NCBI RefSeq assembly: GCF_031312595.1
Contig: NZ_CP133592.1
Span: 682,001 to 746,000 of the forward strand
Direction: 5' to 3'
From: Methanolobus sediminis
GTDB lineage: Archaea > Halobacteriota > Methanosarcinia > Methanosarcinales > Methanosarcinaceae
DNA length: 64,000 nt
In this document: one piece after another, positions 1 to 64,000 of the stretch
Layout of the letters: each line of letters begins with the position of its first letter
How positions within the stretch are numbered: position 1 is the stretch's first letter
Made by a program: the position numbers and the translations under genes
The notes under the pieces: generated by a model
The model's database searches: none
Told to the model about the DNA's origin: nothing
The model's input: only the letters and a program-made list of their open reading frames with translations

Positions 1-156
1 CCAGCCAGTGCTGGCTATGAAAGATTCACATATAGAACTGCTGTAAATAATCTCTTTTAAAAAGTTCTTCCGTTTCCTTAAATACTACTGAACAAAAGTA
101 TCAGTACCGTAAAATATATCTAAACCACAAACTGATAAAAAATATGGGGTTTAACT
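1..156 (+). promoter_or_regulatory. Upstream region of the flavoprotein/DUF1641 operon
   Basis: No gene is visible here. A TATA-like tract lies near 110-120, and a GGGG element at 146-149 sits seven bases before the ATG at 157. That purine run is an SD variant that also precedes several other genes in the window (6925, 33477 and probably 3231-3234). Confidence 0.45.
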
Positions 157-1347
157 ATGAAAGAAAAGGTATTGATATTAGGAGCGGGCTATGCCGGATC
201 GGTGGTAGCTAATAAACTGGCAAGAGAATTCAGACAAAAAATAGCTAAAGACGAACTTGAAATAACTGTTTTAGACAAAAGCGACACAAGCATCAATCAG
301 GGCGGATTTACATTTCTTCCATTCGGGCTTTATACCCCTGAAGATATAATACGAAAAAGAAGTAAGCTTATCAGCCCACGTGTAAATTCCATTTTCGGAG
401 AAGATGGAGAAGTTACAGCCATTGACATCAAAAGCAAAGAAGTAGGCGTCAAAAGCGGAAAGAAATACAATTATGACTACCTTGTAATTGCAATGGGTGC
501 AAGACCCATAAAAGATGCTGTTCCGGGATTGGCTGATGACCTGCACACATTCTATACTTCAATTGAAGAAGCAATGGAAGTCGGCAAAAAGATAAACAGT
601 ATCGAAAAAGGAGACATTGTAATATCCGTTGCAGCAATGCCAATACCCTGTCCGGGAGCACCTGTCAAATTTACCTTCATGCTTGATAGTTACCTGAGGA
701 ACGTAAGGAAGAACAGGGAACAATTCAACATAAAATTACTCTGGCCAATGGAACCTATAGGACCTCCTGAATTCAACAAACTTGTGAGCGGACTCCTTAA
801 AGAAAAGGACATAGAAGTAAAAAGAAGCTTCCCACTGGGAGAAGTCAATGCTTCCACAAAAGAACTCAGCTCAAAAGAAGGAGAGAAGGTCAAATACGAC
901 TTATTAATAGCAGTTCCCCCGCATAAACCACAGCAAGTACTTTCAGACTCAGGACTCACCGATGAAAAAGGATGGGTACCATGTGATAAAAACACCCTCC
1001 AGTACAGAGGACCTGCAGGCAACCATGATAATGTATACGTCCTTGGAGACAACGGGCCGGCAGATGTGCTGAAAACCGGAATAGGAGCACATTATCAATC
1101 CCTTGTTGTCAGTCAGAATCTCATCAATGAAATATATGGTAACGGAACAAAAGTACCATATGAAGGAGAAACAGGTTGCCCCATCATAGTAGAAACTGAA
1201 ACACCGACCTCATCTGGCCAGGCTTACATTGCCACCTGGAATTATGGAACCATGCCTGCACCATTCAAACCTACAAAAATGGGATGGTATGTATATCGCA
1301 TGTATTACTACCTGCACTGGGATATGAGTGTTAAAGGGTTGTTCTAA
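157..1347 (+). CDS. FAD/NAD(P)-dependent oxidoreductase, sulfide:quinone oxidoreductase-like
   Basis: This 396-residue flavoprotein opens with a Rossmann dinucleotide fold (GAGYAG at about residues 9-14). It has the second FAD-contact stretch VLGDNGPAD near residue 300. The family includes sulfide:quinone oxidoreductase, flavocytochrome c and NDH-2. A CPGAP segment near residue 168 and a GCP segment near the C-terminus put cysteines roughly where sulfide:quinone oxidoreductases carry their redox pair, so oxidation of sulfide or another sulfur donor at the membrane is plausible but unproven. The ATG at 157 follows a GGGG element. The stop is 12 bases before the DUF1641 gene, behind a strong GGAGGG SD, so the two form an operon. 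DUF1641 proteins commonly neighbour such flavoproteins. Confidence 0.85.
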   Translation: MKEKVLILGAGYAGSVVANKLAREFRQKIAKDELEITVLDKSDTSINQGGFTFLPFGLYTPEDIIRKRSKLISPRVNSIFGEDGEVTAIDIKSKEVGVKSGKKYNYDYLVIAMGARPIKDAVPGLADDLHTFYTSIEEAMEVGKKINSIEKGDIVISVAAMPIPCPGAPVKFTFMLDSYLRNVRKNREQFNIKLLWPMEPIGPPEFNKLVSGLLKEKDIEVKRSFPLGEVNASTKELSSKEGEKVKYDLLIAVPPHKPQQVLSDSGLTDEKGWVPCDKNTLQYRGPAGNHDNVYVLGDNGPADVLKTGIGAHYQSLVVSQNLINEIYGNGTKVPYEGETGCPIIVETETPTSSGQAYIATWNYGTMPAPFKPTKMGWYVYRMYYYLHWDMSVKGLF

Positions 1348-1359
1348 GGAGGGAAAAAT

Positions 1360-1716
1360 ATGGAAAATGATAATATACCAACAAATATTCCAATTGCACC
1401 GGAAGATATGGATGCCTTCCTGGACCTCATCAGAACTGCAAGGATTATGCAGGATTACATGAATGATCAGACTGCACATGGAATAGCTGAGATCATGACT
1501 ACCATGTTCAAACTGATAAATGCTGCAATGAGCACTGACATGGTTGAGATCATGGAAAGAGCAGTTCAGGACCCTGAGCTGGATAAAGCAATTCTTAACC
1601 CTCCTAAAGTAGGACTGGGAGGACTGATTAAACAGATGGGTGACGAAGACTTCCAGAAAGGTATGGGTGTCTTACTCACATTTGTAAAAGCAATAGGAAG
1701 AGCTACTGAAGAGTAA
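1360..1716 (+). CDS. DUF1641 domain protein
   Basis: A 118-residue acidic, mostly helical protein without signal peptide or membrane segment. The C-terminal GLGGLIKQMGDEDFQKGMG stretch matches the DUF1641 pattern of a glycine-rich turn followed by 'QKGlg'. The family has no established reaction; its recurrent partnership with sulfide:quinone-reductase-like flavoproteins suggests an accessory or assembly role (inference). Start ATG at 1360 has the SD GGAGGG seven bases upstream. Met content is high, as in the C-terminal tail of the protein at 33487, but no homology is claimed. It ends at a hairpin terminator that faces the converging kinase gene. Confidence 0.8.
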   Translation: MENDNIPTNIPIAPEDMDAFLDLIRTARIMQDYMNDQTAHGIAEIMTTMFKLINAAMSTDMVEIMERAVQDPELDKAILNPPKVGLGGLIKQMGDEDFQKGMGVLLTFVKAIGRATEE

Positions 1717-1730
1717 AAACCGATTAAGAG

Positions 1731-1756
1731 ATTCCCAGTTATGTGGGAATTTCATT
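1731..1756 (+). terminator. Hairpin terminator between converging genes
   Basis: ATTCCCA at 1731-1737 pairs with TGGGAAT at 1744-1750 and is followed by a T-rich tract. It lies 15 bases after the DUF1641 stop and overlaps the end of the opposing kinase gene, so it may serve the + strand operon. Confidence 0.55.
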
Positions 1757-3238
1757 TTCTTTAACTGGAATCGGATCTCCTTCGCCTCCATTGTTCCTGT
1801 TATCGTCGTAGAACTTGATAATGAATGTCGCTCCTGATGGAGTATTATCCTCTACGGATATCTCTCCGTACCTTTCAACTATTCTTTTTACAATGTACAA
1901 TCCAAGACCAGTGTTTCCGGATTTACCATATTTGAAACCTTCATCGAATATCCTCTCTTTTATTTTGTCCGGTATACCACTTCCATTATCGGATATCCTG
2001 AGTTCGCAATAATCTTCCTTTGAGTCCATAGATATATCTATAGTATCTGCTTTACCATGGATAACAGCATTCTGTATAATGTTGCCTATAACCGAATGAA
2101 GACCGCTGTCCGCTTTTACCGAACAGTATCCGGATATGTTGATCTTTACAGGGAACTCCTTCGAAATTTCTATTGCAAGCATACGAAGATCAATGGTCAT
2201 AAGCTCCCTGATATACATCAGTGACTCAAAATCCTTCATCTCACAAATAAGTTTAATGCTATGGTTCACAGCCTTTTCCGAAAAGTCAAGCTCTCTTTCG
2301 GACATTCTTTCTTTCAGGTTATCAATTGAAAGGCAAATAATGTTCAGATCATTAAGAATATCGTGTCTGAGTATCTGATTCACCAGACTCAGAGTTTCAA
2401 GCAGATCTTCCTGGGCTTTTTTCTTCTTAACAAGGTCATATTCCCTCATCTTTAACTCCCGGTAAAGAAGATTATATGGACGTGCAAGACTTGTGAAGAC
2501 TATTGCCTTATAAATAAGATAAAATGACAGCAGCTTGAAGAAATGACCTATCAGGTTTGAAAAACCATAAACATCTATGTAAAAGGTGAAAGCCAGTTCC
2601 GCAAATATTGTGAGAATAATAGAAGCTATGATCAAGCTGTAGACCTTACTGTCAAATTTATCCCTGTACCTGTGGAGCAATATGGCTGAAGCAAGTAATA
2701 TCAGGCATATGATATACTCACTTATGATCTTGAACTGAGTAAGACCACTGCCTTCAATATAACAATCAGGGAAATATCCCCGATAGATAACTGCGATAAT
2801 AAGGGACGTAAATACAAAATATATGACGAGAACTTTTCTGTAATTGAGCTCTTTTTTCATAAGAAGAGGGGCAATCAGAAATGAGATACTTTGCATATAT
2901 CTGGCAGCTATCCATAACTGAGTAGGTAAATTTGCATTATTGCCCGGAAAAATGCCCATTCCTTTGTAACTGATTATATGCAGAAAATCAAACCATGATA
3001 CAAAAAAGAAACTTATTCCTATAAACAAAAGATATGAATTCTTCAGATATTTTCTGGAGTTCCATGCAATCAGAAAAACAGCAGCAATAACTGTTATACT
3101 TGTTACTTCCACAATACTGTGAAATAAGAGATAGTTACTAAGACTTATAAGATACAAAATCAGAAGAAGCAGAACCACAATACTTGCTTCAGAATACTTA
3201 TCATATATATTTTGTAAATTCACAAAGTAACCCCGCAT
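1739..3238 (-). CDS. Membrane sensor histidine kinase with MASE3 domain
   Basis: A 499-residue kinase. Residues ~15-250 hold about seven membrane helices with the MASE3 hallmarks (AWNSRKYL, SYKGMGIF). A charged helical linker (~255-285) follows, then a phospho-acceptor box LRHDILNDL with the candidate histidine near 292. The ATP-binding domain has N-box NAVIHG, G1 SDNGSGIP and G2 GNTGLGLYIV. It should autophosphorylate at the membrane; the signal and partner are unknown, and no response regulator is adjacent. The ATG at 3238 gives the longest frame, but a GTG at 3223 preceded seven bases earlier by GGGG may be the real start. The HRHDxxN-type box is typical of methanogen kinases. Confidence 0.88.
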   Translation of the reverse strand: MRGYFVNLQNIYDKYSEASIVVLLLLILYLISLSNYLLFHSIVEVTSITVIAAVFLIAWNSRKYLKNSYLLFIGISFFFVSWFDFLHIISYKGMGIFPGNNANLPTQLWIAARYMQSISFLIAPLLMKKELNYRKVLVIYFVFTSLIIAVIYRGYFPDCYIEGSGLTQFKIISEYIICLILLASAILLHRYRDKFDSKVYSLIIASIILTIFAELAFTFYIDVYGFSNLIGHFFKLLSFYLIYKAIVFTSLARPYNLLYRELKMREYDLVKKKKAQEDLLETLSLVNQILRHDILNDLNIICLSIDNLKERMSERELDFSEKAVNHSIKLICEMKDFESLMYIRELMTIDLRMLAIEISKEFPVKINISGYCSVKADSGLHSVIGNIIQNAVIHGKADTIDISMDSKEDYCELRISDNGSGIPDKIKERIFDEGFKYGKSGNTGLGLYIVKRIVERYGEISVEDNTPSGATFIIKFYDDNRNNGGEGDPIPVKENEIPT

Positions 3239-3485
3239 TTGTTACACTAACCCTATTGCAAGTTATATCGATTTCCATGATATAAATTTATTATCAAAAA
3301 CAAATGGAGCGGGACTGTAAAAAAGTCCCAATATCCAAACTATGGAGTTGACCATCAATAACGGAATTAATGTATAACTTCATAAATAATCAGGCAATAT
3401 AAATCCGGAAGTTGAAACTGCATATATAACCAGCAGAATATTCGGTATGTCAACAAAAGATATTAAATATAACAAATAGATATAT
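3239..3485. other. Intergenic region between divergent kinase and HTH genes
   Basis: About 250 AT-rich bases without a gene. A small hairpin (GGGACT pairing with AGTCCC) lies near 3312-3329. TATA-like tracts suit divergent promoters. No other structure was recognised. Confidence 0.4.
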
Positions 3486-3497
3486 TCACAATTGTGA
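3486..3497. promoter_or_regulatory. Palindromic operator TCACAATTGTGA
   Basis: A perfect 12-base palindrome 38 bases before the HTH gene, flanked by TATA-like tracts at 3478-3485 and 3500-3512. The same 12-mer recurs at 4281-4292, with an 11/12 copy at 4304-4315. Autoregulation by the adjacent HTH protein is the simplest reading. Confidence 0.6.
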
Positions 3498-3535
3498 GAT
3501 TTTTTATTTAAAAACAACAATAAAAAGGAATATAC

Positions 3536-3847
3536 ATGAAATTACCATGTCAGATGATAGTCTGGGACGTATTACCCGCCATTAGAGCAGCCATTGCAGA
3601 AGAACTTATCAATTGCGGACTGTCACAGCAGGAAGTTGCCAAACAGCTTGATATGGCACCTTCTGCAGTTTCACAATACCTGTCCAAGAAAAGAGGCTAC
3701 AGGATTGTACTTGAGGATGATATGAAAGCATCTATCCGTGAGCTTGCCGAAGATATGAAAGAGAACAGGGTAGATGACCTTGCTTCAAGGATATGTGCAA
3801 TATGTAAACAGCTTAGAGAAGAAGGTCAACAATGTTCTAATGATTAG
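3536..3847 (+). CDS. Small HTH transcriptional regulator with C-terminal cysteine cluster
   Basis: A 103-residue protein. A helix-turn-helix at residues ~25-55 (GLSQQEVAKQLDMAPSAVSQ) is of the Xre/lambda-repressor type. It is followed by a YLSKKRG wing-like segment and an acidic helix. The C-terminus has CAICKQLREEGQQC; together with Cys5 this could bind a metal or Fe-S centre and act as a sensor (inference). ATG at 3536 has AAGGA upstream. The gene ends in TAG followed directly by TAA, notable in a lineage that may decode TAG as pyrrolysine. The same palindrome precedes this gene and the ThiS/MoaD leader opposite, suggesting both are its targets. Confidence 0.8.
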   Translation: MKLPCQMIVWDVLPAIRAAIAEELINCGLSQQEVAKQLDMAPSAVSQYLSKKRGYRIVLEDDMKASIRELAEDMKENRVDDLASRICAICKQLREEGQQCSND

Positions 3848-3883
3848 TAATACTTTTTTGATCCAAGTTGCTTTGACGAAGCA

Positions 3884-4078
3884 TCAGCCTCCGAATACAA
3901 CCTGGATAATCCTTATATCATCACTGTTTTCTAGAATGGTGTCTTCAGGAATAATACACTTGTTCTTTGATACAAGAACCTCACCCTGACTTATGTCTAA
4001 ACGTTGGAGTAATTCCTCTACTGTTAACGAATCTGTGACTAATTCCTTAATGTCACCATTTGGAAGTATTACTTTCAT
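3884..4078 (-). CDS. ThiS/MoaD-family ubiquitin-like sulfur carrier
   Basis: A 64-residue beta-grasp protein ending in Gly-Gly, the feature adenylated and thiocarboxylated by E1-like enzymes. It begins MKVILPNGD and contains LTVEELLQRLDI and EDTILENSDDIRIIQV, a pattern typical of ThiS/MoaD and archaeal SAMP proteins. It could donate sulfur for thiazole, molybdopterin or tRNA thiolation; the sequence does not decide. No E1 or partner synthase is nearby. ATG at 4078 follows AGAGG. It converges with the HTH gene and appears to sit at the end of a transcript starting near 4290, so its leader would be about 200 bases and contain the tRNA-like fold and two hairpins. Confidence 0.82.
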   Translation of the reverse strand: MKVILPNGDIKELVTDSLTVEELLQRLDISQGEVLVSKNKCIIPEDTILENSDDIRIIQVVFGG

Positions 4079-4146
4079 ATATTTGCCTCTTGAAAAAAAT
4101 GGAATGGAGGTAGTTTGGAATACTAGTTTGGAGTAGACGTTTTTCA

Positions 4147-4190
4147 GCAGGAGCCAGAAGACTCCTGCGGGATTTGAGGTTAAACCTCAA
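4147..4190 (-). other. Two hairpins in the ThiS/MoaD leader
   Basis: Two perfect 7-bp stems: GCAGGAG/CTCCTGC at 4147-4168 (8-base loop), and TTGAGGT/ACCTCAA at 4174-4190 (3-base loop). The second overlaps the 3' end of the tRNA-like element. Neither is followed by a U-run on the minus strand, so they look like leader structure and not terminators. Confidence 0.5.
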
Positions 4191-4260
4191 GCCAGGACCC
4201 GGACTTGAACCGGAACGACATCATCTTACAGAAGAATGTTAGCCGCACCAATTTCCTGGT
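4190..4260 (-). ncRNA. tRNA-like element or tRNA pseudogene
   Basis: The 71 minus-strand bases fold partly as a tRNA. The T-arm is canonical: TCCGG, loop TTCAAGT, CCGGG. The acceptor pairs six of seven positions (ACCAGGA with TCCTGGC), leaving an A-C mismatch at the end. The D-arm is stunted (TTGG/CTAA, 5-base loop), and the anticodon stem pairs only four of five around a loop that would read CUG, so it is not a convincing functional tRNA. It lies between the operator pair at 4281-4315 and the ThiS/MoaD gene. A decayed tRNA or a tRNA-mimicking 5' leader are both possible. Confidence 0.45.
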
Positions 4261-4280
4261 AATTGGCAATTTATGCCTGG

Positions 4281-4315
4281 TCACAATTGTGATAGAGCAT
4301 AATACACAATTGTGA
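4281..4315 (-). promoter_or_regulatory. Twin palindromic operators at the ThiS/MoaD promoter
   Basis: TCACAATTGTGA at 4281-4292 and a one-mismatch copy at 4304-4315 have centres 23 bases apart, about two helical turns. On the minus strand a TATA-like tract (near 4316-4327) lies just upstream, so the palindromes overlap the expected start of transcription, as expected for repressor sites. Confidence 0.6.
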
Positions 4316-4463
4316 TATTTAAAAATAACGTTCGTACAATGGCTAATAAAATACATTGATGCCAAAATCTAAAGCAAATAGACAGTCCACAGGCAAGAAC
4401 ATTGACAAAAACACTATATTTATCTTCAATGAGAAACATGCAGAACGAGCTTAATATTATTGC

Positions 4464-4535
4464 GGACCTGTAGTGTAGCGGATATCACTTAAGCCTCCGG
4501 AGCTTAGAACCCGGGTTCGACTCCCGGCAGGTTCG
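4464..4535 (+). tRNA. tRNA-Arg (anticodon CCG)
   Basis: A full cloverleaf of 72 bases. The acceptor GGACCTG pairs with CAGGTTC. The anticodon stem TAAGC/GCTTA encloses loop CTCCGGA, giving CCG. The T-arm is CCGGG TTCGACT CCCGG, the discriminator is G, and no CCA is encoded. A TATA-like tract near 4412-4421 probably drives it. No intron or integration remnant adjoins it. Confidence 0.93.
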
Positions 4536-4585
4536 TTCCATTAGTCCTAGAATCCCTATTCTATCAAAATCATTTTGGCGATCCC

Positions 4586-5536
4586 ATGAGTCAGAAACAC
4601 ACTGCAAAAGGAAAAAGAAAGACAGAAACCGAACAACGAAAGATGAATGTCAAACTTCTCCCGCTTGCACTGGGAATACTACTCATGGCAGCCGGTGCTT
4701 TTGGAATCATGCACAGTTCGAACAATGATGAAAACTGGTCTGTTTCGGATGATGGTATTCTTTCCTTTCCGGTAATAAAAAATATTGATTACAGCTCAAA
4801 TGACATATCTGCAGCTAATGATGCAGATATCATCAGGGAAGTCAGTTTTGAAAGTAGTGGCTCCCAGATTGCAGGACTTATAAGGATCCCAGAGTCAGGT
4901 ACGAATGTACCCGGTGTTGTAATTCTTCCCGGAGCAGGAGTGTCAAAAGAACAGCAGACAGCAGTTCCCCAGTTGCTTTCATCCCTTGGATACGCATCTA
5001 TTACAATTGACCAGAGAAATCTTGGAGGAATTGACCCACAAGGTGACCTGGCACTTTACATGAATGGAACAGAACCAGTAGAATACATGATGGTGCATGA
5101 TGCACTTGCAGCTGCAAATGTTCTTGCCGACCAGTCTGAAGTTAATGAGGACAACATTGCAATGCTGGGTCTCAGTAATGGTGGCAGATTTGCCATAATA
5201 GCAACTGCAATAGAACCTGGAATAAAAGGAGTGATTGGAATCAGCACAAGCGGATATGATACTGATTCCATAGAACTTAACGACAATATAAACATGGATG
5301 CGTATAAGTTTTACAGGTCAATCGACCCTGACAACTATCTGGATATGATAAGCTCACGCAGGTTTGTTATGCTGCACTCCATGAATGACAGCACTATTCC
5401 CTATGAATATGCACTTCGAACCTTTGATAAAGCCGAAGAACCTAAGGCACTTTATCCTATCAACGGAAGCACACACGGCTATTCTCCGCTTATGGCTGAA
5501 GACATCGAAAATGAACTTGGAATCATATTCGAATAA
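4586..5536 (+). CDS. Membrane-anchored alpha/beta hydrolase
   Basis: A 316-residue protein with one N-terminal transmembrane segment (residues ~22-42, after a Lys/Arg-rich cytoplasmic tail) and an extracytoplasmic alpha/beta-hydrolase domain. Visible elements are the oxyanion-type strand VVILPGAG, the nucleophile elbow GLSNGG (Ser near 199), an acid region around HSMNDSTIPYEYA, and a late histidine in NGSTHGYSPL. The overall order resembles dienelactone hydrolase/acyl-peptidase types; the substrate is unknown. No good SD precedes the ATG at 4586, and the Met at 4643-4645 is an alternative start that would keep the anchor. It ends at a bidirectional terminator shared with the cupredoxin-fold gene. 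Confidence 0.82.
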   Translation: MSQKHTAKGKRKTETEQRKMNVKLLPLALGILLMAAGAFGIMHSSNNDENWSVSDDGILSFPVIKNIDYSSNDISAANDADIIREVSFESSGSQIAGLIRIPESGTNVPGVVILPGAGVSKEQQTAVPQLLSSLGYASITIDQRNLGGIDPQGDLALYMNGTEPVEYMMVHDALAAANVLADQSEVNEDNIAMLGLSNGGRFAIIATAIEPGIKGVIGISTSGYDTDSIELNDNINMDAYKFYRSIDPDNYLDMISSRRFVMLHSMNDSTIPYEYALRTFDKAEEPKALYPINGSTHGYSPLMAEDIENELGIIFE

Positions 5537-5554
5537 GCTGTAAATATAAAAAAA

Positions 5555-5577
5555 TGAAAAGGCTAAGAGCCTTTTCA
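5555..5577. terminator. Bidirectional hairpin terminator
   Basis: A stem of ten pairs, TGAAAAGGCT with AGCCTTTTCA around a 3-base loop, lies exactly between the converging hydrolase and cupredoxin-fold genes. Confidence 0.65.
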
Positions 5578-5581
5578 CCAT

Positions 5582-6733
5582 TTATGTCACAACGATCATA
5601 CCTGTTATTGCAGGATTATTCTGGACACTGAACGTATAGGTACCTGCTTCTTCAAAGGTATAAGAAAAAGTCTTGCCATAGTAGATAGTCTGATCATCCC
5701 AGAGACCATCATCACTTACAAGAACAATCGGCATTTTTGGACGCTGGAGATTGCGCCAGGTTACAGTCTCACCTACTTTGATCTCCATCGACTCAGGTGT
5801 TGCAATGCGGATGACGAGGAACTCATAATTCTGTTCCATTGCTTGTTCCGGGTCACGTATCCTTTCCTGCTCCATAGTGCCGGCATCCTCACCTTCTCTC
5901 ATCATTGCAGGTGATGGAGCAACCACCGTATCATCAGGTTCTTCATCTTCCACGGATGCCATCCTTTCCTCAGAAACAACTATAATACCAGTCATCTCCA
6001 GATGATCCTGAATACTGAAAGAATAAGTCCCAGGATCATCAAAAGTATAAGAGAATATACGGCCATAGTAGATGATCTGGTCTTCCCAGAGACCATTATC
6101 GCTTACAAGAACGATTGGCATTTTAGGTCTCTGAAGATTTCTCCACATAACACTTTCACCTGCGTATATTTCCATTGAAACTGGTGTCACAGTACGAACA
6201 ATAAGAAACTCATTGTTGCGGTCAAGAACATGTTCCTGTACCATTGCCTTATCCATTTCACGAGACTGTGTCATTACCGCAATGGTCTGAGGTTCTTGTG
6301 GCATCATGTCATCTTCATCAGACATGTCAGATGCAGACTGAAGGATTTTCTCAGATACAACGATAGTTCCCGACATTGCAGGATTATCCTGAACACTAAA
6401 CGTATAGGTTCCGGGCTCATCAAAAGTATAAGAGAATATACGGCCATAGTAGATGATCTGATCATCCCAGAGACCATCGTCACTTACAAGAACTATCGCC
6501 ATCTTAGGCCTCTGAAGATTTCTCCAGGTCACCGTATCCCCAACCGTAATTTCCAGTGACTCAGGAGTTGCTACCCTTATCATCGTAAATTCATAGTTCT
6601 CGTTACTCAAGTCCGTTGACGATGTTGCCATGCCCATATCTGAACCATATGCAGCCACAGACACGGATGTGAATAGAAGTGCTACTGTTATGAATAAAGC
6701 CGAAACTAATGCTGTTGTCCTTATAGATCCCAT
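5582..6733 (-). CDS. Exported protein with three cupredoxin-fold repeats lacking copper ligands
   Basis: A 383-residue protein. An N-terminal signal peptide (residues ~1-29, ending VSVAAYG) is followed by three ~85-residue repeats at about 45-130, 170-255 and 295-383. They are joined by acidic, Met/Glu-rich linkers. Each repeat has the plastocyanin/amicyanin-like frame: VGDTVTWRN, a central VLVSDDGLWDD, FSYTFDEPGTY, then an M/I-xG-IVV strand. In copper proteins these positions carry His, Cys, His and Met. Here the first histidine is replaced by the invariant NLQRPKM, and the Cys and second His are missing in all three repeats. The protein is therefore probably structural or ligand-binding. 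No C-terminal anchor is visible. Confidence 0.85.
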   Translation of the reverse strand: MGSIRTTALVSALFITVALLFTSVSVAAYGSDMGMATSSTDLSNENYEFTMIRVATPESLEITVGDTVTWRNLQRPKMAIVLVSDDGLWDDQIIYYGRIFSYTFDEPGTYTFSVQDNPAMSGTIVVSEKILQSASDMSDEDDMMPQEPQTIAVMTQSREMDKAMVQEHVLDRNNEFLIVRTVTPVSMEIYAGESVMWRNLQRPKMPIVLVSDNGLWEDQIIYYGRIFSYTFDDPGTYSFSIQDHLEMTGIIVVSEERMASVEDEEPDDTVVAPSPAMMREGEDAGTMEQERIRDPEQAMEQNYEFLVIRIATPESMEIKVGETVTWRNLQRPKMPIVLVSDDGLWDDQTIYYGKTFSYTFEEAGTYTFSVQNNPAITGMIVVT

Positions 6734-6933
6734 AGACTGTTCCTCCCGAGGTCCACGCCCTCATATTATATTTTCATTTAAAGTAATATAGCCAAAACCA
6801 TCACGATATGGCAACAGAAATACGAATATTCCAATGCAAGCAGAAAAGGAACATAGCATAGGTATATTCCTGATGGGGAACAATATTCCAATTACTATTT
6901 ATGTATAGAAACATAAATTAAAAAGGGGTTTAT

Positions 6934-7800
6934 ATGCGATCATCACTGATCGACACATTGTTCCTTTCAGAGAAAAGAAAGGATCTACTGTTGTTCCTGA
7001 AAAATGGAACGAAAAACTCAGAGGAAATAAAGAAAGCTTTTGATTACCCATGGAAATCTATGATACCACAGATTAACAAGCTTGTTGAGTGGGATCTGAT
7101 CAATTATGACAAAGGCACCTGTACCCTTACAGCCATGGGGAATATTATAGTCCATAATATGGAAAGTCTTCTGATTACCTTAAATGTCCATGAGAGATAC
7201 GGAGATTACTGGCTGAAGCATGATCTTAGCCCAATACCGCAAGAGCTTCTTTACAGGATTGGTGAGCTTGGGGAATGTGAGATACTTGAACCGGCCATTC
7301 CGGACATATTCGAGCAGGATAAAGAGATACTCATTAACATTAAGGGCTCTGACAGAATAATGGCTTTTGTATCAGTACATCATCCGACACAACTGATGAT
7401 CTACTCTGAACTAATGGAAAAGGGAACAGAAATAGATCTTATTATGACAGAAGATGTCTACGGAATTGTCAGAAAAGAAATACTATCTGAAACAGATTCT
7501 TTACAGATAGAGAATCCGGTATTCATGTCCTTGAAAAAAGAGTACGATAAAGAGATAGAGAATCTATTCAGTGACTTACGTTCAAACATCTTTGTCCACA
7601 AAGGAAACTCTGTGCCCCTTAACCTGATAGTAACTGACAGCTTTTTCTCACTGGCACTCCTGGATAATGCAGGCAAATATAACAACTCCATGATCACTAG
7701 TTCTGAAATGTCCGCTGTTTTATGGGGAAAAGAATTGTTTGAACATTACATGGAAAGAGCAGAAAAGCTAACGGAATATGAAGTTATAAAAAATAGGTAA
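6934..7800 (+). CDS. FilR1/Msr-type winged-helix regulator
   Basis: A 288-residue archaeal regulator. An N-terminal winged helix (residues ~10-80, beginning LSEKRKDLLLFLKNG and including AMGNIIV) is followed by a FilR1-type (former DUF1724) domain from about 120 to the end. That domain includes SVHHPTQL and LFSDLRSNIFVHKGNSVPLNLIVTD-like strands. This family in Methanosarcinales includes MreA and the Msr regulators that switch methanogenic pathways; the target here is unknown. ATG at 6934 has GGGG five bases upstream. It stands alone, with divergent promoter space shared with the cupredoxin-fold gene, which makes that gene a candidate target by proximity only. Confidence 0.82.
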   Translation: MRSSLIDTLFLSEKRKDLLLFLKNGTKNSEEIKKAFDYPWKSMIPQINKLVEWDLINYDKGTCTLTAMGNIIVHNMESLLITLNVHERYGDYWLKHDLSPIPQELLYRIGELGECEILEPAIPDIFEQDKEILINIKGSDRIMAFVSVHHPTQLMIYSELMEKGTEIDLIMTEDVYGIVRKEILSETDSLQIENPVFMSLKKEYDKEIENLFSDLRSNIFVHKGNSVPLNLIVTDSFFSLALLDNAGKYNNSMITSSEMSAVLWGKELFEHYMERAEKLTEYEVIKNR

Positions 7801-7847
7801 ACTATGGTCAGGTCAATAGTCCGGACAAAAGATCAATGGACGTATTA

Positions 7848-7997
7848 TTAACTTATGCGAATGAATGCCTGTCCGCATGAAGAATAAAATCCTTCTTCCT
7901 CAGACCGGGTAATTCTTTCATGTTCGCAACCATTTCCAGTATCTATTTTTGCTGTTGGTGTATTTTCAACAGTGCTTTTTTTCTTTGACTCAGACAA
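7848..7997 (-). CDS. Small Cys/His protein, TTG start
   Basis: An ORF of 49 codons beginning with TTG at 7997 behind a near-perfect SD, GGGAGGT, seven bases upstream. A longer open frame extends upstream but has no better start. The product is hydrophilic, with a C-terminal segment containing CEHERITRSEEEGFYSSCGQ. That spacing (CxH, about 15 residues, CG) could bind one metal ion. I do not recognise the family. The SD, the compact composition and the position divergent from the HAD gene argue for a real gene. Confidence 0.55.
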   Translation of the reverse strand: MSESKKKSTVENTPTAKIDTGNGCEHERITRSEEEGFYSSCGQAFIRIS

Positions 7998-8172
7998 ACT
8001 CAGTACCTCCCTATCCAGACACATAAAGTTATCTATAACCCACATAAACATACAAAATATATAAAACATTTGTATACTAATATGCAATCCCGAATTTATA
8101 TATAGATATCGAGCATTAAACCCAGAACAAGAGCATTGAACAGGAATCATTGAAAAAGGATCGAACGATAAA

Positions 8173-8868
8173 ATGGGAACTAATTTGAAGGGCGTTATTT
8201 TTGATATGGACAACACCCTCTTTGACTTTGTAGAAGCAAAGATGATAGCTTGCACAGAAGTTGTCAGTTTTCTTGGTGCAGGTGACCCGGAAGAGCTGTT
8301 CGAGTATTTCCGCAGGGAAACCCATGGTTTTGAAAATCCGGAAAATATCAGGGATTACATGCTTGACAATGGATTTGATCCTGCTGAAAAATACCAGAAA
8401 TGTGTTACAATATATGAAACCCACAAGATCAATAATATCAAACTCTACCCGGATGTAAGGGAAACTCTGGAAGAACTTAACGAAATCGGACTGTTAATTG
8501 GAATTGTCACCGATGCCAACAGCGACAATGCAAGAAAAAGACTTGTAAGAACTGGGCTGGAAGGCATGATACACTCACTTACGGCGCATGATATGACAGG
8601 CCAGAAAAAACCAGACCTTGCACCATTCAAATATGCTCTTGGCACTATGGGACTTTTAGCATCGGAAACACTTTTTGTTGGTGACAGTCTGAGAAGGGAC
8701 ATCATGCCTTCAAAGCAACTTGGCATGATGGCGGCGTATGCAGCTTATGGTGACCGCAACAGCGCAATGGACAGGACATCAGGTGATTATGAACCTGACA
8801 GAACCCTCAACAACTTCCGCGAGGTTCTGGAAATCGTACTTGAATTCAATGAAAATGACAGAATATGA
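8173..8868 (+). CDS. HAD-superfamily hydrolase
   Basis: A 231-residue phosphatase-like protein with all four HAD motifs: FDMDNTLFD (residues ~9-17, both catalytic aspartates), VTDAN, the lysine in GQKKPDL, and VGDSLRRDI. The helical cap between motifs I and II marks subclass I (phosphoglycolate phosphatase/YjjG-like). The substrate cannot be read. The ATG at 8173 is preceded by a weak AAGGA. The last 20 bases overlap the start of the next gene, so the two are probably translationally coupled. Confidence 0.85.
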   Translation: MGTNLKGVIFDMDNTLFDFVEAKMIACTEVVSFLGAGDPEELFEYFRRETHGFENPENIRDYMLDNGFDPAEKYQKCVTIYETHKINNIKLYPDVRETLEELNEIGLLIGIVTDANSDNARKRLVRTGLEGMIHSLTAHDMTGQKKPDLAPFKYALGTMGLLASETLFVGDSLRRDIMPSKQLGMMAAYAAYGDRNSAMDRTSGDYEPDRTLNNFREVLEIVLEFNENDRI

Positions 8869-10057
8869 TGTTATTGTTGTAGGCGGAGGACCAATCGGTT
8901 CTGTGGCAGCAAGATATGCTGCATTGAATGGCGCAAAAACACTTATTTTAGAAGATCACGCATTCATTGGTACTCCTGTTGGATGTACCGGACTACTGAG
9001 TACAAGAGCAGTCAACGAGTGTGAGATCGACCCATCAGACAGTTCCATACTGAATTCTGTAAGAGGCGCTTTTATTCACCCAATGCATGGAGATTGTCTT
9101 CCAATTGATGGCAAAAGAACCAAAGCTTACGTTGTTTCCAGAAAGATATTCGACAGAAAACTTGCCGCGAAGGCTGTTGAGGAGGATGTTGACCTGTGGC
9201 TGAAATCAAGAGTTACAGGTATTGAAAGGTCACAAAATGAACAGAAGGTTTCCGTTGTTAAGAGCGGTGAAAAGCAGGTTCTGAAAGCAAAAGTCATAAT
9301 CGGCGCTGATGGTGTCCGAAGTCAGGTTGCAAAATGGTCCGGACTTGGAAACGTAAGCGAAGTGCTTCCGGGAATTCAGGCAGAAGTACCATATCACAGT
9401 GATGACACCGATTTTGTGGAGTTGTTTGTCGGTTCACAGGCACCGGGATTTTTCGGGTGGACTGTTCCGGTCAATGAAAGCATATCCCGCGTTGGAATGG
9501 CTGTTGACCCGAAATATGGAATGTCGGCACATCGGGTCCTTGAGAATCTGCTTACTAAAAATAAGCATGTAGTTTCAAGATATGGCGGCGGAAAGCTTGA
9601 CCTTGTAATGGGAGGAATTCCTCTCGGACCCCTTGATAAGACATATACTGACGGTGTGATGATAGTCGGTGATGCAGCAGGACAGGTCAAACCTACATCA
9701 GGTGGTGGCATCTATACCGGAGCAGTATGTGCAAAGATTGCCGGTGAAATCGCCGCAAAGGCTGCAGAACAGGAAAATAGCTCTGCACCATTCCTTTCTG
9801 AATACGACAAACTTTGGAGGACAAAACTTGGGAAAGAGCTTGCCATGGGAATGAGAATTCACAGGTTTGCAGCAGGACTTGAAGATAAAGAAATTGATGA
9901 ATTGATAGGTTCTATGAACAATCCTGCCATCCTTGATACCATAACACGTTACGGTGATATGGATCATCCTTCAATACTGATAAAAAAGTTGCTGCACCCA
10001 TCTAAATCGGTGCATATGTTAAAGATATTCAGGGCTTTTGCAAAAGCTGTACTCTGA
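8849..10057 (+). CDS. Geranylgeranyl reductase-family FAD protein
   Basis: About 402 residues. A Rossmann FAD fold starts at VVGGGPIGSVAARYAA, the family signature VGDAAGQVKPTSGGG is near residue 275, and a helical C-terminus follows. The family includes digeranylgeranylglycerophospholipid reductase, which saturates archaeal ether-lipid chains at the membrane, but paralogues have other hydrogenation roles. The ATG at 8849 (or 8855) lies inside the end of the HAD gene and was preferred over the open frame's upstream Met at 8738, which would add 37 residues unlike the family. There is no transmembrane segment. It probably forms a two-gene operon with the HAD hydrolase. Confidence 0.85.
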   Translation: MKMTEYDVIVVGGGPIGSVAARYAALNGAKTLILEDHAFIGTPVGCTGLLSTRAVNECEIDPSDSSILNSVRGAFIHPMHGDCLPIDGKRTKAYVVSRKIFDRKLAAKAVEEDVDLWLKSRVTGIERSQNEQKVSVVKSGEKQVLKAKVIIGADGVRSQVAKWSGLGNVSEVLPGIQAEVPYHSDDTDFVELFVGSQAPGFFGWTVPVNESISRVGMAVDPKYGMSAHRVLENLLTKNKHVVSRYGGGKLDLVMGGIPLGPLDKTYTDGVMIVGDAAGQVKPTSGGGIYTGAVCAKIAGEIAAKAAEQENSSAPFLSEYDKLWRTKLGKELAMGMRIHRFAAGLEDKEIDELIGSMNNPAILDTITRYGDMDHPSILIKKLLHPSKSVHMLKIFRAFAKAVL

Positions 10058-10121
10058 TAGAAAATTATGTAATAATCACAATCATTTGCCTGCAGCCTAA
10101 TCTTAATTCATCAGACTTGGG

Positions 10122-10634
10122 CTAAGCTATATTTACGCTTTTTACAGAATCCAGTTTGAGCAGGTCTTCAATAATGCTTCCCGGAACTTTGGTATCGGTA
10201 ATTATTGTAAGCTTGGGTTCGTCTATGAAAAACGGATCATCTGATACAGCCTGTCTTATGCTGATGTTATGCTGTGCTATAACTGTGGAGACTTCGGAAA
10301 TGATTCCCTTATGAGAAGCATCATCAGGAGTAATGATAATAACACCCTGTCCCATGAGAGGAGCTACATCACGGAGAAAAGGAATTGATTTTACGTTCTG
10401 GAATATCTTTTTTAGCTGATCATCTGAAAGTATGACCTCTGTTGTGGAATCTACAACACGCCTGTCGACTCCTGCTTCCCTGGCAAGTTGTGTGTGTGCT
10501 ATCTCTATGGCACCTGAGGTGACCTTTCCCTCATCGTTAACCTGGAAACCACGCTCAAAAAGAAGCTTCAGGACCTTTTGCTGGGCCGGGTATTTCTCAA
10601 ATTTTCTAAGTAATATACTCCACATATCAACCAT
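10122..10634 (-). CDS. ACT-domain regulatory protein
   Basis: A 170-residue protein. The N-terminal part (~1-80) looks like a helical DNA-binding or dimerisation module (LLFERGF, IEIAHTQLAREAGVDRRVV). The C-terminal ~70 residues form an ACT-type fold (GIISEVSTVIAQHNISIRQAV), which binds small ligands, usually amino acids. It matches archaeal ACT proteins predicted to control amino-acid pathways. I chose the Met at 10634: it follows a TATA-like tract at leaderless spacing, whereas the longer frame to 10739 adds an unlikely extension. It is divergent from the LeuA-family gene at 10889, a natural regulatory target (inference). Confidence 0.75.
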   Translation of the reverse strand: MVDMWSILLRKFEKYPAQQKVLKLLFERGFQVNDEGKVTSGAIEIAHTQLAREAGVDRRVVDSTTEVILSDDQLKKIFQNVKSIPFLRDVAPLMGQGVIIITPDDASHKGIISEVSTVIAQHNISIRQAVSDDPFFIDEPKLTIITDTKVPGSIIEDLLKLDSVKSVNIA

Positions 10635-10770
10635 GTAATCTTTTAAAATATAAAGATTTAAAGGTTTAGTTCTGTAAGGAGGAATAGGCCATCCTACCGA
10701 TATATATAGAAACGATATTTTAAGTAGGAGTTCATCCATAGTAAGTTACAATTCAACTCATGAAGATGAT

Positions 10771-10855
10771 AATCCAGAGTGATATGCTTAATTAGAGTGC
10801 TAACACTAACTCGTTTCTAAGGCTAACACACACTAATTCGAACTCTGGATTTTTT
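10771..10855 (+). promoter_or_regulatory. Structured 5' leader of the condensing-enzyme gene
   Basis: AATCCAGAGT at 10771-10780 pairs perfectly with ACTCTGGATT at 10842-10851, which runs into six Ts. The result is a 10-bp stem closing a 61-base loop and resembling an attenuator or riboswitch expression platform. GCTAACAC is repeated inside the loop at 10799-10806 and 10822-10829. A TATA tract near 10698-10708 would start the transcript near 10733. The coding start follows at 10889 with SD GGAGGT. Confidence 0.5.
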
Positions 10856-10888
10856 GAAATTTAAAAAAAGTAGAAATGGAGGTATCAA

Positions 10889-12235
10889 ATGAAAATATAC
10901 AAAGATTATGACGATCTTCCAAAAATCAAATTACCACTGGGGCAGGAAGTATCTATAAGTGACAGCACTATCAGGGATGGGGCACAGATGCCTGGTATTG
11001 TCATGAAAAGTCAGCAGAAGCTTCAGATATACGAGTATCTTCACAAGATCGGAATCGAGAAGCTTGAATCTTTTGTTTATAACGAAAGGGATAGAAAAGC
11101 CATCAAGCTCATGATGGACCACGGTTACGAGTTCCCTGAGGTCACAGGTTGGGCACGTGCAAACCCTGCGGATATTGATATGGTCCTGAATATAGACGGC
11201 ATCGAAGAAACAGGTATCTTGATGTCAGTATCAGACCCACACATCGTTGACAAGATGGGACTGACCCGTGAGACCGCTGAGGAGAAATATCTCAATGCAC
11301 TACAGTATGCAGTTGACCACGGACTTCGCACCAGGGCTCACATCGAGGATATGACTCGTGCAGACAACTATGATTTCACTTTCCCGCTTATTAAGAAGAT
11401 AATGGACATTGACCCGGATTGTACAATCCGTATCTGTGATACGATTGGTTTTGGAATTCCATTTATGGATGTTGATGAGCCTTTCGGCATGCCAATGATT
11501 ACAAAATACCTGAAGGATGAGCTCAATGTGAAAAACATCGAGACACACTGCCACGATGATTTCGGTCTTGCAGTTGCTAATTCCATTGCAGGATACTGGC
11601 ACGGTGCAAACTGGTCTAACGTGACTTTCCTTGGTATCGGTGAGAGAGCAGGTAATGCAGAAATGGAAAAACTCCTGCTGTTCCTTGCAAGGCGTATCGA
11701 AGGCTTTGACAAGTATAACCTTGACTGCCTTGTTGAGTTCTCAAGGTTCATGGAAAGGGAGATAGGTATCCGTATTCCAAGAAACAAGTCTGTTGTGGGT
11801 AACAACGTATTCGCTCACGAATCAGGTATCCACTCTGCAGGTGTAATCAAAAATCCATTCACTTACGAGCCATATCCACCTGAGATTGTTGGTGGTAAGA
11901 GGATATTCCTCATTGGTGACTCATCAGGCATTGAAGTTCTGAGGTATAAGGTTCAGGAGACACTGAACGAGCTTATGGAAGTAAATATAGAGATAGATAA
12001 GAACGACAAGCGTCTGCGGGCAATCCAGACAGAGATCCAGAAACTCTATAACGACGAGAAGAGGGTTTCCTGCATATCCGATGAAGAGGTCATGGCTTAC
12101 GTGAAAAAGTACTTCATGTTCAACCAGATGGTCAGTAAGGACATGCACCGCAAGGAAGACGATGAGAACGGAGATGTCAGTGAGTCTAGTGGTGTTAACG
12201 AGATCAAGCCTCGTATGCACGACACAATTGACTAA
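10889..12235 (+). CDS. LeuA/homocitrate-synthase-family condensing enzyme
   Basis: A 448-residue HMGL-like TIM-barrel enzyme. The signature DSTIRDGAQMPG (residues ~25-36) carries the catalytic Arg and metal-binding Asp. HCHDDFG near 219 supplies metal histidines, and FAHESGIHSAG near 310 is the second family signature. The C-terminal ~90 residues are not the usual LeuA regulatory dimer fold. Such enzymes condense acetyl-CoA with 2-oxo acids (isopropylmalate, citramalate, homocitrate) or act as Re-citrate synthase. The exact acceptor is not decidable; the ACT regulator beside it and isocitrate dehydrogenase 9 kb away keep a 2-oxoglutarate role open. SD is GGAGGT. A diverged partial copy lies at 14077. 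Confidence 0.8.
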   Translation: MKIYKDYDDLPKIKLPLGQEVSISDSTIRDGAQMPGIVMKSQQKLQIYEYLHKIGIEKLESFVYNERDRKAIKLMMDHGYEFPEVTGWARANPADIDMVLNIDGIEETGILMSVSDPHIVDKMGLTRETAEEKYLNALQYAVDHGLRTRAHIEDMTRADNYDFTFPLIKKIMDIDPDCTIRICDTIGFGIPFMDVDEPFGMPMITKYLKDELNVKNIETHCHDDFGLAVANSIAGYWHGANWSNVTFLGIGERAGNAEMEKLLLFLARRIEGFDKYNLDCLVEFSRFMEREIGIRIPRNKSVVGNNVFAHESGIHSAGVIKNPFTYEPYPPEIVGGKRIFLIGDSSGIEVLRYKVQETLNELMEVNIEIDKNDKRLRAIQTEIQKLYNDEKRVSCISDEEVMAYVKKYFMFNQMVSKDMHRKEDDENGDVSESSGVNEIKPRMHDTID

Positions 12236-12248
12236 TTCTTTTTTTGGG

Positions 12249-12290
12249 GCTGCTGCCCGAGGGTGGCAGCTTAGTGTTTTCTTTTTTTTG
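12249..12290 (+). terminator. Terminator of the condensing-enzyme gene
   Basis: GCTGC-tg-CCC pairs with GGG-tg-GCAGC (12249-12270), followed shortly by a long T-run. A diverged copy of the same terminator follows the truncated paralogue at 14755. Confidence 0.65.
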
Positions 12291-12487
12291 GAGAGGGAAA
12301 TTTCCGCTTTATGTAAGATTCGACGTACTGGTAAAGGATCTATGTTTTGCAACAGCACATTTTGGATACCATAGTATTTCAAATTGTTTTGAAACCGCTA
12401 TCTTTAAATATAGACGAATGAATTGTATATTAGCGGTTTTGCGAGTAAAGTCCAATACCGTTACAGTGAATTTCTGGATAATAAAAT
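12291..12487 (+). promoter_or_regulatory. Promoter region of the FmdE pair
   Basis: AT-rich region with a TATA-like tract near 12402-12411 (CTTTAAATATAG). A longer open frame crosses it, but its translation has no protein-like features and it overlaps the terminator, so I do not call it. Confidence 0.4.
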
Positions 12488-12622
12488 ATGGAAATGAGAA
12501 AAGATGAAAATCCCGGACTCAAATCCCACGGATATCATTGTCCAGAAATGCCACCAAGATTGCGACTAGCTTGGAAAGCCATGGGAAAACGTGGTTTATC
12601 AAAAGTAAAAGGAATATGTTAA
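12488..12622 (+). CDS. Mini-FmdE-like 44-residue ORF
   Basis: The ATG at 12488 opens a 44-codon frame whose centre ([18 protein letters not shown]) mirrors the N-terminal motif of the next gene ([18 protein letters not shown]), including the His/Cys-Pro-x-Met-Pro core. The stop ends one base before the ATG of that gene, so translation is probably coupled. No clear SD precedes it. It could be a real small protein, a leader peptide, or a remnant of a tandem fmdE duplication. Confidence 0.45.
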
Positions 12623-12623
12623 A

Positions 12624-13223
12624 ATGATTGACGCAAACGACTATCTTGAAACAGGATTTATTTTTCACGGCCACAGGTGCCCTGCTATGCCACTTGGAAT
12701 GAGAATCGGAGCTGCTGCTATGAATGCACTTGGCGTTGACAGATCGAAAGATAAAGAGCTCTATCTGATTGCAGAGACAGGAAATGATCATGCAGCAGGA
12801 TGTTTTGTTGATGGTCTTATGACCATTACCGGTTGTACGTATGGAAAAAGCAATATTGAGAAGACCTACTATGGTAAAATGGCTTTTACACTCATCGATA
12901 CAATAAATCAGAAAGCAATCAGAGCATACATAAAACCTGAATTCTTTGGTAACATGCTAAAATCCCCATTTGTTGAACAGAGAAAAATAGGTGTACCTCC
13001 ACAGGACATTGATTCTGAGATCGCTGAACCCCTGATCAACAAAATACTAAGCATACCTGAAGAAAACTTCCTCGTTATCAGTCCGGTTTTCGATTATGCT
13101 TTTGAAAAGAAAAAAGGAGTTTTTGATACAGGACTGTGTGAGGAATGCGGTGAACGTACATTTGCTCATAAATTGCAGGATGTTAATGGTAAGATCCTTT
13201 GCAAACCCTGTGCTGAAAAATAA
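12624..13223 (+). CDS. FmdE-family protein with C-terminal zinc finger
   Basis: A 199-residue protein. The N-terminal FmdE domain starts with [14 protein letters not shown] (residues ~13-27) and continues through [12 protein letters not shown] and TGCTYGKSN. Its conserved His and Cys are proposed metal ligands. The C-terminus has a treble-clef-like finger, CEECGER near 170 and CKPCAEK at the end. FmdE is named for the molybdenum formylmethanofuran dehydrogenase operon, but its biochemical function is unsettled; no fmd/fwd genes are here. The start at 12624 follows directly on the mini-FmdE ORF, with AAAGGA upstream. Confidence 0.85.
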
Positions 13224-13313
13224 GTAATTGATAAAACAGATTATTTGGCGATAGGTGCAATTGCACCAGCCATTTTTACATAATATACTGCTACAAAGTC
13301 TGGAGTTGGTCAT

Positions 13314-14069
13314 ATGGATGTAATTATAATTGCTGTTATCATCTTTTTTCTAGCTGTTTTATTTTCAATGCTAGGACTTGGGGGTTCCCTTGTATATGTG
13401 CCTTTATTTTACTGGCTCGGCATCGATATGCTCATCGCAATACCTACCGCATTGCTTCTCAATGGAATAACTGCCAGTTCAGCGGCAATCACCTATTACA
13501 GAAAAAAAATGGTAGACTTGCAAGTGGCAGCTCCATTCGTAGTGACTTCCATCATAGGAGCTCCAATCGGTGCTTACTTTACCAAGTTCGTTTCAACTGA
13601 GATACTGCTATGGATACTCAGCATTGTGTTAATCTTTGCCGGAGCACGCATGCTGATTTTTGGAAACAAAGGAGCAAAGAATGTATCAACTAATTTCACG
13701 GATAAGAAAAAGAGGTCCATCATTGGTATCGTTCTTGGATTTGTGATAGGTTTTTTTGCGGGACTTCTCGGGCTTGGTGGCGGTGTGTTTATTGTACCGA
13801 TTTTGATTGCACTTGGGTTTGAGACAAAGCGTGCCTCAGCTACATCAGCTTTCATTGTGTTGTTCTCCTCTTACTCAGGGTTCTTTGGTCACCTGACCAC
13901 AGGACATCTGGACATGACTCTCATGGCCTATACAGCTATAGCTGCATTCGTAGGAGGACAGGTAGGTTCACATCTAATGCACAGCAAAATGAAATCAGAA
14001 ACGATCAAACAAATGTTTGGTGTGGTTCTGTGGATAATGGCTATCAAAATAGTTTATGGGTTGATATAA
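13314..14069 (+). CDS. TauE/SafE-family anion exporter
   Basis: A 251-residue membrane protein with about eight hydrophobic helices in two homologous halves. Each half has the family glycine motif: LGLGGSLVYVPLFYWLG near residue 20 and LLGLGGGVFIVPILIALG near 155. The family moves sulfite, sulfoacetate and related anions. It starts 90 bases after fmdE on the same strand and may be co-transcribed. Its stop abuts the breakpoint of the truncated condensing-enzyme copy. Confidence 0.87.
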   Translation: MDVIIIAVIIFFLAVLFSMLGLGGSLVYVPLFYWLGIDMLIAIPTALLLNGITASSAAITYYRKKMVDLQVAAPFVVTSIIGAPIGAYFTKFVSTEILLWILSIVLIFAGARMLIFGNKGAKNVSTNFTDKKKRSIIGIVLGFVIGFFAGLLGLGGGVFIVPILIALGFETKRASATSAFIVLFSSYSGFFGHLTTGHLDMTLMAYTAIAAFVGGQVGSHLMHSKMKSETIKQMFGVVLWIMAIKIVYGLI

Positions 14070-14076
14070 TTTTGAT

Positions 14077-14742
14077 TTTGCTAACTCAATTGCAGGTTAC
14101 TGGCATGGTGCAAACTGGTCCAATGTAACTTTCTTTGGAATCAGTGAGAGAGCAGGTAATGCTAAAATGGAAAAACTCCTGCTGTTCCTTATGAGGCGTG
14201 TTGAAGGATTTGACAAGTATAACCTTGATTGCCTTGTTGAGTTTGCCAAGTTCATGGAGAGGGAGATCGGCATAAGGATACCAAGGAACAAGCCAGTAGT
14301 GGGTAACAACGTATTCGCACACGAGTCCGGCATCCACACTGCAGGTGTCATCAAGAACCCCTTTACATACGAACCATATCTACCTGAGATAGTCGGTGGA
14401 AAGAGGATCTTCCTTATTGGTGATTCATCAGGTATCGAAGTGCTCAGGTTCAAGGTTCAGGAAACTCTCAATGAACTGATGGACGTGAACATCGAGGTAG
14501 AAAAGAACGATAAACGTCTCCGTGCCATCCAGGCTGACATCCAGAAACTCTACAACGAGGACAAAAGGGTATCATGTATTTCCGATGAGGAGATACTCGG
14601 ATACGTCAAGAAGTACTACATGTTCAACCCGATGCTCAGCAAGGACATGCACCGTCAGGAAGAAGAAGAGAACGGTAATTCTTCCGGCACGAAGAGTTCT
14701 GAGAAAGATATCAGACCTCGCATGCACGATACCATAGACTGA
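14077..14742 (+). pseudogene. 5'-truncated copy of the LeuA-family condensing enzyme
   Basis: From 14080 the frame encodes a close match to residues 230-448 of the enzyme at 10889 (ANSIAGYWHGANWSNVTF through PRMHDTID). The N-terminal half, with the catalytic RDG signature, is absent. The frame is open to the stop, and an ATG at 14167 could start a 191-residue product, but that would lack the active site. Most differences from the full copy are synonymous or conservative, so this sequence was a functional paralogue before truncation. The breakpoint lies within about ten bases of the TauE stop. A copied terminator follows. Confidence 0.8.
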
Positions 14743-14754
14743 TTTTGTTTTTGG

Positions 14755-14795
14755 GCTGCTGCCTGTTGGTGGCAGCTATGTGTTTTCTTTTTTAA
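14755..14795 (+). terminator. Terminator after the truncated copy
   Basis: The hairpin GCTGCTGCC...GGTGGCAGC (14755-14776) followed by a T-run corresponds to the terminator at 12249, showing that the duplicated segment includes sequence beyond the stop codon. Confidence 0.6.
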
Positions 14796-15109
14796 CATTA
14801 TCATTGACATCTACAACTTAGTTAAGACTTTCATTAAAACTAAAAAATTACCGCCCTCGTTAGATAGAATCGGATAAAAATTCTGTTGAAATCTAATCCT
14901 TCATTGAAAATAAAGAGCAATACAATAACCTAAATCATCGCTTTTTTGGAAGTATGGCATAATAATGGCAAAATGATTGAGGAAGCAAATAGTGTTGAAT
15001 ATCAAATAAGCAACAGCAGTCAATATTTACATTCAACTTTAATATTTTGCGTAGACTAATCATAATCTTTTTAAACTAATAATACGCTAGACACAATTAT
15101 AAATTTCTA
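14796..15109. other. AT-rich intergenic region before the surface-protein island
   Basis: No ORF or RNA recognised. A TATA-like tract (TTTTTAAACTAATAATA) near 15068-15084 could serve the CARDB gene. From here to about 20.7 kb base composition is clearly more AT-rich than around it. Confidence 0.4.
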
Positions 15110-15124
15110 GTGGTGGTATATATA

Positions 15125-18100
15125 TTGACTTTGAATGTAATTAACTTTGGTTTTGTAAGAAAATTAACCTCATTTTTTCAGATGCTACTTGTTTTCCTTA
15201 TAATCCTCTCTTTAATACCGCTGATTCAAACAGCTAAGGCGGAGGATTTACCAGACCTTATTATTGAAAGTATCACACTTGATCCTGCAAGTCCTAAAAC
15301 AGGCGATACTGTAACCTATACAGTGAGTTACAAGAATCAGGGTCAACTAAGCGCAGGCTCAAGTTTCTATGTCTGCCTGTATGTTGATGACAAATTAATA
15401 AAAGACAATTCTGTTGGTGATCTTGCTTCGGGTTCGTCTTCAACCACTACTTTTACCTCTACCATAGGTCGTGATCTGGCAGGTGGTGACCATAGTGCAA
15501 TAGCTTATGTTGATATGAGGAACAAGGATAGCTATTATGCACGCATCATTGAAAGTTCCGAATCCAACAATCAGTTCTCAAAGACATTTCAGATAACAAA
15601 ACAGGAACCAGACCTTATTATTGAAAGTATCACACTTGATCCTGCAAGTCCTAAAACAGGCGATACTGTAACCTATACAGTGAGTTACAAGAATCAGGGT
15701 CAACTAAGCGCAGGCTCAAGTTTCTATGTCTGCCTGTATGTTGATGACAAATTAATAAAGGACAATTCTGTTGGTGATCTTGCTTCGGGTTCGTCTTCAA
15801 CCACTACTTTTACTTCTACCATAGGTCGTGATCTGGCGGGTGGTGACCATAGTGCAATAGCTTATGTTGATATGAGGAACAAGGATAGCTATTATGCACG
15901 CATCACTGAAAGTTCCGAATCCAACAATCAGTTCTCAAAGACATTTCAGATAACAAAACAGGAACCAGACCTTATTATTGAAAGTATCACACTTGATCCT
16001 GCAAGTCCTAAAACAGGCGATACTGTAACCTATACAGTGAGTTACAAGAATCAGGGTCAACTAAGCGCAGGCTCAAGTTTCTATGTCTGCCTGTATGTTG
16101 ATGACAAATTAATAAAGGACAATTCTGTTGGTGATCTTGCTTCGGGTTCGTCTTCAACCACTACTTTTACTTCTACCATAGGTCGTGATCTGGCGGGTGG
16201 TGACCATAGTGCAATAGCTTATGTTGATATGAGGAACAAGGATAGCTATTATGCACGCATCACTGAAAGTTCCGAATCCAACAATCAGTTCTCAAAGACA
16301 TTTCAGATAACAAAACAGGAACCAGACCTTATTATTGAAAGTATCACACTTGATCCTGCAAGTCCTAAAACAGGCGATACTGTAACCTATACAGTGAGTT
16401 ACAAGAATCAGGGTCAACTAAGCGCAGGCTCAAGTTTCTATGTCTGCCTGTATGTTGATGACAAATTAATAAAGGACAATTCTGTTGGTGATCTTGCTTC
16501 GGGTTCGTCTTCAACCACTACTTTTACTTCTACCATAGGTCGTGATCTGGCGGGTGGTGACCATAGTGCAATAGCTTATGTTGATATGAGGAACAAGGAT
16601 AGCTATTATGCACGCATCACTGAAAGTTCCGAATCCAACAATCAGTTCTCAAAGACATTTCAGATAACAAAACAGGAACCAGACCTTATTATTGAAAGTA
16701 TCACACTTGATCCTGCAAGTCCTAAAACAGGCGATACTGTAACCTATACAGTGAGTTACAAGAATCAGGGTCAACTAAGCGCAGGCTCAAGTTTCTATGT
16801 CTGCATGTATGTTGATGACAAATTAATAAAGGACAATTCTGTTGGTGATCTTGCTTCGGGTTCGTCTTCAACCACTACTTTTACCTCTACAATAGGTCGT
16901 GATCTGGCAAGTGGTGACCATAGTGCAATAGCTTATGTTGATATGAGGAACAAGGATAGCTATTATGCACGCATCATTGAAAGTTCCGAATCCAACAATC
17001 AATTCTCAAAAACTTTCCCTATAATAAATATGCAACCGGACCTTATAATTGAAAATATTACACTTGACCCTGCCAATCCTAAAACCGGCGATACTGTAAC
17101 CTATACTGTTAATTACAAGAATCAAGGTTCTTTAAGTGCAGGTTCAAGTTTCTATGTTTGCTTGTATGTTGATGAAAAATTAATAAAGGACAAGTCTGTC
17201 ACTGATCTTGCTTCTGGTGCATCTTCTAGTACTACTTTCACCTCTACCATTGGCCGTGACATGGGAAGTGGTAATCATAATGTTGTAGCTTATGTTGATA
17301 TGCGGAACAAGGACAGTAATTCTGCCCGCATAGCCGAAAGTTCTGAGACCAATAATAAAAAAGACGTGGTCTTCAGTGTTGAGAAAATATATTCCTATGC
17401 AAGTTTAATCGTTACTGTACAAGATTCTAGGAACTCTGCTGCCCTGGAAAATGCCGAAGTGCGTTTAAATGGAGAACTTATAGGAAAGACGAGTTCCAAT
17501 GGCGTGCTAATGGCTGAAATAATTGAAGGAGAAAACTATGTTTTGGGTGTCAATCGATCGGATTATGATTCGAGTGTTCAAACATTCAATTTAGGTTATG
17601 ATGTAGAAAAAAAAGAAATCAAGGTTTCATTGAAATATGCTAAGGTTCCGGTTCTAATCAGGGTAAAGGATGAGAAAAACCAACCGATAAGCAACGCAAA
17701 GATATATTTTGATGATAACGATGTAGGTGTCACTGATATTGATGGAGAGATTACAGGTGAAGCTAAAAAGAATAGCAATGTAATGTTAAAAGTGACTAAA
17801 GATGGTTATTATGAAGAAAACTCATTGATTCAGATTGGAACTTCTAAGTCAACACAATTAGTTAAATTGAAACTTGAAGATAAAACGATCCCTAACATCA
17901 TAATCGATAAAATAGAGATTATTGGAGATGATGACGAAATTTTAGAAGAAGGTGAATCTTTAAAAATGATATATACTGTTACTGACAACAGTGGAGTTAC
18001 AAAGATAACCTGTGATCTGGATGGAGTTGAAATAGATTCCTATTCATCAAAAGGGACTTATTCAACAATAACCCCTAACCTGAAAATAGGAAATCACAAT

Positions 18101-18661
18101 ATTCATTTTGAAGCTGTTGACGATGACGTTAATGCCCATAAGGCTTCAAAAGATTTTCCAATATCTGTTTCGAAAAAAGGTCCGAATGTTGTATTCAAAA
18201 CAACCAAAAACAATATAGGAATCGGAGAGAATGCAGTTTTTACACTCGGAGTATTGAATCCTATTGGAAATCCAACGATGGATGTGCAACTCATTCTTGA
18301 AACCTCTGATGGTGTGTCGGTGTCAGGTAGTTCATTTGCAAAGTCTGGTGCAGGAATGTATACTGCTTCTTATAATATTGAGCCAGGTGATGATATGAAA
18401 TACATGACATTCAATGTTCAAGGAAACGAAGTTGGTACTTATAAGATAAAGTCTGAAGTGCATTACCATATCCCGGGTGAAGATACTGTAGTTCAGAAAA
18501 AAGAAATTAGTCTCCAAGTAAATGATGGAAAGCTCCGTTCCACAGACAAGGATATTGGATCATTGATGAATGTTACAAGTAATCCAATTCCGGGATTTTC
18601 AGGAATATTTACTTTGTTTGGATTCTTGCTAGCAATTTTATCTAAGAAAAAAGAGATGTGA
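15125..18661 (+). CDS. Surface protein with six tandem CARDB repeats and sorting signal
   Basis: About 1178 residues. A signal peptide ends near TAKA. Six 119-residue CARDB-type Ig-like repeats follow (starting PDLIIESITLDPASPKTGDT), then two Ig-like/carboxypeptidase-regulatory-like domains (SLIVTVQDSRNSAALENAEV; PVLIRVKDEKNQPISNAKIY). A further beta domain begins GPNVVFKTTKNN, and the C-terminus is NPIPGFSG plus a hydrophobic helix and KKK. That ending looks like a PGF-CTERM/archaeosortase signal. The role is probably adhesion or S-layer association. I prefer TTG at 15125, nine bases after a GGTGG SD; GTG at 15110 is the longest alternative. The ~150-residue C-terminal beta domain is shared with the protein at 19696. 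Confidence 0.85.
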   Translation: MTLNVINFGFVRKLTSFFQMLLVFLIILSLIPLIQTAKAEDLPDLIIESITLDPASPKTGDTVTYTVSYKNQGQLSAGSSFYVCLYVDDKLIKDNSVGDLASGSSSTTTFTSTIGRDLAGGDHSAIAYVDMRNKDSYYARIIESSESNNQFSKTFQITKQEPDLIIESITLDPASPKTGDTVTYTVSYKNQGQLSAGSSFYVCLYVDDKLIKDNSVGDLASGSSSTTTFTSTIGRDLAGGDHSAIAYVDMRNKDSYYARITESSESNNQFSKTFQITKQEPDLIIESITLDPASPKTGDTVTYTVSYKNQGQLSAGSSFYVCLYVDDKLIKDNSVGDLASGSSSTTTFTSTIGRDLAGGDHSAIAYVDMRNKDSYYARITESSESNNQFSKTFQITKQEPDLIIESITLDPASPKTGDTVTYTVSYKNQGQLSAGSSFYVCLYVDDKLIKDNSVGDLASGSSSTTTFTSTIGRDLAGGDHSAIAYVDMRNKDSYYARITESSESNNQFSKTFQITKQEPDLIIESITLDPASPKTGDTVTYTVSYKNQGQLSAGSSFYVCMYVDDKLIKDNSVGDLASGSSSTTTFTSTIGRDLASGDHSAIAYVDMRNKDSYYARIIESSESNNQFSKTFPIINMQPDLIIENITLDPANPKTGDTVTYTVNYKNQGSLSAGSSFYVCLYVDEKLIKDKSVTDLASGASSSTTFTSTIGRDMGSGNHNVVAYVDMRNKDSNSARIAESSETNNKKDVVFSVEKIYSYASLIVTVQDSRNSAALENAEVRLNGELIGKTSSNGVLMAEIIEGENYVLGVNRSDYDSSVQTFNLGYDVEKKEIKVSLKYAKVPVLIRVKDEKNQPISNAKIYFDDNDVGVTDIDGEITGEAKKNSNVMLKVTKDGYYEENSLIQIGTSKSTQLVKLKLEDKTIPNIIIDKIEIIGDDDEILEEGESLKMIYTVTDNSGVTKITCDLDGVEIDSYSSKGTYSTITPNLKIGNHNIHFEAVDDDVNAHKASKDFPISVSKKGPNVVFKTTKNNIGIGENAVFTLGVLNPIGNPTMDVQLILETSDGVSVSGSSFAKSGAGMYTASYNIEPGDDMKYMTFNVQGNEVGTYKIKSEVHYHIPGEDTVVQKKEISLQVNDGKLRSTDKDIGSLMNVTSNPIPGFSGIFTLFGFLLAILSKKKEM
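15254..17395 (+). repeat. Six tandem 357-bp CARDB repeat units
   Basis: Units start at 15254, 15611, 15968, 16325, 16682 and 17039, each exactly 357 bases (119 codons). I see no difference between units 2, 3 and 4. Units 1 and 5 differ at a handful of sites, and unit 6 is clearly diverged. This points to recent unequal exchange or gene conversion; copy number may vary between strains or be altered by assembly. Confidence 0.95.
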
Positions 18662-18692
18662 ATCTTTTTTATTTTAAAGCATACTCCCTCTT

Positions 18693-19679
18693 CTAGAGGG
18701 ATAATTTTTTTGATATGATAATTCTAAGGATTGTAAACAACAAAAAAAGACTAATTAAATTGATAATATACTGTTCTTTCAATATGACTGGAGAGTAATA
18801 ATAAAAGATGGAGACAGAAATGATTACGATGAGACTTTGCAAAAGTGAGATATCGTTGAACAAAGAAATAATTCTGATAAAAAGGATATTTAATATTAAG
18901 GCAAAAAGAGATATAATTGGTAATAATATTAAAAAAAACATTAAAATTTCAAATAAAAATGGAGTTAAAGCTAATAATGTCCAGAAAAGAACGATGTAAC
19001 ATATTATAAAATATAATGTGTATAATGGATATTCTAAAAATCTCTTGATAACAACTTGTACATCCCCTTGAAACCCGTTTTTTTCGATGTCAATTGAGCT
19101 TGGCATTGCTTCAGAGAATGAAAATATTAATATAATTGTCAGCAAGATATCCTTAAATTTACTCAAATTCAAATTGAGTATAACATTAGTAACATCTATA
19201 ATTATGAACATTACATTTTTTAGATATATCTTTAAAAGAATAAAGGAATCATTCATAGGATATAGTAAGAATAGTTTATCGGGCAAATCTATATATCCTA
19301 ATATTAAAAACAAAACAGACGTTATTATTGGCGGAATGAAGGCAGGAGCAGTGCTAATTGCTTGACATGATATCCATTGAAAATATCCAAACTTATGGTT
19401 ATTCCGATGAATAACATATCCTCCGTGTGAGGTGACTTTGAAATCTTTGACTTCATTCCCAGTGGTCAGTGCAGTGACTGCGTGACTAAGTTCATGGATG
19501 AATACTGCCCACCAGTTCATCGAACTAAAAAGTAAGGGATGCTTATGTTGAATACATGATCTACATACATTTGCTCTATTTGACACGATACTTTGAACTA
19601 TTAACAAAGAAAGAATTACAAAAACAAAAGAAAAGGGAATTACAAGAATATCAATAAAACCCTTTTCTAGATTAACCAA
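18693..19679 (-). CDS. M50-like membrane metalloprotease
   Basis: A 328-residue, strongly hydrophobic protein with roughly eight membrane helices. A HELSH zinc-protease motif (HExxH, residues 62-66) is embedded at the end of helix 2, followed by AVTALTTGNEVKDFKVTSHGGYV, as in M50 site-2-protease-like and YUFx proteins. A second zinc ligand (NxxPxxxxD-type) is not evident, so activity is uncertain. CxxC plus CxxH (CRSCIQHKH) precede the motif. The TTG start is 16 bases after the stop of the sorted protein gene, so the two form an operon; processing or sorting of that protein and the CARDB protein is a reasonable inference. Confidence 0.7.
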   Translation of the reverse strand: MVNLEKGFIDILVIPFSFVFVILSLLIVQSIVSNRANVCRSCIQHKHPLLFSSMNWWAVFIHELSHAVTALTTGNEVKDFKVTSHGGYVIHRNNHKFGYFQWISCQAISTAPAFIPPIITSVLFLILGYIDLPDKLFLLYPMNDSFILLKIYLKNVMFIIIDVTNVILNLNLSKFKDILLTIILIFSFSEAMPSSIDIEKNGFQGDVQVVIKRFLEYPLYTLYFIICYIVLFWTLLALTPFLFEILMFFLILLPIISLFALILNILFIRIISLFNDISLLQSLIVIISVSIFYYYSPVILKEQYIINLISLFLLFTILRIIISKKLSL

Positions 19680-19695
19680 CTTTATTCACATCTCA

Positions 19696-20358
19696 TTAAT
19701 TTGATTTAGTCTTTCGGAACAAAACAAATGCTGAAACACATATCACAGATGACAGGAATGAGAAACCAGGTATTGTTAAGTTTGTTTCAGTAGTCTCTTC
19801 AGAAGATTCTTCTTCATCATCTACTGGATCAGGAGTAATTTCATCAGATTTTTCCTTAACAAAGACTGACATTGTCTGTTGAAGCATCATATATTCATCC
19901 TTATTGCCTTCGGGATAATATATCACTTGAGACTCTAGTGCTTTTTCACCCAATTCCGTAGATGTAATCTGGATTGATACATGGTTCTCTTGACCGGGTC
20001 TGACTGTGAAATGGCCTATATTCTGATTAGACCCACTGCTTGCAAAAGTTGTTGCAGTAACATAAACTCCGCTTGGAGCTTTTATTATTACATCAACATC
20101 CAAGTTAACATCATTTGCTGCAGGGTTTATCATTGACAAAGTAATGATTGCCGGGTCTGTTTTTTCTACATAGTTTTTGGTTGAAGTCAGACTTATAGAG
20201 GGTGCAAGTCTAAATTTGCCTGAAGAAGTTTCTGTAGTAGTATCTTCAGTAACTGAAGCGTTGTCAGAGTTATCTTCTGCCATTGATAAAGGTACTATAG
20301 CTGTGAATAAGATACAAATTAAGCAGAATATTAAAAATTTAAATATATAGTTTCTAAT
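19696..20358 (-). CDS. Exported protein with PGF-type sorting signal; apparent ATT start
   Basis: The first ATG (20283) begins MAEDNSDNAS, but 25 in-frame codons upstream encode RNYIFKF followed by a hydrophobic stretch ending PLSMA, an obvious signal peptide. No ATG, GTG or TTG occurs in that part before the upstream stop. The SD GAGGTGG at 20363-20369 positions ATT at 20356-20358 as the probable start, giving 220 residues. A beta domain (APSISLTSTKNYVEKTD to QQTMSVFVKE) resembles the C-terminal domain of the CARDB protein. An acidic Thr/Glu linker follows, then TIPGFSF with a hydrophobic helix and RKTK (PGF-CTERM-like). It is in an operon with the M50-like protease. Confidence 0.72.
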   Translation of the reverse strand: MRNYIFKFLIFCLICILFTAIVPLSMAEDNSDNASVTEDTTTETSSGKFRLAPSISLTSTKNYVEKTDPAIITLSMINPAANDVNLDVDVIIKAPSGVYVTATTFASSGSNQNIGHFTVRPGQENHVSIQITSTELGEKALESQVIYYPEGNKDEYMMLQQTMSVFVKEKSDEITPDPVDDEEESSEETTETNLTIPGFSFLSSVICVSAFVLFRKTKSN

Positions 20359-20370
20359 TATACCACCTCA

Positions 20371-20673
20371 TAAAGGATTACACAAGAAAGTCTCTAATAG
20401 TTATTATAAGTTTCTAAAATTTTTAACTGCTTAGTTAATATTAAATTACACATAATATAAATAATATTATACATACGCTATTAATTTTCAGCCTATATAA
20501 GATTGTAGAAATCATCTAAACTCAAGTATATGTGAGTCAATAAACGTTAGAAAAAGGCTACAAGTTCATGGGTTGTAATCGGAACTTTAGTATACAGTTT
20601 AATAAACTGAACAAAATAGGGAACTACATTTCAAATTAACTAGAAGATCACAAAAAAGAAAATTAAGATGAAA
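20371..20673. other. AT-rich intergenic region
   Basis: About 300 bases with TATA-like tracts that could serve the sorted-protein operon. No gene, hairpin or repeat was recognised. Confidence 0.4.
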
Positions 20674-20890
20674 TTACTTCATCTCAGCTTCTACAAACTT
20701 TGCAATTGCATCGTTCATTCCGCTCATCCTCGCATTGCCGCCGAGGTCGTATGTTACATACTTGCCTTCGGAGATGAACTTCTCGGTTGCTGCGAAGATT
20801 GCCTTCGACTGCTCGCTCTCGCCAAGGTAGTCAAGCATCCATGCACCTGCAAAGATGTTGCAACTGGGTTTGCCTTGTCCTGTTGAGATG
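20674..20890 (-). pseudogene. C-terminal remnant of a conventional isocitrate dehydrogenase
   Basis: Reading the minus strand up to the TAA at 20674, the last ~65 codons give NIFAGAWMLDYLGESEQSKA through MNDAIAKFVEAEM, the C-terminus of the ordinary NAD(P)-isocitrate/isopropylmalate dehydrogenase family. Just upstream, QDKANPVA, which normally precedes it, is in another frame because of a one-base deletion (GCAAC where GCAAAC is expected). Upstream of about 20890 no homology is visible and the catalytic domain is gone. Codon use (many GCA, GAG, AAG) is more like the core genome than the island. An intact, unrelated-fold isocitrate dehydrogenase follows at 21143 on the same strand. Confidence 0.85.
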
Positions 20891-20963
20891 CACTGATTAC
20901 GATGATACGGAAGAAATCAGCAAATATCGTAAAATTATATAGACATAGAACTTCGGCAGTTAT

Positions 20964-21071
20964 ATGGAAACGTTCTTTGATGAAACTCACATCACGAAAA
21001 CTGACGATTTCATGATAGAAGACGCATCTGCCTTCCTAAACCAAAAGGAAGTGGAAGCTTTAGCTCCCTGA
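20964..21071 (+). other. 35-codon ORF, probably a gene fragment
   Basis: ATG at 20964 to TGA at 21069. The product (METFFDETHITKTDDFMIED...) is acidic and protein-like in composition but has no SD and no recognised family. It lies in the scar between the dehydrogenase remnant and the monomeric dehydrogenase, so it may be debris from the exchange. Confidence 0.25.
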
Positions 21072-21142
21072 TCACATTGATTATTTAGATGCTAAAAAAA
21101 CCCGGCGCATACCGTGGCTTTACATTTGTTTCCACAATAAAA

Positions 21143-23389
<2,247 letters not shown>

Positions 23390-23587
23390 TTAATATTGCT
23401 CAAAATCAATAAGTATTTTAACAAATTGTAATTTTAAAATCGTAAATTATAATATGAACATGAAAATTCAAATTGCTTTATTGACGACGACATCATATAT
23501 ATTTCATACCCAGAAAGCAAACATACACTAAAAGATAAGGATAAAGATAAGAAGAAAAAAGAAAAATATCTGAAAATGCCCGATATA

Positions 23588-23830
23588 TCAGGCTTTTGCA
23601 GATTTTTTAGGTGAATCCGTTACTTTTGCCAGATTCTTTAGTCGCAGAAGCGTCATTGCAAAAATATAAGCAAAGCCTAATATTATAATGAAGATCAGCA
23701 CAGCTTTCAGACCTGTAACCGTCCCTGAAATAATTACCAGAGCTGCAAGTATCATGATTATCAACTGACCCAGCAGGGACAACAAACTTGATTGGACTTC
23801 CCTGTGTTTTAAAAACAATTTCAGGTTCAT
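23588..23830 (-). CDS. Small two-helix membrane protein
   Basis: 80 residues: a short basic N-terminus (MNLKLFLKHREVQ), two long hydrophobic helices (residues ~15-38 and 42-62), and a Lys/Ser-rich cytoplasmic tail. There is no recognised family or motif. It is divergent from the TatD gene, with overlapping promoter space. The start lacks an SD, so a leaderless transcript is possible. A separate gene by position and composition; function unknown. Confidence 0.6.
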   Translation of the reverse strand: MNLKLFLKHREVQSSLLSLLGQLIIMILAALVIISGTVTGLKAVLIFIIILGFAYIFAMTLLRLKNLAKVTDSPKKSAKA

Positions 23831-23905
23831 ATGGTTATATAATCCACAATTTGCATATATACCTGACCGCCTACATTTTTAGATAAAAAACTCATATAGT
23901 ACATT

Positions 23906-24748
23906 ATGACACAGAGTTTTCCCATCACAGACGAGCATATGCATATTGACCCAAGGGCAAAGGGACTGAAAGCTGTCAAAGAGTTCCAGAACGCAGGTGG
24001 CACACATATCTTCCTTGTTATGAAACCTAGCTGGACACTTGGCATCAAAGTCACTAAACCGGAAGATCAGATCGCAGTCTTTGAGGAAACGATAGACATC
24101 TCAAAACAGATAAACGAAACAGGCGTCACATCATTCCCGGTTCTGGGGGTGCATCCCGCAGAAATAACAAAACTCACCGAATACATGGAACTTTCAAAAG
24201 CCGTTGAGACCATGAAAGGCGGACTTGACATTGCAGCCGACTATGTAAATCGTGGGCTTGCAGTAGGTCTTAAAAGTGGAAGACCTCATTATCCGGTCAG
24301 CCCTGAAGTATGGGACGCATCTAACGAGGTCATGGAATATGCATTCACACTTGCCAGAGACCTTGACTGTGCCGTACAGCTACACACAGAAGACGTTGGA
24401 GAGCCGGAACTAATAGATATTGCAGACCGTGCCAGAAAAACAGGAATAAAAATGTATAAGGTTGTAAAACACTATGCACCACCACTGGTCGATGTGTGCG
24501 AAAGACTGGGAATATTCCCCGGTGTACTGGCAGGCAAAGGAGCCATTGAAGAAGCGCTTGAACAGGGAACCCGTTTCATGATGGAAACCGATTATATCGA
24601 TGACCCTGACAGACCCGGAGCAGTACTAGGTCCGAAAACAATACCCAGAAGAACACTTAAACTTGCAGAGGAGTTCGGCGAAGAACCTTTCTGGAAGATC
24701 CATAAGGAAAATCCGGAAAAGGTCTACGAAGTGGATATCGAACTCTGA
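23906..24748 (+). CDS. TatD-family metal-dependent hydrolase
   Basis: A 280-residue amidohydrolase-fold protein. Metal-ligand motifs appear in order: DEHMHID (residues ~8-14), GLKSGRPH near 131, QLHTED near 158, a histidine in VVKHYAPP, and METDYIDDP near 233. TatD proteins include 3'-5' DNA exonucleases and other phosphoesterases; archaeal members of this COG1099 type are uncharacterised. A TATA-like tract (GCATATATACC) lies about 55 bases before the ATG. It is monocistronic, converging on the glycerate kinase gene. Confidence 0.85.
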   Translation: MTQSFPITDEHMHIDPRAKGLKAVKEFQNAGGTHIFLVMKPSWTLGIKVTKPEDQIAVFEETIDISKQINETGVTSFPVLGVHPAEITKLTEYMELSKAVETMKGGLDIAADYVNRGLAVGLKSGRPHYPVSPEVWDASNEVMEYAFTLARDLDCAVQLHTEDVGEPELIDIADRARKTGIKMYKVVKHYAPPLVDVCERLGIFPGVLAGKGAIEEALEQGTRFMMETDYIDDPDRPGAVLGPKTIPRRTLKLAEEFGEEPFWKIHKENPEKVYEVDIEL

Positions 24749-24772
24749 ATATGCCTTTTTACTTTTTTGTAT

Positions 24773-26098
24773 TCAGAACATATCCACCAGAATAATGTAT
24801 ATGTCCATAACATTTGTTCCCGTGGGACCGGTCTTTATCAGGTCACCTGTTTCCTTAAAGAATCCATAGGAATTATTGTTGGAAAGAAACATGCGTGCAT
24901 CCAGTTGCAAATTTCTTCCACCCTGGACAGTTTCACCGTCAGCAAACGCACCGGCACAGTCTGTAGTTCCATCGTTGCCATCTGTTCCTGCCGCGAGTAA
25001 AAGAACATCATTCAGCTCTGCAACCTCTATAGCAAAAGACAATGCCATCTCCTGGCACCTACCGCCTAAACCTTTGCCTTTCATAGTAACAGTTGTTTCA
25101 CCACCTGCAAGTATACAGGCAGGAAGGGGAAGAGGAGTACCTCTACGACGTTCTTCTCTGGCAATTGCTGCAAAAACCTTGGCAACTTCTTTAGCCTCAC
25201 CTACAACAGAGGATGTAAGCACCATGGTATTGTAACCCAGTTCAGAAGCCTTTTTCTCAGCTTTCAGAAGTGCAAGGGAATTGTTTCCCACAAGATAATG
25301 ACTGGCTTTTTCAAAAACCGGTGCTCCTGACCCGGGGGTTTCCTCAATAACACCTTCCAGTCCATCGTCAAGCACACCGGCAACCGCTGGAGATAACGCA
25401 ATATTATATCTTTCGACGATATCATGAAAATCTACAAAAGAAGATGTATCAGGGACAGTAGGACCTGAAGCTATTACATCAAGAGGATCACCTACAACAT
25501 CAGAAAGTATCAGGCTGACAGATTCTGAAGGGAAGGCCATTTTTGCAAGACCACCACCTTTTATGGCACACAGGTGTTTTCTTACGACATTAAGCTCATC
25601 AATAGTTGCACCGGCACGCATCAGGCTGTCAGTGAGCTTTGCCATATCTGTAAGTGAAACTCCCTTGCGTGGGTATGTTACGAGCGCAGAGCCTCCGCCT
25701 GATATGAGGAAAAATATCAGGTCATTAGAATCGGTAGTCTCAAGAAGATTATGGATCATTTTTCCGGCTGCAATACTGTTATCATCCGGCATTGGATGAC
25801 TTGCTTCAAAAACCCTGATCCTGGAAAGAGGAGCTGCAAATCCTTTTTTAGTAACAGCAATGCCACTTGTAAGAGAATCATCAAGGATCTCTTCCATGGC
25901 CTTTGACATTGGTATGGATGCTTTTCCAAAAGCGATAACATAAATATTCGCGTAATGAGAGAGATCGTAAGAGCGGCCATTTATAAATAATTCATTACCA
26001 TTTTTTTCAAGTGATCTGTAAATACATGCTTTTGGGTCAACTGCCGCAATTGCCTCAGACATAATGGAATATGCATCGTTCCTCATCTTTTCATTCAT
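24773..26098 (-). CDS. Glycerate 2-kinase (MOFRL family)
   Basis: 441 residues, the usual length for type-II glycerate kinase (GckA/TtuD). The N-terminal DUF4147 part has IAFGKASIPMSKAM and the glycine-rich SGGGSALVTYP. The C-terminal MOFRL domain contains GGETTVTMKGKGLGGRCQEMAL and AAGTDGNDGTTDCAGAF. In archaea it phosphorylates glycerate to 2-phosphoglycerate, feeding lower glycolysis; pyruvate kinase lies 6 kb away. ATG at 26098 is preceded by GGATGG. It is followed at short distance on the same strand by nothing, and preceded by the PEBP lipoprotein gene 35 bases upstream, so the two are probably co-transcribed. Confidence 0.92.
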   Translation of the reverse strand: MNEKMRNDAYSIMSEAIAAVDPKACIYRSLEKNGNELFINGRSYDLSHYANIYVIAFGKASIPMSKAMEEILDDSLTSGIAVTKKGFAAPLSRIRVFEASHPMPDDNSIAAGKMIHNLLETTDSNDLIFFLISGGGSALVTYPRKGVSLTDMAKLTDSLMRAGATIDELNVVRKHLCAIKGGGLAKMAFPSESVSLILSDVVGDPLDVIASGPTVPDTSSFVDFHDIVERYNIALSPAVAGVLDDGLEGVIEETPGSGAPVFEKASHYLVGNNSLALLKAEKKASELGYNTMVLTSSVVGEAKEVAKVFAAIAREERRRGTPLPLPACILAGGETTVTMKGKGLGGRCQEMALSFAIEVAELNDVLLLAAGTDGNDGTTDCAGAFADGETVQGGRNLQLDARMFLSNNNSYGFFKETGDLIKTGPTGTNVMDIYIILVDMF

Positions 26099-26133
26099 AT
26101 AATTCCATCCTGAACTTTTTTATTTTCAGCTTA

Positions 26134-26748
26134 TTAACGACTGTAAGTTCCCATCAGTTCGCCATATGCCAGTACATGTCCACTTATGGCATCTTCAACC
26201 AGGGCTCTTTCTGAACCACTTTCCAGATCCAGTTCCGTGTCAAGTGCATACACCTTGAAAAAGTATCTATGGGTTCCGGCAGGTGGGCACGGTCCTATGT
26301 ATGATAGCTTGCCTGCACTATTTTTACCTTCGATCCCCGGAATACTGTCTTCATCTATCCGAGAGTCTACAGGAATATTCCAGACTACCCAGTGGGTGAA
26401 TGTACCTATGGTCGCATCGGGGTCATTCATTATCAATAAGAGAGAAACAGCTTCTGTTGGAATGCCGGATATTTCCAGATCTGGATTGATAACCTCACCG
26501 TCACATGTATACTTTACTGGTATACCTTCAGCATTTTCAAAGGCTGAACTGGTAACTGTTAGTGTATCGGAAATCATAGTATCATCATCCAGACTGACCG
26601 CTGTATCATCTGTGACATCTGCAGCTTTACCACCTGGAACATCAGTAGCTTCTTCCCGGACATCATCTGAACCCGTACAACCCGACAATGCAACAGAAAA
26701 AACCACTAAAATTATTATTCCAATTCTTATGATATACTGAGAGTGCAT
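26134..26748 (-). CDS. YbhB/PEBP-family lipoprotein
   Basis: 204 residues. The signal peptide has a lipobox (ALSGC) near residue 24, followed by an acidic linker. The phosphatidylethanolamine-binding protein (Raf-kinase-inhibitor-like) domain contains YTCDGEVINPDLEISG, MNDPDATIGTFTHWVVWNIP and GPCPPAGTHRYFFKVYALD. Bacterial and archaeal members bind phosphate-like ligands; the function is unknown. SD GGTGAT precedes the ATG at 26748. It precedes the glycerate kinase gene on the same strand. Confidence 0.9.
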   Translation of the reverse strand: MHSQYIIRIGIIILVVFSVALSGCTGSDDVREEATDVPGGKAADVTDDTAVSLDDDTMISDTLTVTSSAFENAEGIPVKYTCDGEVINPDLEISGIPTEAVSLLLIMNDPDATIGTFTHWVVWNIPVDSRIDEDSIPGIEGKNSAGKLSYIGPCPPAGTHRYFFKVYALDTELDLESGSERALVEDAISGHVLAYGELMGTYSR

Positions 26749-26890
26749 AGTATCACCTGAAAGAATTGATATGAACGCTTAACCCCGGTTATATTTAATA
26801 TAAGTAATACACTTACTGCCGATTATTTATTGTTTGTGGCATATTCTGAAAAGAGATGGCAGCAAAGCTACCAATATTAGTATTTGGCAT

Positions 26891-27076
26891 TCATTCTTCA
26901 GGAATGATTATCCATGCAATGAGATAGATAAGAAGTCCCGTCCCTAGACTAAAAAAAGTGCCCACAGCCCAGATGAGCCTGACAAGTACCGGGTCTATTC
27001 CAGTATAAAGACCAATACCACTGCAAACACCTGCAAGTATTCTGTCTTCTTTTGAGCGTCGTAATTCTTTATACAT
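26891..27076 (-). CDS. PspC-domain membrane protein
   Basis: 61 residues from an ATG at 27076 with GAGG six bases upstream, chosen over the longer frame to 27097. KELRRSKEDRILAGVCSGIG is the classic PspC opening, followed by DPVLVRLIWA and a single hydrophobic helix ending LIAWIIIPEE. PspC proteins sit in the membrane as stress sensors or toxin-like modulators in bacteria; the archaeal role is unknown. The start is 17 bases after the HxlR stop, so the two form an operon. Confidence 0.88.
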   Translation of the reverse strand: MYKELRRSKEDRILAGVCSGIGLYTGIDPVLVRLIWAVGTFFSLGTGLLIYLIAWIIIPEE

Positions 27077-27093
27077 AATTCCTCTTGGAAAGA

Positions 27094-27450
27094 TCAAAGA
27101 TCACATGTCTTACAGTTGGTTCCACCACATTCAGGGTTCTCAAACTGCCATTTAAGGCCCCACTGCTTAATGTTCTGTAACACATGAAGGAACTCTTCCC
27201 CGCTTTCTGTAAGACTGTATTCCGATTTTATAGGGAACACCGAATCATCAATTATCTTGTCAACAAGGCCATGTTCTTCCAATTCCTTCAGCCTTGTGGA
27301 AAGTGTCTTTGGAGTCACGTCCTGTAACTTATTTTTAAGCTCATTGAACCTTTTGCACTTGTTCTCACCTTTGTAAAGCTCATGCAAGATGCATAAAGAC
27401 CATTTTTTGCCGACAATATCGACCGTTTTGTAGATGGTGCAATCTTTCAT
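27094..27450 (-). CDS. HxlR-family winged-helix regulator
   Basis: 118 residues. The HxlR pattern is clear: VDIVGKKWSLCILHELYKG, RFNELKNKL, ITPKTLSTRLKELEEHGLV-like recognition helix, then YSLTESGEEFLHVLQNIKQWG. Cysteines at the N-terminus (DCTIYK) and a C-terminal CGGTNCKTCDL cluster could sense redox or metal. The gene is divergent from the sulfite-reductase-like gene, and two dyads lie between them, suggesting control of both its own operon with PspC and the redox cluster. Confidence 0.9.
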   Translation of the reverse strand: MKDCTIYKTVDIVGKKWSLCILHELYKGENKCKRFNELKNKLQDVTPKTLSTRLKELEEHGLVDKIIDDSVFPIKSEYSLTESGEEFLHVLQNIKQWGLKWQFENPECGGTNCKTCDL

Positions 27451-27454
27451 AGTA

Positions 27455-27501
27455 TCCTATAGGAAACCACCCAATATATAAGTGAGTATCCATAATATAC
27501 T
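27455..27501. promoter_or_regulatory. Divergent promoter with two dyads sharing a GTATCC half-site
   Basis: TCCTATAGGA (27455-27464, perfect palindrome) and AGTATccataatATACT (27485-27501) flank the TATA tract CAATATATAA at 27472-27481. GTATCC occurs in both. This is the likely operator of the HxlR regulator. Confidence 0.5.
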
Positions 27502-27541
27502 GTTAATCCAGAAGAGAATTTTGGAAGAAGGAGTGACCAAA

Positions 27542-28201
27542 ATGGCAAAAGACTTACTTGAGAAGGGAGCAATCCTGCAGAGAGATCAGGAAACATATGC
27601 AATTGCACCACACCTGCCAGGTGGAGTAGTATCTGCAGAGCAGCTTCGCAAGATCGCTGATGTTGCAGAGAAATATGGGGCTGCAACATTAAAAGTAACT
27701 TCATCCCAGAGAGTTGCTATTGTAGGACTGAAAGAAGATGATATCGATGGCGCATGGAAAGACCTTGATATTAAGCCAGGAGCTGCCATTGGACTTTGTG
27801 TAAGAAGCGTTAAGATCTGTCCGGGTACTACATTCTGTAAGCGTGGACAGCAGGATTCGGTTGGTCTTGGACTTAAACTCGATGAGAAATACCATGGAAT
27901 GGAACTTCCATGCAAATTCAAGATGGCTGTTTCCGGATGTGCAAACTCATGCTCTGAACCTGCGATCAAAGACATAGGTATCATGGGAACACCAAAAGGA
28001 TACACTGTCATGGTTGGTGGCAATGCAGCTATCAAACCAAGGATTGCAGATGTTATTGCAGACGAACTCAGTGAAGATGAAGTTCTTGCACTTGTAGAGA
28101 AGATCATTGTATTCACCAAGGCACACGGTTCAAAGCACCGCCTTGGAAGAGTAATCGATGATATCGGACTTGACAAGTTCAAGGAAGAAGTTGGATTATA
28201 A
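27542..28201 (+). CDS. Small sulfite-reductase-like siroheme/Fe-S protein (Dsr-LP)
   Basis: 219 residues from ATG at 27542 (SD GGAGTGA). The order is a ferredoxin-like half domain (LPGGVVSAEQLRKIADVAEKYGA, SSQRVAIVG), then the siroheme-[4Fe-4S] ligands CPGTTFC and CANSC (C-x5-C...C-x3-C), and a C-terminal helical part. It is a single-gene minimal nitrite/sulfite reductase homologue of the kind widespread in methanogens. Proposed roles include assimilatory sulfite reduction or a siroheme-linked redox step; not shown here. A terminator follows the gene, so the CGGC/ferredoxin genes downstream are separately transcribed or read through. Confidence 0.88.
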   Translation: MAKDLLEKGAILQRDQETYAIAPHLPGGVVSAEQLRKIADVAEKYGAATLKVTSSQRVAIVGLKEDDIDGAWKDLDIKPGAAIGLCVRSVKICPGTTFCKRGQQDSVGLGLKLDEKYHGMELPCKFKMAVSGCANSCSEPAIKDIGIMGTPKGYTVMVGGNAAIKPRIADVIADELSEDEVLALVEKIIVFTKAHGSKHRLGRVIDDIGLDKFKEEVGL

Positions 28202-28221
28202 ATTCAATTTGAGCATTCAGC

Positions 28222-28246
28222 AGGGGAAAATTCCCCTCTTTTTCTT
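28222..28246 (+). terminator. Intrinsic terminator
   Basis: The perfect palindrome AGGGGAAAATTCCCCT (28222-28237) is followed by CTTTTTCTTGTTT, just after the sulfite-reductase-like gene. Confidence 0.8.
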
Positions 28247-28290
28247 GTTTATTTATTCATCATAATCATTTCTTAAAAAACGGAGCTGGT

Positions 28291-28635
28291 ATTATCGAAG
28301 ATGTTAAACCTCCAACAAGGATCGCAGTAATAAGATGCGATATCGTATCAGAAGCATGTCCGGGTGTGGGATGCTTTATGGCATTCAATAAAAGGAGCAT
28401 GCACTTTAAGGAGTACGACGGGAACGCAGAAATGGTTGCATTCTTCACCTGCGGAGGATGTTCCGGCAGAAGGATTTACCGCCTGCTCAAATCATTAAAA
28501 AAACGTGGTGTTGACATAATACATCTAAGTTCATGTATGCAGATGGAAAATTATCCGAAATGCCCACACATCGATGAAATTAAAAAGACAGTACAGGATG
28601 CCGGAATTAAGCTTGTTGAAGGAACACATCATTAG
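28291..28635 (+). CDS. CGGC-domain protein with no canonical start codon
   Basis: The CGGC domain is readable as [19 protein letters not shown] followed by [10 protein letters not shown] and [20 protein letters not shown], so Cys motifs for metal or Fe-S binding are all present. The only ATG/GTG candidates in frame are inside the domain (GTG 28366), after its first strand and two conserved cysteines. Upstream, SD GGAG at 28282-28285 is followed five bases later by ATT at 28291, giving ~114 residues. The stop is TAG. It is probably in an operon with ferredoxin and the GXGXG protein. Confidence 0.68.
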
Positions 28636-28663
28636 AATCAAGAAAATAGCAGGAGAGAGAAAA

Positions 28664-29032
28664 ATGGGAAAGAGACTGATAGTTAAGATAGATGAAGATA
28701 AATGTACAGGCTGTGGGAAGTGTGTTTCACCCTGTGCCGAAGGCGCTATACAAATTATAAACGGTAAGGCAAAGGTCGTTGCAGAGGAACTCTGTGACGG
28801 AATGGGATTCTGCATAGGAGTCTGTCCTGAAGGTGCCATCACCATTGAGGAAAGAGAAGCTATACCCTTTGACCTGAGAAAAGCCGAATCCCAGCCAAAG
28901 ACCACTGATGTCTCGATCAAGTGTTTCAGCTGTGGTTGCGGTGAACAGGATAACTATCTCATGCCAGTAAGGCATAACATGGAAAGTCTCTGGGTCTGCA
29001 CAAGATGCCTGCCAAAACTTATCCACGGATGA
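28664..29032 (+). CDS. Two-[4Fe-4S] ferredoxin with extra Cys-rich tail
   Basis: 122 residues from ATG at 28664 behind GGAGAGAG; the open frame's earlier Met is inside the CGGC gene. Two cluster motifs are visible: [11 protein letters not shown] near residue 15 and [11 protein letters not shown] near 45, the latter with an extra residue in the usual CxxCxxC spacing. The tail adds [10 protein letters not shown] and CTRCLP, likely a zinc or third Fe-S site. It would carry electrons between the sulfite-reductase-like/CGGC proteins and the GXGXG partner (inference). The stop overlaps closely with the next start (four-base gap). Confidence 0.88.
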
Positions 29033-29036
29033 GAAA

Positions 29037-30023
29037 ATGGTAAAGGAACTCGTTCTTGAAGGGACTGCAGATTATATCTGTGACTACACTTTCAATTTTT
29101 ACTGGCACAATAACAGCCTGAATCCAGATTCCCTGATTCCCGGACAGAATGGTGGTACGTTCACATACAGGAACATTGTCAATGAGCTAAAGGCAGGTGG
29201 TGATGTCCGGATCACCGGAAATGTCGGGAAGAATTTCGCTTACAGCCTTGGTGCTGATATCAAACACCTTGGAGGAAGCGGGGAAATAGAGAAAGCGGGC
29301 CGGATATTCATAGACGGAAATATCGGACCTGAAGCAGGAATGGGAATGGTTTCCGGTACACTGTATGTCAAAGGTGATATAGAATATCCGCTTGGAAATA
29401 TTGTGGAACTTATAAGCGATGTTCCTGAATACAGGAAATTCCGTTCCATTACAGATGTACTATGCAACGGAAGCGGCAGTGATGAACTCATAGACAATCA
29501 GTTAAATGAACCTGAAAGAACATTGATACTCAAAGATGGAATTCCCAGGGGAACCGTGGCTTCAAGATGTCCCTGTGCTTCAAAGGTTATCATTGAAGGC
29601 GATGCCTACAACGGTACCGGAATGCTTGCCAGAAAAGCAACTGTTATAGTAAACGGAAATGCCGGGATGAACACAGGTTCTCATCTTAACGGTGGAACTG
29701 TTGTTGTCCACGGTGAAGTTGGAGAGTTTGCCGGAGCATACATGAAAGATGGAAAACTGATATTCCTTGACGCTAAAGGTTTCATAGGAGCAGGAATGCA
29801 AGGCGGTGCCATCTACAGTAAGAACAAGGCAAAGACCAGCCCTCCCGCTGCAAAATCCAGAATGAAAGGAGAGGACAGCAGTCTTGTGAGGGAATTCATG
29901 GATGCCGGAAGGGTTGAATCAATGCTCTACAACAAATATGAACCGGATAAGGAAAAAGAAAAATACGTAGAGGTCCGCATGCGTGACGGTTCGATAGTTA
30001 TGCGCAAGATAGATGATAGTTGA
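29037..30023 (+). CDS. GXGXG-domain protein (GltB C-terminal/FwdC-like)
   Basis: 328 residues built from short beta-helix turns with the GXGXG pattern: DVRITGNVGKNFAYSLGADI, IFIDGNIGPEAGMGMVSG, VIIEGDAYNGTGMLARKA, VIVNGNAGMNTGSHLNGG and VVVHGEVGEFAGAYMKDG. The right-handed beta-helix is shared by the C-terminal domain of glutamate synthase large subunit and by FwdC/FmdC of formylmethanofuran dehydrogenase. Standing alone with a ferredoxin, it is probably a scaffold subunit; neither a glutaminase nor an FMN domain is present. ATG at 29037 is four bases after the ferredoxin stop. Confidence 0.82.
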   Translation: MVKELVLEGTADYICDYTFNFYWHNNSLNPDSLIPGQNGGTFTYRNIVNELKAGGDVRITGNVGKNFAYSLGADIKHLGGSGEIEKAGRIFIDGNIGPEAGMGMVSGTLYVKGDIEYPLGNIVELISDVPEYRKFRSITDVLCNGSGSDELIDNQLNEPERTLILKDGIPRGTVASRCPCASKVIIEGDAYNGTGMLARKATVIVNGNAGMNTGSHLNGGTVVVHGEVGEFAGAYMKDGKLIFLDAKGFIGAGMQGGAIYSKNKAKTSPPAAKSRMKGEDSSLVREFMDAGRVESMLYNKYEPDKEKEKYVEVRMRDGSIVMRKIDDS

Positions 30024-30046
30024 TGCGCAAAAGCGGAAATGGAATA

Positions 30047-31798
30047 TTATGCTTTTTCCAGCATAACCCAGAAAACTGAACCTTTGCCCTGGGGGTTATC
30101 CTCAACACCAACACTTCCTTTGTGAATATCAACTATTCTTTTCACGATTGCAAGACCAAGGCCGTTTCCTTTTATACCTTTCTTATCAGCCCTTCTGAAC
30201 CTGTCAAAAACAAAAGGCTTTGCGTCATCAGGTATGCCGTCTCCCTCATCAGCAATTAATATTTTCCAGGATTTGTCTTCATCCTGAATCGAAATGATAA
30301 CAGTAGTCCCAGCAGGACTATATTTCAATGCATTTGATACTATGTTGGAAAAAACATCTTCAATCACATCATTGACCCTGGAGAAACAGCCTTCACAAAC
30401 TTCATATTTGAGATTAATCCCTTTCTTTGAAAACTCTGAGGAAAAACTGTCAACAACCATGTGCAATATCAGACCAATGTCCTGCACTTTTAATTCCATA
30501 TCTTCATCAGATTCGAGTTTAGCAAGTTTTGCAGCAGAACTTATCATTGCAGTCAGATGGCTAGTCTGCCCACATATCATCTTTAAGGATTCCTTTTTTT
30601 CAAGGTCAGTCTCTTCCGCATAAAGCATATCACTGAAACCTTTGATCACATTTACCGGGTTCATCAGGTCATGCCGCATAATATCTGTGAACAGGTCCTT
30701 GAGCCTGTTCGATGTTTCAAGTCGTGATTTCTCTTTCTTGTCAAGCATCCAGCGTGAATGAACTGCAAAAAGGACAAAAACCAGGATTATGAATACCAAA
30801 ATATACCCGTATTGGATGAAAATATCCTTTGGAGTAATTTTTCCGTAATCAACATACAAACCATATCTGAGGTCACGCATCAACCTGTCCACAGAACTGT
30901 AATCTGCCGGAACTGTCCAGCCGCTTGCACCAATCGAGATTGCTGCTTCACTATCAACAGGCATTGTTAACAGAGCAACTGCCATGTATTTGGAAATATC
31001 ATCGGACGTTGATACCGTCTTTGCAAAAACCCAATCAGGGTAAAGTTCAGTACTGACCACTAAAGGATAGCTATCGTATTCTTTCTCATTCAGGATCTTG
31101 ATATCATCCTGTTCTATAACGCCTTTTGCGATCAGCGATTCCAGAACACCTGTCCTGACGGTACCTGCGTCAACATTTCCTTCAATTACAGAGAGAACAA
31201 CATTTCTATGGGAATTACCAAACTTTGTCTCACTGAAATCGTTCTCATTGATATCCAAAAGATGGAATTCACCTCTTGCAGCCAGATAACCTCCCAGTGA
31301 CCTGTAATTGACCCACATGAATGACTTGCCTTCCAGATCCTCTAATGAATTAATATCAGTTCTGCCAGCCCTTGTGAAAATAACACCACCCATACCAACA
31401 TACGAAGTGTTGTTATACGCTGGCTGGAATGTTGCTATCCTGCCAGCTCCATGAACACGTGCCATTTCCACATATAGCAGAGGATTGCAATAAAAGAAAT
31501 CAATATGATTGTTCTCTATTTCCTGGGAGAATTCGTCATATTCAAGAGGAACTACCTCAAAACCGGAGCCGGGAATATTATCAGATAGATAATCTTCCAC
31601 AGGTGCCCATGTCTCTTTAAGACTATCTTTATCTCCGTTTATTGAAAGAACTCCTATCCTGTAAGTCTGTGACTCATCAGACTCACAACTTGCAAGAGGA
31701 ATAAACAGCATGCTGAAAAAAAGTGTAACCAACATCAATTTAGTAAACAGATGTAGTTTTTCCATATTGTAAACACTCATACCCCCCATAATGTGCAA
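30047..31798 (-). CDS. Sensor kinase with PhnD-like periplasmic-binding domain
   Basis: Up to 583 residues. A signal/anchor helix (MEKLHLFTKLMLVTLFF...) is followed by an extracytoplasmic PhnD/phosphonate-binding-type domain (residues ~40-330: YRIGVLSINGDKDS, FFYCNPLLYVEMA, VIEGNVDAGTVRTGVLE). A transmembrane helix lies near 345-365. The kinase core has H-box MRHDLMNPVN, N-box NIVSNALKYSP, G1 IADEGDGIPDDA and G2 KGNGLGLAIVKRI. It should sense a phosphonate, phosphite or related anion outside the cell. The start is uncertain: in-frame Mets at 31789, 31780 and 31765 are alternatives. No transporter or response regulator is adjacent. Confidence 0.88.
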   Translation of the reverse strand: MHIMGGMSVYNMEKLHLFTKLMLVTLFFSMLFIPLASCESDESQTYRIGVLSINGDKDSLKETWAPVEDYLSDNIPGSGFEVVPLEYDEFSQEIENNHIDFFYCNPLLYVEMARVHGAGRIATFQPAYNNTSYVGMGGVIFTRAGRTDINSLEDLEGKSFMWVNYRSLGGYLAARGEFHLLDINENDFSETKFGNSHRNVVLSVIEGNVDAGTVRTGVLESLIAKGVIEQDDIKILNEKEYDSYPLVVSTELYPDWVFAKTVSTSDDISKYMAVALLTMPVDSEAAISIGASGWTVPADYSSVDRLMRDLRYGLYVDYGKITPKDIFIQYGYILVFIILVFVLFAVHSRWMLDKKEKSRLETSNRLKDLFTDIMRHDLMNPVNVIKGFSDMLYAEETDLEKKESLKMICGQTSHLTAMISSAAKLAKLESDEDMELKVQDIGLILHMVVDSFSSEFSKKGINLKYEVCEGCFSRVNDVIEDVFSNIVSNALKYSPAGTTVIISIQDEDKSWKILIADEGDGIPDDAKPFVFDRFRRADKKGIKGNGLGLAIVKRIVDIHKGSVGVEDNPQGKGSVFWVMLEKA

Positions 31799-31861
31799 AA
31801 GAGACTATCCTACTTGACATATATATATTTTTGCAAATTATTGCGCATAAATAAAGAAAGA

Positions 31862-33301
31862 TCAATCTGCAACAATGAATTTCAGGAAATTTGTGCCGCT
31901 TGATTTACCTTCTACGGGTGCCTGACCCTGTGTTAAAAGAACCAGGTCTCCTGAGTCAATATTTCCCAATCTTTTAAGGGAATCCATAATGGTTACTTCC
32001 CATTCATGAACTTTCAATATGACAAATACAGGATATACTGCATACTGCAAAGCTAGCTGTTCACATGTCAGTTCATTACGACTGAATGCAAGTATCCATA
32101 CATTCGGTCTGAATCTGGAGATCAAACGTGAAGTTTTACCGGATACTGTTGGAGTTATTACATAACGCACAGGTAAGATTCGAATAGCATCATTTACCTG
32201 GATGGAAATTACATCCTCTATACCAGGATTCATTTTCTGGATGGCTTTTGTCATCAGTTCAAGTCCAAGAGTGGTATGGTCCCGCCATTTTTCCGTAGAC
32301 GCTGCAACTGTCGCCATCATTCTTACTGTTTCGGCCGGATATTTGCCTACTGCCGTTTCCCCGGATAGCATAACTGCATCTGTACCATCTATAATTGCAT
32401 TTGCAACATCCGTAGCCTCAGCTCGTGTAGGACGGATATTACTTATCATAGACTCAAGCATTTGTGTGGCGGTAATCACCGGTTTGCTGAGAAGGTTTGC
32501 TTTGTGGATGATCGTCTTTTGAATAATCGGGACATCCTCAATAGGAACCTCTACTCCAAGGTCACCACGTGCTATCATAATAGCATCAGTCTCCTGAAGA
32601 ATAGAATCAATATTTTTTACTGCCTGGTCGCGTTCTATTTTTGAAACAATAAATGCTGTTTTTCCTTTTGATCCGATATAATTCCGTGCCGCTACAACGT
32701 CTTCTTTGGATTCTATAAAGGAAAGACAGAATATGCTAATACCCTCTTTCAGGGCAAAGTCTATTATTTCAAGATCCTTTCCGGTTATCGGACTTACATA
32801 TATCTTTGAACCGGGCAGATTAATACCTTTTTTAGAGTACAGTGGACCGCCTACTACGACTTTACAATGAATATCCTCATTTTCTATTGATTCACAGTTG
32901 AGCTGAATAAAACCATCACTGAGATATATAGGACTGCCAATTGTAACACTATCTGTAATCTGTTTATATTGAACAGGAACAACTGAATCCTTCCCCACTA
33001 CATCCCTTGTGGTTAGAGTTATCCTGTCATTTTTTTTCAGCATCATCGGCTCATTTTCAATTATCCCAACCCTGATCTTCGGACCAGGAAGATCTGCCAT
33101 AATTGCGATTACCTGATTTAGTTCATCTGCCGCATCCCTGATCCTCTTGATAAGTTTACGGTGATCATCCATGTCACCATGAGAAAAGTTTAGCCGCGCA
33201 ACATTCATACCCGCAAGAATGAGTTCCCGGATCATCTCAGGAGATGAAGAAGCGGGACCGATAGTACATACGATCTTTGTTTTGTGATCAGGTAAATTCA
33301 T
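31862..33301 (-). CDS. pyk: Pyruvate kinase
   Basis: 479 residues, normal length. TKIVCTIGPASSS and GMNVARLNFSHG start the TIM barrel, then DLPGPKIRVG. The active-site lysine region FIVSKIERDQAVKN, MIARGDLGVEVP and ITATQMLESM follow, and the C-terminal allosteric domain ends the protein. It converts phosphoenolpyruvate and ADP to pyruvate and ATP. ATG at 33301. It is divergent from the GlcD/CCG fusion gene, with a 15-base palindrome in the shared region. The glycerate kinase at 24773 feeds the same part of metabolism. Confidence 0.95.
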   Translation of the reverse strand: MNLPDHKTKIVCTIGPASSSPEMIRELILAGMNVARLNFSHGDMDDHRKLIKRIRDAADELNQVIAIMADLPGPKIRVGIIENEPMMLKKNDRITLTTRDVVGKDSVVPVQYKQITDSVTIGSPIYLSDGFIQLNCESIENEDIHCKVVVGGPLYSKKGINLPGSKIYVSPITGKDLEIIDFALKEGISIFCLSFIESKEDVVAARNYIGSKGKTAFIVSKIERDQAVKNIDSILQETDAIMIARGDLGVEVPIEDVPIIQKTIIHKANLLSKPVITATQMLESMISNIRPTRAEATDVANAIIDGTDAVMLSGETAVGKYPAETVRMMATVAASTEKWRDHTTLGLELMTKAIQKMNPGIEDVISIQVNDAIRILPVRYVITPTVSGKTSRLISRFRPNVWILAFSRNELTCEQLALQYAVYPVFVILKVHEWEVTIMDSLKRLGNIDSGDLVLLTQGQAPVEGKSSGTNFLKFIVAD

Positions 33302-33397
33302 ACATTATCCCAACTTAAAGATATTCAATAATCAATATAATTGTTCTTATGGAACTGATTAAATCTAGGTCTATTCGGAAGTATTCAATTCAGTATA

Positions 33398-33412
33398 TAT
33401 AGTGACACTATA
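33398..33412. promoter_or_regulatory. Perfect 15-base palindrome between pyk and the GlcD fusion gene
   Basis: TATAGTG-A-CACTATA, about 75 bases before the GlcD/CCG start and 100 before pyk. TATA-like tracts lie on both sides. It could be an operator for either gene. Confidence 0.45.
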
Positions 33413-33486
33413 GACATATCATAAACAGTTATCTCTTAAAATATTTTAAATATAAGAATCCAATATATTATTATAAGGGGTTTATC

Positions 33487-36400
33487 ATGGCAAATTCAAA
33501 ATTCGAACTAAATGAGCAACAAAAAAAGGAACTCTCCGATATTTTCGGTAGAGGAGTCAATTTTAAAGACAAGGAAAGACACTTTTACACACATGACGTG
33601 GGAGCATTGCCTTCACTTATAAAAACAATGGTGGGCAAATCCAAACCTGCAGCTATTGTAAAAGTAAGAAATGAAGAAAAAGCTGTAGAACTTATTAATT
33701 TTGCACGTAAATACAAAATCCCGGTAGTACCAAGAGCGGGAGCCTCTTCAGGATACGGCGGTATTATTCCTACCAAAGGAGGAATTATTGCCGATGTTAC
33801 TCCCATGAGACATATAATCGATCTTGACAAAGATAATCTCAGGGTTACAGTTGGTGCAGGTGCCGTATGGCATAACCTGGAGGAAAAGCTTAACGAGGAA
33901 GGACTTGCAGTTCAGGCTGTCCCTTCAAGTGCGATGTCTGCAACCGTTGGTGGCTGGCTTGCCCAGAACGGTGTGGGTTACGGAAGTTACGAATACGGCT
34001 GGTCACAGGACACAATGGAATCTGCAAGGGTTGTCCTGCCAAGCGGTGAAGTAAAGGATTTCTCAGGCGAAGAACTCAAAAAGATCATCGGAACAATGGG
34101 TACCACCGGAATAATTACGCAGGTTACCCTGAAACTGAGAAAATACGAAAAGACTGCCGCAATCTCTGCAAAATTCCCTGATGCTTCTTCAATGAAGAAA
34201 GCTATCAAGATGGTAGGGGAGAAAAAAGTCCCTGTATGGGCGGTCTCATTCTTAAACCCTCAATGGGCTGATATGAAAAACAAGGCTCCGTACAAGACAC
34301 ACTACGGAGAAACCGTTGATGACCACAGACCGGAATTGCCGCTTTCCTACATATGCAATTTTGCCTATCCTGCATCAAGGGATGTAAGTGCCCTTGAAGG
34401 TATTATCAAGGAAGCTGGCGGAGAGATCCTGCCGGAAGAAATTGCCGAGCATGAAACTCAGGAATGGTTCAGGTCAATGAAAGTAAAGAGACTTGGTCCT
34501 TCATTTATTCCTGCCGAAGTTGTTGTGCCTGTTGACAAGATAGACACAGTGTTCAATGAGATCGAGAAAAAGATTGGTCTCCCTGTACTTGTCGAGGGAA
34601 TGGTAACAAAAGGTGATGAAGCCATCATTCTTTGTTTCATGCCTCATTCGGAAAGATCATTCAAGTATAACCTTGCTTTCCCGCTTGCCCTGAGTATCGT
34701 AAAGATCGCAGAGGAGAATGGCGGAAGAATCTATGCTTCAGGTCTTTACTTTGCAAGTCAGGCCGAGAAGGTTTACAGGGATCGTTTCAAACTCATTAAG
34801 GACTTCAAAAAACAGGTTGACCCTGATGACATCATGAATCCTGAAACAATGACAGGCAAGTCTTTGATAAACACAGGACTTTCCATGGCAAAGACATTCG
34901 AGCCAATGGCACGCATGGTCGGAAACATGTCCGGAGTCGGCCATCAGGAATTCAAGGATGAGAAAGGACTGCCAGGAGACATCATCTCACATGCATTCAC
35001 CTGTGCCCAGTGTGGTTATTGTGTCAACGAATGTGACCAGTATTATGGACGTGGATGGGAATCACAATCACCACGTGGAAAGTGGTTCTTCATAAAGGAA
35101 TACCTTGCTGGAAAAATGCCACTCGACCAGGAGCAGGTTGACACTTTCCTTGCTTGTACCACCTGTGAGATGTGTGACTATTACTGCCAGCTTGACCTTC
35201 CAATTGAACGCTCATGGATGACCCTTAGAGAGAACTTTGTCCAGAAGAGAGGCATGATGACAATCCCTCCGTTTGAGATCATGGCTCAGAGTCTGGACAA
35301 CCAGAGGAACATCTGGGCAAATTACAGGGTTGACAGGGATAAATGGATACCCGATGATCTAAGGCCAAAGATCAAAGACAAGGCAGAGATCGCTTACTTT
35401 GCAGGATGTACTGCATCCTTTGTTGAGAAGGATGTTGCTGTAGGAACTGCAAGGCTGCTTGATGAGGCAGGAATCGAGTTCACAACCCTTGGTGACAAGG
35501 AAGCATGCTGTGGAATACCCATGCTTGTTGCGGGAAAGTGGGATGTGTTCGAGAGAATCCTCAAAATGAATATTGCAAATATGCAGAAAGCAGGTGCAAA
35601 GACCGTTGTTACATCATGTCCGGCATGTCTTCTCATGTGGAGGACCATCTATCCACAGTGGGCTGAGAAGCTTGGAATGGAGTTCGACATTGAGGCAAAG
35701 CACTATTCTGAAGTGCTTATGGATAAGCTGGATGTGCTTAAGCCAAAGTTCAAGGTCCCACTTAACAAAACGGTTGCATGGCACGACTCATGTCACATAG
35801 GCAGGGCAGGTGCAGGTGTCTATGACGCACCGCGTGAACTGCTTAAGGCAATACCAGGTGTTAAGTTCAAAGAAATGGAGCACAACCGTGAGAAAGCTCT
35901 CTGCTGTGGTTCTGTTGTAACACTTATCGATGAGCCGGAGATTGCATCAAAGATCGGTAATGTCCGTTTGCAGGAAGCTGTTGACCAGGATGCCGACATC
36001 ATGGCTGCACTCTGTCCGTGCTGTGTTGTCCAGTTCAGGGTGGCCGCCAGGGAGAATAATGTCAATGTGGAGATACAGGATCTTGGAGCACTTGCAGCCC
36101 GCAGTCTTGGATATGACATACCTGACACAACCAACGATGCACTTGCTGCATGGGCGGTCTTTGAGAAGATGATAGACCTTATGGTGCCTGAGAACATGAC
36201 CGACATGATGGTTGAACTGCTTCCTGACATGATCGGAGCGATGCCATCATACATGCAGGCAATGATGAAGACTGTGAAGTACGTACCCGGCATGGACTCA
36301 CTCATGAAGCCAATGATGCCGGTAATGATGCCTATGCTCATGCCTTCAATTATGCCAAAGGTCATGCCAAAGATGCTAAAGGCTGTTGAAAAGAGAGTAC

Positions 36401-36534
36401 CAATGCCGGATTACATGCTCGAGCAGATGCCAGATCTCATGCCGAATGCAATGGGTAATCTTCTGCCTAACATGCTTCCGCAGCTCATACCCCTACTGAC
36501 ACCGAAGATGATCGAGTATATCAAGACAAACTGA
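33487..36534 (+). CDS. FAD-linked oxidase/CCG Fe-S fusion (D-lactate dehydrogenase-like) with Met-rich tail
   Basis: 1015 residues. A GlcD-type FAD-binding domain (PRAGASSGYGGIIPTKGGI, TVGGWLAQNGVGYGSYEYG) and FAD-oxidase C domain occupy ~1-450. Two [4Fe-4S] motifs follow: CAQCGYCVNEC near 504 and CTTCEMCDYYC near 560. Two CCG domains follow (ACCGIP with CPACLLMW; CHIGRAG with CCGS and CPCC), as in HdrD/GlpC. Electrons from a hydroxy acid such as lactate or glycolate could pass through these clusters to heterodisulfide or a membrane carrier. Residues ~895-1015 are Met/Pro-rich and not part of those families. ATG at 33487 follows AGGGG. Confidence 0.87.
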   Translation: MANSKFELNEQQKKELSDIFGRGVNFKDKERHFYTHDVGALPSLIKTMVGKSKPAAIVKVRNEEKAVELINFARKYKIPVVPRAGASSGYGGIIPTKGGIIADVTPMRHIIDLDKDNLRVTVGAGAVWHNLEEKLNEEGLAVQAVPSSAMSATVGGWLAQNGVGYGSYEYGWSQDTMESARVVLPSGEVKDFSGEELKKIIGTMGTTGIITQVTLKLRKYEKTAAISAKFPDASSMKKAIKMVGEKKVPVWAVSFLNPQWADMKNKAPYKTHYGETVDDHRPELPLSYICNFAYPASRDVSALEGIIKEAGGEILPEEIAEHETQEWFRSMKVKRLGPSFIPAEVVVPVDKIDTVFNEIEKKIGLPVLVEGMVTKGDEAIILCFMPHSERSFKYNLAFPLALSIVKIAEENGGRIYASGLYFASQAEKVYRDRFKLIKDFKKQVDPDDIMNPETMTGKSLINTGLSMAKTFEPMARMVGNMSGVGHQEFKDEKGLPGDIISHAFTCAQCGYCVNECDQYYGRGWESQSPRGKWFFIKEYLAGKMPLDQEQVDTFLACTTCEMCDYYCQLDLPIERSWMTLRENFVQKRGMMTIPPFEIMAQSLDNQRNIWANYRVDRDKWIPDDLRPKIKDKAEIAYFAGCTASFVEKDVAVGTARLLDEAGIEFTTLGDKEACCGIPMLVAGKWDVFERILKMNIANMQKAGAKTVVTSCPACLLMWRTIYPQWAEKLGMEFDIEAKHYSEVLMDKLDVLKPKFKVPLNKTVAWHDSCHIGRAGAGVYDAPRELLKAIPGVKFKEMEHNREKALCCGSVVTLIDEPEIASKIGNVRLQEAVDQDADIMAALCPCCVVQFRVAARENNVNVEIQDLGALAARSLGYDIPDTTNDALAAWAVFEKMIDLMVPENMTDMMVELLPDMIGAMPSYMQAMMKTVKYVPGMDSLMKPMMPVMMPMLMPSIMPKVMPKMLKAVEKRVPMPDYMLEQMPDLMPNAMGNLLPNMLPQLIPLLTPKMIEYIKTN

Positions 36535-36560
36535 GGAATTAGATTTGTTTAAAATATGTG

Positions 36561-36592
36561 TGGCACTGATTTAAATCGGTGCCATTTTCTCT
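36561..36592 (+). terminator. Intrinsic terminator
   Basis: TGGCAC-GATT and AATC-GTGCCA form a 24-base hairpin (36561-36584) followed by TTTTCTCTTATA, just after the fusion gene. Confidence 0.7.
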
Positions 36593-36776
36593 TATATTAT
36601 ATCTTTTTGTAATTGATTGAAAGCATGATAATCAGTTTTTGCCTTGTTAAGGATTCCGATTAGTTGACATAATAGGAAAAAACTTCCTTCGCAAGATGCA
36701 AGTAAAACCGAGATTGCATATGAAAAAATTAGAGATTTTTAGAAAGCTATTGGAAACTTTTCCTTTATTAGGGTGT

Positions 36777-37064
36777 TTAGGAATCTGCCATTTTCCCACA
36801 TACTATACTACTAGTTCTTACAAACTGTTGTCTGTCAGTATCAAGATAGCCTACCCTATCATGAATACCTAATTTCCATTTCAGTTTTTGCATAAAGCTA
36901 ACATTATCTTTGTTTATAGGGTATCCACCATCAAGTCTATTATATGGGTAACTGCGTTCCTTCTGTGGCTTTACATATTCCTCATAAGGCATTCCATTAA
37001 GTTCCAGCTTTGGTGGTGTGTATGCCTGCTCTATTTTTCTCATTAGATTTTTATTCAATTCCAT
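36777..37064 (-). CDS. Hypothetical protein, possibly a fragment
   Basis: About 95 residues from Met at 37064 (open frame extends to 37106). It is basic and hydrophilic (MELNKNLMRKIEQAYTPPKL; DGGYPINKDNVSFMQKLKWK), with no recognised domain, signal or membrane segment. It lies in an AT-rich patch (36.6-38.4 kb) holding a lipoprotein and short ORFs. No SD is obvious. It may be a small accessory gene or the end of a decayed one. Confidence 0.4.
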   Translation of the reverse strand: MELNKNLMRKIEQAYTPPKLELNGMPYEEYVKPQKERSYPYNRLDGGYPINKDNVSFMQKLKWKLGIHDRVGYLDTDRQQFVRTSSIVCGKMADS

Positions 37065-37172
37065 CACTTCTATATTTGGCAGAAGCTGACAAGCTTGAAA
37101 ATTCAAACGAAATAATCAAGTTAATATCAAATAAAGTCAATAGATAATATCAAAGGTTATGGGGTGGCTGAT

Positions 37173-37757
37173 ATGAAAAAGCTATTGATAATTTGTATTT
37201 TGATAGCCTGTTTACTCTTTTCAGGTTGTGTTGGTAATGAAGATGAAAGTACTTCTGAAACTTCAGAAATAGGTCAAGTTCCCGATTTGATAATTAAACC
37301 AAGTGATGTTCCTGGATTTACATTAGATGATTATACGTTTCTAGCAGTTTCAAAAAGCAATTCTTATGAATTCGGCAATTCGACTACACCGTATACAGAT
37401 ACTTTACCATCAGGTACTCGAAATGTAGGAGAAACGTCAGTTTGGTCTGATGCAACTGAGCATAAGATTAGTTGCAGTATAGAGAAATATGATTCTGACA
37501 TAGGACTCACTGAATATATTGACAAAGAAGAAGAAGCAGCAAGTAAAAGTGGGCACACATATGGTACTTGTACCATTGGAGATATTTGCTTTTATCGATA
37601 CGTTGAACCATACCCAGGCATCATAATAACTTGGTTATCTGTCATTACCTCAAATAATGAACTAATAAGGGTGACCATTGTCGACGAAAATGATAAAAGT
37701 CTGGATGAGGCAATCAGAATTGCTACAATAATCGAAGGTAGGGTCTTAAGTGATTAA
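37173..37757 (+). CDS. Lipoprotein of unknown function
   Basis: 194 residues from ATG at 37173 with GGGGTGG five bases upstream, preferred to GTG 37164. The signal peptide MKKLLIICILIACLLFSGC has a clean lipobox, then a short Glu/Ser/Thr linker. A globular domain follows (PSDVPGFTLDDYTFLAVSKS, SCSIEKYDSDIGLTEYIDKE, CTIGDICFYRYVEPYPG). It resembles methanogen surface lipoproteins with a DUF-type ligand fold; no catalytic motif is seen. Confidence 0.75.
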   Translation: MKKLLIICILIACLLFSGCVGNEDESTSETSEIGQVPDLIIKPSDVPGFTLDDYTFLAVSKSNSYEFGNSTTPYTDTLPSGTRNVGETSVWSDATEHKISCSIEKYDSDIGLTEYIDKEEEAASKSGHTYGTCTIGDICFYRYVEPYPGIIITWLSVITSNNELIRVTIVDENDKSLDEAIRIATIIEGRVLSD

Positions 37758-37917
37758 TCTAGCTACTTTCATTTTTTGATTTCCTTTTATTGGCGGTCTA
37801 AGTTAATCTCCACCCCCATACAACAAAGGCTTCCAGTGTGTTAATTTCCCTTGGCCTAGTTGCATTTGGATGAATACCTTTGTAGTCTCAATCTTCAGGA
37901 AATCCATTTAAGACCCA
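37758..37917. other. Gene-poor AT-rich stretch
   Basis: No convincing gene. The minus strand contains a short readable frame ending near 37805 (HWKPLLYGGGD) that may be a protein remnant, but nothing identifies it. Confidence 0.3.
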
Positions 37918-38036
37918 CTAAGCGGTATTATCTATTTTCTTAAGCTTTTCCCATGCTGCTTCTTCGTCCTCGGCATACGCAACACCTATGTCTGCACTGT
38001 AGACTCTAATATGTTTTCCCATACGTATAATTTCAT
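37918..38036 (-). pseudogene. Small frameshifted ORF
   Basis: A start MKLYVW (ATG 38036, SD AAGGA) and a downstream frame GKHIRVYSADIGVAYAEDEE ending EKLKKIDNTA are offset by one base at a GGG run (38017-38019). One extra G would give a single 39-residue protein. The alternative is a 34-residue ORF from ATG 38022 alone. It directly follows the 86-residue ORF at 38060. No family recognised. Confidence 0.35.
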
Positions 38037-38059
38037 GATATCTTCCTTTATTTGGAGAA

Positions 38060-38320
38060 TTATTCAGGCTTCCATCCTTCCAAATGTTCTATATCAGGAC
38101 AAATAGGGAAAAGAGGACTTAAATACTCTATTAGTTCTTTCTTTGCTTCTTCTTCTGTGACTTCATTATAAAATATGATCCCCTCCCTTTCTTCTTTGAC
38201 TGTGTTAAAGGCAGACCTTATACTAGACTTTATTATAATCTCACTTCCTTGTTTGGCGATTAATGAATCAAAATCATTAAGATTCAACCAAATGAAAATC
38301 CCATAATGAAATAAGTCCAC
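38060..38320 (-). CDS. Hypothetical protein
   Basis: 86 residues: MDLFHYGIFIWLNLNDFDSL then a mostly helical, acidic part (VTEEEAKKELIEYLSPLFP) ending HLEGWKPE. No known domain. The gene ends 23 bases before the small frameshifted ORF on the same strand, so they may share a transcript. Weak upstream signals; composition is plausible for a real gene in the AT-rich patch. Confidence 0.45.
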   Translation of the reverse strand: MDLFHYGIFIWLNLNDFDSLIAKQGSEIIIKSSIRSAFNTVKEEREGIIFYNEVTEEEAKKELIEYLSPLFPICPDIEHLEGWKPE

Positions 38321-38463
38321 TTTATATGTGTTATTCTTTCATTTATGGTCATTTTCTCAATCTCTTTTACTTGGCGAAACAGGAAGTATCACCTATTCAA
38401 TAACAAAGCTCAAAAAAATAAAATAAAGAGATAAAAGGCTATTTTGCCTTTTAATAAAAAAAC

Positions 38464-38658
38464 TTACTTCTTAATAGGCTGGTCAGGCGTTACACCATAG
38501 TATTCTGTTCTTGCCTTGCCCCATGGACAACCTTTTGAACCAAAAATTTTGAGTTCAATGTTCTGGATAGCTTTGAAAAAGCCATTTCCGGCACGTGCAC
38601 CTTTGCATACAAGACAGTAGTTCTCACAGAATACTGGAGCTTTCTTCTGGTCTGTCAC
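38464..38658 (-). CDS. Small Cys-rich protein linked to flavodoxin
   Basis: 64 residues from GTG at 38658 behind the strong SD GGAGGGG. Cysteines are arranged as CENYCLVCKGARAGNG near residues 11-26 and CPWGKART near 44, four in total, suitable for a metal or Fe-S centre. The protein is basic and soluble. The flavodoxin gene lies 78 bases upstream on the same strand, so an electron-transfer pair is plausible (inference). I do not recognise a named family. Confidence 0.65.
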   Translation of the reverse strand: MTDQKKAPVFCENYCLVCKGARAGNGFFKAIQNIELKIFGSKGCPWGKARTEYYGVTPDQPIKK

Positions 38659-38736
38659 TAATTATCCCCTCCGTTCGTTTCTCAGTTGTTAAAATATTTA
38701 TTCGTTTTTCCAGATAAAGATAAGTCAGACAGGTAA

Positions 38737-39231
38737 TTATAATTTAGCCTGGATTTCCTTTGCGAATTCTTTTGCCTTCTGGACACGGGATGCATCAGGT
38801 TGTCCCTTTGTGGATGGGCCCATTTCACCGAATGCTTTCATCTGTGGGTCTTCTGCCTGAAGGAGCATATCAATTACAGGCTGTGCGAGTTCTCCCTGGC
38901 AGTCAAATGAACCGAGGAAATTTGCACTGGCTGCTGCTTCCTTGCATGAGCCTGTCCATGAGTGGATTGCCTCAAAACCTTCTGGAACTGCGTGGGTCAT
39001 GAATATTGCAATATTCTTGCCTGCGGTCTTATCGGTTATGAATGACTTTACCTTTGCAGGAATGTCAAACTGCATTACAGGGAATCCGATAAATGCAAGG
39101 TCATAGCCTTCAAGGTCTGCAACGTCATTGATTGGCTTGATATCTTTCTCGCCTTCAAGTTCACCATAAATAGCTTCTGCGATTCTTTTTGTGTTTCCGG
39201 TCTGGCTCAGGTATGTAACAAGTGTCTTCAT
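38737..39231 (-). CDS. Flavodoxin-family protein
   Basis: 164 residues. The FMN phosphate loop YLSQTGNTKRIAEAI is at residues ~7-21. GFPVMQFDIPAKVKSF and MTHAVPEGF correspond to the isoalloxazine-contact loops. It is a short-chain flavodoxin-like electron carrier or NAD(P)H:quinone-type reductase in the cytoplasm. ATG at 39231. The small Cys-rich protein follows on the same strand. Confidence 0.88.
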   Translation of the reverse strand: MKTLVTYLSQTGNTKRIAEAIYGELEGEKDIKPINDVADLEGYDLAFIGFPVMQFDIPAKVKSFITDKTAGKNIAIFMTHAVPEGFEAIHSWTGSCKEAAASANFLGSFDCQGELAQPVIDMLLQAEDPQMKAFGEMGPSTKGQPDASRVQKAKEFAKEIQAKL

Positions 39232-39419
39232 TTTAGATGCCTCTATATTTGGATAAATAATGTAGTTACTATAGATTTATATAGATAAGCGTTAGGAAAC
39301 TGTAGTGTTCTTGCTGTGATACAATAAAATGACCCTGACAAATAAAATATACACAGTAGTGTTCAAAAAAAGAACATTCAGCTATTCTGATTGATACTAT
39401 CAATAATAATGGAAATTGA

Positions 39420-41759
39420 TCAATACTTAAATTCATAATCTAGAGGAATAGTAAACATAAAAATACTGCCTTCACCAACATTACTTTCAACCCATATATT
39501 GCCACCATGCATCTCCACAAATTTTTTGGAAAGAGCAAGGCCCAGTCCTGTACCTTCATGTTTCCGGGTCAGAGATGGGTTCAGTTGTTTAAACGGCTGA
39601 AAGAGTTTGTCCATATCATTAACTGCAATTCCAATTCCAGTATCCTGTACACTAATTTGAACGGAATCATCCTGCAAAATTGCCCTGACAGAGACACTGC
39701 CTTTTTCAGGGGTAAATTTAATAGCATTGCTGAGAAGGTTTGCCAGGATCTGTTTGAACTTGGTCCTGTCTGCAACGATCATTTTCAATTCAGGATCAAT
39801 ATCAATACACAGATTTATTTTGTTCTTATCTGCAAGAGAGTTAAGTACACTAGCAACCCCATAAATAACATCGGAAACTTCGAATTTCTCATAAATGAGT
39901 TCACTTTCCCCAGCCTCTATCTTAGAAATATCCAGTATATCATTAATGAGTTCCAAAAGGTGTTTTCCGGCATTGGAAACGTGGCCGATATAATTGGTCT
40001 GTTTTTGATTTAAGTCGCCGGCTATCCCCTCCAGCAGCACATCCGAAAAACCGATAATGGCAGTCAGAGGAGTCCTTAATTCATGGCTCATGGTAGCCAG
40101 AAATTCACTCTTTACTTTGTTAGCATTCTCAGCAGCAATTTTAGCAGCCAGAAGCTCTCTTTCAACCTTCTTACGCAGACTAATGTCACGACATACACAA
40201 AACAGCATTCTTCTTCCACCAAAAGTGGCTGAATTTGCATTGATCTCTACATCTATAATACTGCCATCTTTACTTTGTAGCTGTGATTCATAAAGAGACT
40301 TATTTTTATCAGTGATCTGAAGCATTTCCTGTATCTGTTCAGGAGTATGAGAAGTATCACAGTCCCATATAGATAACAATTGCATTTCTTCATGGGAATA
40401 ACCAAGCATATCCGCATAACGTGGATTTGCCTCGATTACTTTCCCGTCCTGTCCAATAATGACGATACCATCGCTAGACTGCTCCATTAAAAGACGACGC
40501 CATCGGGCTTCCTCTGATATCTTTATTTCAGCTTGTTTTTGCTCAGTTATATCCTGAAGTGAACCAGTTACTTTCACAACTTTCCCTTCGGACATTTTCG
40601 GATAGGCGATTATACGAACCCATTTATGATTTCCCTTTGCGGTTAGCAATTCCAGTTCCAGATCTTCTGCATAACCCATTTCCAGTACTTTAACCATGGC
40701 ATCTTTCAGGACCTTTCTGGAAGTTGAAGAATAAAGTTCCAATAACAATCCAACATTTACAGTAGAATTCGAATCAATTTCATGGATCCTGGCAACTTCG
40801 TTGGTCCATGTTATCGATCCAGTAGCTATGTCATATTCCCAGGCTCCTACATGGGCTATTTTACCTACTTGATTCAAAAGGGATTTTCGTTCCCGGAGCT
40901 TGGTCTTTGTTCTTTTATATTCCGTGATGTCCTGAAGAACACCTATTATGATATTTTTTTCAGGATAATACTCAGCTACGGAGTGTATAATACGTATGGA
41001 ATCATCATTTTGCCTTTTTATTTTAAATTGCACATCATAAGGGATATTTCGCGTTATCAGATCATCCAGGGCTTTGTCGAGCATCGGAAGATAGTGGGAT
41101 AATGGGATTTTTTTAATATGATCTCTTGTTACAATCTTATCTTCAAGTCCATATATCCTTCTTGTTGTCTGTGAAAGAGCAACTTTTCCGGAGGACAGAT
41201 CCATTTCCCATTTCCCTATATCCTTAAGTCTTTGTATGGCTGAAAGTTGCATTTTTTTCAACTTGTTATCTACAAACTCGTTTTCTACGACATCATAAAC
41301 GATGTAGTAAAGAAAAGTGCATGATTCTGATCTGATCGTACCGCTGTATACTTTTACATCCCTGATATCACCATTTGCAAGGAAATGTTTGAGGAAAAGG
41401 TAATCCCTGTTTTCATTTTCTGCTTTTTTTGATTCCATTTTGATATACTCAGCTGAAAATACATTGATCTGATCTATTTTCTTGCAGGTAATCTCTTCAA
41501 CTGTCCAGCCATAATAATTGCAGGCTGCTTTGTTTGCATCAATTATATTCGAACTGTCAGAATCAACAAGTAACATTATAACATTATTTTCTGCAAAAAA
41601 GAATTTATATAAATAATCACTATTATAATGAGAGATACCGTCAGGAATATCCTTGTCAGGTAACCCGCTGATCTGGGAACCATTTACCGAATGGTCTTTG
41701 TTCATAATATGTGTACACATATCTTCATCATAAAGACATTTGTCATATATATTACTCAT
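39420..41759 (-). CDS. Cytoplasmic multi-PAS sensor histidine kinase
   Basis: 779 residues without membrane segments. About four PAS/PAC units occupy residues ~45-530 (for example LVDSDSSNIIDANKAACNYYG, VGKIAHVGAWEYDIATGSIT, DGIVIIGQDGKVIEANPRYADMLGYS). HisKA then carries ATMSHELRTPLTAIIGF (His near 554). HATPase follows with NLLSNAIKFTPEKG, VQDTGIGIA, and GTGLGLALSKKFVEMHGG. It should integrate redox or ligand signals via PAS domains. It has no receiver domain and no adjacent response regulator, typical of methanogen orphan kinases. Confidence 0.92.
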   Translation of the reverse strand: MSNIYDKCLYDEDMCTHIMNKDHSVNGSQISGLPDKDIPDGISHYNSDYLYKFFFAENNVIMLLVDSDSSNIIDANKAACNYYGWTVEEITCKKIDQINVFSAEYIKMESKKAENENRDYLFLKHFLANGDIRDVKVYSGTIRSESCTFLYYIVYDVVENEFVDNKLKKMQLSAIQRLKDIGKWEMDLSSGKVALSQTTRRIYGLEDKIVTRDHIKKIPLSHYLPMLDKALDDLITRNIPYDVQFKIKRQNDDSIRIIHSVAEYYPEKNIIIGVLQDITEYKRTKTKLRERKSLLNQVGKIAHVGAWEYDIATGSITWTNEVARIHEIDSNSTVNVGLLLELYSSTSRKVLKDAMVKVLEMGYAEDLELELLTAKGNHKWVRIIAYPKMSEGKVVKVTGSLQDITEQKQAEIKISEEARWRRLLMEQSSDGIVIIGQDGKVIEANPRYADMLGYSHEEMQLLSIWDCDTSHTPEQIQEMLQITDKNKSLYESQLQSKDGSIIDVEINANSATFGGRRMLFCVCRDISLRKKVERELLAAKIAAENANKVKSEFLATMSHELRTPLTAIIGFSDVLLEGIAGDLNQKQTNYIGHVSNAGKHLLELINDILDISKIEAGESELIYEKFEVSDVIYGVASVLNSLADKNKINLCIDIDPELKMIVADRTKFKQILANLLSNAIKFTPEKGSVSVRAILQDDSVQISVQDTGIGIAVNDMDKLFQPFKQLNPSLTRKHEGTGLGLALSKKFVEMHGGNIWVESNVGEGSIFMFTIPLDYEFKY

Positions 41760-42268
41760 AGGACTCTGCGCTCCGTTTTAGACTGCAATATCCTCCCATA
41801 TGAACTCATATCTGCCATACCCTGTTCTAACAATGGCACTTTCCAGTCATGGATATGAGGGCATATATCAACAAAGAACCCGTGAAGACATTTTAAGGTT
41901 AAACCAATATAAATGAGTTTTTGTTGAGCAGAAAACAATACATAATCTGCGAATGTCATGTACTAAATCAAATTGAACGGGGAAGATATTCGTAACATTA
42001 CAAAACAGAGGAAAAAGAAGCGAGTTTTAATTCATTATCTAAAATAAGATTAATACTTTCACCCCGCTTACATCTCCAATATATACCAAATACTACAATT
42101 GTCAATACATGACAGAGTTTGAAAGGAAAGTGAAGCTAATCACCACGATCAGAAGTATTCAGAAAAAGAGTGCTGCTTCCAGAGATAAAGACAAAAAGCA
42201 GGCTTTTTTTCTGAAATTTGTTCGTCATACCGCAAACTATACTTATTATTCAGGCATCAGAGTTAACA
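41760..42268. promoter_or_regulatory. Intergenic region upstream of uvrA
   Basis: About 500 bases. A TATA tract (CCAATATATACC, near 42076-42086) would start a transcript near 42105-42109. This gives uvrA a leader of about 160 bases or starts a leaderless 69-codon ORF (42109-42318) that overlaps uvrA in another frame. I do not call that ORF. Confidence 0.35.
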
Positions 42269-45097
42269 ATGTCTTTGAGCAGCATCAGGATAAAGGGTGC
42301 CAAAGAGCACAATCTTAAGAATATCGACCTTACCCTTCCACGTGATAAGCTTATAGTCATCACAGGACTTAGCGGGTCAGGAAAATCATCGCTTGCTTTT
42401 GATACGATTTACGCTGAAGGACAGCGCAGGTATGTCGAGTCTCTTTCGGCATACGCAAGGCAGTTCCTCGGGCTTATGGAAAAACCGGATGTTGAATACA
42501 TTGAAGGACTTTCTCCTGCAATTTCCATAGAGCAGAAGACAACAAGCAAAAATCCGCGCTCCACTGTAGGTACCGTTACTGAGATCTATGACTACCTAAG
42601 ACTGCTCTTTGCCCGCATAGGCATAAGGCACTGTCCTGAATGCGGACGCATAATTGAAACTCAAAGTATCGACCAGATAGTTGACAGCATCATGAACCTG
42701 CGAGAGGGTACAAAGATACACGTGCTTGCTCCACTGGTGAGAGAAAGAAAAGGAGAATATAAGAAACTCCTTCTTGACCTGCGCAGCGAAGGTTTCACAA
42801 GAGTACGTGTGGACGGTGAAATTCAGCTGCTGGAAGATGCCGAGAATATAGAGCTTGGCCGCTACTTCAAACACAACATAGACATTGTAGTTGACAGGCT
42901 TGTTATCAAAGAAGGTATTGAAGAAAGAATTTCCGATTCGGTTGAAACTGCGCTTGAAAAAAGCGGAGGGACCATCACCATACAGGTTCTTGACGGAGAA
43001 GAGCTTACGTTCAGTGAGAAACTTGCATGTCCCGAGTGTAGTATCGGTTTTGAAGAAATGGAGCCGGCTGCATTCTCATTCAACAGTCCGCAGGGAGCAT
43101 GTCCTGAATGTCATGGTCTTGGAACCTCTATGGAATTTGACCCCGATTTGATTGTTCCAGATAAAACACTCTCCCTGAACGAAGGTGCAGTGGAACCATG
43201 GTACAGCAAAAAATCCGATGGCTATTATATGCAGTCACTGCAATCCCTTGCAAATTATCTTGGGTTTTACATGGATGTACCCTTTGAAGAACTTGACCCG
43301 GAGATCCAGCACATCATATTCTATGGTAGTGAGGAGCTTATCCCGTTTGTCCATGTTGGAAGGAATGGCGGCATGTGGAAGCACAAGGGACGCTTCAAAG
43401 GAGTTATTGCAAACCTTTCCAAAACCTATGAAGGCACTGAATCCGAAAATAGCAAGGAAAGGATGAGCAGGTACATCAGTACCAAACCCTGTCTTACATG
43501 CCATGGAAGAAGACTGAAACCGGTTACACTTGCAGTAACCATTGATGGCAGGAACATCATAGACACAACCGAAATGTCCGTTGAAGAGGCTCTGGAATTC
43601 TTCAAGGAGCTTGAACCAAAGCTCAATGACAGGGAATACACTATTGCCCGCCTTATACTCAAAGAGATAAAGGCAAGGCTTGGGTTCCTTGTTGATGTGG
43701 GACTTGATTACCTTACATTAAGCCGGTCGGCAGCCACTCTCTCCGGTGGCGAAGCACAGCGTATCAGGCTTGCTACACAAATTGGTTCAAGTCTTATGGG
43801 TGTGCTATACATCCTTGATGAACCAAGTATTGGTCTTCACCAGAGAGACAATCTAAGACTTATAACAACCCTGAAGCACCTCAGGGATATTGGAAACACT
43901 GTTCTTGTTGTAGAACATGATGAAGAGACCATATGCAACTCAGACTATGTTGTTGACATGGGACCAGGAGCAGGTATTCACGGCGGCGAGATCGTTGCTG
44001 AAGGAACTCCAAAGGAAATAATGAAAAACAGGGAGTCCACTACAGGAAAATACCTGAGTGGAAAATTAAAGATCGAGATACCAGATATAAGAAGAGAATC
44101 AACAGGCACCATGATACTTCGAGGTGCAAGCCAGAACAATCTCAAAAATGTGGATGTTGAATTCCCACTTGGGGTATTGGTCTGTGTTACTGGGGTATCG
44201 GGGTCCGGAAAAAGTACACTTATCAATGAAACTCTTAACAAGGTGCTTGCAAAGCAACTCAACAAGGCAAGAGACACACCTGGTAAATACAGTTCGATTG
44301 AAGGACTGGAATACGTTGACAAGGTCATAACCATAGACCAGTCACCTATCGGACGCACACCTAGGTCAAATCCGGCAACCTATACCAATCTTTTTACTCC
44401 GATAAGGGAACTCTTTGCACAAACAAAGATGGCACGTGCCAGAGGTTACAAACAAGGAAGGTTCAGTTTCAATGTCCGTGGCGGCCGCTGTGAAGCATGC
44501 TCAGGTGATGGAATAATCACTATAGAAATGCACTTCCTGCCGGATGTTTATGTTCCATGTGAAGTGTGTCATGGAAAACGTTACAACAGGGAGACACTGG
44601 AAGTCACCTACAAGGATAAGAATATTGCAGAAGTCCTTGACATGACTGTTGAAGAAGCTCTGGAATTCTTTGAAAACGTACCCACTATAAGCCGTAAACT
44701 TCAGACACTTAACGATGTGGGACTTGGATACATTAAACTTGGACAGTCTTCTACTACATTATCCGGTGGGGAAGCCCAGAGAGTGAAACTTGCAACAGAA
44801 CTTAGCAAACGTTCTACGGGCAAGACTGTTTACATACTTGATGAACCTACAACCGGACTTCATTTTGATGATGTGAAAAAGCTCCTTGAAGTGCTTCAGA
44901 GACTTGTAGAAGCAGGAAACACTGTTATTGTCATCGAGCATAACCTTGATGTTATCAAAACCGCAGACTGGCTCATTGACCTTGGACCTGAAGGTGGAGA
45001 CCGTGGTGGTGAGATTATCGCACAGGGAACCCCGGAAGAAGTTTCAAAGAATAATATTTCATACACAGGCCAGTTCCTGAAGAAAATATTAGAATGA
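42269..45097 (+). CDS. uvrA: Excinuclease ABC subunit A
   Basis: 942 residues from the Met beginning [16 protein letters not shown]; the frame's earlier Met at 42218 adds 17 residues atypical of UvrA. Two ABC ATPase modules: Walker [15 protein letters not shown] and [13 protein letters not shown], signatures [14 protein letters not shown] and [14 protein letters not shown]. Zinc modules include [14 protein letters not shown]...CPECHG and CEACSGDG...CEVCHGKR. It recognises DNA damage and loads UvrB in nucleotide excision repair. uvrB and uvrC are not in the window. No SD is obvious. Confidence 0.96.
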
Positions 45098-45317
45098 GAT
45101 TAACATTAAAACTTGACTATATACAGTGATGGATATTCTTTGGTATCCAGAAAACAGTATAATTCAAATGATTCAACTAAAAAAGAGAAAGCATGGATAT
45201 AATACTGATTTATATAATTGGAGAAACTATAGTAATCTTAATTGGCATTCCTAAAAAAAATAGAACTGACATATGATAAAATCATGAGCCTGAAAAGAGT
45301 TTCGGCAATAAATCAAT
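45098..45317. other. Intergenic region
   Basis: About 220 bases with TATA-like tracts (near 45210) for the hybrid kinase gene; no terminator or other gene was recognised. Confidence 0.35.
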
Positions 45318-48029
45318 ATGTACCTCAATTACTTTGCTTTACCTCTGATAGTGCTGGTAGTAATCCTCAGTACATTATTATTTCATGTAAGAAAACATAA
45401 GGAAGCAACTGGAACGACCTGCTTCTCATTAATGGTATTAGCAACAATAATCTATTCTGTATTTTATGCTCTGGAGATATCAGCAAACAGTTTTGATACT
45501 GCATTGTTTTTCTATAAACTTGAATACCTAGGAATTCCTTTTGTACCAGCGTTTTTGCTGGCATTTTCTATAAAATACACCGGGAAAAAACACTGGTTAT
45601 CAGCACCCATAATAGTTTCCACATTTTCCATACCCTTGATAACAATGATTCTTGTGTTCACAACTGATCAGCATGCTCTTTACAACAAAAACCTGATGAT
45701 GAGCACAAATACAATATTTCCCGCCCTGACCTTTGAACCAGGGATTTGGTATGCTGTCCAGCAGTTCTATAATGTCCTCTGTATTATGTTCAGTATATTA
45801 TTAATGCTGAAAATGTGGCTGGAAATAATCCCTGCTCTCAGGAAACAGGTAACAGTGGTAATGGTAGGTGTCATGATTCCATTCATGGTACTGCTTCTTT
45901 ATATTGCAGGAATATTTCCTCATGGTCTTGACCCTATTCCATATTCTCTTGCAGTCTGCGGATTGATAATATATGTAGGACTTACACGTTATAAACTTCT
46001 TGACATTGCACCGATGGCACGCAGTGAGCTTTTTGATAAAATACCTGATGGTGTTATTGTTCTTGACCAGATGCAGAGAATCGTAGACTGTAACGGATCA
46101 GCATCAGAATTCCTGGGAGTATCTTCAAACAATGCAGGAAAATATATTGCAGATTTCATGGAATGCTGGCCAGAACTTGAATTTACCAGGAAGAGTGCTT
46201 CCGAAAAAAGCAGTATAGAAGTTATGAGAGATAATAATGGAAAAGAAATCTGGCTGAAGATAGATTTCCTTCCAATGTTAAGTGAAGAAAATGTCATAGC
46301 TGGACAAATGATAATCCTGAGGGATATTACAGAAAATAAAAAAGCAGAGGAAATTCTACTTCAAACAAACAGAGAACTTGAAGAAGCTACTACGAGAGCA
46401 CAATTTTTGACTTCACAGGCTGAAACCGCTAATCGTGCAAAAAGTGAATTCCTTGCGAATATGAGCCACGAGATACGTACGCCACTCAATGGTATTATCG
46501 GTTTTTCAGATATACTCATGCAAACTGACCTTAGTGATACCCAGAAACACTATATGCAAACAGTATACACCTCAGCTAATTCCCTTCTTGATATCATCAA
46601 TGACGTGCTGGACTTTTCAAAGATAGAAGCAGGGAAACTGGAACTTAATCCTGAAAGAACGGAAATTGCGGAACTACTTGGACTTATCACGGACATCGTG
46701 AAATATAGGGTACAGGAAAAAGGACTTGATCTGAAGCTCACAGTCCCTGAAGACCTACCACATCATGTTATCGTTGATCATTTGAGATTGCGTCAGATAC
46801 TTGTGAACCTTCTTATCAATGCCATTAAATTCACAGAATACGGGGAAATTGAACTTAAAGTTGAGACTAAGCCTGTTATAGATAACGAAAATGAGAAAGA
46901 GTTCATCTTTTCTGTGCGAGATACCGGAATAGGTATTGGTGAAGAAAACAGGGAACGGATATTTGACTCTTTTTCACAGGCAGATGGTTCCATCACACGT
47001 AAATACGGAGGAACCGGACTGGGACTTACAATATCCAACAGCTTACTGGAAATAATGGGATCAAAACTGGAACTTGAAAGCATACTAGGAAAAGGAAGTA
47101 CCTTTTATTTCAAGGTCAAACTGGCTGTTGAACATGCTGAGAAAAAAACAGATATGAATGAGAGTTCTCAAAATATTGACAGGTCATGTGACAGAGACAA
47201 GAAATACACCATACTTGTTGTAGAAGATAATGATACAAATATGGAACTTGCATGCATTATTATTTCAGGATTCCTGCCGGAAGCCGATATACTCAAAGCT
47301 GAGAACGGAACAGAAGCTGTCAGATTATTCCTGAATAGGAAGAAAAAAGGGCAAAAAGAAATAGATCTTATTTTTATGGATATACAGATGCCTGATATGA
47401 ATGGCCACGATGCTTCTGTAATGATCAGGGATATTGAAAAAGAGATCGATGGACATGTCCCTATTGTTGCATTGACAGCCAGTGCATTTAATAGGGAAAG
47501 AGAGTTGTGTTTCCAGTCAGGTATGGATGACTATATCACAAAACCTGTGGTTTCAGATGTGATACAAAGTATCCTCAACAAATGGCTTTACAGTGAAAAC
47601 ACTGGCAATACCGTGGAAATCAATAATATCACTGATAGTATGAACGATTCTGCTTCTGAAAACGAAACCCAGAACATCCACTTTGACAAAGTTAGACTTA
47701 TGAGCAATATTGCAGGTGATGATGAGACATACAAAAAACTCAGTACCATGGCACTAAGGTCAGTTACTTCTAATCTTGAAGAGATGATTCACAAGTACAC
47801 TTCCCAGGATTTCCATGGAGTAAAGGAAACTGCACATAGGATGAAAGGTGTTTCACTTAATATGGGATTCAATATTCTTGCCACAATGGCAAAGGAACTG
47901 GAAGATTCTGTAGAGAACAGTGTTGAGAGCATTCCTGAAATGCTGGATATTATTGAGAACGAGATTGAATTGATAGATTTTGAAATAAAAAAGCATATCA
48001 AAGTATCTGAATGTGATACAATGATATGA
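45318..48029 (+). CDS. Hybrid sensor histidine kinase with 7TM, PAS, REC and HPt domains
   Basis: 903 residues. The N-terminal seven-helix module (His-kinase 7TM type, residues ~1-225) is followed by a PAS domain (~235-345, [16 protein letters not shown]) and a coiled linker. HisKA has [17 protein letters not shown], and HATPase has [22 protein letters not shown] and [14 protein letters not shown] receiver domain carries LVVEDNDTN and the phospho-acceptor in [11 protein letters not shown], then a C-terminal HPt domain has [12 protein letters not shown]. All modules for a phosphorelay sit in one chain. This architecture is bacterial in style. The source signal and output are unknown. Confidence 0.93.
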
Positions 48030-48045
48030 AAAAGAGAAAAAGAGA

Positions 48046-49380
48046 TTACCTCTTCAATTTTGCAACAACTGCTTCAACCTGTTCCACGGCAGTACCGATG
48101 TACCTGTCAGGGTCTACAAGGTTGATGATGTCTTCTTCACTCAGGTAATTTGCAACTTCGGAGTTTGCCAGAAGTACATCCTTAAAGTGTTTTCCGCTTT
48201 CATGGGATTCCATTGCACTGGAACGCACAAGCTCGTGAGCTTCCTGACGACCTACACCGCGCATTGCAAGCTCGATCATTACTGCTTCTCCCATGTTAAG
48301 ACCCTTAAGAAGGTCAAGGTTACGGCGGATGTTTTCAGGATAGAACCTGAGGTTCTCGATTACACCGATTGCAAGTTTAATAATGTGATCTGTCAGCACA
48401 CATGCTTCAGGGAAAACAACTCTTTCACATGAGGAATTGGTAAGGTCCCTTTCATCCCAGAGTGTGTTATTCTGGAGTTCAGGCTCGATCATTGCACGCA
48501 CAATTCTTGCAAGGCCACATATCTGCTCTGACTTGATAGGATTTCGCTTGTGTGGCATTGTTGATGAGCCGACCTGCTTTTTCCTGAAACTTTCCTCAAC
48601 TTCTGCAATCTCACTTCTCTGGAGAGAGCGGATCTCAACAGCTATTTTGTCAAGGGTTGTTACGGTGTTTGCCATCCACATGACAAATTCTGCATGGCGG
48701 TCTCTCTGGATGATCTGGTTTGAAACGTCAACTGAGCCGATCTCAAGATACTTCATGACTCTTTTCTGAATCTCAATTCCATCCTTACCAAACGCTGCCT
48801 GGGTACCTACAGCGCCGGTCATCTGGCCGACTATAAGACGTGGTTTGAGCTGTTCAAGACGCTCAATGTGTCTTGCAACCTCGGATGCCCATATAGCAAA
48901 TCTAAGTCCGTATGTTGTTGGAACACCGATCTGGCCGTGTGTCCTTCCGGCACATACAAGGTTCTTATTGTTTTCGGCCTGGGTAAGAAGTACATCCAGG
49001 AGCTTGCGAATCTTACCATCCAGTATAGCTACAGCTTCCTTTAACTGGAGACCTGTTGCAGTGTCAAGCATGTCATTGGAAGTTGCACCGAAGTGAACCC
49101 ACTTGTCAGCGTTCTCTTCACACTTCTCGGAGATGGCAAGTACAACAGCCATCATATCGTGGTGGATCTCGTCCTCGATCTCTTTTACCCTTTCAAGTTC
49201 TACTGAACCAATGCTGCTTTCTATAATATCTGCAGCTTCCTTGGGGATTAATCCGATGTCTGCTTCAGCCCTGGCAAGAGCAGCCTCAGCTTTCATAATT
49301 TTTTCCAGGCGTTTTGCCTCGCTCCAGACGAATTTCATCTCATCTGTGCCGTAACGGTATTCTATAGGATGAATTGCCAT
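48046..49380 (-). CDS. purB: Adenylosuccinate lyase
   Basis: 444 residues, full length. The fumarase/aspartase superfamily signature SSTMPHKRNPIKSE is near residue 270; the N-terminus MAIHPIEYRYGTDEMKFVWS and GRTHGQIGVPTTYG fit PurB. It removes fumarate from SAICAR and from adenylosuccinate, in two steps of purine synthesis. Its stop converges on the hybrid kinase stop. Other purine genes are absent here except purD at the right edge. Confidence 0.96.
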   Translation of the reverse strand: MAIHPIEYRYGTDEMKFVWSEAKRLEKIMKAEAALARAEADIGLIPKEAADIIESSIGSVELERVKEIEDEIHHDMMAVVLAISEKCEENADKWVHFGATSNDMLDTATGLQLKEAVAILDGKIRKLLDVLLTQAENNKNLVCAGRTHGQIGVPTTYGLRFAIWASEVARHIERLEQLKPRLIVGQMTGAVGTQAAFGKDGIEIQKRVMKYLEIGSVDVSNQIIQRDRHAEFVMWMANTVTTLDKIAVEIRSLQRSEIAEVEESFRKKQVGSSTMPHKRNPIKSEQICGLARIVRAMIEPELQNNTLWDERDLTNSSCERVVFPEACVLTDHIIKLAIGVIENLRFYPENIRRNLDLLKGLNMGEAVMIELAMRGVGRQEAHELVRSSAMESHESGKHFKDVLLANSEVANYLSEEDIINLVDPDRYIGTAVEQVEAVVAKLKR

Positions 49381-49544
49381 TTATTAAATCTCCATGAAAT
49401 TGATGTCTAAACATATCTATATACAGACATATTATAGATATCATCTAAATTAACGGTATACCTCTGGTATAGTTAATCTACCAATAAATAGGCTTTGTTG
49501 CATTAAAAAAGAAATAAAGGGTAATACCATCAGCGCCAGTCGTT

Positions 49545-50249
49545 TTATTCATCCACGACATCTGCTGTCCTTGGGAAATCACCCTGGAAATTGAGATTTC
49601 CTTCGGATATCTCAAGAGTATCGATCCTGAGGTCAGGCATCTTTGCCAGGTGTGAATTTATCAGGCTCTCAAGTTCCTGTCCTCCCTGTTCGATACTTCC
49701 TTCAGGGAGTGGAAGAAGCCCGACTTTAGCACTATCGATATCAATGCTTATAGTGTTGTCACTTCCCTTGGATATGCTTCCTTCTGCATATACCGGACCC
49801 TTGAAATTATAACCATATTCTTTCAGGTCAAGATAGGCTGACATTTCAGCCTGATTATTATCTCCCAGTTTTACCTGTATGTCCCTGAGCGGACCTTCGT
49901 TGTTCGTTGCCTGTAAATATGAACTCAGGTCGGAACTTGTAAGACTCACATCCATCGGAGCAGTATCAGAATAGACAATATTACTTGTCAGTTGATATTG
50001 AGATACGGGATCTTTCAGGGTTACACCTTGCTCTTCAACAAGATTGTCAAAGAGCAACGGGTCAGTTTCAACACCCAGATCCACAGCTTCATCTGTACCA
50101 AGTACCTCTGTCAAAACCGGAATATATACCATTCCGGAAGCTGCTACAATTGTAAGAACACCTATAATAACAACAGAAACAGCTGCAATAATAATATTTA
50201 GATTACCATTTGCATCATTTTTTTTCAGGATAGTCACTTCATTGATCAC
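49545..50249 (-). CDS. Membrane-anchored extracytoplasmic protein of unknown function
   Basis: About 234 residues from GTG at 50249, with GGAGGTG five bases upstream (the longer frame to 50267 includes that SD as codons). A short cytoplasmic N-terminus is followed by one hydrophobic helix (residues ~18-42) and an acidic beta-rich external domain (PVSQYQLTSNIVYSDTAPM, MSAYLDLKEYGYNFKGPVYA). It resembles LEA/WHy-like or DUF proteins of methanogens but no family is certain. Divergent from the amt operon. Confidence 0.7.
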   Translation of the reverse strand: MINEVTILKKNDANGNLNIIIAAVSVVIIGVLTIVAASGMVYIPVLTEVLGTDEAVDLGVETDPLLFDNLVEEQGVTLKDPVSQYQLTSNIVYSDTAPMDVSLTSSDLSSYLQATNNEGPLRDIQVKLGDNNQAEMSAYLDLKEYGYNFKGPVYAEGSISKGSDNTISIDIDSAKVGLLPLPEGSIEQGGQELESLINSHLAKMPDLRIDTLEISEGNLNFQGDFPRTADVVDE

Positions 50250-50376
50250 ATAACCACCTCCAGCCACTAAATAAAATGGAAAGCAGGTGCTTAATAAGCT
50301 TTTTGTAATTGATTAGAAATTCAAATTAAACTCTAAGATAATTATATATTTTATTGATTTTTCAAAAATGTACGGA

Positions 50377-50428
50377 GCAATACCGATGAATTTAAATATA
50401 TGCATATAGGAAGTGGGAATGGTATTGC
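50377..50428 (+). promoter_or_regulatory. Inverted repeat around the amt promoter
   Basis: GCAATACC (50377-50384) and GGTATTGC (50421-50428) are perfect inverted copies flanking the TATA tract TTTAAATATATGC near 50391-50403. They could be half-sites for a nitrogen regulator such as NrpR, whose usual sites (GGAA/GGTA-N6-palindromes) they only partly resemble. Confidence 0.4.
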
Positions 50429-50466
50429 AGATATCCGATTTACATTATTTAAACATAGGTGGAACT

Positions 50467-50511
50467 ATGGAAGAGATTATAGAATACATTCTCGACAGGC
50501 AGGTGATTTAA
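50467..50511 (+). CDS. 14-residue leader ORF coupled to amt
   Basis: ATG at 50467 has GGTGG upstream. It encodes MEEIIEYILDRQVI, and the TAA at 50509-50511 is immediately followed by the GTG start of amt. The SD of amt (GGTGAT) lies inside the last codons. This arrangement suggests translational coupling or a leader peptide controlling amt. It could still be coincidental. Confidence 0.45.
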   Translation: MEEIIEYILDRQVI

Positions 50512-51708
50512 GTGGCAATCGATGCAGGAGACACAGCCTTTATAATCATCTGTACCGCTATGGTAATGCTCATGACCCCAGGGGTCGGGCTCTTTTACGG
50601 CGGAATGGTACGTAGTAAAAACATTATTTCCATGATAGCAATGTGTTTCATTTCATTTGCTATCGTAAGTATCCAATGGGTTACAGTAGGATACACGCTT
50701 TCCTTCGGCTCTGATATTTCAGGATTTATCGGAGGACTTGATCACCTCTGCCTTGCAGGCGTAGGTCTTGACGGAAACGGCATCCCTGACATGCTGTTCA
50801 TGGTATTCCAGCTTGTTTTCGCAGGTGTCACACTGGCAATTCTTACATCAGGTGTAGCAGAACGTGTCAAATTAAGTTCATTTATGGTACTTGGTGTCCT
50901 CTGGACGACCATTGTCTACGATCCACTTGCTCACTGGGCATGGGGTGGTGGCTGGGCAGGAGAACTCGGAGCTCTTGACTTTGCCGGTGGTACTGTTGTA
51001 CATATCAGTTCCGGATTCGGTGCACTTGCACTTGCACTTGTGATTGGCAACCGTGTCGGCTTTGGCAAATACAGCATGGAAGCAGAGAACATCACAACTA
51101 CTCTTCTTGGCGGAGCAATGCTCTGGTTCGGTTGGTTTGCATTTAATGCAGGAAGCGCACTTGCAGCAGATGGAATTGCAGTTAATGCACTTGTAGTTAC
51201 AAACGTATCCGCGGCAGCAGGAGCAATTACCTGGATGCTTGCAGCATGGATAAAGGGTAAGCCAAGTTCACTGGGTCTTATCAGTGGCGCTGTTGCAGGT
51301 CTTGTAGCCATCACACCAGCTTCAGGTTTTGTCGGACCAATGTCAGCTATTATAATTGGTGGTTCAGCCGGACTTCTCTGTTACGGAGCACTTCTTTTCC
51401 GTGTGCGTAAGGGACTTGATGAAAGTCTTGATGCATGGGCAGTTCACGGAATGGGAGGATTCTGGGGTGCAATTGCAACAGGAATATTTGCAAGCGCAGC
51501 AGTTGGTGGAACAGACGGACTTATCTACGGAAACACACACCAGTTCCTTGTACAGCTTTTCGACGCATCAGTAGCAGTGATCTACGCATTTGTAATGACA
51601 TACATACTTGCCATTATTATCGATAAGACATTGGGACTGCGTGTAACCGAAGAAGAAGAATATGTTGGACTTGATATATCCCAGCATGGAGAATCTACAA
51701 CAGCCTGA
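50512..51708 (+). CDS. amt: Ammonium transporter
   Basis: 398 residues with about eleven membrane helices. The Amt signature region [16 protein letters not shown] is present. The twin pore histidines fall in [12 protein letters not shown] and [12 protein letters not shown], and the phenylalanine/tryptophan gate region precedes them. It conducts ammonium into the cell. GTG start at 50512 with SD GGTGAT eight bases upstream. glnK follows ten bases after the stop, so PII control of the channel is expected. Order is amt-glnK. Confidence 0.96.
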
Positions 51709-51718
51709 GGTGGTATGA

Positions 51719-52052
<334 letters not shown>

Positions 52053-52054
<2 letters not shown>

Positions 52055-52086
52055 TATGAGGAATTCCCTCATATCCTCTTATTTTT
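52053..52086 (+). terminator. Intrinsic terminator of the amt-glnK operon
   Basis: GATATGAGG pairs with CCTCATATC (52053-52075), followed by CTCTTATTTTTT. Confidence 0.8.
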
Positions 52087-52218
52087 TGCTTGTTTTATTG
52101 ACTGTTTTTCTTCATTAGCTATCAATATATAGATTTCATGAACACTATATTTTATGTAGATTAATTATATATTAGCTCATTTCAATGGAAAAGCATCGAG
52201 ACGTACGAAGGTGGAATT

Positions 52219-53100
52219 ATAGCTAATTTAGCAGACCTGCACACCCATACATGCTATTCAGATGGTGATCTTGACCCGGAAGAGCTGGTAAGACTGGCAA
52301 AGAACAAAGGAATAAAGATCCTGAGTATTACAGACCATGACACCGTTGACGGGCTGAGTGAAGCCAGGTGGGAGTGCGAAAAGCAAAACATAACCCTTAT
52401 ACCGGGTATCGAATTCACTACGGAAACAGAGTATTCAGGCATAGAAGTACACATATTAGGATACAATTTCGACCCTGATGACAATGAACTTCTCAGAATG
52501 ACAGATCATGCAAAGCAGAATGCAAAGGATTATTGCAGAAAAGTATGTTCTGCGCTGGAATCACATGACATGGAAATAGATTATTCTATTCTTGACAGTG
52601 TAAAAGGAATAATCACAAAACATGACATTACATTATCCATACTTAATAAAGAAATGAACAATTACGATTTCCACAATATGTGGTTGTCAGAGAATTCACC
52701 CCTTGATGTTGCCATAGAGAAATTCCCTGCAAAAAAAGCAATAAGATCTATCCACAGAGCAGGTGGAAAAGCCGTATGTGCCCACATACTCAGGACGCTG
52801 GAACAAAGTAACAGCATGCCACTACTCCCTTATATGTCAGAATCACTTATCAGATGCGGACTTGACGGCTTTGAAGTATTCTACGCAAACAGCAACAAGC
52901 AGCAGGTACTTACAATGTATGAATTATGCTCTGCTCAAGGACTGGTAATGACAGGTGGATCAGATTTCCATGGAATTAACAGAACAGGACGCTGCCAGTT
53001 AGGTGAATATAATAGTTATACAGCAGAATTATTCAGTGATATTTCATGTATTCTTTGTAACAACTACAATGTCTACAATATCGAAAAGGCCATCGCATGA
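52219..53100 (+). CDS. PHP-domain phosphoesterase; no canonical start
   Basis: About 293 residues. The PHP domain begins ADLHTHTCYSDGDLDPEEL and continues with SITDHDTVDG, IPGIEFTT and EVHILGYN. Further histidines in IHRAGGKAVCAH and GGSDFHG complete a three-metal site. It resembles archaeal 3',5'-nucleotide/oligonucleotide PHP phosphoesterases. The first in-frame ATG (52498) would delete half the active site. Upstream to the in-frame TAA at 52162 there is no ATG/GTG/TTG. SD AAGGTGG at 52208-52214 is followed by ATT (52216) and ATA (52219); the latter has normal spacing. Confidence 0.72.
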   Translation: MANLADLHTHTCYSDGDLDPEELVRLAKNKGIKILSITDHDTVDGLSEARWECEKQNITLIPGIEFTTETEYSGIEVHILGYNFDPDDNELLRMTDHAKQNAKDYCRKVCSALESHDMEIDYSILDSVKGIITKHDITLSILNKEMNNYDFHNMWLSENSPLDVAIEKFPAKKAIRSIHRAGGKAVCAHILRTLEQSNSMPLLPYMSESLIRCGLDGFEVFYANSNKQQVLTMYELCSAQGLVMTGGSDFHGINRTGRCQLGEYNSYTAELFSDISCILCNNYNVYNIEKAIA

Positions 53101-53124
53101 GTATTACTTAAGAATTAATAGGTT

Positions 53125-53577
53125 TTATTTTGAAACCCAGTCTACCGGGACAACTATTTCGCTGCCTTTCCTGGCTTTACCATAAAGTGGGATCTCAAAA
53201 TTCGCATCCTCAAGAAGAGAAACTGAAAGACCACAACTGTTACCCCGGGGAACGCATTGGAGCACAGTTGCTTTTGTTCTATGATCCTGAGTTTCATTAC
53301 CCCATGAAGGAACACGGATTACAACAGTATCTCCTATGTTGGAAGGTACTCTATCTTCAAAAGGAGCTATTTTTTTGTAATCAAATGCAAAACCGGTTCC
53401 TTTGAGATTATTCTCAACATCCCTTTCATCCAGGTCAAGAGCTTCTGCTATCCGGACATTTGAATATCCTTCTTCATGAAGAAATGCTGTTGAACCTTTT
53501 TTCAGATAATCAAGATCTGAGTAACGAAGGGGACGTGTTTTGCATAACTGCCTCATATGCTCGATATCTTCCTGCAT
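53125..53577 (-). CDS. Conserved hypothetical methanogen-type protein
   Basis: 150 residues. The first third looks like a helix-turn-helix (YSNVRIAEALDLDERDVENN at ~37-57). The C-terminal part is beta-rich (IGDTVVIRVPSWGNETQDH, ATVLQCVPRGNSCGLSV, IPLYGKARKGSEIVVPVDWV). No enzyme motif. It could be a small DNA/RNA-binding protein with a ribbon domain. The stop lies 24 bases from the converging PHP stop. Confidence 0.6.
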   Translation of the reverse strand: MQEDIEHMRQLCKTRPLRYSDLDYLKKGSTAFLHEEGYSNVRIAEALDLDERDVENNLKGTGFAFDYKKIAPFEDRVPSNIGDTVVIRVPSWGNETQDHRTKATVLQCVPRGNSCGLSVSLLEDANFEIPLYGKARKGSEIVVPVDWVSK

Positions 53578-53603
53578 AATACAACCTACTACCAGCCTTA
53601 ATG

Positions 53604-54311
53604 TTAAGTGTTTTCTATCATTTCCTCAAACCAGTCAAGTATTGAGAACATCAGATTTGCTGAAGCCTCCAGCAAATCATCACGACCTCTTATTTCGTCC
53701 CCAGATGATACATACTTCCCTTTTTCGGCAAGGTCTGAGCTGCAATTCTCAAGCAGATTTTCCACACAACTTTCATCAACTTCCAGATGAAACTGTAAGG
53801 CCAGCACATTGTTTCCATAAATAAAACCCTGCTCATGACAGGCATCACTCTCAAAAAGCCGTCTGCATTCCGAGGGAAGTGTAAATGTATCGCCATGCCA
53901 CTGGAAAACAGTAAGGTCATTTTGTACATTGAAAAGCCGGTCATTCTTGTCAAATTCAACAAGACTTCTTACTTTGTGCCAGCCGATTTCCCGATATTGA
54001 CTGCGGCTTACCTGGCCACCCAGTAACTCTGAAAGCATCTGGGCACCGAAACATATCCCATAAACTGCCTTCCTACAAGAGAGCACAGAACTTACAAACT
54101 CCTTTTCCTGCCTCAGCCATGGGTATTCATCTTCCTGATAGACGCTCATGAGCCCACCCATAATGATAAGAAGATCAATATTATTGGGGTCAGGATATAT
54201 TTGGTTTTCAGAAGGCATTATGACTGAAATAGAATGCTCTTTTTCACATGCCCAGTCCCTGATATTTCCCAGGGTCTCAAAATCCAGATGAACAAGACAA
54301 TAGATATTCAT
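53604..54311 (-). CDS. Class-I glutamine amidotransferase-like protein
   Basis: About 235 residues from ATG 54311 (MNIYCLVHLDFETLG...); the longer frame to 54359 adds an unlikely start. The nucleophile motif YGICFGAQMLSELLGG is near residue 85, and LQFHLEVDE supplies the catalytic His and Glu. The IMGGLMSVYQEDEYPWL loop is typical of GMP-synthase-like amidotransferases acting alone. The acceptor partner is not apparent. Monocistronic on the minus strand, following the hypothetical gene by 27 bases. Confidence 0.87.
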   Translation of the reverse strand: MNIYCLVHLDFETLGNIRDWACEKEHSISVIMPSENQIYPDPNNIDLLIIMGGLMSVYQEDEYPWLRQEKEFVSSVLSCRKAVYGICFGAQMLSELLGGQVSRSQYREIGWHKVRSLVEFDKNDRLFNVQNDLTVFQWHGDTFTLPSECRRLFESDACHEQGFIYGNNVLALQFHLEVDESCVENLLENCSSDLAEKGKYVSSGDEIRGRDDLLEASANLMFSILDWFEEMIENT

Positions 54312-54546
54312 GATGACTCTATCCCGAATGGAACTTACGGGTTTAAAACTTTTTGGCAAAGAAAGTTATGTATTAATAAAATGCATCTGTAACAAAATTT
54401 GCTGATGCAGCAAGAGAACTAAACAAACTTTCAGACACCATCTAGATAAAAACGAAAAATTATGATTCAAATACAAATTTGAAGGGAGAGAATAAACCCT
54501 TCATCTTTATTTGTTCCTATGAACAAATCTTTGTCTATTTCTGTAA

Positions 54547-54987
54547 TTAATGCTCGTCATCCATATCAAGTTGGCATTTGAAATCCTTTTTTGAATTCAC
54601 AACAAGATAGTATGTTACTGCAAGGGCAATAATGAGAACTCCCATTCCTACTAGAAATAGAGGATCAGTATTTTTCAGATCAACTATCAATATTTTCCTG
54701 ACTATTGCAGTAATACCTACGAGAATTATGACATCAACATTCATGGATGATTCAATGATAATCATCTTTACCGTTTCAAGTAACTCTATTCCTATAATTA
54801 CCAGGAAAAAGAGAGCAAATATATCCAGAATCTGATCCACACCTATTAGTAGATAAGGAGGAGTTAAAAAGTCAGTAACAAGTATCCAGGTAATCTCCAT
54901 CATGGCACTTAAGATGACAAGAACCATCATAACCATTATTATTTTTATTATGAATGTCTGGAATCTGTTTATGTATTTGATAAGCAA
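54547..54987 (-). CDS. PsiE-like membrane protein
   Basis: 146 residues with four hydrophobic helices. The PsiE-type pattern is visible: QILDIFALFFLVIIGIELLETVKMI and DVIILVGITAIVRKILIVDL. PsiE family members are phosphate-starvation-inducible in E. coli; the biochemical role is unknown. TTG start at 54987 with SD GGAGGG upstream. A His/Asp-rich C-terminal tail (DMDDEH) is present. Confidence 0.8.
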   Translation of the reverse strand: MLIKYINRFQTFIIKIIMVMMVLVILSAMMEITWILVTDFLTPPYLLIGVDQILDIFALFFLVIIGIELLETVKMIIIESSMNVDVIILVGITAIVRKILIVDLKNTDPLFLVGMGVLIIALAVTYYLVVNSKKDFKCQLDMDDEH

Positions 54988-55189
54988 AAAATACCCTCCA
55001 TGCCTTATTCCGTATATATTGCGCTACCGATAAGGAATATTATAACTAAGTTGGCTATTCCAGCATAAAGTAGTTTCTATGTTTCAAAACATAATTTAGT
55101 AAATAGTATACAGGAAAAAGATATATCTAGTAGATTCACATATCGAGGTGCATAGGCAACAAATAGTACTATTTATGAGAGGAATTCAA

Positions 55190-55591
55190 GTGAAGATTAC
55201 CAGGTATCATGTTTTTATTGGTTTAATGATGCTGCTTTTCCTGATTGGACTTTTTTCTCCCCAGGAAAATAATTATCCTGGACAGGAAGGGAATGATAAT
55301 TTCACAGATGACTTCATTAATAATAGTCAGCCTGCAGATGAAAGTCCACTTATGTCCACGCCTGATAATGTCCTGAGTGATGAGAAGGACTGGTGGAAAC
55401 ACGATGGACACAGCACTGTGTCCGGAAGCAATCTCGCAGTAGCAGGCAGCAGTGACGAATCCTCTGAAAATAATGGTAATGAAAAGAACAATAATGGCAA
55501 CAATGATAGCGAGGAAATCCCTGAATTTCCAAACCTTGTAATTCCATTCATTGCAGCAATCGGAATCGCTATGTTCTTCCGCAGGAAGTAA
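55190..55591 (+). CDS. Secreted PEF-CTERM sorted protein
   Basis: About 133 residues. GTG at 55190 behind GAGG gives MKITRYHVFIGLMMLLFLIG as signal peptide; ATG at 55175 is an alternative. A low-complexity Ser/Asn/Glu/Asp region follows. The C-terminus IPEFPNLVIPFIAAIGIAMFF plus RRK is a PEF-CTERM sorting signal, implying archaeosortase processing and surface attachment. There is no folded domain. Converges on the EamA gene. Confidence 0.75.
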   Translation: MKITRYHVFIGLMMLLFLIGLFSPQENNYPGQEGNDNFTDDFINNSQPADESPLMSTPDNVLSDEKDWWKHDGHSTVSGSNLAVAGSSDESSENNGNEKNNNGNNDSEEIPEFPNLVIPFIAAIGIAMFFRRK

Positions 55592-55607
55592 TTTTACAAT
55601 TACAAGA

Positions 55608-56582
55608 TCACCATTTTCTTAAACGCGAAGATGCCGTTATATAGTTAAAAGCAGGGTAGATCCTGCCAATGATAGATATTTTTCCATAAGATTTGCTCTG
55701 CAGATTTAACTTCCCGGGATCAAATAAGAGTACCGATGCACCAAGTAATATGAAAAAGCATCCCTGTATCGTGTTCATGAATACTGGCTCATGCAGGAAT
55801 ACAAATCCAAAGATGATACCACTTACAGGCTCAAGTAACGCAAGGATGCTGACAGTCTGGGCACGGATCTTTGCGGCACTGTTCAGATAGAGAACTGAAG
55901 CAAATGCTGTTGTTATGAGGCCAAAAAGGAACAGGACATACAGATTTGGTAGCAAAACATCTGCTGTAACCCTGCTTCCAAATGGCAAAAGTATTAGCAG
56001 GCTGATAAAAGTTGACCAGAAAAGCTGCGTTATGCCGGAATATTCATCTTTCAGGTAACTTACGGTCATTATAGTTCCACTATATGAAAGACCAGAGAGT
56101 ATGCCCAATACTATTCCTGTGAAAAGCTGTGCATTAACAGAGGCGTTGCTTCCCGGGAGAACAACAAGCAAGATCCCGCATACGGAAATAAGCAGTGAGA
56201 ACATTCCACGCTTTGTTATCCTGTCTTTCAGGAATAAAGGAGACAGGAGTGTGACGTAAACCGGCGCAGTATAGAGTAGAAGTACTGCAATTGAAATTCC
56301 AGCATATTTGATGGAACTAAAGTAAGTATACAGCGTAAAGACATTAAAAATAGCAATTAAAACGATGTAACGCTTTTTTTCATGAATAGAGAACAAATTA
56401 TACTTTTTAGTATAGATACAATACATCAATAAGAGCATGAATCCAAAAACAAGCCTGTAGAAGATAATAGACACAGTTTGCATATTGTATATATGGTTAA
56501 GAAAGATTCCACTAGCTCCAAATATAGTACATGAGATTATAAGCTCTAAATAAGAGTATTTACTGGATTTAATCTGTTTCAT
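55608..56582 (-). CDS. EamA/DMT-family transporter
   Basis: 324 residues with ten predicted helices in two EamA halves. Characteristic spots: GASGIFLNHIYNM, YTAPVYVTLLSPLFLKDRIT, SGLSYSGTIMTVSYLK and LLEPVSGIIFGFVFLHEPV. Drug/metabolite transporters exchange amino acids or other small metabolites; the substrate is unknown. The stop almost meets the PEF-CTERM gene stop. Confidence 0.9.
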   Translation of the reverse strand: MKQIKSSKYSYLELIISCTIFGASGIFLNHIYNMQTVSIIFYRLVFGFMLLLMYCIYTKKYNLFSIHEKKRYIVLIAIFNVFTLYTYFSSIKYAGISIAVLLLYTAPVYVTLLSPLFLKDRITKRGMFSLLISVCGILLVVLPGSNASVNAQLFTGIVLGILSGLSYSGTIMTVSYLKDEYSGITQLFWSTFISLLILLPFGSRVTADVLLPNLYVLFLFGLITTAFASVLYLNSAAKIRAQTVSILALLEPVSGIIFGFVFLHEPVFMNTIQGCFFILLGASVLLFDPGKLNLQSKSYGKISIIGRIYPAFNYITASSRLRKW

Positions 56583-57161
56583 AGAGGCTTTGCTGAAAGC
56601 ACACTATTATATTTAAAATAATCTGGAATGATAAATAATTATGGAATCGAAATGATTTTGAGCTGATAATGGACAACTAAATCCAAATAAAGTGACTCAA
56701 AATCAGTAAAAGAATCATTAAGCATTATTTCAGAAGAATCTTAAGAAAAGAAGAAAATAAAAAGACAATAACCACGCCACTTCGGTCAAGCCGAAATGGC
56801 GCTCCTTTCGCTCATACTCCATTTCCCCACTCAGGTGCCCCCACCTGTTCCCCTTATGACCGCTCATACTCCACTTCATCTTAAGAGAGGGTGAAATGTA
56901 GGCATTATTTCGTTTTTAAAGAGGGGATGTGTCGTGCCTACATTTCCGTGCAATCCAATTCCGTTTTTTACGGAGTTTTTTGGGATGAAGTCCATATCGT
57001 ACATCTATATGGTACATTTCGTCTGGCAATTTCTGACAGGCAGTTCTTGCCACAATTCATAGTTGTTTTTACTACTATATAAATATATGTACACTATAAT
57101 ATCTAATGAGTATAATAATGATGAGGTGATTTATAGCCATGCCTAATATCAAGAAAAGAGC
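56583..57161. other. Long intergenic region with hairpin and direct repeat
   Basis: About 580 bases. CGCCA-TTCGG and CCGAA-TGGCG form a strong hairpin at 56775-56801. A 17-base motif CGCTCATACTCCA(T/C)TTC occurs at 56809-56825 and 56861-56877. A 63-codon frame (56891-57082) has no SD or protein character. A structured RNA or a decayed mobile element is possible. TATA-like tracts lie at 57075-57095. Confidence 0.4.
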
Positions 57162-57401
57162 TTACTCAGAACAAAAATACCCGCCTTCAAGACCAAATTT
57201 GCTGTGAATTATGCACTCCTGACACAAACATCCTTTCTTTTCTGCTCCCGGATAAGCACCTTTAGAGCAGAACATGAACAGTCCTTTCTCAGGATAAGAA
57301 GGACATTTTGGACAATTACAACCTTTTGAATGATGGTAGGAAGTACAGATACCAAAATATTTGCCGCGTTTTCCCGGAATACATGGATCATTATCTGTCA
57401 A
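57162..57401 (-). CDS. DUF2769-type Cys-rich small protein
   Basis: 79 residues from TTG at 57401 behind SD GAGGTGAT. Cysteines are arranged as CNCPKCPSYPEKG, FCSKGAYPG, GCLCQECIIHSKFGLEGGYFC, the DUF2769 pattern of methanogens, with an extra CTSYHHSKGC upstream. It is probably a zinc-ribbon or Fe-S mini-protein. Role unknown. Confidence 0.82.
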   Translation of the reverse strand: MTDNDPCIPGKRGKYFGICTSYHHSKGCNCPKCPSYPEKGLFMFCSKGAYPGAEKKGCLCQECIIHSKFGLEGGYFCSE

Positions 57402-57495
57402 TTGATCACCTCTGCTGAAAGTTGAAGCTAAACAAAATAATAAAACTAATTAACATTGCGACCTGACACAATTAAAAAAGAAAGTAAAGAAAAGC

Positions 57496-58839
57496 TTATT
57501 CGAGCTTTTCCTGAAGATATTTCTTGAAAGCAGGATACTCTGTTCCAAGGTAATCCATGAACTCGTCCTTTGATTCAACCTTTTTCAGGCTCTCCGGAAG
57601 TTCTGGTTCAACACCCGTCTGGGCTTTGACATGTTCAGGGAACTTGGCAGGGTCTGCTGTTTCAAGGGTTACTGCAAGTGTGTTGTCACCTGACTGTGCC
57701 CTGAAGTCAAGAAGCCCCTTTATTCCTACTGCACCATGCGGCTCGATAAGGATGTTGTACGTCTCATAAATTTCCTTGATAGTTGCCTTTGTTTCATCAT
57801 CAGTTACTGAGCTGGAATAAATGTCATTCCTGAGCTTATCCATATCAGGTTCTTTGCTGATGTTACCCTGCTCATCCATTACTCCACCGTAAACAGCGAT
57901 GAGCCTTGCAAGGTTGCTTGGGTGACCAACGTTCATTGCGTTGGAGAGACAGTTCTTTGAAGGTACGATCTTGTCATACTTGCCTGTAGTCAGGAAAGTT
58001 GGAACCTCGTTGTTCTCATTGACTGAGGCGATTATTTTCTTGATAGGAACTCCCATGGTCCTTGCCAGGACACAGCCCATCATATTACCGAAGTTACCGG
58101 ATGGGATGGAGTAGATGATCTCCTCCGGATAGTCCCTGAGTTTTGCGTAAGCGTAGATGTAGTAGATAGACTGGGGAACAAGACGACCGATGTTTATTGA
58201 GTTTGCTGATGAAAGATTCAGGTGTTTGAGATCCTCGTCTGCAAATGCCTGCTTTACCATTGCCTGGCAGTCATCGAATTTACCATCAATTGAGATGGCG
58301 GTTATATTCTTGCCAAGTGTTGTCATCTGCTTGCGCTGGCGGTCGGATACCTCGTCTGTCGGGAAGAGTACAATGACCTTAATGTTGTCAAGACCATAGA
58401 ATGCATCGGCAACAGCGCTGCCTGTATCACCTGATGTTGCGGTGAGGATGGTCAGGCTTCTGTTCTCTTTGCTAAGGTAATACTGCATGAGTCTTGCCAT
58501 CATACGGGCTGCGAAGTCCTTGAAGGATGCGGTGGGTCCCCTGTCAAGTCTCATGATGTAGGTCTGCTCATCAACCTGTTCAAGCGGAACATCGTAGTCA
58601 TAAGCGTCATATGTGATGGCTTTGAGTGACTCATCGTCGACCTCACCCTCAAGTACTTTGCTCAGTACTCTGTAAGCGATCTCAGGATATGGAGCATCCT
58701 TGAAGGAATCGATCTCTTCCTTTGAGAAGCCTGGAAGGCTCTTTGGCATGTAAAGCCCGCGGTCCGGTGCAAGTCCGGTAATGAGAGCTTCCTGAAAGCT
58801 TACTTCCGGTGTGTTAAGATTTGTGCTGTAGAGTTTCAT
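57496..58839 (-). CDS. thrC: Threonine synthase
   Basis: 447 residues, the long yeast/E. coli-like form. MKLYSTNLNTPEVSFQEAL and GLAPDRGLYMP open it. The PLP lysine lies in TASFKDFAARMM near residue 105, and ATSGDTGSAVADAFYG and SGNFGNMMGC complete the cofactor site. It converts O-phosphohomoserine to threonine. Monocistronic; ATG at 58839. Confidence 0.95.
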   Translation of the reverse strand: MKLYSTNLNTPEVSFQEALITGLAPDRGLYMPKSLPGFSKEEIDSFKDAPYPEIAYRVLSKVLEGEVDDESLKAITYDAYDYDVPLEQVDEQTYIMRLDRGPTASFKDFAARMMARLMQYYLSKENRSLTILTATSGDTGSAVADAFYGLDNIKVIVLFPTDEVSDRQRKQMTTLGKNITAISIDGKFDDCQAMVKQAFADEDLKHLNLSSANSINIGRLVPQSIYYIYAYAKLRDYPEEIIYSIPSGNFGNMMGCVLARTMGVPIKKIIASVNENNEVPTFLTTGKYDKIVPSKNCLSNAMNVGHPSNLARLIAVYGGVMDEQGNISKEPDMDKLRNDIYSSSVTDDETKATIKEIYETYNILIEPHGAVGIKGLLDFRAQSGDNTLAVTLETADPAKFPEHVKAQTGVEPELPESLKKVESKDEFMDYLGTEYPAFKKYLQEKLE

Positions 58840-59137
58840 TTTAACCAGGAATTTAAGTTGATAGGGATTAATACGGCTATAATATAAACCAGATTATGGA
58901 CTTTAAAGGATAAATAAGTATGAATACCTTGCTATTGAGCAAATTCTTATAGGACTGTTAAAACATAAGAATACTCCGACACAGATAAAAATAAAAATAG
59001 TGACTTCATAATATACTGGGGGTTGCATGTAAGAACATCATTATGATTGTTCTAACTTTGCTAGAAAATATATTAGATCGTGAGTTAACAGGTCTCTGCC
59101 AAATTTAATTACTGTGCAGGATCAAGGGGATGAATTT
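58840..59137. other. Intergenic region between divergent thrC and metallophosphoesterase genes
   Basis: About 300 AT-rich bases with TATA-like tracts. No gene or strong hairpin was recognised. Confidence 0.35.
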
Positions 59138-59959
59138 ATGACAATAGTGGCTGTTTCTGATGCTCATCTGGGTATGGAGGGAGCAAAAGAAAGTGAATTT
59201 ACTGATTTCATAGAATATTTGAAGGGCAGGAAGATAGAACATCTTGTACTGCTGGGCGATATTATAGAAATATGGAGACGTGATTTCACAGAAGCGATTA
59301 CGGATTTCTCGGGAACAATGACCTACATAAGCAGGATGCTGAAGGGAACTCAGGTCCATTATATCGCAGGGAACCATGATTATTCTCTCCTTCACCTTGA
59401 TAGTGCTTTTAAAAATTATTTGCCGTTCAATATTGAAAAACAAGTGGTGATAAGGAGTAGGGAACAGGAATTCTTCTTTTTTCACGGATACCAGCTGGAA
59501 GTGCTGTGTAGCCCATATTACAAATCCATGAAAATGTATGAGAGTTTCTGCGACCACATGTGTCTTGCCGGAGATAATACTGGCATTGCAGCAAATAAAC
59601 TATGGGACATAATGCTGTCTAAACGCTCGTTATTGAATAGCCTGAAAAATTTCCCCAAGGAACCTAAGTCTGCACTCATGGCTATGAAACAGCCACCTGA
59701 AATAAGGATCAGGGACTACCAGAAGAATAAGATATTCAGACCGATCAGAGAGCTTGCCAGCACAGATAACAGGCATTTGATGTTAGACATGCATCCTGAA
59801 CAGTACCTGATATACGGACATACCCATGAGGCATACGTCGATGATGATAAAATGGTTGCAAATACCGGAAGCTGGGGATTTGGTGACGAACATAAACTGG
59901 AATATATCGAAATTGTCGATGACAGGGTAAAGTTGAAGGAATTCAACCCGGGTAGTTGA
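59138..59959 (+). CDS. Metallophosphoesterase
   Basis: 273 residues from ATG 59138 with SD AAGGGGATG; the open frame starts earlier at 59114. Calcineurin-like motifs in order: DAHLG, LGDIIEIW, GNHDYS, FHGY and GHTHEAY, binding two metals. The spacing resembles LpxH-like (UDP-diacylglucosamine pyrophosphatase) enzymes, but methanogens lack lipid A, so another phosphodiester or phospholipid pyrophosphate is likely. Converges on the iron-sulfur flavoprotein gene. Confidence 0.85.
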   Translation: MTIVAVSDAHLGMEGAKESEFTDFIEYLKGRKIEHLVLLGDIIEIWRRDFTEAITDFSGTMTYISRMLKGTQVHYIAGNHDYSLLHLDSAFKNYLPFNIEKQVVIRSREQEFFFFHGYQLEVLCSPYYKSMKMYESFCDHMCLAGDNTGIAANKLWDIMLSKRSLLNSLKNFPKEPKSALMAMKQPPEIRIRDYQKNKIFRPIRELASTDNRHLMLDMHPEQYLIYGHTHEAYVDDDKMVANTGSWGFGDEHKLEYIEIVDDRVKLKEFNPGS

Positions 59960-59982
59960 ATTCCTGTTAGTATTTCGTGATT

Positions 59983-60561
59983 TTACTCAGAGTTGATCTT
60001 CTTCAACAACCATGCCATGTTAGATGCAAGGTTGTCCATTGTCCTCATACCCTCTTCATCCTCATTGACATCTCCCGGATGAAGTCCTATACCAAGGTTC
60101 CAGTAAGATGAACCCACGGTTACCATGCTGGTGATTCCGAACAGGTGATTGATGGAATCATAAGCATGTACCGCACCTGCCCTGCGAACTGCCACGACTG
60201 CTGCACCGGCTTTTCTCACAAAGAACCCGCCGTTTGCAAGAGATACATATCCTGCACGGTCAATAAGCGCCTTTGTCTCGGTTGTCACATCAGCAAAGTA
60301 AGTTGGTGAGCCGATCACAATTCCGTCAGCATCCTTCATCTTTGTGATACACTCATTGATGCCATCATCATCGAAAATACAAAGATTGTTCTTTTTCTCA
60401 AAACATTTCATACATGCCGTACATCCGTGAACCTTCTTCCCGCCAATATGGATCGTTTCGGTTTCTATCCCTTCAGCTTCGAGCTTGGATGTGAGTCTTT
60501 TCAGCATTGCTGCTGTGTTTCCTTCTTTACGTGGGCTTCCGTTTATTGCAACTACTTTCAT
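59983..60561 (-). CDS. Iron-sulfur flavoprotein (Isf-like)
   Basis: 192 residues. GSPRKEGNTAAMLKRL binds the FMN phosphate. HGCTACMKCFEKKNNLC gives the compact C-x2-C-x2-C-x7-C cluster motif, and GSPTYFADVTTETKALIDR contacts the ring. Isf proteins of Methanosarcina reduce O2/H2O2 or act as electron sinks for ferredoxin. ATG at 60561. The predicted gene is a single unit with no clear partner. Confidence 0.9.
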   Translation of the reverse strand: MKVVAINGSPRKEGNTAAMLKRLTSKLEAEGIETETIHIGGKKVHGCTACMKCFEKKNNLCIFDDDGINECITKMKDADGIVIGSPTYFADVTTETKALIDRAGYVSLANGGFFVRKAGAAVVAVRRAGAVHAYDSINHLFGITSMVTVGSSYWNLGIGLHPGDVNEDEEGMRTMDNLASNMAWLLKKINSE

Positions 60562-60648
60562 GGTGTGTTCCTCTTTTTGTGGGTTGTTATTGTAGGTTAA
60601 ATCTAAAAAAGAATGAGTCTAGAAAATATATTAAACTAGCAACATACG

Positions 60649-61490
60649 TTATTTTGCTAAAACATGCACAGCAATTTCCTTTCTTAAATCATCAACTCTT
60701 TTCCTAATGTCAGTGGACATATATTCAGCTTTATCACGCATTTGAGTATAATTTAGTGCATCATAGATATAGGTTTCAATCTCTGAAGGCTTCATATCAC
60801 TATTGAATTCCACTTGATTTATTTTTGAATTTAATCCTTCATAAAAAAGATTTAATAAATCATTATTATTTTGAGCTATAATATATATAATGTCAGGATC
60901 AAAAGACCCTAACAAAAGATCGAAATTCCTTAAGTCTTCAATTATTTCTTCCAAATGAGAAAAACCACAAAATAGATCGGTTATGTCAAACCATTCACCC
61001 AAATTCAAGTTTTGATTTGTTTGGAAAAATAAGTTAATTCCAAACATTACTTTTTCATCCTTCCAAGCTTTTGAGTGTTGTTTAATCATTTTTATAATAT
61101 CTTTTTCAATTTCAATTGTATTAATCGCTATTTTGTCCTTACATTGTAGAATAGTAAATTCAAATGATAACACTAGTTTTTTATTTTCATAAACATCTCT
61201 TGTTACACTTAAAACAAAATCATCTAAATAAGCAATGTAAACATACATAGGAAGATCTTTTAATTTATCAGATGTTTCCTTTAATGCCTTCAGCAAAAAT
61301 TCAAATTCCTCTTTACGCTTTTGTTTTTCTATACAAAAGCAAGATTTTTCTCATTAATTTTTACATTTTTCTTGTTATCTAAATAACCTAAAATAGAAAT
61401 TAAAATTGCAAGAATACTTAGTAAAATTGTGATAATACTAAATATAGAGATATCGCTTGCTAGCACATCAGAAGAATTAAGAGCAACCAT
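60649..61490 (-). pseudogene. Membrane-anchored protein of unknown function, frameshifted
   Basis: One frame starts at ATG 61490 (MVALNSSDVLASDISIFSI then a hydrophobic helix and YLDNKKNVKINEKN) and hits a stop near 61330. A second frame, open from about 61350, runs QKRKEEFEFLLKALKETSD and on to 60649 (215 residues from TTG 61296). Adding one A to the A-run near 61344-61348 fuses them into a ~280-residue protein with N-terminal anchor and coiled, acidic cytoplasmic domain. Whether it is a real mutation or a homopolymer sequencing error is open. AT-rich, so possibly acquired. No family recognised. Confidence 0.6.
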
Positions 61491-61614
61491 TGAAGGTAAT
61501 TTGCTTTTTAGATGTATATTTACTTTTCTCTGAACTCAAATATTACATTTTTAGAAATATTATACTACTACACCAACAAAAATACAGTTACAATAATCAA
61601 AAAAAGTAATCTGG

Positions 61615-61699
61615 TGCGGGAGATGCGATTCGAACGCATGAACTCCTACGAGACTAGGCTCTGAACCTAGCGCCTTTGGCCAGGCTGGGCAACTCCCGC
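61615..61699 (-). tRNA. tRNA-Leu (anticodon CAG)
   Basis: A class-II tRNA of 85 bases with long variable arm. The acceptor GCGGGAG pairs with CTCCCGC. The anticodon stem CTAGG/CCTAG encloses TTCAGAG, giving CAG. The T-arm is ATGCG TTCGAAT CGCAT and the discriminator is A. CCA is encoded at 61612-61614. Confidence 0.95.
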
Positions 61700-61781
61700 A
61701 TTGTGAACGTTGGTTAGTAGCGCTTTTTCTAGTTAAACTTTGTGTTTGGAAAGTTAAAAAGGTTTGGTGAAAACGGTGGCA

Positions 61782-62687
61782 TTATGCCATCATTTTCATA
61801 AGGAGAGCTTTCTGGGCGTGCAGGCGGTTCTCAGCCTGGTCGAAAACAACTGAATGAGGACCATCCATAACCTCTGCACTTATTTCCTCACCGCGGTGTG
61901 CAGGGAGACAGTGCATAACGATGACATCAGGTTTAGCCTGCTCCACCAGTTCACTATTGATCTGGTATGGTGCAAGGTCTTTCAGGCGCTGTTCACGCTC
62001 ATTCTCATCGCCCATGGAAACCCATACATCAGCATAAAGGATATCTGCATCCTTTGCAGCCTCATATGGATCATTGGTGATAGTAATCTTTCCGCCAAGT
62101 TCCCTGGCAAGCTCAACAACATCCTCATCCGGCTCATATCCGGGAGGACATGCAACAGCGACTTCCATATCCATAAGAGCGCCACCGATAATAGCAGAAT
62201 TACAAACATTGTTCCCGTCGCCAACCCATGCATACTTCAGACCGGCGATCTTGCTCTTATACTCGCGGATAGTGAGAAGGTCAGCAAGAATCTGGCATGG
62301 ATGTTCCTTATCCGAAAGCGCATTGATAACCGGAATTGAGGAATGCTCTGCCAGCTGTTTCACCGTTTCATGGCTATAGACCCTTGCAATAATAGCATAA
62401 AGGTATCTTGAAAGAACCTCGGAAGTATCCCCTACAGTCTCACCTCTGCCAAGCTGCATATCCCTGGCGTTGAGATAGAGAGCATGCCCGCCAAGGTCGC
62501 ACATAGCAACCTCAAAAGACACACGGGTACGTGTAGATGACTTTTCAAAGATCATGCCGAGACTCTTATTCTTTAGCAGGTCTGTGACCTTACCCCTCAG
62601 GCGTTTCTCCTTAAGATCCTCCGCCATATCGAGTAACTCATTGATCTCATCATGAGTCAGGTCTGCCATTGAAATCAGGTGTTTCAT
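61782..62687 (-). CDS. argF: Ornithine carbamoyltransferase
   Basis: 301 residues. The carbamoyl-phosphate motif [18 protein letters not shown] and the ornithine-binding [10 protein letters not shown] are all present, with SMGDE in between. It makes citrulline in arginine synthesis. ATG at 62687. The gene is 30 bases downstream of purD on the same strand and may be co-transcribed with it. Confidence 0.97.
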
Positions 62688-62717
62688 ACTTAAACCCTCA
62701 CTGTATAACTAATAAAA

Positions 62718-64000
62718 CTACTGCCCGCGTATTTCATTCATATGGTCAATACGCCTCTGGATAAGGAATGCCTTACCTATATCACTTCTGTAATGAAGGT
62801 CACCGGAAAGATTCTCCAGAGCATTCTGGGCGATCTCTTCTGCCTCTTCAATTGAATCAGCAACACCTACAACAGCAACAGCCCTTGAACCTGTGGTGTA
62901 AACCTTTCCATCCTTCTCGTAAACGCTTGAATAGAAAAGGATCGCGTCACCAATATCACCAACTGTGACTTCCCTGTCCTTTGTAGGATCATCAGGATAA
63001 CCTGCAGGGACAGCATACTTGCACACTGTTGCCTTGTTGCTGAACTTCACATCGATCTTATCAAGTGTACCGCTTGCCATTGCAGCCAGCACATCAACAT
63101 AATCTGACTCAAGAAGAGGTAATACGTTCATTGCCTCCGGGTCACCGAAACGTGCATTGAACTCAATGACCTTCGGACCGTCCTTTGTGATCATGAACTG
63201 ACCGTAGAGTGTTCCCTTGTACTCCTGTCCGGTCTCCTTGTAGAGTGCCTTGATGGTGTCCTTCATTATTTGCTTTGAACTCTCAACATCCTCAGCGGTC
63301 AGGAACGGAAGAATTTCACCTGCTGCATTGTAGGAACCCATTCCACCGGTGTTTGGTCCGAGATCGTTCTCAAATGCCCTCTTGTGGTCCTGGACTGTTG
63401 GCATGAAAGCAAGGTTCTTACCGTCAACAAAAGCCTGAAGTGTGAATTCCTCACCAACAAGGTTCTCCTCAACGACAACGCTTCCCATGTCAAGAAGACT
63501 TGCTGCATACTCTTTTGCAGCCTTAACATCAGGTAACTGGTCACCCATTACCTTGACACCTTTTCCACCTGTAAGACCTGCAGGCTTGATAGCAACATTT
63601 CCAAGCTCATCAATAAAAGCATCCATTGCAGCCTTATCTGTGAAAACATCGAAAACAGGGCAGCCTGCAATATTGTTGTTCCTCATGAAGTTACGTGCCC
63701 ATGCCTTGTCAAACTCAAGCTGTGCAACTTTCTGTTTAGGACTTGCAACGCTGATGCCTTCTGCTTCAAGGGCATCTGCAAGACCAACTGAAAGAGGTGC
63801 TTCCGGACCAACCACAACAAGCTCAATGTTCTTGGAAACAGCATACTCGACAACTTTCTCAACGTTTGTCTCCTTTTCAAGGAGATAATCTTCACAAAGA
63901 GCAGCAATGCCCGGGTTCTTCTTTGACATCACCGCATAGATGGACGGGTCTTGCCTGCTACGTTCAATTGCTGCTACGATAGCATGCTCTCTTCCGCCGC
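62718..64000 (-). CDS. purD: Phosphoribosylamine-glycine ligase (partial)
   Basis: The minus-strand frame is open to the right edge of the window, with [14 protein letters not shown] just visible at the start, so only the first few residues are missing. [14 protein letters not shown], the ATP-grasp loop [24 protein letters not shown] and [12 protein letters not shown] follow. It makes glycinamide ribonucleotide, the second step of purine synthesis. The Met at 63932 is internal. Confidence 0.96.

Follow-up and report, generated by a model that had tools for sequence, protein, structure and literature searches.

A helix-turn-helix (HTH) protein of 103 amino acids from Methanolobus sediminis is probably a local, autoregulated repressor of the genes that supply cysteine and mobile sulfur, and it would act through the 12-base palindromic operator TCACAATTGTGA in methanogens of the orders Methanosarcinales and Methanomicrobiales. 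The operator, its position and conservation, the genes that it marks, and the conserved cysteines of the protein are read directly from sequence, and from these we infer DNA binding by the HTH protein, repression, and the signal. The window is the whole stretch of 64,000 nucleotides that was analyzed, and the regulator gene occupies positions 3536–3847 of its plus strand. The encoded protein matches HTH_3 and HTH_24 above the Pfam cut-offs and belongs to the Cro/C1 type (PF01381, 26.3 bits compared with the curated cut-off of 23, residues 20–53). On the minus strand, positions 3884–4078 encode a ThiS/MoaD/SAMP-like sulfur carrier of 64 amino acids, which is assigned by its ThiS-family domain (Pfam ThiS, PF02597, E = 1.6e-8, above the cut-off; SAMP2) together with a C-terminal GG (C terminus VVFGG). 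The open reading frames confirm the convergence of the two genes described in the initial annotation, so that their promoters are separate. Upstream of the regulator region, positions 157–1716 contain a gene for a flavoprotein resembling sulfide:quinone reductase (NCBIfam NF049943, 283 bits, below the cut-off) and a DUF1641 gene.

Three copies of the operator, none assigned to a strand, lie around this gene pair. The first (3486–3497) is an exact match at the regulator's own promoter, and the second (4281–4292) is an exact match on the predicted start of the ThiS leader and is kept in orthologous leaders. The third (4304–4315) reads TCACAATTGTGT on the minus strand and ACACAATTGTGA on the plus strand and abuts a TATA-like box, TTTAAATA (4316–4323, minus strand), which was recognized from sequence and is represented by TTAAATAT or TTATATAT at the matching place in relatives. 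The palindrome had been described as identical at all three places, which is correct for the copies at 3486 and 4281, whereas the copy at 4304 is off by one base. In the aligned ThiS leaders of relatives a second palindrome copy also precedes the one on the predicted start with unchanged spacing, in some cases with an extra mismatch.

Site counts in the whole 2.8 Mb genome were obtained by pattern searches, which found only three exact copies of TCACAATTGTGA compared with approximately 0.3 expected from base composition, and no exact copy of the reversed control palindrome. All three are located at promoters, those of the HTH regulator, the ThiS-like gene, and a divergent cysteine desulfurase/SepCysS pair, and two of them are only 800 bp apart. 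When one mismatch is allowed the enrichment is mild, with 15 places compared with 10 for the control, so that single degenerate sites are credible only when they are conserved; conservation was tested and found. The one-mismatch site at genome position 176111 precedes a PEP carboxylase gene, and those at 598064, 1416614, 1813909, and 2701716 are located inside genes and were set aside as chance matches. Within the window, matches with two mismatches show no excess. This last result, and the ability of the two operators to pair in the folded ThiS leader, would fit a palindrome that is chance or repeat sequence, or a hairpin in the transcript RNA, but such an origin has a close to negligible probability, as it is contradicted by the genomic rarity of the palindrome, its conservation, and its co-occurrence with the regulator. 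The 59 composition-matched palindromes used as controls are nearly devoid of exact copies, and at many targets there is just one site, close to the start point. Since most other targets carry one site, operator-operator pairing in the ThiS leader was discounted.

Comparison within the genus of the host (27 genomes, the named matches in the genus being Methanolobus) identified regulator orthologues in 25 genomes, 22 of which have the operator at the regulator promoter, and ThiS-like orthologues in 24 genomes, with a promoter site of at most one mismatch in 21. Named genomes were scanned more widely and yielded 80 loci with a regulator orthologue in Methanosarcinales and Methanomicrobiales, many of them in the latter order. 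These loci hold 83 exact operators, compared with 0–1 for each of the 59 permuted, composition-matched palindromes per locus group. In Methanomicrobiales most regulator orthologues have an exact operator, mostly at about −60 from the start codon. The initial annotation had named two outcomes that would speak against an operator, frequent occurrence in random intergenic DNA and lack of conservation beside orthologues; the palindrome is instead rare in the genome and strictly conserved beside orthologues in both orders. Four regulator orthologues (L028, L031, L255, and L257) have no recognizable site, indicating either a drifted site or no autoregulation.

The sites also track the presence of the regulator. 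Exact sites are present in 67 of 79 family genomes with the regulator and in 5 of 33 without it (Fisher p = 3e-12, an optimistic value that is uncorrected for the relatedness of these genomes), whereas a control pattern shows no difference with regulator presence among the family genomes (p = 0.58). Most regulator-bearing genomes that lack an exact site, in Methanococcoides and some Methanohalophilus, contain variants such as TCACAATAGTGA. Within a genus, genomes that have lost the regulator have also lost the sites, as the two Methanolobus genomes (G125 and G126) and four Methanosarcina genomes (G156, G163, G172, and G173) without it have none. One genome, G169, which is 75% complete, has seven sites and no regulator. 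A paralogue with 37–42% identity persists in genomes where the regulator and the sites have vanished. In the host, a cysteine-bearing HTH paralogue with 37% identity is encoded directly after iscS-iscU (L319:1498–1866; genome position 1640726) with no operator nearby. Conserved sites alone cannot name the binding protein, and a different regulator could bind TCACAATTGTGA, the HTH gene being merely one of its targets. This is very unlikely, since most of the 80 orthologues have the site at the HTH promoter and genomes that lose the HTH gene lose the site as well, whereas the paralogue beside iscSU in the same genome is siteless and persists where the sites vanish.

The position of the operator within the promoter is consistent with a repressor geometry. 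In 56 regulator promoters aligned on the operator, the operator itself is 91–100% conserved with poorly conserved flanks, and two recurring stretches precede it, one rich in A (−26 to −24) and one rich in T/A (−22 to −16). The corresponding TATA-like element of the window, ATTAAATATA (3462–3471, plus strand), lies ∼15–24 bp before the operator and recurs in the aligned promoters. The operator is located ∼25 bp past the TATA-like stretch and, in the orthologues, ∼60 bp before the gene and centered on the predicted start site. The distance from an archaeal TATA box to the transcription start is usually ∼25 bp, and a protein bound at this position should therefore block RNA polymerase or assembly of the pre-initiation complex. 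The operators of the HTH, nadA, ThiS, SepCysS, and tRNA-Cys promoters lie between the TATA box and the transcribed region or on the predicted start, an arrangement typical of blocking, which makes it unlikely that the HTH protein activates its targets. The exception is a pair of sites at genome positions 186027 and 186041 (L047), which is located upstream of a TATA-like box and not at the start, a position that would fit activation or a different promoter. With repression as the preferred reading, the HTH protein would bind TCACAATTGTGA and repress its own gene, and in the window it would use two operators to repress the convergent gene for the ThiS-like carrier.

The genes marked by the operator extend well beyond sulfur carriers. 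The third exact copy in the host genome (2504100) lies between a SufS-type desulfurase gene and a SepCysS gene. Genes resembling ThiF/MoeB and MoaE follow the SepCysS gene, and on the SepCysS side the exact copy is accompanied by two copies with one mismatch. One-mismatch promoter copies precede nadA (2507896) and a tusA-dsrE2-nifS-nifU operon (2785062), and the pair at 186027/186041 is upstream of two family-less genes followed by a tusA gene near sulfate-assimilation genes. The family-less genes (277 and 152 amino acids, L047:4496–5784) are positioned between the operator pair and tusA as if inserted after the promoter. Four other genomes likewise have two sites 14 bp apart close to the second tusA. 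Within the genus, the operator is present at tusA-dsrE2-nifS-nifU in 15 of 24 cases and at the accessory SepCysS gene in all eight, and the genus-wide SepCysS copy has none. In many relatives the genes for the desulfurase and the accessory SepCysS directly flank the regulator gene. In Methanosarcina it is divergent from iscS-iscU-nadA and adjoins tRNA-Cys-metY-metX and cysK-cysE, all of which bear operators. Its neighbors in Methanohalophilus-like genomes are iscS, SepCysS, and metY/metX, and in Methanosalsum the divergent gene encodes cysteinyl-tRNA synthetase. Further operator-marked genes at the 80 loci, named by sequence resemblance, are nadA, cysK, and pdxS. Near operator copies in a Methanosarcina genome there are also nitrogenase-like genes (Oxidored_nitro and NifH-like; L231:11969–14878 and L232:5127–6532), possibly for sulfur salvage, with two exact sites a few hundred bp past the 3′ end of a NifH-like gene, and, again near operator copies in Methanosarcina, transporter-like genes (L230:6599–8184), perhaps a sulfur-source uptake system. 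The prediction of an autoregulated switch for sulfur-carrier supply is strongly supported by the comparative data in regard to the switch, but its scope was too narrow, as desulfurases, accessory SepCysS, tusA-dsrE2-nifS-nifU, iscSU, nadA, cysK, metY/metX, and tRNA-Cys genes are marked as well.

The tRNA-Cys genes are the unusual members of this set. The 80 named loci were selected for the regulator, without regard to tRNA genes. Of the 18 tRNA-Cys genes that they contain, 16 are preceded within 100 bp by an operator, in most cases at a distance of 8–14 bp, compared with none of the 12 other tRNA genes. The operator is mostly located between the TATA box and the tRNA. Further tRNA-Cys copies in the genus lack the operator but have a TATA box. 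Seven Methanolobus genomes carry an intact tRNA-Cys(GCA) between the operator and the ThiS-like gene. In the window this position is occupied by a degenerate remnant (4191–4260, minus strand), recognized by alignment to the true tRNA-Cys(GCA) of relatives, in which the T arm is retained along with most of the acceptor stem, and the loop is GTA where tRNA-Cys has GCA. ARAGORN and Rfam make no tRNA call at the remnant, so that no cloverleaf with a GCA anticodon is recognized there, whereas relatives have it intact. The leader continues with a hairpin TGAGG...CCTCA (4175–4189, minus strand), found by alignment and consensus fold, and a hairpin GCAGGAG...CTCCTGC (4147–4168, minus strand) followed by AAAAACGT (4137–4144, minus strand). 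The second hairpin is kept in 13 aligned leaders, with several pairs changed on both sides. The two hairpins and AAAAACGT (4137–4189) are conserved after the tRNA-Cys, decayed or intact, and AAAAACGT is additionally found before the tRNA in some relatives, indicating that it flanks a cassette. Rfam matches in the leader are restricted to the neighboring tRNA-Arg and weak chance matches, so no known riboswitch accounts for it. The tRNA-Arg(CCG) gene (4463–4536) is divergent from the ThiS leader and stays at the locus in nearly all genus genomes.

These arrangements give about an even chance that a sulfur-sensing repressor sets the level of a dedicated second class of tRNA-Cys on which cysteine is made, while operator-free tRNA-Cys serve translation. 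The supply of the biosynthetic tRNA-Cys, the accessory SepCysS, and the sulfur carriers would then be switched together by sulfur status. Outside the window, the HTH protein would control accessory SepCysS, desulfurases, IscU, TusA/DsrE2, NadA, CysK, MetX/MetY, and the operator-bearing tRNA-Cys. A drop in sulfur or cysteine status would lift repression, and the resulting joint production of carriers, desulfurases, and, where intact, the dedicated tRNA-Cys would yield more cysteine, either free or on tRNA.

The sensor is probably held by four cysteines, Cys-5, Cys-87, Cys-90, and Cys-100, and could be a metal, Fe-S cluster, or persulfide switch. The C-terminal CxxC...C proposed earlier is present as Cys-87, Cys-90, and Cys-100, and Cys-5 is an additional conserved cysteine absent from that proposal. 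Cys-5, Cys-87, and Cys-90 are invariant in all 41 regulator orthologues compared, and Cys-100 is kept in 36 of the 38 having a residue at that position; the three invariant cysteines suggest a metal, Fe-S, or persulfide sensor. The AlphaFold model is of moderate quality (pLDDT 72.7) with Cys-5 undefined, and sequence and fold searches of the PDB with the regulator gave weak generic HTH similarity only and no clue to a ligand. It is possible, if somewhat doubtful, that this protein, with an unchanged regulon, responds primarily to the status of Fe-S clusters, with the cluster-loaded form repressing and the apo form releasing the operator, as in an archaeal functional analogue of IscR. The one N-terminal and three C-terminal conserved cysteines would suit such a signal, as would the targets iscS-iscU (divergent, in Methanosarcina) and nifS-nifU (in Methanolobus) and the nadA site present in the window genome and at L256. 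NadA is a known 4Fe-4S enzyme. Many targets, however, supply cysteine or methionine and not clusters (SepCysS, tRNA-Cys, cysK, and metX/metY), the loci examined revealed no sufBC or ferredoxin target, and sensing of cysteine, sulfide, or persulfide fits equally.

The proposed repressor of cysteine and sulfur supply can be compared with several known systems. IscR, the Rrf2-family repressor of bacterial Fe-S (ISC) genes, which binds a [2Fe-2S] cluster, is likewise small and autoregulated, has conserved cysteines, and controls iscS-iscU and related genes, but the similarity is confined to this logic. Its operator and cysteine layout differ, no Rrf2 winged HTH domain was matched in the HTH regulator in Pfam or NCBIfam, and the regulon here extends to tRNA-Cys, SepCysS, cysK, and metX/metY. 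Bacterial regulators of the CymR, CysB, and McbR type also place cysteine, methionine, and sulfur-source genes under one regulator, but they belong to different protein families, and here the promoters are archaeal and sulfur carriers and tRNA genes are included. The ThiR-type archaeal thiamine regulator joins an HTH to a ThiN domain; the HTH regulator has no ThiN domain and ends 50 residues past the HTH. MsvR, a methanoarchaeal redox regulator, is a V4R-domain protein, and Pfam gives no V4R match in the 103-residue regulator. DNA binding by MsvR depends on cysteines (PMC3729527), whereas the target set here is sulfur and cysteine supply.

Mukai et al. (2017) described clade VII SepCysS genes with tRNA-Cys and sulfur genes next to them (PMC5424206), and the main text of that paper contains no regulator or operator, the string "regulat" being absent. 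The shared operator and candidate repressor tie these accessory SepCysS/tRNA-Cys clusters together and separate them from the operator-free tRNA-Cys and SepCysS copies. The Methanosarcina locus L235 resembles the iscSU2 cluster of Methanosarcina acetivorans (MA2717–MA2718), as described in the available portions of PMC7585200, in the IscS active-site motif STGSACNS (IscS2, MA2718) and in its methionine and NAD neighbors. Those portions name no regulator of iscSU2, and what is new here relative to them is an HTH gene, divergent from iscS, together with its operators. No published description of the regulator, or of TCACAATTGTGA as an archaeal operator, was found in a search that covered mainly open-access literature, and on this basis the regulon is treated as unreported and of a known general kind, with the operator-marked tRNA-Cys genes as its unusual feature.

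Judged from its sequence context, the HTH protein looks like an unrecognized sulfur-supply switch of methanogens of the host type, for which little is known about how cysteine supply and Fe-S biogenesis are controlled, despite a heavy dependence on Fe-S enzymes. One small protein and a strictly conserved 12-base operator provide a testable candidate for this control, including in the genetically tractable M. acetivorans. That some tRNA-Cys genes carry the operator suggests that tRNA-dependent cysteine synthesis can be induced and is equipped with a tRNA of its own. If true, a tRNA used for biosynthesis would be regulated through a single conserved transcription-factor operator in two archaeal orders, and this would bear on why several tRNA-Cys genes and two SepCysS copies persist in these archaea.
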